Origin: an uncultured Rubrobacteraceae bacterium
GTDB lineage: Bacteria; Actinomycetota; Rubrobacteria; Rubrobacterales; Rubrobacteraceae
Reading direction: 5' to 3'
Length of the DNA: 41,451 bases
NCBI GenBank assembly: GCA_902806065.1
Contig: CADCVE010000036.1
Location: 1 to 41,451, forward strand
Shown: positions 1 to 41,451 of the stretch, piece after piece
Layout of the letters: each line of letters opens with the position of its first letter
Numbering within the stretch: the first letter of the stretch is position 1
Translations under genes and position numbers: made by a program
The notes under the pieces: generated by a model
Database searches by the model: none
What the model was told of the DNA's origin: nothing
The model's input: only the letters and a program-made list of their open reading frames with translations

Positions 1-101
1 GGCTCCTTCAAAATCTTGTACATCAGGTCAGTACCGATGTTGCCTGAACCAACAATGGCTACTTTTACCCGCCCGTTATCCTCACCCGCCCGTGCCCCCA
101 C
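1..101 (-). CDS. Acetaldehyde dehydrogenase (acylating), N-terminus, cut by window edge
   Basis: Reading the minus strand from a GTG at 101 gives about 33 residues that end at the window edge. They contain VKVAIVGSGNIGTDLMYKIL, the Rossmann dinucleotide-binding start (GSGNIGTDL) typical of CoA-acylating acetaldehyde dehydrogenases of the DmpF/MhpF/HsaG family. These convert acetaldehyde or propanal, NAD+ and CoA to the acyl-CoA, usually together with a 4-hydroxy-2-oxovalerate aldolase at the end of aromatic or steroid meta-cleavage pathways. A strong ribosome site (GAGGAGG, about 8 nt upstream of the GTG) supports the start. The rest of the gene and any catabolic operon lie to the left of the window, so substrate cannot be judged. 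The family call is fairly secure; the exact pathway is not. Confidence 0.8.
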   Translation of the reverse strand, partial: MGARAGEDNGRVKVAIVGSGNIGTDLMYKILKE

Positions 102-1363
102 TCGAGGCCTCCTCTCAACTAGCCCTTGTGCCAGATCTTCGTCTACCCGGAACCCGACCCTTCGACCGGCAGACCGAAACCAGCAAGATCGGCGTTGATG
201 GGGCCGTCTCTCACAACCCACCCGAACCGCTCGATTGAGAACAAAGCAGGTACACGACCAGCCTTCTTACAGTCCGCACAGAGTTCCCCCGAGAACCTGC
301 CCTTTCCTGACGAGACCAACGATAATCCTTTGCGTCCCCCCGGGCAACCATCAGGTTCGGCAATGCCGAACCTACCAAACTCTTTCATGTTCAGTCGTTA
401 CGAACAAGCCCGTTGACCAGAGTTTGCAGCTTGAGATACGACAGCACATAGAGAGTGCGGCCTTACAAGAGGACAGACCGAAGGATCACGCACTGCGCGG
501 GGAGCGGGCTTCAAGGGGAAGCAAACGGAGAGCCAGCCGGGTAAAAGCGAAGGGGCAGTATGTCAGTAGAAGACCGCCTTGCCTTTGCCGTCTCCGGCCT
601 CATTGCAGCGACTGCGGTTTTGTAGTCAAAGCTCGCTCCGACACCGTGTATCAGGGCATCTAGCGTATGTAGTACTCATCGCCTTGCTCACCCTGCCGCT
701 CCTGGTCACCTTTGAGCACTGCTCCTCGGACAAGGAACTCAGGGCGGCCTTGCTGACGGCTGCGGTAACCATCCTTGCCTTCCCCCAAGGGCCACGATCA
801 CGACCGCGGCATAAGCGATACCGCCGATCCTACCCGCATGCTCGTGGACCAGCGCCACTACCAGCAGGGCAGCCAAGAGCCTACCCCTTGCCGCCACCAA
901 AGCGTTCAGTCCTCCGTAGTGCGCCCTCACCATCGGCGGAGTTCTACCTTTCGCTTGCTCGTATCATACACTTGCGCCAATTGGCGGGAGCGACGCTACT
1001 GAACTTGGCAACGCGGCGCACCCCTCTTCGAACCTCCAGTCATCCTATGACATACCATTGGGGGGTATACAACTATTTGTATTTTCGGCGATCCCTCGTC
1101 TCTTTGCAGGACAAGAGGTCGTCAATATCCTTGCGCTAGTGTTACTAATATTAAGATAATTTAAGATTGAGTATCGGACAGGATACGAGAATTCCCTTTA
1201 TTTAAGCTGATTGTTGTCGTAGGGACACTTTGGAGAGGGTGATGAGGGAGTTGCGCTCGTACCGGGCGGCTTCTAGAGTGCCGGGGCATTGGAGGGGGGG
1301 TCTTTGAGGGATCCTCCGCGGGACCAAAAAATTATAGCCACGGTCGAAAGGAGCCTCGAAGCC
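102..1363. other. Long stretch without a convincing gene
   Basis: No frame here gives a protein I recognise. A short plus-strand start at 559 (MSVEDRLAFAVSGLIAATAVL, after GAAGGGG) runs into a stop after 21 residues. Hydrophobic sequence resumes in another frame near 670-780 (AYVVLIALLTLPLLVTF), so a frameshifted remnant of a small membrane protein is possible but unproven. A minus-strand frame at 739-933 is also hydrophobic. The part from about 1140 to 1230 is AT-rich compared with its surroundings and probably holds the promoter of the gene starting at 1364. A perfect palindrome at 353-373 is listed separately. Confidence 0.4.
353..373. promoter_or_regulatory. Perfect 10+1+10 palindrome, operator-like
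   Basis: AGGTTCGGCA and TGCCGAACCT flank a single central A, a perfect 10-bp inverted repeat with a 1-nt centre. This is the geometry of a site for a dimeric repressor rather than an RNA hairpin, because the loop would be too small. It lies about 250 bp upstream of the GTG of the acetaldehyde dehydrogenase gene, so it may control that operon. The regulator is not in the window. Confidence 0.4.
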
Positions 1364-1876
1364 ATGCCTCGAAGGGTCAACTTGATAATGCTGCTCGGTC
1401 TAATTGTTGTACTCGTTCTGTCGGTCGCGATCTCGGCGGGAGCAAAAATGGCGCAGGAGGACGTGCTGGCTCCGGCAGGTGAGGACGTATTCGGCGTTGG
1501 GGAGGCGCCGCCGGTCGAGGAGTTGTTGCCGCTGGGCGGTGGAGGTGCCCTCGGGGTGGCGGAGGCGCAGTTGGGCAAGCCCTTTGTTTGGGGCACCGAC
1601 GGGCCCGATACGTTCAGCTGTTCCGGACTGGTCCGGTACGCGCTCAGGGTTAGCGGCATCGATGCGAACGCGCCATTCACTCCGGAGGAGTACTTGGGCA
1701 GGTACGCCCCCGTCGATCCGGTGAACATACAACCGGGCGACGTTGTGATCTACCCGGACTGGGCCACGATGTACGCGGGCAACGGTATGCTCATCAACGC
1801 CAACCAGGTTGAAGGGTTTGTCACTCACACCCCGATGGAGTACGCGGGTGAGCCTCTGGGAATCGTGCGGCCTTAG
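1364..1876 (+). CDS. NlpC/P60-like protein lacking the catalytic histidine
   Basis: 170 residues. An N-terminal hydrophobic segment (about residues 7-26) acts as a signal peptide or anchor, followed by a short acidic linker and an NlpC/P60 (C40) fold from about residue 62. The nucleophile motif is intact (FSCSGLVRYAL, Cys86). The segment that normally reads H-V-G-I-Y-x-G-N-G reads W-A-T-M-Y-A-G-N-G (Trp133 for His), and the following M-I-H-A motif reads L-I-N-A (Asn145). A functional cell-wall peptidase is therefore doubtful; a binding role at the envelope is an inference. I chose the ATG at 1364 because AAGGAG precedes it by about 10 nt; a longer frame from a TTG at 1289 has no such site and would put charged residues before the signal segment. 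Confidence 0.7.
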   Translation: MPRRVNLIMLLGLIVVLVLSVAISAGAKMAQEDVLAPAGEDVFGVGEAPPVEELLPLGGGGALGVAEAQLGKPFVWGTDGPDTFSCSGLVRYALRVSGIDANAPFTPEEYLGRYAPVDPVNIQPGDVVIYPDWATMYAGNGMLINANQVEGFVTHTPMEYAGEPLGIVRP

Positions 1877-2251
1877 TAGCGAGGAGCCCATGCCCGGCCT
1901 CTTGTTGGCGGCGCTCGTGGCGAACGCTCGTGGCGCAAGAGGAAAATGCCTGGCGAAAGTGGATAAGAGCATCGTAAGAAGCAAGATCCACTTCATCATT
2001 TCCTCTGTGCGCTCTTTTGGTCCTGAACCATTTAAACCATTTCGAGATCAACGGTTGCTACAGGGTTTTATAGCCCCCTGTACAAGAACAAGCTGTTGGG
2101 GTTGATCTCCAAATCGAAAGATGACCTTAGCAAATACAGTTTCAGCAGTCAGTGCTGCTGCCAAGCCCTGAAGCGTTGTTCAGCAGGACGCGGAAGCGCA
2201 GCCCCCTATATACTGCGTTACTAACCATATAGGAACAGAAAGGACGTAAAC
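1877..2251. other. Intergenic region with one inverted repeat
   Basis: No gene is recognisable. AAGTGGAT (1957-1964) and ATCCACTT (1986-1993) form an 8-bp inverted repeat with a 21-nt loop and no T-run, so it is a weak terminator or structural candidate. The AT-rich part near 2205-2235 probably holds the promoter of the next gene. Confidence 0.35.
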
Positions 2252-2716
2252 GTGGCGGACGTAGCCTATGTTTCACGGGTCAAGGTAGAGCCAGTGGAGG
2301 GGAAGATACGGCGCGCCTACCTCCCGGCGGAGGAGGAACCGGTGGTCTTCGGGGTCCACGGCGAGGTCGCCGAACACTACGGGGTCTCCCCGGATGCGGA
2401 GGAGCCACACCCAACCACCCTCGATTACCTTGTGGCCGCGGCCGGCGGGTGACTGCTCGGCACCTTTGCGGGCGCGCTGGCAGCGCGTCAAGTGTCCTTC
2501 GACAACCTCTATGCCGACACCACAGGAGAGATAGAAACAGACAACAACGTGTTAGTGGTCAAAAGGATCAAACAAACCTTCCGCCTTGCTGCAGAGGAGA
2601 AAGACCGCGAGACTATTGAGAGGGTGCTCGGAGTCTACGCCGACGGTTGCCCTGTCGCACGATCTATCAAGGATAGCATCGAGATCACCAGCGAGCTAAA
2701 CCTCACCCCCATGTAG
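2252..2716 (+). CDS. OsmC-family protein with in-frame UGA (candidate selenoprotein)
   Basis: OsmC/Ohr-family thiol peroxidases reduce organic hydroperoxides with two conserved cysteines. Here the gene is split by one TGA at 2450-2452. Both halves are OsmC in the same frame: residues 1-66 end in TLDYLVAAAGG, and residues 68-154 begin LLGTFAGALAARQV. The UGA (codon 67) falls exactly on the peroxidatic Cys (family pattern AAAGGC-L-x-x-T). The second Cys is intact in GCPVARSI (Cys133). With UGA read as selenocysteine the protein has 154 residues, a normal length. Start is GTG 2252 with AAAGGA 8 nt upstream. A SECIS-like hairpin follows at 2471-2489. OsmC-like selenoproteins have been reported from other bacteria. 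A nonsense mutation is the alternative, but it would have to hit this codon by chance with no other damage. A DsbA-family gene follows 58 nt downstream. Confidence 0.85.
2471..2489 (+). promoter_or_regulatory. SECIS-like hairpin downstream of the OsmC UGA
   Basis: GGCGCGCT (2471-2478) pairs with AGCGCGTC (2482-2489) around a GGC loop: 8 continuous pairs, one of them G-U. The loop begins 26 nt after the UGA and starts with two Gs. This agrees with the bacterial SECIS description I recall (stem of 4 or more pairs, G in the first two loop positions, loop about 16-37 nt after UGA). It lies inside the coding sequence, as bacterial SECIS elements do. Confidence 0.6.
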
Positions 2717-2774
2717 CTGCCTGGTCCCCGTGGTAGAACGAAATCCGTAGTTCACGGGTTCACCGGGAGGCCTT

Positions 2775-3422
2775 ATGGAGAACAACGAACGTACCAAAGC
2801 AGGAGCCAGAGTAACGGTCTTTAGCGACTACGTCTGTCCATTCTGCTACCTTGAAGAACCGGACCTCGCACGTGTGCGGGAAGAGTACGGGGACGCGATC
2901 GAGGTAGATTGGCGCGCCTACGAGCTAAGGCCGGACCCCATCCCTACCCTCGATCCGGACGGCGAATATCTGCACCGCGTTTGGAATGCATCCGTCTACC
3001 CCATGGCGGAATCCTTGGGTATGACGCTACGCCTGCCACCCGTCCAACCTCGCAGCCGCAAAGCCCTCGAAGCCGCCGAGTACGCTCGCGAAGAGGGCAA
3101 ATTCGACGAGATGCACACATCACTGTTCCGCGCCTTCTTCGAGGATGGAAAGGACATCGGCAAAGAAGAGACTCTCCTGGAGGTTGGTGCCTCCGTCGGG
3201 CTTGACTGGGGGAAGCTCCGCGCCGCGCTAGAGGAGGGCCGCTACACGGAGAAGGTTTTGGACGACGAGCAGTTGGCGCTCAGGCTCGGTGTCGGCTCCG
3301 TGCCGACAATGTTCGTCGGTGCCGCGGGCGAGCCGCTCCAGAATGCGGAGATGATCACCGGCGCCCAACCATACGGCGGACGTATCGGGGCCGCCGTCCA
3401 AAGAGCCCTCTCACGCCGCTGA
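2775..3422 (+). CDS. DsbA-family oxidoreductase (FrnE-like)
   Basis: 215 residues with a thioredoxin-fold opening (VTVFSDYVCPFCYLEEPDL, Cys21 and Cys24 as CPFC), an all-helical insertion, and a C-terminal half carrying the cis-proline loop (GVGSVPTMFV). This is the FrnE / 2-hydroxychromene-2-carboxylate-isomerase-like DsbA group, generally thiol-disulfide oxidoreductases. There is no signal peptide, so it is probably cytoplasmic. ATG 2775 follows a GGGAGG site. It is co-directional with the OsmC selenoprotein gene and close to it, which suggests a shared peroxide or thiol stress role (inference). Confidence 0.85.
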   Translation: MENNERTKAGARVTVFSDYVCPFCYLEEPDLARVREEYGDAIEVDWRAYELRPDPIPTLDPDGEYLHRVWNASVYPMAESLGMTLRLPPVQPRSRKALEAAEYAREEGKFDEMHTSLFRAFFEDGKDIGKEETLLEVGASVGLDWGKLRAALEEGRYTEKVLDDEQLALRLGVGSVPTMFVGAAGEPLQNAEMITGAQPYGGRIGAAVQRALSRR

Positions 3423-3606
3423 CCTGCGCCCAACGTCAATTCCTACAACTCGCAGTATTAATTAGACCTCGTTATCGAGTTTTGCGCGAGGTAGGTGTTA
3501 CCGGCGCATACCAAATATTGATTCGGATTCTGGTAACCTGCAGCATGTTGGGGGACCTGCGGTTTTAGGCCCTGATCGTATCTGGTTGGCAAAGAGGGAT
3601 ATATAA

Positions 3607-5085
3607 TTGTTTAAGGAACAAGCCGTCGGAGGTGGTCGGACACTGGAAGCCTCGGTTGGAACGGTCCTCGGGGGGCGTTACAGGGTACGGAGTACGTTAG
3701 GCACGGGGGGGATGGCCGTCGTTTACAAGGCGGAGGATGCAATCCTCGGGCGCTGCGTTGCTCTGAAGACGTTGCATAGCCGCTACGCCGAGGACGTCTC
3801 TTTCCGTTCGCGCTTCAAGCAGGAGGCGCGGGTGATGGCTTCTCTGGATCACGAGAACATCGTCAAGGTATACGATATCTCTCAGGAGGGCGAGGTCCCT
3901 TTTATCGTCGCCGAGTACGTCGAGGGGCAGGACGTGGGTAGCGTGCTGAGGGAGGCGCCCGACGGCCGGCTGGGTGAGCGGTTCACCCGGGGTGTGGCCG
4001 GGCAACTTCTGGAGGCACTCGATTACGCGCACAGGCGTGGAGTCATTCACCGGGACATAAAACCCTCGAACATCCTTCTAACGCGGGAAGGTACCGTAAA
4101 AGTCGCGGACTTCGGCATAGCGCGGCTCGTCGAGGAAGAAGAAGCGGGAGAACCCGGGGAGATCATCGGCAGTGCCCGCTACATGTCGCCGGAGCAGTTG
4201 CGCGGCGATGAGACTACTCCATGCAGCGACCTGTACTCCGTTGGCATAATCCTCTACCACTTCCTCACCGGACGTCCGCCATTCTCCGGCGACACCAGGA
4301 GCGTGGCCCGGCAGCAAGTCCACAAGAACCCTCCTCCACCGCGCGTGCTGAATAAAGAGATAACACCGGCACTCGAAGCGGTAATCCTGAAAGCCCTCGC
4401 AAAGGACCCGGAGGACCGCTACTCTTCCGCCTCCGCTATGCTGGAAGACTTGCGCAGAAGTGCCAACTCGCAAGAAGAAGACCCCGGCGAGAGCCTGGGA
4501 CGGCGCAAAAAACGCCGCCACAGGGCCCGCGGCGGCAGGTTGAGCAAAAAAGCGCTCCTCATTCCCTCGATGGTCGCCCTGCTCCTCCTGGGAGGAGGAG
4601 CCGCCGCTGCCAGCCTCGGCGGGTACCTCGGTGAAGCGTCGCCCTGGCAAACGGAGAGCGCTATGATGACGGCCGCTCAGCCCGCAACGGAGGACCCACC
4701 AGAGGCACCCGAGACGGAGGACACGTCAGAGAAGACGGGGGACGAGTCGGAGACGGCGGAGACCTCCGCGGATGAGGCCGAGCAGACGGACACGGAGTTG
4801 GAGACGCAACTGACGGCCGGGAGACTAGCGTCCGTGCCAAACGTCAACACGTACTTCGATTACGTCGCGATAGAGGCTCTGCGGAGCAGCGGGTTCCAGA
4901 CGAGGGTCGTCTATGAGTACCGCCCGGGTTACCTGAACACCGGCGTCACCTGGGGTACCGACCCCGTTAGCGGCACCCTGTTGCCCGCAGGCTCGACCGT
5001 CACCATCTACTCGACCCCAGTGGACCAACCTCAGATCCCAATCCAGGGCCAGCCCCAGCCCTTCCAACCACAGTTCCCTATATAA
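3607..5085 (+). CDS. Membrane Ser/Thr protein kinase with one PASTA domain
   Basis: 492 residues of the PknB type. The kinase domain (about 24-283) has a glycine loop LGTGGMAVVY, catalytic Lys54, HRDIKPSN (147-154), DFG (167-169) and SPE (193-195). A basic stretch (298-314) precedes one transmembrane helix (about 315-336). An acidic Thr/Glu/Asp-rich linker follows, then a single extracellular PASTA repeat (about 405-470) and a Pro/Gln-rich tail. Such kinases sense muropeptides or lipid II and regulate cell-wall synthesis and division; having one PASTA repeat is fewer than the three to four of PknB. The start is taken as TTG 3607 after AGAGGG; a later start would cut into the glycine-rich lobe. 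Confidence 0.9.
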   Translation: MFKEQAVGGGRTLEASVGTVLGGRYRVRSTLGTGGMAVVYKAEDAILGRCVALKTLHSRYAEDVSFRSRFKQEARVMASLDHENIVKVYDISQEGEVPFIVAEYVEGQDVGSVLREAPDGRLGERFTRGVAGQLLEALDYAHRRGVIHRDIKPSNILLTREGTVKVADFGIARLVEEEEAGEPGEIIGSARYMSPEQLRGDETTPCSDLYSVGIILYHFLTGRPPFSGDTRSVARQQVHKNPPPPRVLNKEITPALEAVILKALAKDPEDRYSSASAMLEDLRRSANSQEEDPGESLGRRKKRRHRARGGRLSKKALLIPSMVALLLLGGGAAAASLGGYLGEASPWQTESAMMTAAQPATEDPPEAPETEDTSEKTGDESETAETSADEAEQTDTELETQLTAGRLASVPNVNTYFDYVAIEALRSSGFQTRVVYEYRPGYLNTGVTWGTDPVSGTLLPAGSTVTIYSTPVDQPQIPIQGQPQPFQPQFPI

Positions 5086-5128
5086 GGGACGAAGGAAGCC
5101 AAGCAAAAGGGGTCGCAAGCAAGAGAGC

Positions 5129-5144
5129 CGGCCCCGAAAGGCCG
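5129..5144 (+). terminator. Possible terminator hairpin after the kinase gene
   Basis: CGGCC (5129-5133) pairs with GGCCG (5140-5144) around CCGAAA. It lies 44 nt after the kinase stop. There is no T-run directly behind it, though ATTTTTGTTT comes 20 nt later, so the call is weak. Confidence 0.3.
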
Positions 5145-5210
5145 ACTCGTGTAGATGCACGTCGATTTTTGTTTGTCGAGTAGCTTGAGGGACGGGTAGT
5201 TTGCGGTAGC

Positions 5211-5867
5211 TTACTGGTTGCTGCTGCCGCCGGAGTCGCCACCACCTCCACTGCTGCCACCGGAGTCGCTGCTGCCGCCGGAACCCCCACTCCAATCGAA
5301 GCCGGAGTTGCTGCTGGAGGAGTTATCACTGAAGGTACCGGTGGTCGAGTCAGGGCTGTGGTGGTAGGACGATGTATTGGAGTAGTCCCTGTTGTGGCTG
5401 ATCCCGGAGAAGCGTCCCCGGTCGACCATGTCGGCTATGACCGGGTAGCGGTAGTCGATGCCCTGGTTGACCTTATAGGCTGCGTAGCACTGGTGGACGA
5501 AGGGGACGAGAACGAGCAGTAACCCCAACGGTACCAGCACGATGGCGGCTATGCCCAGCGTAACGAACGAGAGAATAAACGTAACGAAGAAATACGCGAT
5601 GAAGATTCCGATCCACGCTATCTGATACCAGAGAGATTGTAGGGCGTGGAAGCGCACTCTCGAAGATTTGTCTTTATAGACTAGCCATATGATCAGGGCG
5701 CCAAAGGGTATGAGTCCGATGAGGCCCACGAGTATGCTCAGGTGCGCGAGCATGGACCACTGCCGCTCGTCCTGAGCGCTCATCCCGACCGGACTCCCCA
5801 TTCCCCCGCCGGAATAGCCGGGTTCCCTGACCTCTTCCGGCCTACCGTAGTTCGGTTCCTGCTGCAT
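5211..5867 (-). CDS. DUF4870-type membrane protein with Gly/Ser-rich tail
   Basis: 218 residues. After a hydrophilic N-terminus comes the DUF4870 pattern: DERQWSMLAHLSILVG, a first helix, IIWLVYKDKSSRVRFHALQSLWYQ, then two further helices and AYKVNQGIDYRYPVI. The last 60 residues are a low-complexity Ser/Gly/Asn/Asp tail. Function of the family is unknown; it is an integral membrane protein with about three to four helices. I start at ATG 5867, which has AAAGGAA upstream; an in-frame GTG 15 nt earlier lacks that spacing. It is convergent with the kinase gene. The 5-bp dyad AGTGT/ACACT at 5885-5900 lies just upstream and may be an operator. Confidence 0.85.
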   Translation of the reverse strand: MQQEPNYGRPEEVREPGYSGGGMGSPVGMSAQDERQWSMLAHLSILVGLIGLIPFGALIIWLVYKDKSSRVRFHALQSLWYQIAWIGIFIAYFFVTFILSFVTLGIAAIVLVPLGLLLVLVPFVHQCYAAYKVNQGIDYRYPVIADMVDRGRFSGISHNRDYSNTSSYHHSPDSTTGTFSDNSSSSNSGFDWSGGSGGSSDSGGSSGGGGDSGGSSNQ

Positions 5868-5942
5868 GCTTGTTCCTTTCACCTAGTGTCTTCTAACACT
5901 ATCCGGCTATTTACCGGTTAGCAAGTTCTTATGTATAGCTCT

Positions 5943-6500
5943 CTACATCTTTTCACCCCCCGCCGGTCTCCCCATACGGTAAGCGCGGCGCCGGTTGGCG
6001 GCGAGGTACCAGAGGAGGAAGATCGCCACGGGCAGCGCGCCTTTGTCGGCGGCGGCGAAGAGAGCATTGTAGCTACGGCCGGTCAGGCTACCGGAGAGGC
6101 GAACCGCCCTCTCGCCACCCGGATACGAGGCGATAGCGAGGTTGCGGAGGAGCCTGGCTCGCACCCCGTAGGTCTGGCCCTCAGAGTAAATCTCCAGCTC
6201 GCCGGTCGAGCGCCGCCTCGTGTTGGCGGTGAGCACCTCTCCGCCGCCCAGGTAGGAGTCGAGCATTCGGTAGCGCCCCCCCGACGCCTCCAGAGTCGCC
6301 GAGTAATCTCCGAACTCGAACCTGGCCAACGATGGCCCATGCATATACAGGCGTCCGAACTCCCATCCGTCGGGACCGAGAAGTATGAACCTGGCCAGAA
6401 GGAGGCCGTGGAGGCGTGCGGTAAAAGTGCCTCCGAGAGCCTTATGGAGGTCGTAACTCTGAGGGAAAGCAGTTCCAGAAGTTTTGTTCATAGTAGACAT
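5943..6500 (-). CDS. Uncharacterised protein with C-terminal hydrophobic segment
   Basis: About 185 residues from ATG 6500; a start at 6560 or 6491 is equally possible because no ribosome site is clear. The body has alternating glycine-rich strands (for example GPDGWEFGRLYM, SYLGGGEVLTANTRRR, TGELEIYSEGQTYGVRAR), which loosely recalls beta-barrel tubby/LURP-like proteins. The C-terminal end is hydrophobic then basic (LPVAIFLLWYLAANRRRAYR), suggesting a tail-anchored or single-helix membrane protein. I do not recognise the family. Codon use is like that of its neighbours, so it is probably real. Confidence 0.6.
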   Translation of the reverse strand: MSTMNKTSGTAFPQSYDLHKALGGTFTARLHGLLLARFILLGPDGWEFGRLYMHGPSLARFEFGDYSATLEASGGRYRMLDSYLGGGEVLTANTRRRSTGELEIYSEGQTYGVRARLLRNLAIASYPGGERAVRLSGSLTGRSYNALFAAADKGALPVAIFLLWYLAANRRRAYRMGRPAGGEKM

Positions 6501-6588
6501 CAATACGCAGGGCACGGTTGTAGAGTTTCTTGGGGCGGGATAGAGTACACAAACAAACACAATCTGGCAGCTAAAGAAAAGGTATCAG

Positions 6589-6972
6589 ATGGAGCTAAAA
6601 GACAAAGAGCAGCTCAAGGTGGAGATCCTGCAGTCCTGGTTGAAGAGCGCGTGGATATACCCGATGCGCGGTCCCGAGGACCAGACCTTTATGCGCCTGA
6701 CCCCCGGCGGTCGGTTGAAGATGCGCCGTAGGATCCTGGAGTTCGAGCAGTCCTTGGGGGTGAAGGGGAACGAGGTCTTGAAACAGGAGGAGGCGGGCAC
6801 CCTCCCCATCGAACGCGAGCAGCTCGAGTTGGCGATGATGGTTCAGGCGTATACCTCCGAACGCCGCTTTATGGAGAGCCAGGGCACCCCTCTGGGAACC
6901 GCGGCCGTGAGCCTAGAAGAAGCTCCAGCAGAGCCTGTGGAGAGCAACGAAACCGATGAAACATCCGTATAG
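6589..6972 (+). CDS. Uncharacterised soluble protein
   Basis: 127 residues, no signal peptide or membrane helix. The first 85 residues look like a compact helical domain (EQLKVEILQSWLKSAWIYPM near the start, then GRLKMRRRILEFEQSLG); the last 30 are acidic, Glu/Thr-rich and probably disordered. No family recognised. The upstream AAAAGG is a modest ribosome site. It is divergent from the minus-strand gene at 5943-6500. Confidence 0.55.
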   Translation: MELKDKEQLKVEILQSWLKSAWIYPMRGPEDQTFMRLTPGGRLKMRRRILEFEQSLGVKGNEVLKQEEAGTLPIEREQLELAMMVQAYTSERRFMESQGTPLGTAAVSLEEAPAEPVESNETDETSV

Positions 6973-7485
6973 CGGGCCGAAGTGAAGTAATTGCGTGGTC
7001 GATGATCACCTAAGCCTTCAACACGGACGATGAATAAGAGGTGCCAAGCTCAGAGTAATCGCGAGACTATTCTGAGGTAAAAACTCTGCGTCTATTCTCC
7101 GGGTTTATGTCCTTCGGTTCCGTACTCTAACTCCTTGCCAGCCTTGTACGGCATCACAACTGTAGTGGAGCGCCGAATACAAGCCCACAAGGGTCTTTCA
7201 CACGGCGCTCTATGTATTTGGGTCTAATACGCCAACCGATTTTGGCCCGATGCTCTCCGAGCCTCCTTCGCGCGGACTCGTCACGCCCTCGCATGAGCTC
7301 GGAGAGCAGGACGCTTCAGCGTCCTTCCGGTCGTTTTGTGCCCGAGGACGCTAGTAGGCGACCGCACCCACACAAACAACCGTTACGCGAGATAGCTTTT
7401 AGCGACCGGCCAGGGCGAGGAGGAATAGGAGCGCCTCCTCGGGTGCGGCTCGATGTGGGTCTTCGTTACAGCGCCACTGGTCTCC
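6973..7485. other. Intergenic region with nested inverted repeats
   Basis: No gene is recognisable. GAGCGCCG (7168-7175) and CGGCGCTC (7203-7210) form an 8-bp inverted repeat. It is followed by the stronger pair of palindromes at 7251-7325, listed separately. The promoter of the permease gene lies on the far side (after 8847), so this DNA is downstream of both flanking genes and could hold terminators or a decayed mobile element. Confidence 0.4.
7251..7325. repeat. 12-bp inverted repeat abutting an 8-bp palindrome
   Basis: TGCTCTCCGAGC (7251-7262) and GCTCGGAGAGCA (7297-7308) are perfect complements with a 34-nt loop. Directly joined is AGGACGCT-TC-AGCGTCCT (7308-7325), a perfect 8-bp hairpin. 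Two adjacent structures of this kind resemble subterminal hairpins of IS200/IS605-type elements or small non-autonomous derivatives, but no transposase is present, so this is only a suggestion. Confidence 0.45.
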
Positions 7486-8847
7486 TTACCTGTTCGGCTC
7501 GTGGGGTGCTTCCCGGTCCAGGCTTCGTTTGACGAGGTAATTTACTACGTACAGGGCGAGCCCGACCAGGAGGAGTATTCCGGCGCGCTGGAATATGGCG
7601 AGCTCTTGCTGGTAGAGCAGGACGAGGATGGTCCCAATGGCGAGGATGGGTATCACAGCAGGGGCGGTAAAGTGGGAGTGGTCCACTCGTTCGCGGCGCA
7701 GAACCAAAACGGAGATGTTTACCACTATAAACACCAGCAATAGTAGTACGACCGTGGTGTTGGCGAGGTCGCCCACGTCGCCAGTGAGGACCAGTCCGAT
7801 CATGATCAGGGCAACGAAGACTATTGCTACCCAGGGCGTGCGCCTCCCTCGATGTACCGTGGTGAATATGCTCGGCATGACGCCCTCGCGGGCCATCCCG
7901 TAGAGGACGCGGGAGCTCATGATCAAGTTCGCCAGAGCCGTGTTGGTAATGGCCACGAGCGCGATCACCGCGAAAAGCTGGGGCGGGAACGCCAGCGGCC
8001 CCTCTGTGAGCACCAAGCGTAGCGGGGCTGACTCTTCCCCTGCAAGCCTCGCGGGGTCCACTATCATCGTTGCTGTGAACGCTACCAGAAGGTACACCAC
8101 GCCCACCAGCGCAATCCCGCCGAAGAGCGCCCGTGGGAAGGTGCGGCTCGGGTTCTCGGTCTCCTCGACAACGTTGACCGAGTCCTCAAAGCCAATCAGA
8201 GCGTAGAATGCCACCGAAGCTCCGGTAAGGACCGCCAGCGGCACTGCCGCCTCGCTCGTAAACTCGAACGGCCGGGTCGGCTCTGCGGTGCCACCGAAGA
8301 GAGCCAGGGCTCCTACTAAGATAATTAGCAAGAGTCCACTCAGTTCGATCAGGGTCAAGACCAAGTTTGTCTTGAGCGATTCGGAGATACCTATAAAGTT
8401 GATGAGTGAGAGTAAGAGTACGAACAAGATAGCTACCAGCAGCGCCGGCAGATTGACGAACTGGCCTAGGTAGTCCCCGCCGAATGCCCGCGCTGCCGCT
8501 CCCGCGCTCGCCAGTCCCGAGCAGATCACCGCGAACGCCACTATGAACGAGAATAGCGGGTTGCGGAACGCCCGGTTAGTATATAGTGCCGCTCCCGCCG
8601 CACCGGGATACTTGGTCACCAGCTCCGCGTAGGCAAAGGCCGTAAGCGCGGCAAGCATAAATGCCACCAGAAACGAGACCCAGACCGCGCCTCCAACCTC
8701 CCCGGCCACGGCACCGACCCGGACGTAGATCCCGGTTCCCAACATATCCCCGATGATAAAGAGCAACAGCAAGCGCGGCCCGATGGCCCTTGCTAGCCCG
8801 CCGCCCTCTCCGACCTGGCTCTCCGGCAACCTCGCTGTATCAGACAT
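7486..8847 (-). CDS. APC-superfamily amino acid permease
   Basis: 453 residues with about twelve hydrophobic segments. Transmembrane helix 1 carries the family motif GDMLGTGIYVRVGAVAGEVG, and helix 6 contains FYALIGFEDSVNVVEETENPSRTFPRA, the usual Gly/Phe-Glu-rich segment of cationic-amino-acid or YhdG-type transporters. It is predicted to import or exchange amino acids by proton symport; the substrate cannot be told. ATG 8847 has GGGGGC upstream and gives a hydrophilic N-terminus of normal length; the reading frame open upstream to 8973 is not needed. Confidence 0.88.
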   Translation of the reverse strand: MSDTARLPESQVGEGGGLARAIGPRLLLLFIIGDMLGTGIYVRVGAVAGEVGGAVWVSFLVAFMLAALTAFAYAELVTKYPGAAGAALYTNRAFRNPLFSFIVAFAVICSGLASAGAAARAFGGDYLGQFVNLPALLVAILFVLLLSLINFIGISESLKTNLVLTLIELSGLLLIILVGALALFGGTAEPTRPFEFTSEAAVPLAVLTGASVAFYALIGFEDSVNVVEETENPSRTFPRALFGGIALVGVVYLLVAFTATMIVDPARLAGEESAPLRLVLTEGPLAFPPQLFAVIALVAITNTALANLIMSSRVLYGMAREGVMPSIFTTVHRGRRTPWVAIVFVALIMIGLVLTGDVGDLANTTVVLLLLVFIVVNISVLVLRRERVDHSHFTAPAVIPILAIGTILVLLYQQELAIFQRAGILLLVGLALYVVNYLVKRSLDREAPHEPNR

Positions 8848-8891
8848 TAAACTAGCCCCCTTCGAGACTCGTTGACTGCAACTGCTATTAG

Positions 8892-9287
8892 TTAGCCCAG
8901 GAACCTCAGGCCGGACACGGACGGTGTATCCGCCGGCTCCTCTACGACCTCGAAGCTTCTCCCGGAGATCCACGACAGAGCGTCTTCCCGCAGACGGGCA
9001 AGCCTCCCACCGACGGAGAATACGTTGACGCGGTTGAGTGTGTAGAGGCCCGGGATGGTCTCGGGGGGTACCGGCGCCTCCAGGATGACCCGGCTCGCCT
9101 TCGTCATGCCCGCCTGCCAGTCTTCCTCCGGGAAAGCTGTGCTCTCGAAGTAGAATTCCGTGAGCGGGTCGGTTTCGTGAGAGAAGGCAACGAAGACCCT
9201 ACCGAGATTCGTCCGGTGCTCGAGATCCAACTCCAAAAGGATCCGATCCCCCACCATGTACCGCCCCGGCCCCTGACCATCACTCAT
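8892..9287 (-). CDS. Uncharacterised protein upstream of the permease gene
   Basis: 131 residues from ATG 9287, preceded by GGAAAGGGG. The frame stays open to 9455, but the extra N-terminal part looks unlike protein. The body has beta-type sequence (DRILLELDLEHRTNLGRVFV, FYFESTAFPEEDW, SRVILEAPVPPETIPGLYTL), suggesting a small immunoglobulin-like or carbohydrate-binding-like fold. No family recognised. It lies 44 nt upstream of the permease gene on the same strand and may be co-transcribed. Confidence 0.55.
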   Translation of the reverse strand: MSDGQGPGRYMVGDRILLELDLEHRTNLGRVFVAFSHETDPLTEFYFESTAFPEEDWQAGMTKASRVILEAPVPPETIPGLYTLNRVNVFSVGGRLARLREDALSWISGRSFEVVEEPADTPSVSGLRFLG

Positions 9288-9620
9288 CCACATCCCCTTT
9301 CCTGGATGATCTCCTGAACATCCTACCCAAACCACCAGCCCCCCGCCAAGAACTGTGGTGAGGACCGAGCCATCCTGACATCTCGAAAGCACTGCCTCTG
9401 TCCAATCCGCGGCGAACCGGACGTTTATGCCCTTGACTCTCACCTCGCCCCCCACGGGTCAAACCACGTTAACAGCCCCCGCTGGCTCGCGCCACACGCG
9501 TCAGTCTGTGTACCGGCTACGGGATAATCGTCCTCCGCAATGATGACCGGCGCTCACTCCGAATCTTATTGCTGCTTACCCGGAGCGCGCCGCGTAGAAT
9601 GTAGGCTGGCACAGCCGAGA

Positions 9621-10280
9621 ATGTTTGGAGGAGTTTTGGATAGTCTCTTTGAGTCTCTGGAGGGTGGCGAGAACCGCGAAGAGCGGCTAGCGGAGCTTGC
9701 CCGGCAGGTCTCTGTATGTACGAGGTGTGATCTGGCGCTCAACCGGACGAACACGGTCTTCGGGACCGGAGATCCTTACTCCCCCTTGATGCTCGTCGGT
9801 GAGGGACCGGGAGAGAACGAGGATGCCACCGGCTTGCCGTTCGTGGGGCGTGCCGGCAAGCTCCTCGATGACATCCTCGCAGCCGTGGACCTGACGCGCC
9901 AGGACGTGTACCTGACCAACACCGTCAAGTGCCGGGCCGCCGTGGAGGAAGGGGGGCGGATGAAGAACCGCCCGCCACGGGCCGGCGAGATCCGGGCCTG
10001 CAACCCCTATCTCCAGAGCCAGATGGAGGCGGTGAAGCCGGAGATCATACTGTGCCTCGGCGGCCCCGCCGCCAAAACGGTAATAGACAAGGACTTCAAG
10101 ATCACCAAAGACCGCGGCAAGTGGTACGAGGTGAACGGTATAAAGGCAATGGCGACCTTCCACCCGGCCTACGTACTACGCCAGCGCGGCGACGATCTGC
10201 AAAGCGCGAAACGCGCCGTATGGAAGGACGTTCAGGCGGTCTATACCGAGTACCAGAGGGCGCTGGAGGAACAGCGATAG
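9621..10280 (+). CDS. Uracil-DNA glycosylase, family 4 (iron-sulfur)
   Basis: About 219 residues. It removes uracil from DNA arising by cytosine deamination. Four cluster cysteines are visible: CTRC near the start and the pair in NTVKCRAAV and IRACNPYL. The active-site motif GEGPGENEDATGLPFVGRAG is intact, as is the second motif ATFHPAYVLRQ. I start at ATG 9621, which gives the usual family length; the frame is open further upstream but the added residues are not family-like. A TTG at 9636 directly after GGAGGAG is a second possible start. Confidence 0.9.
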   Translation: MFGGVLDSLFESLEGGENREERLAELARQVSVCTRCDLALNRTNTVFGTGDPYSPLMLVGEGPGENEDATGLPFVGRAGKLLDDILAAVDLTRQDVYLTNTVKCRAAVEEGGRMKNRPPRAGEIRACNPYLQSQMEAVKPEIILCLGGPAAKTVIDKDFKITKDRGKWYEVNGIKAMATFHPAYVLRQRGDDLQSAKRAVWKDVQAVYTEYQRALEEQR

Positions 10281-10519
10281 ACCCAGGCTCTCGCTAGATC
10301 TCGTTGCTAACTGGCAGTCGGAAGATCGGCATCTTCGGGAGTTTATCTGCCGTAGGGACATCGCTTGGCAGCGCTTGGGAGCGGCGAGACAGTCGGGGTA
10401 GGGGGCGCGGTCGAGGGTTTTACTCTGCTTGCGTGAGAGTATTACTAACCAATTTCTATTGCCCCTGCTATTATGCTAATGCAAAGCAGTGGAAAAGCGT
10501 CGAGAAGGGTCCGTGAACC

Positions 10520-11581
10520 TTGGTAAGCACAGTCTCCAGCAACCGAATGATGGATAGCGTCGACAAAGACCTGCTCAACCTTATACAGCGGGAGTTTCCG
10601 CTGGAGAGGGAGCCGTTCGAGGCGCTGGGGAGGAGTCTTGGTTTACCGGGGGACGAGGTGATCCGGCGCATAGACGCTCTCAAGAGGGGGCGGGTGATCC
10701 GGCAGATCAGCGCCATCTTCGATACCCGCGTCCTCGGCTACCAGTCGAGCCTCGTCGCCGCCACGATTCCACCCGAGAAGCTGAACTCCGCCGCCAAGGC
10801 TATAAACTCTCACCCTGGTGTCTCCCACAACTACGAGCGTAACAACCCTTTCAACCTCTGGTACACGGTCGCCGTACCGCCGGACTCGCGGCTCGGACTA
10901 GAGAGCACCATAGAGGTGCTACACAAGATCAGCGGCGCCGAGAAGACGCGTACCTTGCCGACGCTGAAGCTGTTCAAGATCGGAGTGACGCTGGACATGA
11001 GGGAGGGCGCCACCGCGAGGAAGGAAGCCCCGCAGTACGGCGAGGACGACCGGGCGGGAGCCGACCGGAACGTCTCCGATGATGACAAGGCCGCTATCAA
11101 GGCTTTGCAGGAGGATGTGCCGCTTACGCCGAGGCCCTTCGATCTCTGGGGACGTCAGGTCGGGCTCTCCTATGAGGAGCTACTAGAGCGAGCGCATGAC
11201 TTGCAGCGGCGCAAGATCATGCGCCGCTTCTCTGCCGTCCTCTATCACCGCAAAGCAGGCTTCCGGGCAAATGCGATGGGCGTCTGGGAGGTTCCGCCGG
11301 AGCGTGTGGAAGAGGTTGGCAACACCTTCGCCCAGTACCAGGCGGTCTCTCACTGCTACCAGCGCCCGGTGTACGAGGACTGGCCGTACGCCCTCTTCAG
11401 CATGGTCCATGGCCGCAGTGAGGAGGAGTGTGAGTCCGTCCTGGACGCGATGGCCGCCGAGACCGGCCTCACCGAGCGGATCTCCCTGTACTCCACCCGC
11501 GAGTACAAGAAGACACGAGTGCGCTACTTCACCCCGGAGATGGAGGCGTGGGAGAAGCTCTACGCTGGTGTCCTCCGCTAA
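10520..11581 (+). CDS. Fused siroheme decarboxylase-like protein (AhbA-AhbB type)
   Basis: 353 residues made of two Lrp/AsnC-like units. Each has a winged-helix start (LLNLIQREFPLEREPFEALG; later IKALQEDVPLTPRPFDLWG) and a ferredoxin-like half with the diagnostic VSHNYERNNPFNLWYTV and VSHCYQRPVYEDWPYALFSM. In AhbA/AhbB and NirD/G/H/L proteins these histidines and arginines act in decarboxylating siroheme to didecarboxysiroheme on the way to heme or heme d1. In most species the two are separate chains or the protein is a NirDL fusion. No other heme genes are nearby. The start is uncertain: TTG 10520 has GAGAAGGG about 10 nt upstream, and ATG 10547 or 10550 are alternatives. A hairpin terminator follows. 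Confidence 0.82.
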   Translation: MVSTVSSNRMMDSVDKDLLNLIQREFPLEREPFEALGRSLGLPGDEVIRRIDALKRGRVIRQISAIFDTRVLGYQSSLVAATIPPEKLNSAAKAINSHPGVSHNYERNNPFNLWYTVAVPPDSRLGLESTIEVLHKISGAEKTRTLPTLKLFKIGVTLDMREGATARKEAPQYGEDDRAGADRNVSDDDKAAIKALQEDVPLTPRPFDLWGRQVGLSYEELLERAHDLQRRKIMRRFSAVLYHRKAGFRANAMGVWEVPPERVEEVGNTFAQYQAVSHCYQRPVYEDWPYALFSMVHGRSEEECESVLDAMAAETGLTERISLYSTREYKKTRVRYFTPEMEAWEKLYAGVLR

Positions 11582-11606
11582 ACCACCAGAAGAGTAGGTT
11601 GTGAGA

Positions 11607-11636
11607 GCCCCCGTACCGGCATCGTCCGGCGGGGGC
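11607..11636 (+). terminator. GC-rich hairpin terminator
   Basis: GCCCCCG (11607-11613) pairs with CGGGGGC (11630-11636); inside, CCGG (11616-11619) pairs with CCGG (11626-11629) around CATCGT, with TA bulged. It stands 26 nt after the preceding stop. The trailing ATCTTCGTCTT is only weakly T-rich. Confidence 0.6.
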
Positions 11637-11653
11637 ATCTTCGTCTTCGGAAT

Positions 11654-12397
11654 ATGTTGAACACTTCGTTCCTGGTGGCGCTCTCAGCAGCTTTTCTGGC
11701 AGGGTGCGTCTCGGGGCTCACCGGGTTCGGTATCGCCCTCATCAGCGTGCCATTGCTCCTCTTCGTCTACGACCCGGCGACGGTCGTGGCCCTGACAGCG
11801 GTACTCTCGGTGTTTATCAACCTGGCGGTGGTCCGGGACTCGTGGGGTGATGCTCACAAGCGGTTGGTGCTCGCGCTCCTGGTCCCGGCGTTGGTCGGAA
11901 TGGCCGCCGGGGTCGAGGTCTTGCGCACCGTGGACCCGGTGTATCTTCGGCTCGGGGCGGGGGTCATGGTGGTATTCTCGACTTTGCTGCTCCTGCGGGA
12001 GGTGCGCATCCCCGGTGCCGCGACACGGTGGGGACCGGTCGCGGCTGGCTCAACGAGCGGCGTGCTCGCGACCTCCATCGGGCTCGCCGGCCCTCCTATA
12101 GTGCTCCTCTTCGCCTCTCGCGGCCTCGCCAAGCATGCCTTCCGGAGCTCGAGTGCGCTCTATTTTCTCGTTGCAAGCGTAGTGACCCTCCCCTTGCTCG
12201 TCTTCCGCGACGTCTTTGACTGGGCCCAGGCGCCGCTCACTCTGGCCCTCGTCCCTGCCGCACTCCTAGGCAAGCTCGCCGGTACCGCGCTCGTGGAGAG
12301 GATCTCGGAGAAAACATTTAGCCTGGTGAGCTTGAGCATAGTGCTCCTCACCGGCGCTTTGGGAGTCGCAACTGCTCTGCACGCACTGCTGTTCTAG
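11654..12397 (+). CDS. TauE/SafE-family anion exporter
   Basis: 247 residues with about eight hydrophobic helices. The N-terminal signature LAGCVSGLTGFGIALISVPLLLF and the internal repeat AAGSTSGVLATSIGLAGPPIVLLF are the two halves characteristic of TauE/SafE permeases, which export sulfite or sulfur-containing organic anions. The substrate is not deducible. It starts at ATG 11654 just after the terminator hairpin and is convergent with the dehalogenase gene. Confidence 0.85.
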   Translation: MLNTSFLVALSAAFLAGCVSGLTGFGIALISVPLLLFVYDPATVVALTAVLSVFINLAVVRDSWGDAHKRLVLALLVPALVGMAAGVEVLRTVDPVYLRLGAGVMVVFSTLLLLREVRIPGAATRWGPVAAGSTSGVLATSIGLAGPPIVLLFASRGLAKHAFRSSSALYFLVASVVTLPLLVFRDVFDWAQAPLTLALVPAALLGKLAGTALVERISEKTFSLVSLSIVLLTGALGVATALHALLF

Positions 12398-12399
12398 CG

Positions 12400-12427
12400 G
12401 CCGGCTACCGGCTACCAGCTACCAGCT
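12400..12427. repeat. Short tandem repeat and hairpin between convergent genes
   Basis: GGCTACC, GGCTACC and AGCTACC are three tandem 7-mers (12403-12423) followed by a partial AGCT. GCCGG-CTA-CCGGC (12400-12412) forms a 5-bp hairpin that could serve as a bidirectional terminator between the exporter and dehalogenase genes. Confidence 0.4.
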
Positions 12428-12429
12428 CT

Positions 12430-13143
12430 TTATGCGCCGAGCTTTCCGGCCAGATCGACGAAGTCTTCAGCGACCAGGTCGAAGAGCGGGTCGGGCTCCT
12501 CTGCTTCTCCTTCGGGACCCCACTCAAGAGGGCGTGGGACGTAGGCCGCGCGGAGGCCGTTCTCTTGGGCGTGGCGCAGGTCGCTCGGGTGGGCGGCGAC
12601 GAGCATTACCTGTTCGGGGCGTAGATTCAACAGGCCCGACACCATTAGATAGGTCTCGGGGTCGGGCTTGTAGTGGTGGACGAGCTCGGCCGACAAGATA
12701 AGATCCCACGGCAACCCTGCCCATTTGGCTATGTCGGTCAGGAGAGCAACGTTGCCGTTGGAGAGCGTGGTGATGATGTACCGTTCCCTAAGGCGCGCGA
12801 GCCCAGGCACGGAGTCTGGCCAGGGATCGAGGCGGTGCCAGACCTTGTTGAGGTAGTCTTTCTCGTCTTCGGCGAGACCTTCGATGCCGAACTCTTCGAG
12901 CAACTCTTCGAGGGAGGCGCGGTGGAGGGCGTCGAGGTTGGCCCAGTGAATCTCGCCCTGGCGCACCCGGTCCATCGAGGGAGCATAGCGGCCACGCCAC
13001 TCGTCGGCGAAGGCAGCCCAATCTACTTCGATCCCCTTCTTTCGGGACAGCTCTTCGCCGTCCCGGATCACGGCGCTTCTCCAGTCCACGACGGTGCCGA
13101 AGACGTCGAAGGCCAGCGCTCTTACACTCAAAATGTCCGTCAT
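12430..13143 (-). CDS. Haloacid dehalogenase, type II (HAD superfamily)
   Basis: 237 residues. It has the HAD nucleophile motif FDVFGTVVDWRS, motif II TLSNGNVALL, the lysine motif HHYKPDPETYLMV and the acidic/amide motif VAAHPSDLRHAQENG. The combination DVFGTVVDWR, SNGN and AAHPSDL is that of L-2-haloacid dehalogenases, which hydrolyse 2-halocarboxylates to 2-hydroxycarboxylates. Physiological substrates in soil bacteria are often unknown. It starts at ATG 13143 and runs convergently with the exporter gene. Confidence 0.88.
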   Translation of the reverse strand: MTDILSVRALAFDVFGTVVDWRSAVIRDGEELSRKKGIEVDWAAFADEWRGRYAPSMDRVRQGEIHWANLDALHRASLEELLEEFGIEGLAEDEKDYLNKVWHRLDPWPDSVPGLARLRERYIITTLSNGNVALLTDIAKWAGLPWDLILSAELVHHYKPDPETYLMVSGLLNLRPEQVMLVAAHPSDLRHAQENGLRAAYVPRPLEWGPEGEAEEPDPLFDLVAEDFVDLAGKLGA

Positions 13144-13346
13144 GCTCCCCCGCGGATCGCTTTGGTGGGCCGGAGGTTCAGCTCTCCGTCCCCGTTGATC
13201 AGTCCCTCGAACATACAGCCTCTGCCTTCATATCGCTTCAGGGAATCTCCCGAAAACTATAACCGATACCGCCGCTGGCTGGACCGGCGTTCCCCCGGGC
13301 CGCATACTTACCCTCGCATGCTGAGACTACTATCCGGAGGCGAGAG

Positions 13347-13682
13347 ATGGCGTTGTATGCTTTGAACCTTTTTGATCTCACGGGCAACGACTCGTACCTG
13401 CAGTACTCGCGCCGATCCGTGAAAGCCGTGGGTAAACACGGCGGCCGGGTCGTCGCCCTTGGCCGGTTGAGCGGGGTCCAGGAGGGCGAGCCGGGCGTGG
13501 AGCCACGCGGGGTTATGGTCCTCGTCGAGTGGCCCTCCCAAGAGTCGTTCCAGGCATTCGTGGACGACCCCGAGCATGCTGACCTGCACCCGCTGCGCGA
13601 GGACGGCACGCGTAATTACCTGTGGTGGCTCTACGACCGGTTGGAAGACCTGCGCCCGCTTCTAGCATCTACCCGTGAGTAG
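13347..13682 (+). CDS. DUF1330-like small protein (dimeric alpha-beta barrel)
   Basis: 111 residues. The pattern YALNLFDLTGNDSYLQYSRR, GGRVVALGRLSGVQEG, MVLVEWPSQESFQAFVDDPEH is that of the ferredoxin-like dimeric DUF1330/EthD-type proteins, whose function is generally unknown. ATG 13347 is preceded by GGAGGCGAGAG. It is divergent from the dehalogenase gene across about 200 bp with no other feature. Confidence 0.75.
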   Translation: MALYALNLFDLTGNDSYLQYSRRSVKAVGKHGGRVVALGRLSGVQEGEPGVEPRGVMVLVEWPSQESFQAFVDDPEHADLHPLREDGTRNYLWWLYDRLEDLRPLLASTRE

Positions 13683-13781
13683 CTAGCCCGGGCGGGGCAA
13701 ACCTTGTCGGCACCTTAGTAACCCACGGCTACCGCCGCCCTGTTGCCCGTTGCAGGAGAATAGCTATCGTCCCTACAGGGG

Positions 13782-14296
13782 TCACTCCGGGACCACGTCT
13801 GCAACGTCGATTTCGTCATCTCCTGATAGCGTCGTGACGCCGCCAGGATCACGGTGTACTTTGACCACGCAGTTCAATGGGTCCACCACGATCACTATCC
13901 GAGCACACCGGCTCGGAGCCACTCCGTCACTTTGCCCTCCCCCAGCGTAGGTGTCCCCGGGAGGGATTACTTCGACTGCCAGTCCGCCGCTCCAGGCAGG
14001 TATCTTCCGGTCTCCCCCACATCCGCAACGCGCTCGCCGCGCACGAACGCTACATAGGGTGCGCGCACCGTGTCAGGGTCACGAGCAAGCAGGCACCCTG
14101 TCTTCGTCGCGTACACGGCCCCGAGTCACCTCTCTTCGACATACTGCGTCAGAGGCCAGACAAAACACCGCAATACACCCGTACGGATATCCCGCCGGTG
14201 TCACGCGGTTCGCAACTCTCCTCGGATAGGCGCGTGACGGTCTCCTCCATCGGGCATCCGAAGCAGTTCCTGGACTGTTGTGTTTCGAACTCGCAT
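13782..14296 (-). pseudogene. Decayed Uma2-family (restriction-endonuclease fold) gene
   Basis: On the minus strand from ATG 14296 the reading is MRVRNTTVQELLRMPDGGDRH followed by IRGELR and a stop. After that, the same frame resumes with LGAVYATKTGCLLARDPDTV, RAPYVAFVRGERV and later GRYLPGAADWQSK. A frameshift follows, after which another frame gives IVVDPLNCVVKVHRDPGGV and TLSGDDEIDVADVVPE. These pieces in order match Uma2 (DUF820) proteins, small PD-(D/E)XK-like proteins abundant in cyanobacteria and actinobacteria. At least three stops and one frameshift show the gene is dead. The region 13683-14522 has no other gene. Confidence 0.75.
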
Positions 14297-14423
14297 GGTC
14301 AGAACGATTACCCAAAGGCAAAGGTGGCGCAACGCTGCCTCAAACACAAAGGTGCGTAGGTAGGCGGCTATAAGCTGTGAGCTATAGCCGTGGTAGCAGA
14401 AGCGTGCTGAACGTATCGTCACG

Positions 14424-14455
14424 CGAGGAGACCCGGACCAATACAGGTCTCCTCG
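14424..14455 (-). terminator. Perfect 10-bp hairpin downstream of pckA
   Basis: CGAGGAGACC (14424-14433) and GGTCTCCTCG (14446-14455) pair perfectly with a 12-nt loop, 67 nt past the pckA stop on the minus strand. No T-run follows in either direction, so it would be a non-canonical terminator. Confidence 0.45.
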
Positions 14456-14522
14456 GCTTGCCGGAAGCAATCCCGTGTCTGCGGTCGATTACCTGTTCGC
14501 TGCTCTTGCTGATAGCTGACCG

Positions 14523-16124
14523 CTACGGAGAAGCCGGCCCCGCCTTCTTGACCTCTTCGTCCACCTCGGCCTCGAACTTCTCGAAGTTTTCGATAAAGAG
14601 GCCGGCGAGTCTCTTTGCATGCTCGTCGTAGGCGATTTTGTCGTCCCAGGTCCCACGGGGGTCGAGGACTTTGGTTGGGACACCAGGGACTTCCAGCGGT
14701 ACGTGAAGGCCGAAGATCGGGTCCTCCCGCGTCCCGGCGCCGTCGAGCTTTCCCTCGATGACAGCCCGCACCATGGCGCGCGTCTCGGTTATGTCTATGC
14801 GGCTCCCGACCCCGTACGGTCCGCCGGACCAGCCGGTGTTTATGAGGTAGCAGCGCGTCCCGTGTTCTTTGAGCTTCTCGGAGAGCATCGTCGAGTAGGT
14901 CGTGGCCGGGAGCGGCAGGAAGGGCGCCCCGAAGCAGGTCGAGAAGGTCGCCTCGACCTCGTTCTCCATGTCGGCCTCGGTGCCGGCGAGCTTGGCGGTA
15001 TATCCGGAGAGGAAGTAGTAGGCGGCCTGCTCGGGGGTGAGGGCGCTTATCGGGGGGAGGACCCCGAAGGCGTCGGCGGTGAGGAAGAGGACGGCCTCCG
15101 GGTGACCGCAACGACCCTCAGGGACGGAGTTCTCGATGTACTCCAGGGGGTAGGCCGCGCGGGTGTTCTCGGTCAGGAGGCGGTCTTCGTAGTCCACCTC
15201 GCGGCTCTGGCGCTCGACGCCGACGTTCTCCAGCACGGCCCCGAAGCGGATGGCGGAGTAGATCTGGGGTTCCTTCTCGGCAGAGAGGTTTATGGTCTTG
15301 GCGTAGCACCCTCCCTCGAAGTTGAAGATGCCCTCGTCGGACCAACCGTGCTCGTCGTCCCCGATGAGCCTGCGCTCCTGGTCCGCCGACAGCGTGGTCT
15401 TGCCGGTACCGGAGAGCCCGAAGAAGCACGCCACGTCGTCGCGCTCGCCGACGTTGGCCGAGCAGTGCATCGGGAAGACCTGATGTTCCGTCGGCAGCAC
15501 GAAATTGAGGACGCTGAAGATGCTTTTCTTGATCTCACCGGCATATCCCGTGCCGCAGATGAGGACCACCTTGCGCGAGAAGTCCATGCATACAAAGGTC
15601 TCGGACCCGGTGCCATCCTCCTCGGGCTCGGCGAGGAAGCCGGGGACGCTGAGCACGGTCCACTCCGGCTCGAAGTCTTGCAGCTCCTCTCTGCCGGGAC
15701 GGCGGAAGAGCTGGCGGGCAAAGAGAGCGTGCCAGGCATACTCGGCCGCGACCTGCACGTTGAGACGGTACCGAGGGTCCGCTCCCGCGTAGGCGTCGAC
15801 CACGTAGAACTCCTCCAGGTTGCCGAGGTAGTCGGTCGCCTTCTCCAGAATCGACTCGAAGGCCTGCGTAGAAAACGGCTTGTTGACGGCGCCCCAGGCT
15901 ACTTTGTCGCACGTAAAGTCGTCCTCGACGATAAAGCGGTCCTTTGGGGAGCGGCCCGTGCGTTTGCCGGTCTTGGCTACCAGAGCGCCGTTCTCGGCGA
16001 TCATGCCTTCGCGTCTCCTTACGGCCGCCTCCACGAGCCTCGCTGGGGGCAGGTTCTCGTGTACCGCCCCGTAATGTACCAGCCCGAGCCTCTCCAGCGT
16101 CAACTTGCGTACCGCTACGTCCAT
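14523..16124 (-). CDS. pckA: Phosphoenolpyruvate carboxykinase (ATP)
   Basis: 533 residues, the normal length. It converts oxaloacetate and ATP to PEP and CO2, the entry to gluconeogenesis. Motifs visible: RTGRSPKDRFIVED near the N-terminus, MHCSANVG, the kinase P-loop FFGLSGTGKTTLS, the DDEHGWSDEGIFNFEGGCYAK segment with the metal-binding Asp, and RAAYPLEYI. ATG 16124 follows AAAGGGA. The 500-bp upstream region is non-coding and should hold its promoter. Confidence 0.97.
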   Translation of the reverse strand: MDVAVRKLTLERLGLVHYGAVHENLPPARLVEAAVRRREGMIAENGALVAKTGKRTGRSPKDRFIVEDDFTCDKVAWGAVNKPFSTQAFESILEKATDYLGNLEEFYVVDAYAGADPRYRLNVQVAAEYAWHALFARQLFRRPGREELQDFEPEWTVLSVPGFLAEPEEDGTGSETFVCMDFSRKVVLICGTGYAGEIKKSIFSVLNFVLPTEHQVFPMHCSANVGERDDVACFFGLSGTGKTTLSADQERRLIGDDEHGWSDEGIFNFEGGCYAKTINLSAEKEPQIYSAIRFGAVLENVGVERQSREVDYEDRLLTENTRAAYPLEYIENSVPEGRCGHPEAVLFLTADAFGVLPPISALTPEQAAYYFLSGYTAKLAGTEADMENEVEATFSTCFGAPFLPLPATTYSTMLSEKLKEHGTRCYLINTGWSGGPYGVGSRIDITETRAMVRAVIEGKLDGAGTREDPIFGLHVPLEVPGVPTKVLDPRGTWDDKIAYDEHAKRLAGLFIENFEKFEAEVDEEVKKAGPASP

Positions 16125-16629
16125 ATAATCCCTTTCACCGTCCCCGAGCCAGTCATCCGCCGCCCCGGAATGTTTCTAGCAGAGAGCCTGGCAATTTGCC
16201 GCTCGCCAGACTCAAGTCTAGCAAACCAAAAGAAAAACCGCGTGGCCCTTGTCAGAGAGATAATCGGGGTGCAAGTCATAGGCAACCAGTTCCGGTTGTT
16301 GGGCCTCGCAGACAGGTCACAGCCCCTGCCGTGCTTCTCTGCACCGATTAGCTCAAAACAGCTCGCAACTCGTATTCCCTAGCCCTAAGCTCTACGTGTT
16401 ACTTATTCTAAGGCAATTCATTACAACGATTGAGGTGTGCAGGAGGAGCGTGCTCCTTCTCCTCAACAATATCATCCTAATATTAGTTCTCAGGAGGCCT
16501 TTGCTAACATGGAACATTAGAAGAGGGCCAAAACGCGCGGACTGGCTTACGCGTGTGCGGCGTGGAGGGCTACAAGTCTCGATTCCGGTACCATGTTCCC
16601 AAACAACAGAGTCCGAAAAGGGAGTAGCG
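16125..16629. other. Intergenic region between pckA and the gene at 16630
   Basis: Shared upstream region of two divergent genes. An imperfect hairpin GGAGGAGC/GCTCCTTC lies at about 16442-16459. GGAACAT near 16509 is complementary to ATGTTCC near 16593, but no cloverleaf can be drawn between them. No gene was recognised. Confidence 0.35.
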
Positions 16630-16872
16630 ATGGCCTATCTAGAAGGACGTCTTCGAGAGAACATTGTCAGCCCGGAGAATGAGCACACAGGCTACGTGCT
16701 AGAAATCGAGGTCGATATATCGGCTCTTCAGGATTCCGAAGAGCTGGTGAACCAGGAGGTGGCCGTTACAGGGAACCTCGAATTCATAGATTATCCCGAA
16801 CGGGGCAAGATCCTCGTCTTTAGAGTAACGTCGGCGGCAGAGGTGGAAGAGGAGACAGAAGAAACCGGTTGA
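16630..16872 (+). CDS. Small uncharacterised acidic protein
   Basis: 80 residues with a good ribosome site (AAAAGGGAG) before ATG 16630. The sequence has two likely beta-strands (TGYVLEIEVDIS; QEVAVTGNLEFIDY), GKILVFRVTS, and a Glu-rich end. This could be a small OB- or barrel-like domain (the phrase EVAVTGNLEF recalls short DNA- or metal-binding barrels), but I do not recognise a family. Confidence 0.55.
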   Translation: MAYLEGRLRENIVSPENEHTGYVLEIEVDISALQDSEELVNQEVAVTGNLEFIDYPERGKILVFRVTSAAEVEEETEETG

Positions 16873-17057
16873 GGTCTGGCCGGCTATCGGCACTCTTGGT
16901 GAAAGGATCGGTAGGGAACACGACACGCCGCTCCTTCCGGCCACTTCGGAGCGCATCGGTCCGCATGGCGCAAACACCTACGAGACAACGTCACCTACTC
17001 TTACGCGGCCCCGCCAGGGTCGGGTACGGGGCACCATCCGCGTACGAGTGAACGTGG

Positions 17058-17078
17058 CGGTGCCTCTCACCGTTTTTT
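17058..17078 (+). terminator. Rho-independent terminator
   Basis: CGGTG (17058-17062), loop CCTCT, CACCG (17068-17072), then six Ts (17073-17078). This is a canonical intrinsic terminator on the plus strand, closing the transcript from 16630 and insulating the glutaredoxin-like gene. Confidence 0.7.
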
Positions 17079-17114
17079 GTCACGTAGGATCTGCTGGTCT
17101 GCTAGGATCAAAGT

Positions 17115-17339
17115 GTGCAAGTAGAACTCTACACCTCACCGGGCTGCCCCTACAGCGAGGCTGCCCGCGAAGACCTCGAATGGCGTGGGATCGAGTTCGT
17201 GGAGTTCGACGTGGAGAAAGACCGTGAGGCCTACGAGCGGATGCTCGCGCTTACTGGCGGCAAACGCACTGTGCCAGTAATCTTCGAGGAGGGCAAGCCC
17301 GTGCAGGTGGGTTGGAAGGGACAAGGGTGCTCCGTCTAA
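17115..17339 (+). CDS. Glutaredoxin-like protein ending in C-x-x-stop (Uxx-star family, Cys form)
   Basis: 74 residues with a complete glutaredoxin fold: VELYTSPGCPYSEAAREDL (Cys11 in a monothiol CPYS), WRGIEFVEFDV, and the cis-proline strand RTVPVI. The end is unusual: GWKGQGCSV, a Cys (72) exactly three residues before the stop. I recall an annotated small (seleno)protein family called Uxx-star with this architecture, in which the last Cys is selenocysteine in some members. Here the codon is TGC, so this is the cysteine version. It starts at GTG 17115 with a possible TAGGAT -10 element about 15 nt upstream. The name is from memory and moderate in certainty; the fold is secure. Confidence 0.75.
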   Translation: MQVELYTSPGCPYSEAAREDLEWRGIEFVEFDVEKDREAYERMLALTGGKRTVPVIFEEGKPVQVGWKGQGCSV

Positions 17340-17347
17340 GCACCTAC

Positions 17348-18523
17348 TCACAGTCTCTCTAAGAGAGCCCGCAGCACATGGTAGATAGAGGCCTGCACCT
17401 CCTGGATCCGCGGGATGTAGTCCGAGCGCACGACTACCGTATGATCCGCGAGGCGCTCGCTCAGAATTCTTCCGCCATCGTACCCCAGGATGCCTACTGT
17501 AAGGAGCCCCCGTTTGCGGGCCTCCGCAAGAGCGGCCAGGATGTTGGTGGAGCCTCCGCTGGTGGAGATGCCTATCGCTACGTCCTCCGGCCGGGCGTGG
17601 GCGATGAGCTGGCGGGCGAAGATGGCCTCCGTACCGATGTCGTTGGCGATGGCCGTGATGTTGGCGGGCTCCGCCGAGAGCGAGACCGCCGGGAGTGGTG
17701 TCAGGCCCGGCGGCGGGTCCACGCAGTCGGCGGCGAGGTCGTTAGCGTCGGTGGCGGAGCCGCCGTTACCGAAGGCGATGACTTTACCACCCGCCTCTAG
17801 CCGTTCGGAGATGGTCGCAGCGATCTCCGAGATAGCGCCTGCTTCCGTCTCAGCCGCCGCCGTTCGCAGACGGTTCGTCTCATGCATCTTCTGCAGCATC
17901 GAACCCTGCACATCCTTTACTACTTCTTCAAGCGGCTGCTCCCCTTTGCCGAGAAACGGATACAGGAAGGAAGAGGCTCCTACATCGTGGCCCTGTTCAC
18001 GATGCTCGAAATACACGTGAACCGTCTCCCAGAGGACGTGATAAAGCAGCTCGAAGACCTCCTGGCATACGAACGAATCTTCGTCCGGCGGGGCGAAAGA
18101 ATACTCCCCCGCCTCTCCCATCAGGGCGAACGTGAGCGCTCCTCGTTCCCGCGCCGTCCGCAGTGTCCGCTCCACCGCCTCGTCCGCGTCTGGAAACGAA
18201 AAGCCCATCACCATGTCCTCCGACCCTAGCACTACCGGCAGGCGCTTCTCGAAGTCCCCACCGAGGTCCATTGCCGGCAGGGCTCGTTTGCCCACGATCA
18301 CCGGATGCACGAACTCCACCGAGACGTGCTCGGCGTCCGTGGCCGCTGACCCGCTTCCGAACGTCAGTAGCCGCCCGCCCGCAAGGAAGCGCCGGGACAT
18401 CTCGTGGCAGGCTTCGGCCAGCCTCGGAGCTTCGGCCTCGAAAAAAGAGTCAAAGATCTCGTTGCGCCGCAGCAATTCTTTACGGATACTGGTCGCAAGG
18501 GTGTTTGTGTCTATCAGCCGCAT
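17348..18523 (-). CDS. Tandem SIS-domain protein (GmhA/DiaA-like duplicated)
   Basis: 391 residues with two SIS (sugar isomerase) units. Unit 1 (about 5-190) has GGRLLTFGSGSAATDAEHVS; unit 2 (about 195-391) has GKVIAFGNGGSATDANDLAAD and GISTSGGSTNILAALAEARK. Unit 2 keeps the full phosphosugar-binding set of sedoheptulose-7-phosphate isomerases. Unit 1 has SFPDADEAVERTL where the serine-rich loop would be, so it has probably lost sugar binding and may be regulatory. SIS proteins of this type are seen near hydrogenase maturation genes in several bacteria, and the hyp operon ends 1.7 kb upstream with intervening accessory DNA. Its role there is unknown. Confidence 0.8.
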   Translation of the reverse strand: MRLIDTNTLATSIRKELLRRNEIFDSFFEAEAPRLAEACHEMSRRFLAGGRLLTFGSGSAATDAEHVSVEFVHPVIVGKRALPAMDLGGDFEKRLPVVLGSEDMVMGFSFPDADEAVERTLRTARERGALTFALMGEAGEYSFAPPDEDSFVCQEVFELLYHVLWETVHVYFEHREQGHDVGASSFLYPFLGKGEQPLEEVVKDVQGSMLQKMHETNRLRTAAAETEAGAISEIAATISERLEAGGKVIAFGNGGSATDANDLAADCVDPPPGLTPLPAVSLSAEPANITAIANDIGTEAIFARQLIAHARPEDVAIGISTSGGSTNILAALAEARKRGLLTVGILGYDGGRILSERLADHTVVVRSDYIPRIQEVQASIYHVLRALLERL

Positions 18524-18603
18524 CGCTTACCCCCTGTCTCAGCTAAGTCCTTCTAAACTGACAAAGGAGAATCTGCTCCATATTGAATCTCGTGTTAGCG
18601 ACA

Positions 18604-19287
18604 TTATCGCTCCAGACGTTTTTCCGCAACCCTGGATACATCGTTTTTCATCTTTGTCGAAAACCTCTGAGCAAACGTCGACAAACGTTTGACATCCTCC
18701 AAGCTTGGATCTTCACCAGCCTCGCCATGAGCAATTGCGTTCCTACGACGCGCAAGCTCGTTCAACGCGGAGTTCACGCTGGTTTCGGTACCATTAACTT
18801 TCACTTTGAGGTCGTTCACGTACTCCGGCTTATCGACAAGGGCCATTATCCAATTAACATTCTTCGGCGTAGGATTAGCAAACTGTTCTCTAATTGTGTC
18901 CAAAAGCAGTTCGTTTTCCTTTAGCTCTGTGACTTCTGAGTAAAGCTTCAAGGCTAGTTCGGCCAGTTCTTTCGCGTCATCAACTCCTAAATTCTGTGCC
19001 TGCGCTGTGTGACGGAAACGCCAAACTCTATAACCCTCTGAAAACCGTCGTGCTCTAACCTTTTGATTGGTCAAGTAGCTTAGAGTCGTGCAAATCAACT
19101 CTTCGATGAAGTTCTCCAGGTTCGCACCGATAAGTACGACTGAAGCCCGTCTTATAGCTCGGAGCCAAGCGCCGGGCCGTCCTGCACCTTTGGCGTCCCT
19201 TTCATGCAGATTGATCAGGCTGTCAACGTCAGCCTTGAGAGAGGCGACGAATCGTTCTCTCTGCTGGTCAAGTTCATCGATAGACAA
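18604..19287 (-). CDS. HEPN-domain protein, probable defence or toxin RNase
   Basis: 227 residues, all-helical. The C-terminal part has LNELARRRNAIAHGEAGEDPS, which contains the R-x4-H HEPN catalytic motif (RNAIAH). The N-terminal half has RRASVVLIGANLENFIEELI, as in MAE_28990/RiboL-PSP-type HEPN proteins. Such proteins cleave RNA in toxin-antitoxin or phage-defence systems. The base composition is clearly less GC-rich than that of its neighbours, a sign of horizontal transfer. No partner gene is directly attached. ATG 19287. Confidence 0.65.
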   Translation of the reverse strand: MSIDELDQQRERFVASLKADVDSLINLHERDAKGAGRPGAWLRAIRRASVVLIGANLENFIEELICTTLSYLTNQKVRARRFSEGYRVWRFRHTAQAQNLGVDDAKELAELALKLYSEVTELKENELLLDTIREQFANPTPKNVNWIMALVDKPEYVNDLKVKVNGTETSVNSALNELARRRNAIAHGEAGEDPSLEDVKRLSTFAQRFSTKMKNDVSRVAEKRLER

Positions 19288-19394
19288 ACAAGTCCTCCGT
19301 TACGTTAAGTAGCGGTTACACAACTGCAGAAGGTGAGGCCTTCTTTGGCAGGATTATGCCACAGTACCCGATACTGCCGACTCAATCACGGTTC

Positions 19395-19580
19395 TACTCA
19401 CTCGGATCTTCCGTCTAACTTATCCTCGGCAAAGGGTCGCCGACGAGATGTCTATCGTATGGGTACCGCCGAACTGCGTGTGCATCACAATCATGCACGC
19501 GGGTTCCTCACGTGCCTCGCCGGTGACAGCCGACTCTATCTTGCCCTTCGACTATGTTCAAGGCTTCGAGAGCGGCAGTC
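19395..19580 (-). pseudogene. Relict duplicate of the hypE 3' end
   Basis: On the minus strand this region gives AALEALNIVEGQDRVG, then in a shifted frame VTGEAREEPACMIVMHTQFG, and in a third frame LVGDPLPRI. Intact HypE ends AALEALWSVEGGEDAQIIGE, VREEPARMVIMHTGFGGTR and LVGDPLPRIC. DNA similarity also continues past the hypE stop (compare about 19395-19420 with 20175-20200). It is thus an old, frameshifted copy of the last 60 or so codons of hypE. It lies directly beyond the brnA stop, so the BrnTA module is sandwiched between two hypE 3' ends. Confidence 0.75.
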
Positions 19581-19590
19581 AACATAGCCT

Positions 19591-19818
19591 CTACGAAACC
19601 TTCCGTTCAAGCCTCTCGGCGATCCAGACCTTGATAATGGATTGGCGAGTGACCCCGAGACGCCTGGCCTCGCGGTCGAGGGACTGGATCATCCACGCGG
19701 GAAAGTCGACGTTGACGCGCCGCTGTTCTTGCCCGGGCCTACGGACTTTCGACAGGTCGAGATCGGTGGTGACGTCCTGGCCCTCGTCAAACTTGCGGTC
19801 GAAATCACTAGCTTTCAT
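19591..19818 (-). CDS. brnA: BrnA-type antitoxin (ribbon-helix-helix)
   Basis: 75 residues. The N-terminal part MKASDFDRKFDEGQDVTTDL is typical of BrnA and binds the toxin; the C-terminal RRVNVDFPAWMIQSLDREAR and LGVTRQSIIKVWIAERL form the ribbon-helix-helix DNA-binding domain that autoregulates the operon. ATG 19818 has GAGGAGG upstream and overlaps the end of brnT by 11 nt, the usual toxin-first order. Confidence 0.88.
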   Translation of the reverse strand: MKASDFDRKFDEGQDVTTDLDLSKVRRPGQEQRRVNVDFPAWMIQSLDREARRLGVTRQSIIKVWIAERLERKVS

Positions 19819-20068
19819 AGATTTCCACCTCCTCGGTACGAGCCCGGCGAACGGAGATGAGCCGGACCTTCTCACCACGGTAGGTAATAACCGCAGACCA
19901 GTGCTTTTCCGATATCATACCCACGACCACGAAACGCGGCTCGTCTTCGGTGCGCGCCGGAATCTCCACGAGCATCTCATCGAGCCATAGGGCCTGAGCT
20001 TCGACGAAATCGAGGCCGTGCTTGCTCTTGTTCGCCTGACTCTTGGCCTCATCGAACTCGAACTCCAC
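19808..20068 (-). CDS. brnT: BrnT-type ribonuclease toxin
   Basis: 86 residues from GTG 20068 (GGAG just upstream). Family signature: FEFDEAKSQANKSKHGLDF, FVEAQALWLD, then DEPRFVVVGMI, WSAVITYRGEKVRLISVRRA and RTEEVEIYES. BrnT is a RelE-fold RNase that arrests translation and is neutralised by BrnA. The frame continues upstream, but the added residues do not resemble the family. The AT-rich dyad GTATA-CTTTA-TATAC (about 20091-20105, minus strand) just upstream could be the operator of the pair. Confidence 0.88.
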   Translation of the reverse strand: MEFEFDEAKSQANKSKHGLDFVEAQALWLDEMLVEIPARTEDEPRFVVVGMISEKHWSAVITYRGEKVRLISVRRARTEEVEIYES

Positions 20069-20193
20069 CGATATCTCCGAATAGGGACTTTGTAGTATAT
20101 AAAGTATACCAAAATAGGCCGAAGTCTCGGTTGCAGAGAGGTAACTCGGTATACTGCCGGCCAATGATCCTCTCGCTCACCCGAGTCGCCTGC

Positions 20194-21270
20194 CTAACAA
20201 ATCCTCGGAAGTGGGTCGCCGACAAGCATATCTATCATCCTGGTACCGCCGAACCCAGTGTGCATTATTACCATCCGAGCCGGTTCTTCGCGCACCTCAC
20301 CGATAATCTGGGCGTCCTCACCGCCCTCAACACTCCACAAGGCTTCGAGAGCGGCGTCCGCTGCTCCGGGTGCGACCACGGCGAGGAGCTTGCCTTCGTT
20401 GGCGACGTAGAGGGGGTCTATGCCCAGGATCTCGCACGCCCCATTCACCACGTCCCGGATAGGGAGCTTTTCTTCCCACAGCGCGACGCCGTATCCCGAG
20501 TCACGGGCAAGCTCGTTGAGAACGGTTCCGACGCCGCCGCGTGTTGGGTCGCGCATGAAGCGCAGGTCGGATCCCGCGGATCGTTTGAGTGCTTGTACGA
20601 GTGGGGTGAGGGGACGAGTGTCGGAGAGGACTTCGGCTTCCAGTTCCAGGTCTCCACGAGCGATCAGGATGGCTGCCCCATGATCTCCCAGGGTGCCGGA
20701 GCAAAGGATCTTGTCACCGGGACAGACGGATGCCGATGACAGGTTCAGCTCAGGGTCCGCAACTCCTACTCCAGTCGTTATAACGTAGAGTCCGTCGCCC
20801 TTCCCTCGCTCGACGACCTTGGTGTCGCCAGTAGCGATGGGGACGCCGGCCCGAGCCGCTGCGGCTGCCATCGCCTCCACCTCGCGCGAGAGAATTTCGG
20901 TCTCCAACCCCTCCTCGACTATCAAGGCGGCGGAGAGAGCTAATGGTCTCGCGCCGAAGACAGCGAGGTCATTGACGGTGCCGTTGACCGCCAGCTCCCC
21001 GATAGAACCGCCGGGGAACCGCAGCGGGCGCACGACGTAGGAGTCAGTGGTAAGGGCGATATGGGCGTCGCCGAAGGGGATCAGGGCCGCGTCGGAGAGC
21101 GGGGCGAGCGCCGGGTTTTCGAGCGCGGGGAGCAGGAGCCCCTCTATTAGCTTGTGGGTGGCCTTGCCCCCGGCGCCGTGGCTCATGTCTATGCGCGAGG
21201 CGGTGAACTTCGGCGGCCGGCGGCGGTTCTGTTCGAGGGTGTCCAGGACGCGCTGCTCTTTGTTGGTCAT
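20194..21270 (-). CDS. hypE: Hydrogenase maturation factor HypE
   Basis: 358 residues. HypE dehydrates the thiocarbamate on its own C-terminal Cys to thiocyanate, supplying the cyanide ligands of the NiFe site. Visible: SHGAGGKATHKLIEG near the N-terminus, GDTKVVERGKGDG, LRFMRDPTRGGVGTVL, and the essential terminal PRIC. The AIR-synthase/PurM-like fold is shared with SelD, but the C-terminal PRIC makes this HypE and not selenophosphate synthetase. ATG 21270 overlaps the hypD stop (ATGA). It is the last gene of the operon. Confidence 0.96.
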   Translation of the reverse strand: MTNKEQRVLDTLEQNRRRPPKFTASRIDMSHGAGGKATHKLIEGLLLPALENPALAPLSDAALIPFGDAHIALTTDSYVVRPLRFPGGSIGELAVNGTVNDLAVFGARPLALSAALIVEEGLETEILSREVEAMAAAAARAGVPIATGDTKVVERGKGDGLYVITTGVGVADPELNLSSASVCPGDKILCSGTLGDHGAAILIARGDLELEAEVLSDTRPLTPLVQALKRSAGSDLRFMRDPTRGGVGTVLNELARDSGYGVALWEEKLPIRDVVNGACEILGIDPLYVANEGKLLAVVAPGAADAALEALWSVEGGEDAQIIGEVREEPARMVIMHTGFGGTRMIDMLVGDPLPRIC

Positions 21271-22394
21271 ACTTTGGATCCGATCTCGACCTTCTCGAAC
21301 GACTTGCGCCCGAAGTTATAGTACGCGGCGCACGCGCCTTCGGAGGAGACCATTAGCGCGCCCAGCGGACGCTCCGGCGTGCAAGCCGTGCCGAAGACCT
21401 TGCACTCATGTGGCTTGAGGACGCCCTTGAGGACCTCGCCGCACTGGCAGGCCTTCGGATCTGCGACGCGGACGCCCGGCACCGAGAAACGCAGTTCGGC
21501 ATCGAAGTCCGCGTAGGCAGGTGAGAGCTTGAGGGCAGACTGAGCGATGAAGCCCAGGCCTCGCCACTCGAAGTACGGCCGAAGCTCAAAGACCTCGGCC
21601 ATGCTTTTGAGGGCCGCTAAGTTGCCTTCCCAGGGAACGATCCTGCTGTACTGGTTCTCGACCTCGCAGCGGCCAGCCCCGATCTGACGCATCAGCATGA
21701 GGACGGACTGCAGGAGATCCAGCGGCTCGAACCCCGCCACCACGCACGGCTTGCCGTAGTCCTCGGACATGAACTCGTAGGGCCTACAACCGATTACCGT
21801 GGAGACGTGCCCCGGCCCGACGAAGCCGTCGAGGCGCAGATCCGGCGAGTCCAGAAGCGCCCGTACCGGAGGTACGATGGTAACGTGGTTGCAGAATACG
21901 GAGAAGTTCTCCAACCCCTCCTTCTTCGCCCGCTGCAGGGTCAGCGCGGTCGAGGGGGCCGTGGTCTCGAAGCCAATGGCGTAGAAGACGACCTCGCGGT
22001 CCGGGTTCTCGCGGGCTATGCGCAGCGCGTCCAGGGGCGAGTAAACCATGCGGATGTCCGCGCCCTCGGCCTTCACTTCGAGGAGGTTCCCTTTAGAGCC
22101 GGGGACGCGCATCATGTCGCCGAAACAGGTGAAGATGACCTCGGGGCGCTCGGCTATGGAGATGCCCTCGTCTACGCGGCCCATCGGCAAAACGCAGACT
22201 GGGCAGCCGGGACCGTGGACCAGTTCGATCTGGTCGGGCAGCAAATCCTTTATGCCGTGGCGGTAGATGGTGTGGGTGTGGCCGCCGCAGACCTCCATGA
22301 CCTTATAGTGCCGCTCCGGGTCGGTGACGGAGGCAATCTCCGCGCTCACGGCCCGCGCCAACTCAGCGTCCCGAAACTCGCTCACGTATTTCAT
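21267..22394 (-). CDS. hypD: Hydrogenase maturation factor HypD
   Basis: 375 residues. HypD is the iron-sulfur scaffold on which, with HypC, the Fe(CN)2CO unit is built. Motifs: MEVCGGHTHTIYRHG, HGPGCPVCVLP, IFTCFGDMMRVPGSKGNL, FYAIGFETTAPSTA, FVGPGHVSTVIG, and the C-terminal cluster cysteines ACQCGEVLKG and CKVFGTACTPERPLG. All key residues are present. It overlaps hypC-like upstream and hypE downstream by 4 nt each, so all are translated together. Confidence 0.96.
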   Translation of the reverse strand: MKYVSEFRDAELARAVSAEIASVTDPERHYKVMEVCGGHTHTIYRHGIKDLLPDQIELVHGPGCPVCVLPMGRVDEGISIAERPEVIFTCFGDMMRVPGSKGNLLEVKAEGADIRMVYSPLDALRIARENPDREVVFYAIGFETTAPSTALTLQRAKKEGLENFSVFCNHVTIVPPVRALLDSPDLRLDGFVGPGHVSTVIGCRPYEFMSEDYGKPCVVAGFEPLDLLQSVLMLMRQIGAGRCEVENQYSRIVPWEGNLAALKSMAEVFELRPYFEWRGLGFIAQSALKLSPAYADFDAELRFSVPGVRVADPKACQCGEVLKGVLKPHECKVFGTACTPERPLGALMVSSEGACAAYYNFGRKSFEKVEIGSKV

Positions 22395-22663
22395 CTGGTT
22401 CTCCCTTCGGTAGCTCGGGCTTCAGGTACCAGGTATGGGGCGTCAGGCTCGACTTTGCCGATGGCGACGCCTCCGTGCGTCAGCAGTATTTCTCCCACCC
22501 GCACCGGGGCCACCAGTTCCAACGCTACCGAGGCGCGGTTTCCAGCTGAGTCCTCACACAACGCATCGTCGCCTTCGATGGAGACCACCCGTAATGGGAT
22601 GCCGGCGTCGGAGCAGACGACGCAGCCGTCGTGGTCCAGGGTGCAGTGGGAGACTGGTAGCAT
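22391..22663 (-). CDS. Second HypC/HupF-like chaperone with extended N-terminus
   Basis: 90 residues from ATG 22663 (GAGAAGGAAA upstream). The core resembles HypC: GIPLRVVSIEGDDALCEDS, then GNRASVALELVAPVRVGEIL and THGGVAIGKVEPDAP in place of the usual VHVGFAxxxLDE. It lacks the conserved N-terminal Met-Cys of HypC; instead cysteines occur at HCTLDHDGCVVCSD. In HypC the N-terminal Cys binds iron, so this paralogue must use another ligand set or play another part. It sits between canonical hypC and hypD. Confidence 0.7.
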   Translation of the reverse strand: MLPVSHCTLDHDGCVVCSDAGIPLRVVSIEGDDALCEDSAGNRASVALELVAPVRVGEILLTHGGVAIGKVEPDAPYLVPEARATEGRTR

Positions 22664-22680
22664 CGTTTCCTTCTCCACGG

Positions 22681-22959
22681 CTACTCTATCTGGGAGGCGT
22701 GTAGCTCCTCCAGCTCCTGCTCGTAGGCGTCACCCAACTCTTTGAGGGCTGCGAGGGTGGCATTCGCCTCGGCTTCATCGAGTTTGGACATCGCGAAGCC
22801 GACGTGGATCAGGACCCAATCCCCAACCGCGACCTGCTCGTCCTCGTGATGCACGAGCCCGATGTTGATGTTGCGCCGCACCCCGCTTACGTCGGCCTTC
22901 GCCAGCAATAGGTCCTCGTCCAATATCTCGACTATCTTTCCCGGTATTCCCAAGCACAT
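22681..22959 (-). CDS. hypC: Hydrogenase maturation chaperone HypC
   Basis: 92 residues. It starts with the canonical MCLGIPGKIVEI; Cys2 binds iron and the large subunit precursor. VGDWVLIHVGFAMSKLDEAEA is the second conserved block. It partners HypD in assembling the cyanide/CO-liganded iron. Canonical in every feature. Confidence 0.95.
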   Translation of the reverse strand: MCLGIPGKIVEILDEDLLLAKADVSGVRRNINIGLVHHEDEQVAVGDWVLIHVGFAMSKLDEAEANATLAALKELGDAYEQELEELHASQIE

Positions 22960-22972
22960 GTTTTGCCTCCCA

Positions 22973-23155
22973 TCAGTGTTGTATTTCGACCTCCGCGGCG
23001 ATCTTGCCGAGCGGCCCGGCGGGTGAGCCGTCCGGATTCAGGGGACCGTGCCCACTGAGGTATGCCCTGTCACCGCGCACCCGCACCCCCGGCGGCGGCT
23101 TGGCCGAACCGGGGAGCACCAGCCCCATCTCTTCGAGCTTTGCTTCGATCCTCAT
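22973..23155 (-). pseudogene. Truncated RidA-family protein (60 residues)
   Basis: MRIEAKLEEMGLVLPGSAKP, then VRVRGDRAYLSGHGPLNPDG and GPLGKIAAEVEIQH: this is the first half of a RidA/YjgF protein (normally about 150 residues for this subgroup), which ends where the trimer core would start. The stop comes 13 nt before hypC. The start overlaps the hypF stop (TGATG), so the fragment is still translated in step. Either a deletion removed the rest or the short form is retained for a reason; no further RidA sequence follows. Confidence 0.7.
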
Positions 23156-25479
23156 CAGCCACCTTCTCCGAAAGCCCTATCCGCCAATATCGCCTGCCCC
23201 AGAGCGAGACCGCCGTCGTTGGCCGGTACCCGCGAGTGCTTGTAAACAACGAAACCCCTCTCCTCCAACAACTCGATCGTCTGCTCCAGCAACAACATGT
23301 TCTGGAACGTCCCACCGGAGAGCGCGACCGCGCTCGTGCCATTCGCATCTCGCACCGCCTCACACACTGCAGCGGCCATCCCGGCCATCGTGCGGTGGAA
23401 AGCGGCGGCAATGTCTGGCGCCGGTCGCCCGGCCAGCAGATCCTCGACTACTGTAGCTATTAGCTCACGGGTCTCGACTACCCACCCGCCATCCTCGAGG
23501 CGCAGGCGGAAGGGATATGCTTGGGTCGTCGGACCGGTCGCGGCCAGCTCCAGCTCTATCGCCGCCTGCCCCTCGTAGGTGGCGCGCCCGGAGCCCGGCG
23601 TGCCGACCAGCGCCGCGACGGCGTCGAAGAGCCGGCCCGCGCTGGACGTGGGCGGGGTGTTCAGCTTGTGTTGCACTAGCCGGGCGACGAGCCGGACGTC
23701 GCGCTCACCCGCTTCCCGCACCACTGCGAGCGGGAGCTTCAGGGTCTCCTCTTCACCGTAGAGCGTGATGAGCTGCGCGAGCGCCGTGCGCCAGGGTTGC
23801 CGGATGGCCGCCGAACCGCCGGGCAGGGGAGCGTACTCCAGGTGCGCCCGCCGTGTGAACCCTTCTTCCAGACTTCCCTCGAAGAACTCCCCGCCCCAGA
23901 CAGCCCCATCGGTACCGTAGCCGGTCCCATCGAGCGCTACCCCGATGACACGCTCTTCGTCGGGTCTTTCGTTGTCCGCGAGGCAGCTAGCGACGTGCGC
24001 GTGGTGGTGCTGGATGCCGGCAGCCGGCAGCCCGGACTCCTCCAGCTCCCTGGCGTACTTGGTCGAGAGGTACTCGGGATGCAGGTCGTAGGCTATTAGC
24101 TCCGGTTGCACGTCGAAGAGGCGACGGTAATGATCCACGCCTTCCCGGAACGACCGCAGCGTCTCATAGTTCTCCATATCCCCGATATGGTGGCTCAGGA
24201 AAGCGTGACGGTCCTTTGCCAGGCAGAAAGTGTTCTTTAGCTCTCCGCCGCAAGCCAGTGTATGCCGGGCGAAGCTCCCTGCTAGCCGAAGCGGTGCCGG
24301 AGCGTAGCCGCGGGATCGCCGGAGAGGGTACGCCTCCCGGCCGGCTACCCGAACTACGCTGTCGTCGCAACGCATGTGGATGGGACGGTCGTGCACAAGA
24401 AAGTAGTCCGCTATATCGCACAGTTTCTCGAACGCCTCCCCATCCCGGTAGGCGATTGGCTCGTCGGACTTGTTGCCGCTGGTCATGACGAGCGGGATGC
24501 CGGCGTCGCGCAACAGCAAGTGGTGCAGGGGCGTGTAGGCCAGCATCACGCCGAGCGTCGTCTGGCGCGGGGCCACCTCCTCGGCCACGCCATCGTTTTC
24601 CCGACGCTCTAGTAACACTATGGGGCGGGCCGGCAAGGTGAGAAGCGCTTCCTCCTCCGGCCTGATGTGGCACAGCTCCCTGGCCTGCGCTACATCACGT
24701 ACCATCAGGGCGAACGGTTTATCCTGGCGCGCCTTGCGGCTCCTCAAGGCCCTCACCGCCGCGGCATCGAACGGGTCGCAGGCCAGATGGTAGCCCCCGA
24801 GGCCCTTTATGGCGATGATGGACTGTCCGCGAAGCATCCCCGCCGTCCGCCGGATGGGATCTCCTGGCTTGGCGCGTAGCTCGTGTCCAAAGCGGTCCAG
24901 TAGCCGTACCCGCGGCCCGCAGACCGGACAGGCGTTGGGCTGGGCGTGGAAGCGGCGGTCGGCCGGGTCATCGTACTCCTTCCGGCACTCTGAACACATC
25001 TCGAAGCCGGACATGGTGGTCGTGGCCCGGTCGTAGGGGACGGCTCTCGTGATAGTAAAGCGCGGGCCGCAGTTGGTACAGTTGATGAACGGGTAGCGGT
25101 GGCGCCGGTCGGCGGGGTCGAGTAGTTCCGAGAGGCAGTCCCCGCAAGTGGCGACGTCCGGGGAGACGAGCGCTCGCCGCTGGTCGCCCTCCCTACTCTC
25201 CTCGATGCGAAACTCCCGGTCCCCAATCGCCGCGAGCGGTTGCCACCCGACGGCCTCGATCACGGCCAGGGTTGGGGCGTCTTCCTCGATACCACGCACA
25301 AAGCGTTCCAGATCCTCCAGCGCGCCCTCCACCTCGATGCGGACACCCTCGGCGTCGTTGCGGACCAGTCCCACGAGCCTGTGCCGCCGCGCCAGGGCGT
25401 AGACGAACGGCCGGAAGCCCACGCCCTGCACGATGCCTCGTACGGAGACCTCCCGGCGCTCTATGCTGACGGTCCTCAC
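23155..25479 (-). CDS. hypF: Carbamoyltransferase HypF
   Basis: 774 residues from GTG 25479, which overlaps the upstream protease stop (GTGA). It makes the carbamoyl group for the cyanide ligands from carbamoyl phosphate and transfers it to HypE. Domains in order: acylphosphatase (VRGIVQGVGFRPFVYALARR, to about 90), two zinc-finger pairs (CGDC...CTNC and CSEC...CPVC, about 105-185), YrdC-like domain (about 200-385) and Kae1-like domain (HHAHVASCLADN, GVALDGTGYGTDGAVWGGEF). All expected motifs are present. The frame is open further upstream of 25479, but the added residues overlap the protease gene and look unlike HypF. Confidence 0.96.
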   Translation of the reverse strand: MRTVSIERREVSVRGIVQGVGFRPFVYALARRHRLVGLVRNDAEGVRIEVEGALEDLERFVRGIEEDAPTLAVIEAVGWQPLAAIGDREFRIEESREGDQRRALVSPDVATCGDCLSELLDPADRRHRYPFINCTNCGPRFTITRAVPYDRATTTMSGFEMCSECRKEYDDPADRRFHAQPNACPVCGPRVRLLDRFGHELRAKPGDPIRRTAGMLRGQSIIAIKGLGGYHLACDPFDAAAVRALRSRKARQDKPFALMVRDVAQARELCHIRPEEEALLTLPARPIVLLERRENDGVAEEVAPRQTTLGVMLAYTPLHHLLLRDAGIPLVMTSGNKSDEPIAYRDGEAFEKLCDIADYFLVHDRPIHMRCDDSVVRVAGREAYPLRRSRGYAPAPLRLAGSFARHTLACGGELKNTFCLAKDRHAFLSHHIGDMENYETLRSFREGVDHYRRLFDVQPELIAYDLHPEYLSTKYARELEESGLPAAGIQHHHAHVASCLADNERPDEERVIGVALDGTGYGTDGAVWGGEFFEGSLEEGFTRRAHLEYAPLPGGSAAIRQPWRTALAQLITLYGEEETLKLPLAVVREAGERDVRLVARLVQHKLNTPPTSSAGRLFDAVAALVGTPGSGRATYEGQAAIELELAATGPTTQAYPFRLRLEDGGWVVETRELIATVVEDLLAGRPAPDIAAAFHRTMAGMAAAVCEAVRDANGTSAVALSGGTFQNMLLLEQTIELLEERGFVVYKHSRVPANDGGLALGQAILADRAFGEGG

Positions 25480-25979
25480 GAGGTCGCTGGTTCGCCCGCC
25501 AGGCGGACGGTGAGATCTCGCAGGCGTTCGATAGCCTCGACGACCCCGCGCTCTACCGGCTCGCTCAGGTCCATCCCCAGGCCGCACTCTTTCGGCTGGC
25601 ACCCTAGGATGTACACCTTCGGCGGCAGGATGTCGAGGGCTCGGGCGAGGGTCAGGGCCTGCGAGGGTACCGTCAGGTGCGTATCGGCCAGGAACTCCTG
25701 CCGGCTCTCTTCGGTTAGCTCTTCCTGAGTCGAGACCTCCGCCTCCAGCAGGTACACCGTGCCGGGCGCCTCGCCCCGATCCGCAGCATCCACGATGACG
25801 AGCGCTTCGTAGCCATCCATCAGCTCCTGGACCAGCCCGATACCGGCGATCCCGGACTCGTATACCAGCACGCCCTCCGGCGCCCCGGCCGCCTCGAAGC
25901 AGCGGATGACCGCGATACCGAACCCATCGTCCTGGCGCAGGTCGTTGCCCATCCCGGCCACCAGCACGCGAGGCTTCAC
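25476..25979 (-). CDS. Hydrogenase maturation endopeptidase (HyaD/HycI family)
   Basis: 167 residues. This endopeptidase removes the C-terminal tail of the large subunit once nickel is inserted. The nickel-recognition motif is intact (VAGMGNDLRQDDGFGIAVIR), as are the central Asp (ALVIVDAADRG) and the later His (DTHLTVPSQALTLA). GTG start overlapping the stop of the NifU-Rieske gene (GTGA). It is the better candidate of the two protease-like genes in the operon for actual cleavage. Confidence 0.9.
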   Translation of the reverse strand: MKPRVLVAGMGNDLRQDDGFGIAVIRCFEAAGAPEGVLVYESGIAGIGLVQELMDGYEALVIVDAADRGEAPGTVYLLEAEVSTQEELTEESRQEFLADTHLTVPSQALTLARALDILPPKVYILGCQPKECGLGMDLSEPVERGVVEAIERLRDLTVRLAGEPATS

Positions 25980-26881
25980 TCCGGCCCCACCTCTTCCACC
26001 CCCAGGGCGACCTTCACCTCTCCATCCCGTACCGCAACCGGGAGTACCGATAGCTTTCCTTCGTCATCCTCGCGCTTGCCGGTTCGCAGGTCGTAGCGGC
26101 AGCCGTGCCAGGGGCAGACGAGCGTCCTCCCCTCGACGCGCCCCAGGTGCAGGGTGAGGGCGCTGCCCGGCGGGCAGCCGTCCCGGTAAGCATAGACCTC
26201 ACCGTCCAGACGGATCAGGAGCAGCGACACGTCTTCGAGGCGCCAGGGCTGTAACGCACCCGGCTCCAGGTCCTCCAGTCGTCCCGCCGCAACCCATCGT
26301 GGGCGGCGCAGCGGACGGCGGCCGATCTGGACGATGTTCTTCGGCGGCGGCTCCTCCGCCACCAGCTCCCTGAAGCCCGGGAAACCCTCGCGCAGGGCCT
26401 CTTCGACCACCCGTTGCAGGGTCGTCGCGGTTTCCGGACAACCTTCGCACGAACCAGAGAGACGCACCCGGACACGACCGTTTTCGACGCCAAGGAGATC
26501 CAACTTGCCGCCGTGGGACTGGAAATAGGGATAGACGTCTTCCAGGACACGCTCCACCTGTGTCCGCTCGTCGGCCTCGGGCAGATCGTACATCTCCAGT
26601 AGGGTGCGGACTATCGGGTCTTGAGCGATACGCTCCACGGCCTGCTGGCCGCCGAGGCTAGCGATGAGATCTAGGATGCGTCCAAGCCCCTGCCGGTGCA
26701 GGACGTCTATACCTTCGAGGAAAGCGAAGACCTCTTCGCGGGTCTTCTCGTCCTGTATCTCTTCCATCCGTTCGAGGCCGGTCCCAAGCCACTCCAGAAG
26801 GTGCTGAAACTCTGACGGCAACTCCGGGGTTGGGGTCGAGACCTGTACCACCGGGATCTGTTTCCTGGAGCGGTCGGGCAT
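25976..26881 (-). CDS. NifU C-domain fused to an incomplete Rieske-like domain
   Basis: 301 residues from ATG 26881 (TGATG coupling with the gene before). Order: a helical N-terminal part (about 20-110, LEWLGTGLERMEEIQDEK), a NifU-type Fe-S scaffold domain (about 112-175) with the LSGSCEGCPETATTLQRVVE motif (Cys145, Cys148), and a Rieske-like domain (about 195-300). In the Rieske part the second pair is complete (VCPWHGCRYDL, Cys256/His259), but the first is C-P-P (Cys236, Pro238) instead of C-x-H. A normal 2Fe-2S Rieske cluster therefore lacks one histidine. NifU-Rieske proteins accompany group 1h-type hydrogenases, presumably for Fe-S supply or electron transfer. Confidence 0.8.
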   Translation of the reverse strand: MPDRSRKQIPVVQVSTPTPELPSEFQHLLEWLGTGLERMEEIQDEKTREEVFAFLEGIDVLHRQGLGRILDLIASLGGQQAVERIAQDPIVRTLLEMYDLPEADERTQVERVLEDVYPYFQSHGGKLDLLGVENGRVRVRLSGSCEGCPETATTLQRVVEEALREGFPGFRELVAEEPPPKNIVQIGRRPLRRPRWVAAGRLEDLEPGALQPWRLEDVSLLLIRLDGEVYAYRDGCPPGSALTLHLGRVEGRTLVCPWHGCRYDLRTGKREDDEGKLSVLPVAVRDGEVKVALGVEEVGPE

Positions 26882-27282
26882 CAGTGCCGGGGGCCCAGGG
26901 GAGCAGGCTCTTCGTCCGGGGCACAGTGGACGCAGGCGTCGCGCGAGATGCCCTGGCAGTGCGGGCATTCAGGGCCACATTCACCGTGAGCCGTATCCTG
27001 CAACCCGGAGAACTCGTCGGCGAAGCGGCGGCCGCCCTCCTTCGCGCCGAGCTCGCTCAACCGGTAGCGCCCCCCGGTTTCTTCCAGGTGCCCCTCCTCA
27101 GCGAGGATGTCCAACTGCTCGCGCAACAGGCTCTCGTCCAGGGCCAGGAAGCTGACCAGACTATTCACGTCAGCGTCTTCGCCGAAGCCCTCACCGCGCA
27201 TCCAGTACATCGCCTGCAGGATGTCATCGCGGCAGCGCAAGGCGCTTACTGGGTCGAAGCCTTTGCCGCCGTTGTTGGTCAT
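26881..27282 (-). CDS. Winged-helix-like protein with C-terminal Cys-rich motif
   Basis: 133 residues. The N-terminal 85 look like a winged-helix domain (DDILQAMYWMRGEGFG, LREQLDILAEEGHLEETGGRYRLSELG). The C-terminus carries a compact metal motif: HGECGPECPHCQG...DACVHC, five cysteines with CxxC spacing. A conserved hydrogenase-cluster accessory protein is the best description; a direct regulatory or metal-relay role is inference. ATGA overlap with the gene before, TGATG with the gene after. Confidence 0.65.
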   Translation of the reverse strand: MTNNGGKGFDPVSALRCRDDILQAMYWMRGEGFGEDADVNSLVSFLALDESLLREQLDILAEEGHLEETGGRYRLSELGAKEGGRRFADEFSGLQDTAHGECGPECPHCQGISRDACVHCAPDEEPAPLGPRH

Positions 27283-27803
27283 TTGTTTCGTACCTCCTTG
27301 CGGCCGTTGCCGTTAGGTCCAGGTCTCTCGTGGACTTCGGCCTGGATCCAGGCCACGGTCTCTTCCAACCTCCGCCGGCCGATCTCGCTCATCTCCGAGC
27401 CCCATTCCTGTTCCACCGGTTCAAGCTCTATGACGGTAGTGTCGGAAGGAAGCGCATCGAAGTGCTGCGCGATGATTAGCAAGTTCTCCAGGCTTATAAC
27501 CCCGGTAAGCGCCTCGGAGATACGCTCCTGCACGACTTCGGGGTCAGGCTTGTCGGCGAGCCAGGCGTAGGTGTAGAGGTTGCCGGGCTCCCGGCCTCGC
27601 TCAATGGCCCCGGCGAAGATAGCGCGCTCGAACTTCCTGCCGGGGCTCTCCTCGAACCAGTGCAGGATGGAGATAGGCCCCCAGCCGAAGTCCTCTACGC
27701 AGACATCCTCGGGCCACTCCATCTCCTGCATCCGCTCGATCAAGACCGATCCGAACGAGAGGTCGCTGAGGTGCTGATAGCCGACGCCGGCGACGAGGAT
27801 CAC
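27279..27803 (-). CDS. Hydrogenase maturation protease-like protein, ligand motif degenerate
   Basis: 174 residues from GTG 27803, which overlaps the stop of the large subunit gene by one base. The fold begins like a HyaD/HycI protease (MILVAGVGYQHLSDLSFGSV). The nickel-binding acidic residue of the G-N-x-x-x-x-D-D/E-G-x-G motif is absent (S-D-L-S-F-G). Later blocks (AIFAGAIERGREPGNLYTY; IIAQHFDALPSDTTVIELEP) keep the general layout. It may act as a chaperone for the large subunit rather than as a peptidase. Confidence 0.7.
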   Translation of the reverse strand: MILVAGVGYQHLSDLSFGSVLIERMQEMEWPEDVCVEDFGWGPISILHWFEESPGRKFERAIFAGAIERGREPGNLYTYAWLADKPDPEVVQERISEALTGVISLENLLIIAQHFDALPSDTTVIELEPVEQEWGSEMSEIGRRRLEETVAWIQAEVHERPGPNGNGRKEVRNK

Positions 27804-29689
27804 TAGTCGTCAGCCCCGCAGGCGCAGGTGTTGACCTCGCGCGTAACTATGCCCTGGTCGGTGTGGATGTGGGTGGTGCATGGCATGCAGGGGTCGAACG
27901 AGCGAATGGAACGTTGGATATCTATACCCTGGAACTTGTCCGCCGGGCTGTTCTCCAGGATCGGGGTGTTCAGAGCGGCGATCTCGTACATCCCCGGCGT
28001 CCCCCACGGGTCGCGTGGCGAGGCGTTGATGGTCGAGGGCGTGATGATCTGGTAATTCGTCACCACACCGTCGTCAAGCATCATGTGGTGGCTGACGTAG
28101 CCGCGCCCAGCCCCCCAGAACCCGACCCCGAGCCGCTGGCCCTTCGGCACCTTGTACTCCGCGCTGACGTCCGTGCGGCCCGCCTTCATCAGCTCCATCC
28201 CCTGATGCCAGGTATTGAGCCCGACGAGCGCCGTGTAGGCGACGCAGTAGGCCCGGCCCCGGTTGCGCTCGAAGGCATTCCACACGTCCGGGATCTTCCA
28301 CTCCAGCTCCATCTCCGGCAGCCGGCCGGCGGGCAGGAGCAGTTTGAGGCTGTGACCGGTAGGTTCGATGTACGGGTTCTCCGGCATGAGTTGGGCCGCT
28401 GCGGTGGTCCACATTCGAGCGGTACATTCGGCGTCCATCGGCATCCGGTCCCACCGCGGAGAGGTAGACCAGGTGTACTTCTCCCGCCAGTTCGGGGCCT
28501 GAGGACGCGGCTTCGTCTCCTTGTTCCAGGGATGGTAGGGGCTCAACGGTGCGCCGAGCGGGTCTGTCTTGAAGGTCTGGCCCTCCCACTCCTCATAGAA
28601 GGAGTGGTCGATGAACTCCTCCATCCCCAGGTTGATGTTCTGGAGCTTCGTGGTTACGAGCCGGCCGTCCACGATCACGCCTGGCGTGGCCCATCGCTTC
28701 TCGCCCCACTCGTTGCAGTTCTCGTAGGTCGCGTCGTAGGCCTCCGGGTCATCCCAGACCCCGAGGTCTATGAGGTTCGCGGGCGTGCGGCCCACGTCGC
28801 GATAGCGCGGGTTCACCTCGTAGAAAAAGTCGCAGATGTCGTCGTAGATCGCCGCGCACTTCTTGGCATAGTCGAAGAACTGCTGCAATCGAAGGTAGAC
28901 CTCTTGCATCGTCGAGATGCTTACCGTGGCGCTTACGCCACCCGGAACCATCGTCTGCGGATGCGGGAACTTGCCCCCGATAAGGGCGTAGGCCTCCTTC
29001 GCCACGCGGGTCATCCCCAGAGCCTCCAGGTACAGCGATCCGGTGAGCGCGTTCATGTCGGTCATCAGCTCGCCCATTGTGCCGTAGCCGTGGACGTTGG
29101 CGTGTGGGGCTTCGGTCCTCGTCGCGCGTTCCCACACCTCGGGGTTCGTCTTGCGGATGATGTTCTCCGAGAAGTCCGGCCCCGCGAGCATGAACAGGTG
29201 CAGCGGCAGGTCGAGGAGGTACTCGAGAACGGACAGCATGTTCCGGAGCACGATCCCCATTGGCGGCGGTCTGATGCCTATTGCCATCTCGGTCGCCAGG
29301 GCCGCCGTGCCGGAGTGCGTCCCACCACAGACGCCGCAGGCCCGGCTGGTGATGTAGATGGCGTCGCGCGGGTCGCGGCCCATCATGATGATCTCGTAAC
29401 CCCGGAAGAGAGTAGCCACCGACCGGCTCTCCAGGACCTTCCGCTCCTCCAGGTCCACGACCGAGTGGAATGCTAAAGCGCCGGCCACGCGCGTGACGGG
29501 GTCGAAGTTCTTCTGCTGGATGTGGCCGTTGCGGGCGAGGAGGTCCTCGATCTGGTCCCGGCTCAAGGTGCTTATGGAGCCGCCGTTCAGGTCCGGGCTC
29601 CGCTCCGTGCCGTATGGGTCCCGGACGTCATCTCTCAGGTATGGCCGGCCCTCGGAGTCGAACTCCACCGGTAGGTTCTTGAAGCACAC
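27803..29689 (-). CDS. [NiFe]-hydrogenase large subunit (group 1h/1l-like, high affinity)
   Basis: 628 residues from GTG 29689 (GGAGGGG upstream). Active-site motifs: L1 TSRACGVCGGTHSGTAAL (Cys118, Cys121, His125) and L2 SFDPCMPCTTH near the C-terminus (Cys601, Cys604). These four cysteines hold the Ni-Fe(CN)2CO centre that oxidises H2. Beyond His607 a 21-residue tail ends in CACGADD and is presumably cut by a maturation protease. Long insertions (for example around PWNKETKPRPQAPNWREKY) are typical of the actinobacterial 1h-type large subunits used to scavenge atmospheric H2. Five small membrane-helix genes separate it from the small subunit, which is unusual, as these are normally adjacent. 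Confidence 0.93.
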   Translation of the reverse strand: MCFKNLPVEFDSEGRPYLRDDVRDPYGTERSPDLNGGSISTLSRDQIEDLLARNGHIQQKNFDPVTRVAGALAFHSVVDLEERKVLESRSVATLFRGYEIIMMGRDPRDAIYITSRACGVCGGTHSGTAALATEMAIGIRPPPMGIVLRNMLSVLEYLLDLPLHLFMLAGPDFSENIIRKTNPEVWERATRTEAPHANVHGYGTMGELMTDMNALTGSLYLEALGMTRVAKEAYALIGGKFPHPQTMVPGGVSATVSISTMQEVYLRLQQFFDYAKKCAAIYDDICDFFYEVNPRYRDVGRTPANLIDLGVWDDPEAYDATYENCNEWGEKRWATPGVIVDGRLVTTKLQNINLGMEEFIDHSFYEEWEGQTFKTDPLGAPLSPYHPWNKETKPRPQAPNWREKYTWSTSPRWDRMPMDAECTARMWTTAAAQLMPENPYIEPTGHSLKLLLPAGRLPEMELEWKIPDVWNAFERNRGRAYCVAYTALVGLNTWHQGMELMKAGRTDVSAEYKVPKGQRLGVGFWGAGRGYVSHHMMLDDGVVTNYQIITPSTINASPRDPWGTPGMYEIAALNTPILENSPADKFQGIDIQRSIRSFDPCMPCTTHIHTDQGIVTREVNTCACGADD

Positions 29690-29704
29690 TTTTTTAGACC
29701 CCTC

Positions 29705-29974
29705 CTATTTCCGTTCCAGTATCCGGCCAACGCCTTCGAGGTGCCGGTCGGTCCCGCGCAGGTCGTCCCGGAGCGCCTTCAGCGCGCCGTTGATAGTCCC
29801 CAGATGCTCCGGCAGCGGCCGGACGTGCCCCTGTGTAGCCTGAAGTCCCCCGACCAGCTTCACCAGGTGCCGATCCGCCTTCCACAGGTAGTAGGCGATC
29901 CCGACCAGATAGACGACCAGCACCAGCACCACTATCGCCACAGCCACCAGCGTCAACAGCGTCAGGATGCTCAT
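29705..29974 (-). CDS. Small one-helix membrane protein 5, type B (hydrogenase cassette)
   Basis: 89 residues: one transmembrane helix (about 4-32, LTLLTLVAVAIVVLVLVVYL) then an amphipathic helical tail (HLVKLVGGLQATQG, HLGTINGALKALRDDLRG, HLEGVGRILERK). It aligns with the tail of the protein at 30275-30589, so these two form a subfamily (B). ATG 29974 overlaps the stop of the gene before (ATGA). Ends 15 nt before the large subunit. It is probably a cytoplasmic-side coiled-coil scaffold or membrane anchor for the otherwise soluble hydrogenase (inference). Confidence 0.75.
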   Translation of the reverse strand: MSILTLLTLVAVAIVVLVLVVYLVGIAYYLWKADRHLVKLVGGLQATQGHVRPLPEHLGTINGALKALRDDLRGTDRHLEGVGRILERK

Positions 29975-30273
29975 CGCGCTCCCCCCGTCCGGTCCTCGAA
30001 CACTCCCTCGATAGCACCGGTTCGCTCCTCGATGGAGCGCGTCGTCTCCAGGATGCCCGTCGCCGTCGAGATGGTCCCTTCCAGCGCCGAAACGTTCTCC
30101 GTGTTGCCGGCGATCCCGACGCCTGCCTGGAGCGCCCGTGCAGCATACCGCTCTATCTGCCGGGCGGCGTTGAGGGCGCGATGCAACAGGTAGACGGCCA
30201 GCGGCAGCACGACCACCACCGCCACGATCAGGGTGGCCCACCAGATCACGTACACAGCCACGGGTATCTCCAC
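29971..30273 (-). CDS. Small one-helix membrane protein 4, type A (hydrogenase cassette)
   Basis: 100 residues from GTG 30273. The N-terminal helix (VYVIWWATLIVAVVVVLPLA) is followed by a helical tail with the type-A pattern IAGNTENVSALEGTISTATG, ILETTRSIEERTGAIEGVF. The same pattern (IA-x-(N/D/E)-T-x-x-I/V, then ILE/VLE-x-A-x-x-I-(E/D)) occurs in the proteins at 30627 and 30926, showing duplication within the operon. Confidence 0.75.
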   Translation of the reverse strand: MEIPVAVYVIWWATLIVAVVVVLPLAVYLLHRALNAARQIERYAARALQAGVGIAGNTENVSALEGTISTATGILETTRSIEERTGAIEGVFEDRTGGAR

Positions 30274-30274
30274 C

Positions 30275-30589
30275 CTAAGCTCCTTCCTGCCGGCTGGCGG
30301 CCTCGATGGTCCGCCCCAGATGATCGTCTATGCTCCGCAAGCCCCCCGCCGCCGCTTCGAGGCTCTCGTTGAGTCGAGTGACCTCCGGGCCGAGGTGGCC
30401 GGTCTGCTGCTCGATGGCCCGGACACCGAAGGCTATCTTGGAGAGGTAACTCGACCGGCTGCTGTATCCCCTCGGTGTGTCGCCGCCGATGCTCTCCAGG
30501 GCGGAGATTATTTGGATCAGGTAGAAGACCAGCGCCCCGAAGAGCACCACCACCGCGAGCGCCGAAAGTATCGCCAGGAGAACTACCAT
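30275..30589 (-). CDS. Small one-helix membrane protein 3, type B (hydrogenase cassette)
   Basis: 104 residues from ATG 30589 (AGGGGGT upstream; the frame is open back to 30649 but the extra part overlaps the gene before). The N-terminal helix VVLLAILSALAVVVLFGALV is followed by SSYLSKIAFGVRAIEQQTGH, RLNESLEAAAGGLRSIDDHL, GRTIEAASRQEG, regularly spaced in heptads. It groups with the protein at 29705-29974. Confidence 0.72.
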   Translation of the reverse strand: MVVLLAILSALAVVVLFGALVFYLIQIISALESIGGDTPRGYSSRSSYLSKIAFGVRAIEQQTGHLGPEVTRLNESLEAAAGGLRSIDDHLGRTIEAASRQEGA

Positions 30590-30626
30590 TTCATACCCCC
30601 TGTCCTCGACCGAGGACGCAGTGCGG

Positions 30627-30929
30627 TCACCCGGGGCAGTCCAGAGCATGTTTCTCGATGGCGGCCGTGGCCCCGTCGATCCCGGCAGCCCGTTCCAGTA
30701 TGTCGTCCACTACCCGGTTCGTGTGGTTCAGGAGCGGGATGTGGATGGTGTTGTTGGCTATTCTCTGCCCAACGGTCCAGATGTCCGAGACCGCCCCGTC
30801 TATTTGCCGGGCGGTACGCAAGATCAGGGTGAGCAACACCGCCACGACCAGGATCACCACCAACCCGATCCCGAGTGACACTAACCATACCGTGTAGCCT
30901 GCCCCCTCGCTCACCAGCGCCAGCGTCAT
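30627..30929 (-). CDS. Small one-helix membrane protein 2, type A (hydrogenase cassette)
   Basis: 100 residues from ATG 30929, overlapping the stop of the gene before (ATGA). Helix at about 14-38 (WLVSLGIGLVVILVVAVLLT), then TARQIDGAVSDIWTVGQRIA, NNTIHIPLLNHTNRVVDDIL, ERAAGIDGATAAIEKHAL. It aligns clearly with the proteins at 29971 and 30926. Confidence 0.75.
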   Translation of the reverse strand: MTLALVSEGAGYTVWLVSLGIGLVVILVVAVLLTLILRTARQIDGAVSDIWTVGQRIANNTIHIPLLNHTNRVVDDILERAAGIDGATAAIEKHALDCPG

Positions 30930-31234
30930 ACCGTACCTCCCCCGCTCGCCGCCCGGTCGCCTTGCAGGGTCCCCGCAACATGGCCCCCGCGCTCCTCGAT
31001 ATGAGTCGCCGCTTCAAGGACTTCTTCGGCGAGCTGGTTAGTATCGTCCAGTTTCCAGATGATCTTCGTGTCCTCGGCGATGGCCTCCGCCGCCGCGAGC
31101 GCCTGCCCTCCATGGGCCAGGATGCGCCGGGCAACGAGCAGAATGGCTATGAGCAGGATCGCGGCGAGAACCACCACGACCGCCGCCACCACGAGGCTCC
31201 AGCCCCATACCGCGTACAGTTGCGCGTCCGTCAC
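30926..31234 (-). CDS. Small one-helix membrane protein 1, type A (hydrogenase cassette)
   Basis: 102 residues from GTG 31234, four bases after the small subunit stop codon begins its spacer. Helix at about 11-35 (WSLVVAAVVVVLAAILLIAI), then ALAAAEAIAEDTKIIWKLDD, TNQLAEEVLEAATHIEERGG. It is the first of the five tandem genes between the small and large hydrogenase subunits and belongs with those at 30627 and 29971. Confidence 0.75.
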   Translation of the reverse strand: MTDAQLYAVWGWSLVVAAVVVVLAAILLIAILLVARRILAHGGQALAAAEAIAEDTKIIWKLDDTNQLAEEVLEAATHIEERGGHVAGTLQGDRAASGGGTV

Positions 31235-31237
31235 GCC

Positions 31238-32539
31238 CTACCCCCTCTCCGCCGTCTCATCGGCATCGCGAGGAGCTTGCATGCCCTCCGCTCGCGGCGG
31301 CATATCCGCGAAGTACTTGCGAGAGTCATCCCGCCCGGGTTTCCTCTTGTTGCCGGAGAACTGCAGCTTCTCGTAGAAGAAGTGCATCGTCTTGTCTAGG
31401 AGGCCCGGCTTCTCGATCTCACCCCACCCGCTCGGGACCTCCCCGCCGGCCACCGCGTCCCACCGGACCTCCCGGTTCCGGTCGTGGTTGCTCAGGGCGC
31501 GGAGCCGCCGGATGCCGAATCCTAAAGTACGCGAGGCCGTGCTGGAGACCGCGGAGCCCGGCGGGGCCGTGTAGAACGGAGCGAACTTGTCCGGGAAGCC
31601 CGGCATGGTGCATCCGATGCACGGCCCGCCCGCCGCCATGCAGCCTCCCATGTGCGACTGTGCCCCGCGCGAGACGATGTTGCAATTCACTACCGGTCCC
31701 CAGCAGCCGACCTCGACCAGGCACTCCTTGTCGCCAAAGTTCTCGGCGAATATGCCCTCCTCGTAGTAGCCGGCCCGTGTGCAGCCGCGATGAACGGTCT
31801 CCTCGAAAAGCCAGGCCGGACGCCCGAGCTCGTCGAACTCCGGCAGCGGCCCGATGCCCTGGAGAAAGAGCAGTATCGCCGCCACCGTCTCCGTGAAGTT
31901 GTCCCCTATGGGAGCGCAGCCGGGGATGTTTATGACTGGCAACCCGAGGGCGCTGCGATAGTCCTTGCCGAGGAAGTCCATGAGGCTCATCGCGCCGGTC
32001 GGGTTACCGGCGGCGGCCGGTATGCCGCCCCAGGTGGCGCAGGTACCGATAGCGATCACTGCCGCCGCTCCCGGCGCCATCCGCCCCATACGCTCGGCAG
32101 TCGAGAAGGGCGTCCCGCCTTCCTCCTCGTCGCTGTCCTCCATGGCCTGCATGCCCATCGCGGAGAAGTATCCGCCGTGCTCGGCGGCGATCCTCTCGTC
32201 GGCAATGGAGCCCTCGTAGATGCACACGTACGGAGCGTCGAGCTTGCCCTCTTCCGCTAGCTTGAAGGGGTGAATAAAGTCCTCCCCCACCTCCTCGGCG
32301 AGCACCGGGTGGTGCAGTACGACCTTCGGGAGGCCGGGGATGATTCCGGCCAGCAGGTCCTCCACCTTCGGGTTGGTCGCCCCGGTCGCGGCGATGCTGC
32401 ACCCGTCGCAACTCATCCCCGCCATCCAGAAAGCGTGGACTACCTTTACCGGTCCCTCCGGAACCCGCCGCCGTCCCTCCTCCGGCGCCTGGACCCGATC
32501 CGGCGGAGCCCCCAACCCGGCAGGCGCGTGAATGGTCAT
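31238..32539 (-). CDS. [NiFe]-hydrogenase small subunit (group 1h/1l-like)
   Basis: 433 residues. It relays electrons from the NiFe site through three Fe-S clusters. The proximal-cluster motif is GMSCDGCSIA (Cys44, Cys47); further ligands lie in IAIGTCATWGG, INIPGCAPIGD, HRGCTRAGYYEEG, CLVEVGCWGPVVNCN and PCIGCTMPGFPDKF. There is no Tat signal and no C-terminal membrane helix, so the enzyme should be cytoplasmic, as in other 1h-type enzymes. A long C-terminal extension follows the last cysteines. In the 1h enzymes I remember, the proximal motif reads C-D-G-D with an Asp ligand; here it is Cys. ATG 32539 overlaps the cooC stop (ATGA) after GGAGAGGAGAG. Confidence 0.93.
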   Translation of the reverse strand: MTIHAPAGLGAPPDRVQAPEEGRRRVPEGPVKVVHAFWMAGMSCDGCSIAATGATNPKVEDLLAGIIPGLPKVVLHHPVLAEEVGEDFIHPFKLAEEGKLDAPYVCIYEGSIADERIAAEHGGYFSAMGMQAMEDSDEEEGGTPFSTAERMGRMAPGAAAVIAIGTCATWGGIPAAAGNPTGAMSLMDFLGKDYRSALGLPVINIPGCAPIGDNFTETVAAILLFLQGIGPLPEFDELGRPAWLFEETVHRGCTRAGYYEEGIFAENFGDKECLVEVGCWGPVVNCNIVSRGAQSHMGGCMAAGGPCIGCTMPGFPDKFAPFYTAPPGSAVSSTASRTLGFGIRRLRALSNHDRNREVRWDAVAGGEVPSGWGEIEKPGLLDKTMHFFYEKLQFSGNKRKPGRDDSRKYFADMPPRAEGMQAPRDADETAERG

Positions 32540-33339
32540 CCCGTCTCTCCTCTCCCGTTGCTCCCCGCCTTGCCCTCCACGACGTCCGCGATCCCCTCGA
32601 CAGCGACCACCGCCGGGGCCGCGGGCTGGTAATCCATCAGAGCCCGGCCTTCCCGGTCGGCCTCCTGTATCGCCTCGTCCCAGGGGACGACCGCGGCGAG
32701 CTCGACCCCGTGATCCGCACAGTAGGAGCGGATGATTTCCTCATCCCTCGCGCTCCGCACCTTGTTCGCAACCGCCCAAATATATTTGATGCCGAGCTCC
32801 TCGGCCAGCGGCGCCATCCTTCCGACCGTCTCCAGGGACCGGAAGTAAGGCTCGGTCACCAGGATCATCGCATCGACGTGCCGGGTGGTTCCCCGGCTCA
32901 TGTGCTCGATGGAAGCCTCCATGTCGGTGATGGTCATCGCTTCTCCGTTGCTCCCCGTCGCCAGCTCACCGAGCAGGCCGCGCACTCTGGCGTGCGCCGC
33001 ACACAGTCACCCGGCGCCGGCGTGGTCCACCCCTGTCATCACCATCAGGTCTACCCCGTCGGGGGCGGGCATCGCGTACTCGGCCGTCACCTCCTCGATG
33101 GGCCGGGCCATGACCAGCCTGCGGGCGCCGGCCTCTTCCTTCGTCTCCATGATGTCCTTCGGGACCCGGACTATCTTCTCCAGGTTATCCCGGCTCATAC
33201 CAAGCGCCACGCCCAGGTTTGGATTCGGGTCTCCATCAACAGCCATTACCGGATGTCCCCGCCGCGCCAGCAGCCGCGCCAGCGTCGCCGAGATAGTCGT
33301 CTTACCCGAACCGCCCTTGCCCGCCACAGCTACCTTCAT
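32536..33339 (-). CDS. CooC-type nickel ATPase with UGA at the first Cys of CxC (candidate selenoprotein)
   Basis: CooC is a MinD-like ATPase that loads nickel into CO dehydrogenase; its dimer binds Ni at a CxC motif near residue 112. Here one in-frame TGA (33007-33009, codon 111) splits the gene. Before it: MKVAVAGKGGSGKTT (deviant Walker A) to VMTGVDHAGAG; after it, same frame: LCAAHARVRGLLGEL, TDMEASIEHMSRGT, to the normal CooC end. The motif thus reads GAG-U-L-C-A-A-H, UGA exactly replacing the first Cys of GAGCxC. Read through, the protein is 267 residues, a normal length. The second half has no start of its own with a ribosome site. A clean SECIS-like hairpin follows. It is translationally coupled to the small subunit gene and is only 18 nt after merR. 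hypA and hypB are not in the window, so it may supply nickel here (inference). Confidence 0.88.
32980..32997 (-). promoter_or_regulatory. SECIS-like hairpin downstream of the cooC UGA
   Basis: On the minus strand GCGCAC (32997-32992) pairs perfectly with GTGCGC (32985-32980) around the 6-nt loop GCCAGA. The loop begins 15 nt after the UGA and its first base is G, close to the bacterial SECIS consensus as I recall it. Confidence 0.62.
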
Positions 33340-33357
33340 GTTTCTACTACCACCTTT

Positions 33358-33918
33358 CTACACTACTCCTTCGGGTACAGGATCGCAGCATCCGCACCCG
33401 CATTTTCCGCTCTCCGCGACTCTCCTTACGAATCTGTCGTTCTCCCGGATGACCCGCAGGTCCGGCGGCGTCACCCCGTCGGTGGCCGCCGTGACGCAAC
33501 CGCAGAACTCGCTCTCACCCTGATCTCCGCAGCGGCACGCGCCCCGCGCCTCGGCGCCCGCCGCCCGCTTCCGGTACTCCAGCAGGCTCTCCCGGAAAGC
33601 GCGCAACTCTTCCATTTTGCGCTCAGTCTCCTCCAGCTTGTGGTCGAGGAGATCGTCGAGACGTTGAAAGACCCCGTTGGGGATGCCGTCTTCGGCGGCA
33701 TTCACGAGGCTCCGGATCTGGCCCAGAGAGAGACCCATCAGCTTGGCGCGCCTCACGAACTCGATCCGCTCCAGCTCGCGCCAGCCGTAGATCCGATACC
33801 CCGAGTCCGTCCGGCCCGCCGGTGAAAGCAACCCTATGTCCTCGTAGTAACGCAGCGTCTTGGCCGGCACCCCTACCAGCCGCGCTACCTCACCTATCTT
33901 CAGAGCTGTCCTACCCAC
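33358..33918 (-). CDS. MerR-family metal-type regulator
   Basis: 186 residues from GTG 33918. N-terminal MerR winged helix (LKIGEVARLVGVPAKTLRYY, EDIGLLSPAGRTDSGYRIYG), dimerisation helix (about 80-125), then a Cys-rich C-terminal part (ACRCGDQGESEFCGC and KCGCGCCDPV). The clustered cysteines point to metal or redox sensing rather than drug sensing. The start is fixed by its promoter: the predicted -10 lies just upstream of 33942, which excludes the longer frame reaching 34050. Being 18 nt upstream of cooC, it heads the hydrogenase operon and probably autoregulates it, with nickel as a plausible ligand (inference). Confidence 0.85.
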   Translation of the reverse strand: MGRTALKIGEVARLVGVPAKTLRYYEDIGLLSPAGRTDSGYRIYGWRELERIEFVRRAKLMGLSLGQIRSLVNAAEDGIPNGVFQRLDDLLDHKLEETERKMEELRAFRESLLEYRKRAAGAEARGACRCGDQGESEFCGCVTAATDGVTPPDLRVIRENDRFVRRVAESGKCGCGCCDPVPEGVV

Positions 33919-33948
33919 CAAGGAGCCCCTTTCCGTAATACTTGGCAC

Positions 33949-33979
33949 ATTGTAAACCTTCCAGCCGCTGGAAGGTGAA
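33949..33979 (-). promoter_or_regulatory. MerR-type promoter with 19-bp spacer and operator dyad
   Basis: On the minus strand: -35 TTCACC (33979-33974), 19-bp spacer, -10 TACAAT (33954-33949). The spacer contains the perfect dyad ACCTTCC-N7-GGAAGGT (33956-33976), the classic operator of CueR/ZntR/MerR-type activators, which untwist an over-long spacer when metal is bound. It is placed to transcribe merR and, with no terminator between, the hydrogenase and hyp genes. Confidence 0.8.
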
Positions 33980-34087
33980 GAGCGGTACGAAAACAAACAT
34001 ACTGCATGTCCCGCCCGCGGCATCGTTACGTTAAGGTATCCTCCGGGCATCAGAAACCTCCGGATACCAGGAAGAGAGGATCGAGCC

Positions 34088-34714
34088 GTGGCGGAGCAGA
34101 GAAGCGGGACCGGTGTAAACCCTACGACTATGACAGAGATCGTGCGGTTTCACGGCCACATGTGTCCCGGGTTGGCGATGGGCATCCGGGCCGCCGAGGT
34201 CGCACTGCGCGAGGTGGGTCCGCACTCCTCCGACGAGGAGGTCGTCGCGCTAACGGAGACGGATATGTGCGGGGTGGATGCGATCCAGTACCTCACCGGC
34301 TGCACATTCGGCAAGGGTAACCTCATCCACCTGGACTACGGCAAGAACGCCTACACGTTTATGCGGCGCTCGGACGGCAGGGCGGTACGCGTCTCCGCCC
34401 GCCCCGGAGCCTTCGACCGGAGCCCGGAGCACGACGAGCTCTCCTCCAGAGTACGCAACGGGGGCGGCACAGAGGAGGAGCAAGCCCGCTACAAAGAACT
34501 GCGCGCGAACCGCACCGAGGCCATCTTGCGAGCGCCCGAGGAGGAGCTTTACGCCATCGAAGAACTGGAGGACGCAGAGGTACCACCAACGGCTCGCATC
34601 CACGACTCTGTCGCCTGCGCCGGGTGCGGGGAGCTCACCATGGAGACACGGGTTCGAAAGCTGGAAGGCCGGGCGCTCTGCCCGTCCTGCTTTGAGGCCG
34701 CCTCCTCCCGCTGA
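34088..34714 (+). CDS. FmdE-family protein with C-terminal zinc ribbon
   Basis: 208 residues from GTG 34088 (GAGAGGA upstream). The FmdE domain shows VRFHGHMCPGLAMGIRAAEV, ALTETDMCGVDAIQYLTGCT and FGKGNLIHLDYGKNAY. The C-terminus has a treble-clef/zinc-ribbon CAGCGELTMETRV...CPSC. FmdE proteins occur outside methanogens, often near molybdenum/tungsten or other metal genes; a metal-binding or trafficking role is the usual guess. It is divergent from merR, with the MerR operator in between. After the TGA stop the same frame continues 26 codons (starting KESDYREWLKAEGYREPE) with coding-like composition. Confidence 0.82.
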   Translation: MAEQRSGTGVNPTTMTEIVRFHGHMCPGLAMGIRAAEVALREVGPHSSDEEVVALTETDMCGVDAIQYLTGCTFGKGNLIHLDYGKNAYTFMRRSDGRAVRVSARPGAFDRSPEHDELSSRVRNGGGTEEEQARYKELRANRTEAILRAPEEELYAIEELEDAEVPPTARIHDSVACAGCGELTMETRVRKLEGRALCPSCFEAASSR

Positions 34715-34856
34715 AAAGAGAGCGACTACCGCGAGTGGCTCAAAGCAGAAGGCTACCGGGAGCCCGAGATACCGCGCCTCGGCAACACTTCCTAACTTCC
34801 TCCTGCTCGCCCCCCGCTGATATCCGGCGGACAGATTCTTGCCAAAACCATCTAAG

Positions 34857-34876
34857 CTTCCAGTAGAATGGAAGGT
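34857..34876 (+). promoter_or_regulatory. Second CTTCC/GGAAG dyad upstream of the ABC operon
   Basis: CTTCC (34857-34861) and GGAAGGT (34870-34876) are separated by 8 nt, one more than in the merR promoter dyad. TTGCCA (34839-34844) and TAGAAT (34864-34869) could be -35 and -10 elements with a 19-bp spacer. A further dyad CTGTTC-GAAG-GAACAG lies at 34897-34912. The site may be bound by the nearby MerR regulator, linking the transporter to the hydrogenase operon. Confidence 0.45.
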
Positions 34877-34945
34877 AGGGAGAGTCAGGAAACAAGCTGT
34901 TCGAAGGAACAGTAACGTGTTTAGAGGAACAGAACGGGGGCGCCA

Positions 34946-36712
34946 ATGGTCCGTGGAGCGTTAGAGCAGTCTTTGCGTCCCGTACTGGTATGTGTGCTAG
35001 GTCTCCTGATGGTGGTGGGGTCGAGCCCGGCCACGGGCGGCGCGCAACAACCCCAGCAGGTTGAGAGGCTCACCATCGCAACCGAGGCCGACAAGGGCAA
35101 CCTGACCCCTTACAGCTTCAGGCCCCCGCCGGGCATCCACAGCGAGCTCGTGGGCCTCGTCTACGATACGCTCTTCTTGCATCCTTATACCGAGGAGCCG
35201 ATCCCATGGCTCGCGACGGAGGCCTCGCCAAACGCGGATGCTACGTCCTGGACCGTGACGCTGCGCGACGATGTCACCTGGCACGACGGCGAGGAGTTCA
35301 CCGCCGAAGACGTTGCCTTCACATACGACTACTACAGAGATGGGCCTCCCAACCGCTACACGCACCACGCGAGCGACGTGCCGGTCGTCGAATCCGCCGA
35401 GGCGCTGGACGCGACCACGGTGGAGTTCACCTGCGAGCAGCCCTGCCCCACGCTGGACCTCATAACCCTGGCCGACCTACCGATCCTGCCCCAGCACATC
35501 TGGGAAGACGTCGAGGACCCCCAGACGTACACCGATCTCCCGGTGGGCACGGGACCGTACAGGCTCACGGAATACGTGGAGGACCAGTCCTACCGGTTCG
35601 AGGCAAATGAGGATTACTTCCTCGGGCCGCCGACTGTCGGGGAGATCGAGATGCCAATAGTCCCGGACCCGTCGAGCATGTTCCTGGCCCTGCAAAACGG
35701 CCAGGTAGATACCGCGACGCGCCCCGTCCCCCCCGAGCTTCAGGAGAGCCTCGGAGAGGCGCGGGACGTCGAGTTGGTGGAGGGGAAGCGGTTCGCGTCG
35801 ATCTTTTACAGGTTCAACGCCGAAAGCCCGCCGCTCGACCAGCAGGAGTTCCGGCGGGCCCTGGACATGGCCGTGGACCGGCAGGAGCTGGTGGATACGG
35901 TCCTGTTGGGCAACGGGAGGACGGGGAGCCCCTCATTCATGCACCCGGACTCCAGGTGGTTCGAGCCCCAGGATGCGGCCTTTGATCCGGAGCAGGCCGG
36001 AGTTATCCTGGACGGGGCCGGCATCTCCGACTCCGACGGGGATGGGATCCGGGAGTACGAGGGAGAGCCGGTCAGCCTCTCGATCATCGTCTCCGCCAAC
36101 GATCCGTTGCAGATCCGTACCGCCGAGTTGGTAGCCCAGCAGCTCGGCGAGGTGGGCATCGAGTTGCTGCCCGAGTCTCTGGACCCGGGCACCCTGAGCC
36201 AGCGGCAGAACGCGCTCGACTTCGAGCTCTCCAGCTTCCAGGGTGTACCGCACCTGATCGGAGATCCGACCCAGATGATCGAGTCCCTGGAGTCCCTGTT
36301 GGTCTACTCCAACCCCGAGTACGAGGGACTAAGAGAAGAGTGGTTCCAGTCCACCAGCGTCGAGCAGCAGGACGAGACGATGCGCGAGATACAGAGGCTC
36401 TTCGTCGAGGACCCGCCCGCGTCCACGCTCTACTACCCCGACACCACCTACGCCTACAACTCGAGCACGTACGATGGCTGGATCCCGGTCGAAGGCCACG
36501 GCATCCACCACAAGTGGTCTTTTATTCCGGAAGCCCCAGAGCTGTTGGGGATCGAAACGGTCGCGCAGCGAACCGCTCCACCGGAGGAGGAGACCGGCGG
36601 CAGGACCACCCTGTACGCCGTCGTGGTCGCCGGGGCGGTGGTTTTGCTCGTGCTTGGCTACTTCCTCCTCCGGCGGCGCTCCGCGCGCGGGAGCGACGAG
36701 GACCAGATATAG
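34946..36712 (+). CDS. ABC transporter substrate-binding protein, family 5 (peptide/nickel type)
   Basis: 588 residues. The N-terminal signal peptide (LRPVLVCVLGLLMVVGSSPA, no lipobox Cys) is followed by the family-5 solute-binding fold (LTIATEADKGNLTPYSFR, WTVTLRDDVTWHDGEEFTAE, DVAFTYDYYRD, PVGTGPYRL, FRRALDMAVDRQELVD). A C-terminal transmembrane helix (about 562-582, TLYAVVVAGAVVLLVLGYFL) plus RRR anchors it, replacing a lipid anchor. The family binds peptides, nickel chelates or sugars; the hydrogenase context favours nickel, but this is inference. It starts an operon of five genes. Confidence 0.88.
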   Translation: MVRGALEQSLRPVLVCVLGLLMVVGSSPATGGAQQPQQVERLTIATEADKGNLTPYSFRPPPGIHSELVGLVYDTLFLHPYTEEPIPWLATEASPNADATSWTVTLRDDVTWHDGEEFTAEDVAFTYDYYRDGPPNRYTHHASDVPVVESAEALDATTVEFTCEQPCPTLDLITLADLPILPQHIWEDVEDPQTYTDLPVGTGPYRLTEYVEDQSYRFEANEDYFLGPPTVGEIEMPIVPDPSSMFLALQNGQVDTATRPVPPELQESLGEARDVELVEGKRFASIFYRFNAESPPLDQQEFRRALDMAVDRQELVDTVLLGNGRTGSPSFMHPDSRWFEPQDAAFDPEQAGVILDGAGISDSDGDGIREYEGEPVSLSIIVSANDPLQIRTAELVAQQLGEVGIELLPESLDPGTLSQRQNALDFELSSFQGVPHLIGDPTQMIESLESLLVYSNPEYEGLREEWFQSTSVEQQDETMREIQRLFVEDPPASTLYYPDTTYAYNSSTYDGWIPVEGHGIHHKWSFIPEAPELLGIETVAQRTAPPEEETGGRTTLYAVVVAGAVVLLVLGYFLLRRRSARGSDEDQI

Positions 36713-37717
36713 TTGCCGCGCCCCTCCGGAGCCGCGTGGAGGCGGATCGGCGGGCGGGTGGCGCAGTACGCCCTCGTCCTCCTGGTCGCGGTCTCGCTCA
36801 ACTTCGCCATACCCCGCCTGGCGCCCGGGACCCCGATAGACTATCTGGTTCCGAGCGAGCAGGTCGCCACCATCACCCCCGAGCAACGGGAGCGGGTGCT
36901 TGCGCAGTTCGGGCTCGAGAAGCCTCTCCTCGAGCAGTACCGGCTCTACCTGACCGGCATCCTGCGGGGTGATCTGGGCGTCTCGGCGCAGCAAGGCCGC
37001 CCGGTTGTGGACATGCTGCTGGAGAGGCTGCCCTGGACCCTGGTTTTGGTGGGAGGGGCGATCACGCTGGCCACGGTCGTCGGGGGCGGCGCCGGGTTCC
37101 TCTCCGCCGCCAGGCGAGGAGGCCGGACGGAGGCATGGGGGCTCGCCCTCTTCATGTTCCTAGACTCGATGCCGCCGTTCTGGATCGGGATGCTGCTCCT
37201 CGTGTTTTTCTCCGGATACCTGGATCTCCTGCCGGTCTTCGGAGCTCTCCCGACGTCCGGCGCGGCTGGTGGTTTCGGCCTCACCCTCGAGTTCGCCCAG
37301 CGGCTCGTGCTCCCCCTGGTCACGCTAACGATGGTGAGGGCCGGGTGGCTCTTCCTGGTGGCGAGGTCCTCGCTCGCGGGCGAGCTCTCCGAGGACTACA
37401 TACTGATGGCGGAGGCAAAGGGCCTCTCCCGGCGTCAGGTGGTTCTCGGGCACGGGGTACGCAATGCTCTCCTTCCCCTCGTAACGGCCGTGGCGGTAGA
37501 GGTAGGGACCGTGGTTGGAGGAGCGACGGTAGTCGAGACCGTCTTCTCCTATCCCGGGCTGGGGCGCCTGATCTACGAGAGCGTCCTGAGCCGCGACTAC
37601 CTCGTGCTCCAGGGAGCGTTCCTGCTGCTGGCAGTGGGAGTCATCCTCGCAAACCTCCTCGCCGACCTCCTCTACCCGATCCTGGACCCCCGAGTGCGAG
37701 CGGAGAGCCTCCGGTGA
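36713..37717 (+). CDS. ABC transporter permease (DppB/NikB type)
   Basis: 334 residues. It opens with RIGGRVAQYALVLLVAVSLN and FAIPRLAPGTPIDYLV, the TM1 signature of DppB/OppB/NikB permeases. The EAA loop is AEAKGLSRRQVVLGHGVRNA, and the C-terminal pattern TVVETVFSYPGLGRLIYES is typical. About six helices. The start codon is probably TTG 36713 directly after the preceding stop; a GTG slightly downstream is possible. Its stop overlaps the next start (GTGA). Confidence 0.88.
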   Translation: MPRPSGAAWRRIGGRVAQYALVLLVAVSLNFAIPRLAPGTPIDYLVPSEQVATITPEQRERVLAQFGLEKPLLEQYRLYLTGILRGDLGVSAQQGRPVVDMLLERLPWTLVLVGGAITLATVVGGGAGFLSAARRGGRTEAWGLALFMFLDSMPPFWIGMLLLVFFSGYLDLLPVFGALPTSGAAGGFGLTLEFAQRLVLPLVTLTMVRAGWLFLVARSSLAGELSEDYILMAEAKGLSRRQVVLGHGVRNALLPLVTAVAVEVGTVVGGATVVETVFSYPGLGRLIYESVLSRDYLVLQGAFLLLAVGVILANLLADLLYPILDPRVRAESLR

Positions 37718-38598
37718 GCGGGACCCGGATGGGGCGCGTAGGGGCGACGATCCTGCTGCTCTTCGTGGTCGCCGCCGTCTTCGCTCCAATACTCGCCCCC
37801 CACGACCCCGCACTGCGTACCACCCAACCCTTCGCGGCACCCTCGTTCGCCCACCCCCTGGGCGCCAACGACGTGGGCCAGGATATCCTGAGCGAGCTGA
37901 TCTTCGCCAGCAGGCTCTCGCTTACGGTTGGCTTCGTCACCGCGTGCCTCGCCACGATCCTGGGGGCGGCGGTCGGGATCGTCGGCGGGTACCTCAGGGG
38001 GCCGGTAGACACCGTACTGATGCGGGGAGTAGACGTGATCCTCTCCCTGCCCTTCCTGCCGCTCATGATCGTGCTGGCGGCGTTCCTCGGACAGAACACC
38101 ACCAACCTGATCCTGGTGATAGGGCTCCTGATCTGGGCCCGCCCCGCCCGGCTTATACGCTCCCAGGTACTCTCGGTACGCGAGAGCGGGCACGTCCAGG
38201 CGGCCCGGGCGATGGGCGCTACCCACGGTTACGTCATGGTCCGTCACGTACTGCCCAGGGTCACGCCGTTGGTCGCGGCGCAGTTCGTCCGCACGGCGAA
38301 CGTCTCCATAATGCTGGAGGCCTCTCTGGCCTTTCTAGGCCTCAGCGACCCGTTCCAGAAAAGCTGGGGCGCCATCCTGTTCTACGCGAACGCCCGCTCG
38401 GCGTTCCTCACCGACGCATGGCTCTGGTGGGTGCTGCCGCCGGGGCTGTGCATCGCGGCGGTGGTAGTCAGCTTCGCGTTCCTGGGCTACGCCCTGGAGG
38501 AGCGAGTAGACCCACGACTACGCTCCACCTTGCCGACGAGCGAGCCCTCGTCCGGCTCAGGGACACCGATGCCCGTCAGAGAGGACGCGCTCCGATGA
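37714..38598 (+). CDS. ABC transporter permease (DppC/NikC type)
   Basis: 294 residues from GTG 37714 (GGAGAG upstream); ATG 37729 is an alternative. It shows the DppC pattern FAPILAPHDPALRTTQPFAA, HPLGANDVGQDILSELIFAS, the EAA loop AARAMGATHGYVMVRHVLPR, and MLEASLAFLGLSDPFQKSWG. It pairs with the preceding permease to form the membrane channel. Confidence 0.9.
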   Translation: MSGTRMGRVGATILLLFVVAAVFAPILAPHDPALRTTQPFAAPSFAHPLGANDVGQDILSELIFASRLSLTVGFVTACLATILGAAVGIVGGYLRGPVDTVLMRGVDVILSLPFLPLMIVLAAFLGQNTTNLILVIGLLIWARPARLIRSQVLSVRESGHVQAARAMGATHGYVMVRHVLPRVTPLVAAQFVRTANVSIMLEASLAFLGLSDPFQKSWGAILFYANARSAFLTDAWLWWVLPPGLCIAAVVVSFAFLGYALEERVDPRLRSTLPTSEPSSGSGTPMPVREDALR

Positions 38599-39569
38599 GC
38601 ACGCTCCTCGAAGTTCGCGGCTTGAATACCGTGTACCGCACGACCGAGGGTCAGATCCGGGCTGTGGATGGCGTGGACCTTTCCGTTGGGCGGGGCGAGA
38701 TCCTCGGTGTCGTCGGGGAGTCCGGCTCTGGCAAGACCACCCTGGCGACATCCCTGATGCGCCTTATAAAGCCCCCCGGCCGGATACTCAAGGGCGGCGA
38801 GATGCTGCTGGACGGTGAAGACCTCTTCCGTCTCCCCCGCTCGGAGATGCCGGCGCGCCGGGGCCGGGACCTCGCCCTGATCCCCCAGAGCGCCATGCAC
38901 GCCCTGAACCCGGTAATCCCGGTAGACAAGCAGGTCGCCGAAGCGATCACCACGCACGGGGAAGCCAGCAGGAAGGCCGCCCTGCGTACCGCCCGGGAGA
39001 GACTCGTGGAGGTCGGCATCCCGCCCGAGCGCCACTCCGCCTACCCCCACGAGCTCAGCGGCGGGATGCGACAGCGATGCGTCATAGCTATGGCTATCGT
39101 CAACGAGCCGAAGCTCGTCATCGCCGACGAGCCGGTCTCCGGGCTCGACGTCGTCGTGCAGGCCCGCATCCTGCGACTGATCTCCGACCTCAAGGAGAGC
39201 CGCAGCCTCTCCATGATGCTGGTCTCCCACGACCTCCCTACAGTAACCAGAGTCTGCGACCGCATCGCGGTAATGTACGCCGGACGAATCGTCGAAACAG
39301 GCGAGGCCCGCACGGTATTCGAGAAACCCCTGCATCCATATACCAGAGCCCTGGTGGAAGCGGTCCCCCGGGTGCGCGGCCCCAAGCAGGACCTGCAGTC
39401 CATCCCCGGCGATCCTCCGGACCTGCACCACCTGCCACCCGGATGCAACTTCGAGCCCCGCTGCCCCGCGGCCTTCGCCGATTGCAAGACGGTCGATCCA
39501 TCGCTGGAGGAGGTGGAGCCCGGCAGGAAGGTAGCCTGCCTGCTCTACCATGATGATGAACGAGAGTAG
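38595..39569 (+). CDS. ABC transporter ATPase (DppD/NikD type)
   Basis: 324 residues, ATG overlapping the previous stop (ATGA). Walker A GESGSGKTT, signature LSGGMRQRCVIAMAI, Walker B KLVIADEPVSGLDV, and the oligopeptide C-terminal domain (PLHPYTRALVEAVPRV, then CNFEPRCPAAFADC with cysteines that bind a 4Fe-4S cluster in DppD/OppD-type ATPases). It powers the transporter. Confidence 0.93.
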   Translation: MSTLLEVRGLNTVYRTTEGQIRAVDGVDLSVGRGEILGVVGESGSGKTTLATSLMRLIKPPGRILKGGEMLLDGEDLFRLPRSEMPARRGRDLALIPQSAMHALNPVIPVDKQVAEAITTHGEASRKAALRTARERLVEVGIPPERHSAYPHELSGGMRQRCVIAMAIVNEPKLVIADEPVSGLDVVVQARILRLISDLKESRSLSMMLVSHDLPTVTRVCDRIAVMYAGRIVETGEARTVFEKPLHPYTRALVEAVPRVRGPKQDLQSIPGDPPDLHHLPPGCNFEPRCPAAFADCKTVDPSLEEVEPGRKVACLLYHDDERE

Positions 39570-40536
39570 AAGCTCGACAAGCAGTCCGGGCTCCGGCGGC
39601 CCGCTGCTCGAAGTGAAGGACCTGGATGTCTGTTTCGGTGCTCGCGGTCGCTCGGGAGAGGTAGCGGCCGTGCGCGGGGTGAGCTTCGGCATCGCCCCCG
39701 GCGAGATCCTCGGGCTCATAGGCGAGAGTGGATCCGGCAAGACCACCGTGGCGCGTGCCGTGATGGGTCTAGTGCGATCCGCCACGGGGAGCGTCCGCTT
39801 CGAGGGCAGAGAGATGCTCGGGCTTTCGGAGCGGGCGTTGCGAAAGGTCCGGCGTCGCCTTCACCTCGTATTCCAGGACCCCTACGACTCTCTACATCCC
39901 GGCATGCGGGTACGCGAGATCGTCGAGGAGGCGATGAAGATCCACAGGGTCGGGGACCGCGCCAGCAGGGAGGCAGCAATCTCGGCGGCGCTGGAGGAGG
40001 TAGACCTCACCCCGAGTTCCCGCTTCACCGGACGCTACCCACACCAACTCTCCGGAGGGCAACGCCAGCGGGTCGCGGTCGCCCGGGCGATGGTGCTCGA
40101 CCCCGCGCTAGTGCTCGCCGACGAGCCTACCTCGATGCTGGATCTCTCCCTGCGCTCCGGCATACTGGAGATTCTCAAGAGACACCGGGACACGCATGGC
40201 ACCGGCTACCTGTTCATCACCCACGACCTCGCCCTGGCCCGCCACCTCTGCGACCGCGTCGCGGTGATGCTCGGCGGCAGGCTAGTCGAACTGGGACCCA
40301 CGGAGGCCGTGGTCGCAACCCCTCTGCACCCCTACACGAGGATGCTCCTGCAAGCGGTAGAAGAACTCGCGCCGCCATCGTCATCCAGAGCAGGCTATCC
40401 CATAAACGACCAGGCGCAAGAGAGCTATGCTACTATCGCTTCCGGGTTGCAAGAGGTAGCTCCGGGCCACTACGTCGCCTGCTACGAGATGAGCCAACCT
40501 ACGCTGGACAGACCAACGACAGAGAAGGAGGAGTAG
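39550..40536 (+). CDS. ABC transporter ATPase (DppF/NikE type)
   Basis: 328 residues, starting at ATG 39550 or 39553 inside the end of the previous gene. Walker A GESGSGKTTVARAVMG, signature LSGGQRQRVAVARAM, Walker B LVLADEPTSMLDLSL, then PLHPYTRMLLQAVEEL. The C-terminal extension ends GHYVACYEMSQP, the oligo/HPY-type tail with a lone Cys. It is the second ATPase of the heterodimer. Confidence 0.93.
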   Translation: MMMNESRSSTSSPGSGGPLLEVKDLDVCFGARGRSGEVAAVRGVSFGIAPGEILGLIGESGSGKTTVARAVMGLVRSATGSVRFEGREMLGLSERALRKVRRRLHLVFQDPYDSLHPGMRVREIVEEAMKIHRVGDRASREAAISAALEEVDLTPSSRFTGRYPHQLSGGQRQRVAVARAMVLDPALVLADEPTSMLDLSLRSGILEILKRHRDTHGTGYLFITHDLALARHLCDRVAVMLGGRLVELGPTEAVVATPLHPYTRMLLQAVEELAPPSSSRAGYPINDQAQESYATIASGLQEVAPGHYVACYEMSQPTLDRPTTEKEE

Positions 40537-40537
40537 A

Positions 40538-40909
40538 GTGCAACGCAAGAAGCTGGTCTTTTTCGCCGGTCTCGACCCGGCCGTCAGTACCCGCCCGGCC
40601 TTTATGGCCTATCACTTCGCTTCGGTGGCGCACCGGTCCGGGCTAGAGGCCGAGGTAAGGCTGGCAGGAGATGCGGTTGAGATCCTCAAAGACGAAGGTG
40701 TTCCAGACCCCCAGTACAACAAGCGCCTGCTGAACTATATGAACGAAGCCGTGGAGAGCGGCCTCTTCGTCTCGGTCTGACCGCGCTGCGTGGATGCCCG
40801 TGCGGTGTCCGACGACGATATACGCCGGTGGGGAGCGGTTCGCCGCAACCTGGCCGACATTCTGACCGAAGTAGCCGAGGGAAGCTCCGAGTTGGTCTAC
40901 GTCGGGTAG
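40538..40909 (+). CDS. DsrE-like protein with in-frame UGA in a UxxC motif (candidate selenoprotein)
   Basis: GTG 40538 follows AAGGAGGAG and comes one base after the stop of the ABC ATPase gene, so it is the last gene of that operon. The first 80 codons (KLVFFAGLDPAVSTRPAFMA, VRLAGDAVEILKDEG, MNEAVESGLFVSV) are the start of a DsrE/DsrF-like fold. After TGA 40778-40780 the frame continues PRCVDARAVSDDDIRRWGAV, then ILTEVAEGSSELVYVG and TAG. DsrE-like proteins typically have a Cys at this point (YxC-x-x-C/S-x-x-A-R); the result is U-P-R-C. Read through, the protein is 123 residues, the usual length, with Sec at 81. DsrE-like selenoproteins are known from environmental data. The family transfers sulfur or acts in redox reactions; its substrate here is unknown. 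Confidence 0.8.
40781..40808 (+). promoter_or_regulatory. Hairpin directly after the DsrE-like UGA
   Basis: 40783-40793 can pair with 40798-40808 in 11 continuous pairs (five of them G-U) around an AUGC loop, 13 nt after the UGA. An alternative fold pairs CCGCGC (40781-40786) with 40800-40805. The distance is shorter than I would expect for a bacterial SECIS element, so this support is weaker than for the other two genes. Confidence 0.35.
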
Positions 40910-41083
40910 ACCGGTTCAAAGCACTACGACGGCACAAGGGCGGTCTCATTCACGCCCGTGCTCAGTGTGCGGCTTGGTGTCGAGTATGGGGGAGCCATCC
41001 AGCATGGCTAGAAGCCATCTTATAAACAGTATGGTAATTATCCCTTGAACGTGGTTAGTCTCTTCTCGGACGGGAACGAGAGC

Positions 41084-41451
41084 TCAACGCATATTAACGA
41101 CACCGTGGCGCAGGGCGAATACGAGTGCCTGCAGCCTGGAATGTACCCCTAGCTTAGCCATAATGCTCGCCATGTGATTACGCTCCGTCCGGAGGCTTAT
41201 GTTGAGTTGATCGGCGATCTCCTGGCCATCGAGACCGTCGGCTAGTGCTCTTAGCACTTCCTTCTCTCGGGGGGTGAGTTTCGCTATGGCCTGGTGAGCT
41301 TCTTGCTCTTGCTTCCGGTGAGAGCCGGCGAATCGCAGCAGTTCCACGACCTCTTCCAGGGGCAGCAGCGACTCGCCCGCCCTGAGGCGGCGCACGGCTT
41401 TCACGAGCTCGTCCATCCCGACAGATTTGTGAAGCACCCCGGCAGCCCCAG
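41084..41451 (-). CDS. NarL/FixJ-type response regulator, C-terminal part, cut by window edge
   Basis: Reading the minus strand from the window edge gives GAAGVLHKSVGMDELVKAVR, the end of a receiver domain with its conserved Lys. It is followed by LTPREKEVLRALADGLDGQE, IADQLNISLRTERNHMASIM and AKLGVHSRLQALVFALRHGV, a LuxR-type helix-turn-helix. The phosphoacceptor part lies outside the window. Target genes and the partner kinase are unknown. The stretch 40910-41083 before it shows no gene. Confidence 0.88.
   Translation of the reverse strand, partial: GAAGVLHKSVGMDELVKAVRRLRAGESLLPLEEVVELLRFAGSHRKQEQEAHQAIAKLTPREKEVLRALADGLDGQEIADQLNISLRTERNHMASIMAKLGVHSRLQALVFALRHGVVNMR

Follow-up and report, generated by a model that had tools for sequence, protein, structure and literature searches.

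Five small one-helix membrane proteins (HylTM1-5), encoded between the small and large subunit genes of a [NiFe]-hydrogenase, belong to a wider protein family whose members also adjoin a second type of hydrogenase and form I CO dehydrogenases (CODH). This family probably serves as a membrane-coupling module common to trace-gas dehydrogenases, a hetero-oligomeric stalk on which H2 and CO dehydrogenases would dock and gain access to quinone. For high-affinity hydrogenases and aerobic CODHs without membrane helices, the known routes into the respiratory chain, HucM and CoxG, are enzyme-specific. A membrane set common to both enzyme types would indicate a general means of subsisting on trace gases and provide a genetic marker for it, and it makes the coupling question testable in hydrogenase and CODH backgrounds alike.

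The window analyzed is the whole stretch of 41,451 nucleotides (uncultured Rubrobacteraceae bacterium, contig CADCVE010000036.1). The gene order is HylS, HylTM1-5, HylL, all codirectional, with a protease gene and a NifU-Rieske fusion gene downstream, as follows.

32539-31238, minus strand: HylS, [NiFe]-hydrogenase small subunit (433 aa; no Tat motif, no transmembrane [TM] helix; proximal-cluster motif CDGC)
31234-30926, minus strand: HylTM1 (g1), subfamily A (102 aa, GTG start; one N-terminal TM helix and a helical tail; orthologues at the same place elsewhere)
30929-30627, minus strand: HylTM2 (g2), subfamily A (100 aa, ATG start; 4-base overlap with HylTM1)
30589-30275, minus strand: HylTM3 (g3), subfamily B (104 aa, ATG start)
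30273-29971, minus strand: HylTM4 (g4), subfamily A (100 aa, GTG start)
29974-29705, minus strand: HylTM5 (g5), subfamily B (89 aa, ATG start; 4-base overlap with HylTM4)
29689-27803, minus strand: HylL, [NiFe]-hydrogenase large subunit (628 aa)
27279..27803, minus strand: hydrogenase maturation protease, HyaD/HybD type (TIGR00072, 54.9 bits, above cut-off)
25976..26968, minus strand: NifU-Rieske fusion protein, conserved in Hyl and group 1m-like clusters; a possible electron carrier or maturation factor

As the first-pass annotation had described, the five tandem genes (102, 100, 104, 100, and 89 codons) occupy 31234-29705 between HylS and HylL, each product has one N-terminal hydrophobic segment (best 19-residue Kyte-Doolittle mean, 2.7 to 3.5), and neither a Tat motif nor a membrane helix was found in HylS or HylL. 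The overlapping starts that it reported hold for g1/g2 and g4/g5, whereas all other junctions are gapped (3, −4, 37, 1, −4, and 15 bases from HylS through HylL). Its division of the proteins into two subfamilies in the order A-A-B-A-B stands. Subfamily A is recognizable by BLAST (g1, g2, and g4 mutually alignable at 35 to 38% identity; E, 1e-12 to 1e-15); g3 and g5 gave no mutual BLAST match and are united as subfamily B by profiles built from relatives. Profile-profile comparison of A with B (96%; E, 2e-9) indicates distant kinship, so that a common single ancestor for all five is probable. The window genes matched no Pfam or NCBIfam model above cut-off; against DUF948 (PF06103) they scored 13 to 16 bits (gathering threshold, 37.2 bits), and CODH-linked members reached an E value no better than 0.004.

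A scan of genome contigs with HylL returned 26 loci. Among those with separated S and L genes, the order A-A-B-A-B was kept wherever the S-to-L stretch was complete (Rubrobacter, Chloroflexota, and Proteobacteria); one Chloroflexota locus (L159) had just four genes between S and L. Single-gene protein identity to three relatives was 45 to 92%, and third-codon-position changes exceeded second-position changes in all three comparisons (3.4 to 1 and 6.2 to 1 in two of them). Given the order conserved across Rubrobacter, Chloroflexota, and Proteobacteria loci and the codon-position bias, the cassette is not a product of chance; its genes are real and under protein-level selection. The C terminus of HylTM2 is Cys-rich in some Chloroflexota and Proteobacteria loci (L010, L015, L016, L017, and L008: CPSCPAC, CPGCPTC, CPSCPTC, CNSCPNC, and CPRCPQQC). 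Only DCPG is left of it in the window and in the majority of Rubrobacter relatives, where a metal site may have been lost. As the CxxCPxC-type end is missing from the window and other Rubrobacter, it is not essential.

Placement of HylTM1-5 between HylS and HylL is a published signature of group 1l [NiFe]-hydrogenases (PMC9561532), and the window, whose gene order is identical, is therefore a member of that known arrangement. The cassette as a new architecture was ruled out for the same reason; a literature search for “HylTM” returned no paper besides PMC9561532, and in the accessible part of its text the two subfamilies, the wider family, and the CODH link do not appear. In a HylL tree (no named group 1l sequence included), the window enzyme fell outside the group 1h references and together with other cassette-bearing hydrogenases, all of which lay on one side of the tree when the group 1h references were used as the outgroup. 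The small-subunit proximal cluster, where readable, was CDGC in cassette-bearing enzymes versus CDGD in group 1h. The five interposed genes, the CDGC motif, and the separate clade rule out a group 1h assignment of the window enzyme.

Further observations concern large subunits. Two loci (L084:3933-5567 and L085:12532-14175), from genomes that also hold a second cassette, encode a deep-branching large subunit (40 to 43% to HylL) with a TM1-TM2-TM3 triplet directly after it. In L157:12600-14700, the large-subunit frame is broken by many frame changes and stops (a pseudogene or sequencing errors). The genome of the window itself holds a 102-codon open reading frame (L002; G000:C20:41947-42135) that matches the C-terminal region of HylL (residues 550 to 614) at 44% identity.

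Profiles of A and B were run against 396 same-phylum genomes, and the coordinates of matches were compared with those of hydrogenase and CoxL matches and with gene maps. The A family was present in 37 and the B family in 46 of the 396 genomes, seven of the latter search having single weak matches only (E, 1e-7 to 1e-4). At least one copy was linked to hydrogenase or CODH genes in 36 of the 37 A-positive genomes; the exception (G393) carries a full set (L086:8826-10830) about 5 kb from rbcL and neighboring genes and less than 2 kb from the contig end. The same five paralogue types, TM1 to TM5, recur in three settings, namely, group 1l hydrogenases, group 1m-like hydrogenases, and form I CODHs. 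Clusters of the second setting (L019 to L025, L089, and L135) have an adjacent S-L pair with a divergent TM1-2-3 and a TM4-5 pair; we call them 1m-like because several of their genes appear to fit the published description of group 1m, an assignment made from that description and not from a reference sequence. The small TM proteins beside them are HylTM homologues.

The cassette is thus not restricted to one hydrogenase type, as the first-pass annotation had considered it might be. Homologues away from hydrogenase genes, which that annotation had named as evidence against its idea of docking or electron delivery, do occur at the CODH loci; because they adjoin another trace-gas dehydrogenase, the idea is generalized and not refuted.

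Five-gene sets without a linked enzyme were seen in L088 and L156, besides the one near rbcL and another (L134) whose nearest hydrogenase is about 29 kb away. At L156:8643-10251, the full TM1-5 set comes after a LysR gene, and genes for GlcD, GlcF, and malate synthase lie about 3 kb and more upstream; other parts of this genome encode a CoxL (56% identical to the query) and, at 43% to HylL, a hydrogenase large subunit. At L134:6015-7302, a set ordered 4-5-1-2-3 lies directly upstream of Mrp-type antiporter genes. These loci are too little for a claim of a third enzyme type, which we rejected, as GlcD and GlcF in L156 are separated from the set by genes on both strands and the L134 set is only upstream of Mrp. 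Longer A/B relatives (about 190 to 350 aa) stand beside short ones at several CODH and hydrogenase loci (L079 to L082, L084, L085, and L087).

At L070 to L078, five-gene sets share an operon with coxM, coxS, coxL, an XdhC/CoxI-like gene, and, in most cases, coxG; coxD and coxE adjoin these operons where the loci extend far enough. Two orders occur, coxM-S-L-I-G-TM4-TM5-TM1-TM2-TM3' and coxG-TM1-TM2-TM3'-TM4-TM5-coxM-S-L. The active-site loop of form I (AYxCSFR, accompanied by CoxM and CoxS) was present as AYRCSFR in 10/10 cassette-linked CoxL proteins examined, and Pfam searches on L077 and L072 confirmed CoxM, CoxS, CoxL, CoxI-like, CoxG, and CoxE. Many of the genomes are metagenome bins, but a binning or assembly artefact is an unlikely source of the CODH link, since L071 lies on a 5.56-Mb contig and nine further loci agree. 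Within the 396-genome survey, the set was present in all 11 genomes with a CoxL of 69% or higher identity to the query and was linked to CoxL in three more (56 to 58% to the query); the other genomes with a form I CoxL showed no set linked to it, and no cassette match was found in four reference CODH loci (Afipia carboxidovorans, Thermomicrobium roseum, Nonomuraea, and Deinococcus) or four reference group 1h hydrogenase loci. Since most form I CODHs of the survey, the four reference CODHs, and group 1h hydrogenases work without the module, quinone coupling does not in general depend on it. Our literature searches, mostly aimed at neighboring topics, found no earlier report of the CODH link, and a published one is possible. 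Two conserved proteins without a Pfam match are encoded beside coxE (L072:8076-8363 and 8360-8797; also in L070, L071, and L075 to L077), pointing towards the CODH-linked cassette.

Profile-profile comparison of hydrogenase-linked with CODH-linked proteins gave 99.2% (E, 2e-19) for A and 99.1% (E, 2e-18) for B. With the TM helix removed, the tails still gave 95.8% and 96.4%, against 1.7% at most in 30 column-shuffled controls, which argues against a match that merely reflects hydrophobic residues. Because these proteins are short, with a biased composition, and the B profile also matches unrelated coiled coils, a coincidental likeness, in which the CODH-linked proteins would be no HylTM homologues and similar by composition, has to be weighed; it is scarcely credible given the tail-only match, the singly recognized paralogue types in fixed order, and the near confinement of matches to trace-gas loci among the 396 genomes. 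In the phylum of the gammaproteobacterial locus, only the seed genome was positive (1/130, the 129 others negative), and the same held for the acidobacterial locus (1/99, the 98 others negative). In that of the Chloroflexi locus, 7 of 171 genomes were positive, five beside a hydrogenase, one with an unlinked full set, and one with a weak single match. Judged by their profiles, the CODH-linked proteins are members of the HylTM family, with homology reaching beyond TM composition. Among these proteins, 14 from B had no NCBIfam match and 20 from A had weak Pfam matches only.

A tree of 165 proteins from the three contexts (Hyl, group 1m-like, and Cox) recovered TM2 of all contexts as one clade (support, 0.99), TM4 across contexts as another (0.96, with one stray TM1 inside), and subfamily B as a third (1.0); TM1 proteins from the Cox and 1m-like contexts grouped together (0.95). 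The CODH-linked TM3' scored best against TM5, yet grouped with 1m-like TM3 in the tree (0.70 to 0.82). Because the TM2 and TM4 clades span enzymes, the paralogue types are older than their spread among enzymes, which argues for a set whose members work together.

Lys and Arg were more numerous after the helix than before it in 96%, 84%, and 98% of proteins, depending on context (2.3 to 2.8 in the 15 residues after the helix; 0.04 to 0.55 before it). This charge pattern suggests an N-out/C-in topology, which would place the tails on the side of the Tat-less hydrogenases and CODH. The helical tails of the first-pass annotation were borne out in single-chain AlphaFold2 models, with a TM helix (2 to 35) and a helical hairpin (45 to 63 and 66 to 103) in HylTM3 (mean pLDDT, 86) and one continuous 93-residue helix (residues 5 to 97) in HylTM4 (mean pLDDT, 91). 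If straight, the HylTM4 helix would extend about 60 residues, or about 90 Å, outside the membrane (arithmetic at 1.5 Å per residue); for Huc, menaquinone transport to 94 Å from the membrane has been reported (PMC10017518), and the likeness of the two lengths, taken from a model, is suggestive only. Mean hydrophobic moments of the tails exceeded those of shuffled tails in every class, although the moments are modest and the sequences not independent. Among PDB entries, the B profile picks up designed antiparallel coiled-coil barrels, which resemble it in heptad pattern but are not kin, and Foldseek against the PDB returned nothing for the B model. No conserved Cys or metal ligands were found in the cassette proteins, which makes them unlike electron carriers themselves; haem or Fe-S electron carriers were ruled out by the lack of conserved Cys.

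[NiFe]-hydrogenase and CODH share neither fold, cofactor, nor maturation route. Both are soluble, cytoplasmic enzymes whose shared need is membrane quinone, and a module common to them would thus most simply serve quinone delivery. We propose that the five paralogues (three A and two B) assemble as one hetero-oligomer, with N termini outside, one helix each across the membrane, and the long amphipathic tails forming a coiled-coil stalk or barrel in the cytoplasm. The tails would provide the docking site for the cytosolic dehydrogenase (HylSL, the group 1m-like SL pair, or CoxMSL with CoxG), whose electrons would reach the quinone pool; quinone itself may travel along the bundle, in line with the proposal for the HucM stalk. 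That one portable five-subunit complex joins both the [NiFe] H2 and the Mo-Cu CO dehydrogenases to the quinone pool via such a stalk, a single device for two unrelated enzyme classes, is a version of this proposal that we hold only tentatively.

Docking or quinone coupling, put forward in the first-pass annotation for this hydrogenase, remains the best explanation and is strengthened by the spread over two unrelated cytosolic dehydrogenases, but the arrangement is neither new nor exclusive to hydrogenases. Counted against coupling were the CoxG already present in CODH operons, the existence of unlinked sets, and the closer score of TM3' to TM5. In the main rival explanation, the cassette only tethers the dehydrogenase and electrons leave by a soluble carrier (NifU-Rieske for the hydrogenase, CoxG for CODH). 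Conservation of the NifU-Rieske gene in Hyl and group 1m-like clusters fits such an anchor, as do the position of CoxG ahead of the cassette in CODH operons, CoxG being a proposed carrier to quinone (PMC13240472), and the scarcity of Cys, which most of the TM proteins lack. Tethering alone gives little reason for keeping five different paralogues, each conserved in its own right, and we rate this explanation as rather unlikely.

Alternatively, the bundle might gather enzyme copies into a large membrane particle, an oligomerization or microdomain scaffold with no direct electron transfer. HucM has such an oligomerizing role, being required for the Huc oligomer (PMC10017518), and the B tails carry the heptad pattern of designed coiled-coil barrels. 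HucM, however, does both jobs, so that scaffolding does not exclude coupling, and it is one gene forming a homotetramer, unlike the five different genes of the cassette; a scaffold by itself seems improbable. More doubtful still, at a very low probability, is a role as assembly or maturation factors needed only during metal cofactor insertion and standing outside the working enzyme. The cassette does stand among maturation genes (the protease, CooC-like ATPases, CoxD, CoxE, and CoxI), but the pathways that assemble [NiFe] and Mo-Cu sites are unrelated, making a shared factor unlikely, and the cassette is missing from reference hydrogenases and CODHs that belong to the same enzyme classes.

Compared with known systems, the nearest solved relative of HylS and HylL is the group 1h hydrogenase HofKG of Cupriavidus (PDB 5AA5), in which S and L are adjacent, there is no TM cassette, and the proximal motif carries Asp (CDGD versus CDGC in the window). 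Group 1m clusters encode two small single-TM proteins of 82 to 92 aa without identifiable domains (PMC9561532); the 1m-like clusters share with them the adjacent S-L pair, a HybD-type protease, and a CooC-type ATPase but have three to five small TM proteins (TM1-2-3, often with TM4-5). CoxG, proposed as an electron route to the quinone pool (cited in PMC13240472), resembles the cassette in being tied to a cytosolic trace-gas dehydrogenase and a proposed quinone link; it belongs to the SRPBCC/COXG family, unrelated to the cassette, and is present in the cox operons here in addition to the five-gene set. HucM was not matched by sequence profile at E values up to 1 (for B, among the best 60 of 131 hits) or by Foldseek against the PDB, in which its stalk, a predicted model, may not be included. 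Both HucM and the cassette are membrane-associated and helical, with amphipathic coiled coils, a cytosolic hydrogenase, and a proposed quinone path, but HucM is one 188-residue protein that forms a homotetramer with peripheral membrane contact, whereas the cassette comprises five proteins with true TM helices.

What the first reader, a model, noticed from the sequence alone, without database searches (positions are those of the whole stretch)
32536..33339. Selenocysteine in the nickel-binding motif of a CooC-type ATPase (UxC)
Seen: one TGA in an otherwise intact cooC frame, exactly at the first Cys of the GAGCxC motif, followed by a perfect 6-bp hairpin with a G-first loop 15 nt downstream. 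Known: CooC1 binds nickel through the two CxC cysteines at its dimer interface. Inference: a selenol would change nickel affinity and redox behaviour. I do not recall a described CooC selenoprotein, and this one precedes a [NiFe]-hydrogenase rather than CO dehydrogenase.
Basis: partly seen in the sequence, partly recalled or inferred. Interest (0 to 1): 0.92.

Follow-up and report, generated by a model that had tools for sequence, protein, structure and literature searches.

The report
Selenocysteine in a hydrogenase nickel-loading ATPase
A CooC-type ATPase, of the kind that loads nickel into enzymes, has the rare amino acid selenocysteine in place of one of its two metal-gripping cysteines; the same substitution recurs in many bacteria beside a [NiFe] hydrogenase of the lineage that scavenges atmospheric hydrogen, and I found no earlier description of it.

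Summary
On the minus strand (33339..32536) a 267-aa CooC-type ATPase has one in-frame TGA (33009..33007, codon 111), exactly where Carboxydothermus CooC1 has metal ligand Cys112. It is not an error or pseudogene. All 10 Rubrobacteraceae copies carry TGA at this site. In a scan of named genomes, 78 orthologous sites read TGA 52, TGC 19, TGT 7 and nothing else, across Actinomycetota, Acidobacteriota, Chloroflexota, Gemmatimonadota, Armatimonadota, SAR324 and Verrucomicrobiota. A 5-bp hairpin just 3' of the codon, with compensatory changes, is complete in 31 of 37 distinct non-Rubrobacter TGA genes and 0 of 25 Cys genes. The genome has selA, selB, tRNA-Sec and selD, and selD itself contains an in-frame TGA. 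Sec insertion is therefore close to certain in silico. The gene overlaps the start of a [NiFe] hydrogenase small-subunit gene. The cluster has hypC, D, E and F, but no hypA, hypB or CO dehydrogenase was found in the genome. The best mechanism is nickel insertion into this hydrogenase through a Se/S site, with hypA/hypB replacement a weaker inference. Paralogues in related clusters have both cysteines as Sec (UxU). A 2026 catalogue of 119 selenoprotein families and NCBIfam list no such protein.

The parts
32536..33339 (-). CooC-type P-loop ATPase gene (267 aa read with TGA=Sec); deviant Walker A GKGGSGKTT at residues 7-15
   Evidence: Pfam CbiA 70.5 bits; best PDB match CooC1 3kje, E 3e-33
33007..33009 (-). 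in-frame TGA, codon 111, Sec at the first Cys position of the CxC motif
32980..32997 (-). SECIS-like hairpin GCGCAC-GCCAGA-GTGCGC, apical loop starting with G, 16 nt after the TGA
   Evidence: stem invariant in all 7 distinct Rubrobacter rows
31238..32539 (-). [NiFe] hydrogenase small subunit; start codon overlaps the cooC stop codon
   Evidence: Pfam NiFe_hyd_SSU_C and Oxidored_q6
30275..30649 (-). small putative membrane protein, conserved between the subunit genes in many related loci
   Evidence: no Pfam hit
27803..29689 (-). [NiFe] hydrogenase large subunit; all nickel-ligand motifs are Cys (RACGVCGG, DPCMPC)
   Evidence: Pfam NiFeSe_Hases; best PDB match Ralstonia HofG 5aa5, 527 bits; sequence
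27279..27803 (-). hydrogenase maturation protease-like protein
   Evidence: TIGR00072, 54.9 bits
25976..26968 (-). NifU-Rieske fusion protein
   Evidence: Pfam
25476..25979 (-). hydrogenase maturation protease
   Evidence: TIGR00072, 115.7 bits
23155..25602 (-). HypF
   Evidence: Pfam
22391..22678 (-). HypC-like
   Evidence: TIGR00074, 39.8 bits, below the 48-bit cut-off
21267..22394 (-). HypD
   Evidence: Pfam HypD, 524.6 bits
20194..21270 (-). HypE
   Evidence: Pfam AIRS/AIRS_C
33358..34050 (-). MerR-family regulator with a Cys-rich C-terminus, upstream of cooC
   Evidence: Pfam MerR; present upstream in most of the Rubrobacter loci

Best explanation
This is a new bacterial selenoprotein, a CooC-type MinD/SIMIBI ATPase in which UGA codon 111 is read as selenocysteine. 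SelB and tRNA-Sec do the reading, directed by the hairpin just 3' of the codon. By homology with CooC1, two monomers should pair and hold one metal between them through Sec111 and Cys113 of each, a Se2S2 site in place of S4. ATP binding and hydrolysis should open the dimer and release the metal. Its most likely job is to deliver nickel to the adjacent oxygen-respiring type of [NiFe] hydrogenase, whose cluster has HypC, D, E and F but not the usual nickel pair HypA/HypB. The selenolate would tighten or speed nickel binding, or allow easier repair after oxidation. Shown here by computation: the recoding site, its conservation, Sec/Cys exchange, the hairpin, the machinery, the hydrogenase linkage, and that HypA, HypB and CODH were not found in the genome. 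Inferred: metal identity, dimer chemistry, replacement of HypA/HypB, and the advantage of Se.
For: In-frame TGA at the first Cys of CxC, aligned with CooC1 Cys112. Same TGA in 10/10 family copies and in distant relatives at 44-47% identity. 78 orthologous sites: TGA 52, TGC 19, TGT 7, no other codon. Core hairpin complete in 31/37 distinct non-Rubrobacter TGA rows against 0/25 Cys rows, Fisher p about 1e-11; pairs vary C-G/T-A and A-T/G-C together, and synonymous column shuffles keep only 15.6 on average, maximum 25. selA 500 bits, selB 355 bits, tRNA-Sec 66.5 bits, selD 353 bits with its own TGA. SelB over cut-off in 22/26 genomes of TGA copies against 11/24 of Cys copies, p 0.007. Sec and Cys interchange at least 7-13 times on the tree; hydrogenase-linked CooC is separate from CODH CooC. 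Hydrogenase genes beside most loci. In this phylum sample the CooC was detected in 10/12 genomes with the window-like large subunit and 0/21 with the Streptomyces-like one. HypA, HypB and CODH not found in the genome. CooC1 is the top fold match.
Against: There are no protein data. The Rubrobacter hairpin sits at a different offset from the majority hairpin, and its loop lies at the near edge of the distance range I recall for bacterial SECIS elements. Four of 26 genomes with TGA copies lack a SelB hit over cut-off: one has it split over two contigs, the other three are MAGs. Three Rubrobacter MAGs (75-82% complete) also lack it. HypB is present in 4/12 genomes with the window-like hydrogenase and missing from 6/21 with the other class, so the replacement idea has only p 0.066. 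Rhodospirillum CooC has no role in its hydrogenase (PMC6006190), although it belongs to the CODH branch.
Confidence: 0.85

Rival explanations
1. Sec is inserted, but the protein does not deliver nickel; it handles another metal or an iron-sulfur cluster, or the UxC pair is a redox switch.
For: UxC/CxC pairs can be redox pairs. The CooC1 site also binds Zn (PMC6006190). The cluster also has a NifU-Rieske gene. Some genomes with this CooC also have HypB.
Against: The homologous CooC1 site binds Ni with Kd 0.4 uM (PMC6006190). Linkage is to a nickel enzyme in a genome where neither HypA nor HypB was found.
Confidence: 0.25
2. The TGA is a nonsense mutation, sequencing error or decaying pseudogene.
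For: A single stop in one draft genome would look like this.
Against: The same codon at the same site in 52 fetched loci from many phyla, with the downstream protein and CxC surroundings conserved.
Confidence: 0.01
3. Two separate proteins: UGA acts as a stop and a downstream start (GTG at 32985, 149 aa) makes the second half.
For: An ORF with a GTG start exists.
Against: The metal motif spans the break. Cys orthologues are uninterrupted. The hairpin is found only in TGA copies.
Confidence: 0.02
4. UGA is read as another amino acid by a general code change.
For: None found.
Against: The gene itself ends in TGA overlapping the next start. Exchange is only with Cys codons. A dedicated sel system is present.
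Confidence: 0.01

Closest known systems
CooC1 of Carboxydothermus hydrogenoformans (PDB 3KJE-3KJI)
   Same: Fold, deviant Walker A motif, position of the CxC metal site
   Different: First Cys is Sec; linked to a [NiFe] hydrogenase, not CODH; separate branch of the tree
HypB (and HypA), nickel chaperones of [NiFe] hydrogenases
   Same: Proposed role; HypB is also a P-loop NTPase with a metal-dependent dimer (PMC9164220)
   Different: Different family; neither was found in this genome
CobW-related selenoprotein NF041053 (UxxC), listed in PMC13188914
   Same: A P-loop metallochaperone-type protein with Sec in its metal motif
   Different: Listed there as CobW-related (COG0523, a G3E GTPase group, in PMC9164220), motif UxxC
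[NiFeSe] hydrogenases
   Same: Sec at a nickel site of the hydrogen-oxidising system
   Different: There Sec is in the enzyme; here the large subunit has Cys and Sec is in the accessory ATPase

Membership tests
Bacterial selenoprotein | In-frame TGA aligned with conserved Cys in homologues | tested here: met
   TGA 52, TGC 19, TGT 7 at 78 sites
Bacterial selenoprotein | SECIS-like hairpin immediately 3' of the TGA | tested here: met
   Window hairpin; core stem complete in 31/37 TGA rows against 0/25 Cys rows
Bacterial selenoprotein | SelA, SelB, tRNA-Sec and SelD in the genome | tested here: met
Bacterial selenoprotein | Selenium in the purified full-length protein | not testable with these tools
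   Needs mass spectrometry or 75Se labelling
CooC-type ATPase | MinD-like fold and deviant Walker A with signature Lys | tested here: met
   GKGGSGKTT; CooC1 is the best sequence and fold match
CooC-type ATPase | CxC metal motif | tested here: met
   Aligned site present as UxC
CooC in the strict sense (CODH maturation) | Linked to a CO dehydrogenase | tested here: not met
   No CODH found in this genome or in 20 of 22 genomes searched; separate clade
CooC-type ATPase | Binds nickel at the dimer interface | not testable with these tools
   Needs protein
Group 1h [NiFe] hydrogenase (the neighbouring enzyme) | HydDB subgroup classification | tested here: inconclusive
   Closest solved structure is the Ralstonia actinobacterial-type enzyme, at only about 42% identity; SAR324 and Bacteroidota membership fits group 1l (PMC10305171)

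The most novel reading that the evidence does not exclude
A Sec-based CooC-type system, with mono-Sec (UxC) and in some clusters di-Sec (UxU) ATPases, replaces HypA/HypB as the nickel-insertion apparatus of a widespread class of atmospheric-hydrogen-oxidising [NiFe] hydrogenases, probably group 1l, making selenium availability a control on atmospheric hydrogen consumption in these bacteria.
Probability: 0.45. Interest if true: 0.92.

Novelty: new variant of a known kind. Interest (0 to 1): 0.82.

Why it matters
Most characterised bacterial selenoproteins are redox enzymes. A selenocysteine in the metal-holding motif of a nickel-delivery ATPase, found in several phyla and swapped repeatedly with cysteine, gives natural Sec/Cys pairs to ask what selenium does in metal handling. 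It also points to an unrecognised nickel-insertion route for hydrogenases of soil and desert bacteria, and it means that standard annotation truncates or splits these genes.

Tried and rejected
Pseudogene, sequencing error and split-gene readings were rejected on conservation across phyla. A general TGA recoding was rejected. Rfam gave nothing in the window; I did not test a SECIS model. Overall folding energy separates TGA from Cys genes only weakly (p 0.019); position-specific pairing was decisive. Absence of HypB as a clean marker of this hydrogenase class was tested and is only a trend (4/12 against 15/21, p 0.066). Sec in the hydrogenase subunits themselves was looked for and not found at Cys positions. 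The plasmid collection gave no close relative. Literature searches found no CooC selenoprotein; most subscription papers are not held.

Full report
Observation. The gene lies on the minus strand from 33339 to 32536 and reads as 267 aa with one in-frame TGA at codon 111 (33009..33007). The stop codon, also TGA, overlaps the ATG of the hydrogenase small-subunit gene, so TGA still means stop in this organism.

Identity of the protein. Pfam gives CbiA/MinD-type. The best solved relative is CooC1 of Carboxydothermus (3kje, E 3e-33), with residue 111 aligned to Cys112 and residue 113 to Cys114, the two cysteines reported to hold the metal at the dimer interface (PMC6006190). An AlphaFold2 model (mean pLDDT 82.9; low, under 50, at residues 106-111) has CooC1 as its top fold match. 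No NCBIfam model reaches its cut-off among those shown.

Conservation of the TGA. In 148 genomes of the same phylum, every hydrogenase-type copy in the window's family (10 genomes) has TGA at this site, as do three genomes of a second family and one of a third at 44-47% identity. A scan of named genomes returned 79 loci. The site was read in 78 (one near-duplicate was left out): TGA 52, TGC 19, TGT 7. The TGA hosts include Rubrobacter, Acidobacteria and Pyrinomonadaceae, Chloroflexi and Thermomicrobiales, Armatimonadetes, Gemmatimonadales, SAR324, a Verrucomicrobium, and Gaiellaceae, Thermoleophilaceae and Solirubrobacteraceae MAGs. Many are MAGs, so some host labels may be wrong: for instance L061 (Cys) and L120 (TGA) carry the same MAG name, and that genome has no SelB hit.

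Hairpin. Outside Rubrobacter the stem pairs nucleotides 16-20 after the TGA with 26-30. Its pairs change together (C-G/T-A at 18:28, A-T/G-C at 19:27). The five pairs are complete in 31 of 37 distinct TGA rows and in none of 25 distinct Cys rows. Synonymous codons shuffled within columns keep it in 15.6 rows on average, maximum 25 of 37 rows over 2000 shuffles. Several exceptions have shifted hairpins by eye (L103 and L109: ATGCCGC-GGT-GCGGCAT). Rubrobacter uses its own shifted stem, identical in all 7 distinct rows, so it gives no covariation there. A further stretch, GTGCGCGGCCTGCTCGGTGAGCTGGC, is invariant in all Rubrobacter rows, including synonymous sites, and is unexplained.

Machinery. 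selA (500 bits), selB (355 bits) and tRNA-Sec lie together on contig C94. selD (353 bits) is on C48 and has its own in-frame TGA. SelB exceeds its cut-off in 22 of 26 genomes of TGA copies (one more has it split) and in 11 of 24 genomes of Cys copies, p 0.007.

Evolution. On a 106-row tree with the motif columns masked, hydrogenase-linked CooC forms a group apart from CODH-type CooC (100% SH-aLRT). Sec/Cys needs 13 changes, at least 7 forced by starred branches (quick method). Repeated exchange is what a functional Sec/Cys pair predicts.

Context and mechanism. The operon runs: MerR regulator, cooC, hydrogenase small subunit, a small membrane protein, large subunit, protease-like protein, NifU-Rieske, protease, HypF, HypC, HypD, HypE. 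HypA, HypB and CODH were not found in this genome (95.4% complete), nor in a 99%-complete relative (G024) with the same gene. In a phylum sample, 12 genomes have a large subunit at least 53% identical to the window's, and 10 of these have the CooC. 21 have only the Streptomyces-like class (about 41-44%), and none has it. HypB is in 4 of the 12 and 15 of the 21 (one partial), p 0.066, so replacement of HypAB is plausible, not shown. The proposal is therefore: a Se2S2 nickel site at the dimer interface, nucleotide-driven release, delivery to the neighbouring hydrogenase.

Which hydrogenase. The closest solved structure is the actinobacterial-type enzyme of Ralstonia, but at about 42% identity. 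Presence in SAR324 and Bacteroidota matches the host range reported for group 1l (PMC10305171), and group 1l is abundant in desert soils (PMC7677003). Group 1l is inference.

Double-selenium paralogues. Several related clusters carry a second CooC-type gene with TGA at both Cys positions (GUPUCG or GUxUGNHATV), followed by hairpin-forming sequence, in L055, L105, L115 and L129. Cys counterparts are in other loci. This was not pursued further.

Novelty. A 2026 inventory of 119 prokaryotic selenoprotein families lists none of this kind; the nearest is a CobW-related UxxC protein (PMC13188914). No paper on a CooC selenoprotein was found in the held library.

Noticed in passing
L055:11824, L105:10891, L115:11337, L129:10275: CooC-type paralogues with TGA at both Cys positions of the metal motif (UxU), in Chloroflexi and Actinomycetota MAGs.
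   Followed up: partly
L055:10941-11729; similar first genes of pairs in L083, L095, L101, L119, L125: A CooC-like ATPase directly precedes the CxC/UxU paralogue; in L055 it lacks the CxC motif, which hints at a heterodimer. The others were seen only as weaker matches.
   Followed up: partly
window 17348-18523 and hyp clusters in L058, L060, L062, L065, L088, L098, L105, L118: A SIS-domain (sugar isomerase-like) gene repeatedly lies among the hyp genes of this hydrogenase class; reason unknown.
   Followed up: partly
window 32985-32960, minus strand: GTGCGCGGCCTGCTCGGTGAGCTGGC, which includes the 3' arm of the hairpin and the sequence after it, is invariant in all Rubrobacter copies, including synonymous sites; it can form a second hairpin.
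   Followed up: no
G000:C48:5196-6113 (L135): The genome's selD itself contains an in-frame TGA.
   Followed up: partly
G118, G103, G050, G077, G092, G064: Genomes with the Streptomyces-like large subunit but neither HypB nor this CooC detected; how they insert nickel is open.
   Followed up: no
window 18604-19287: HEPN-domain (RiboL-PSP-type) protein next to the hydrogenase cluster.
   Followed up: no
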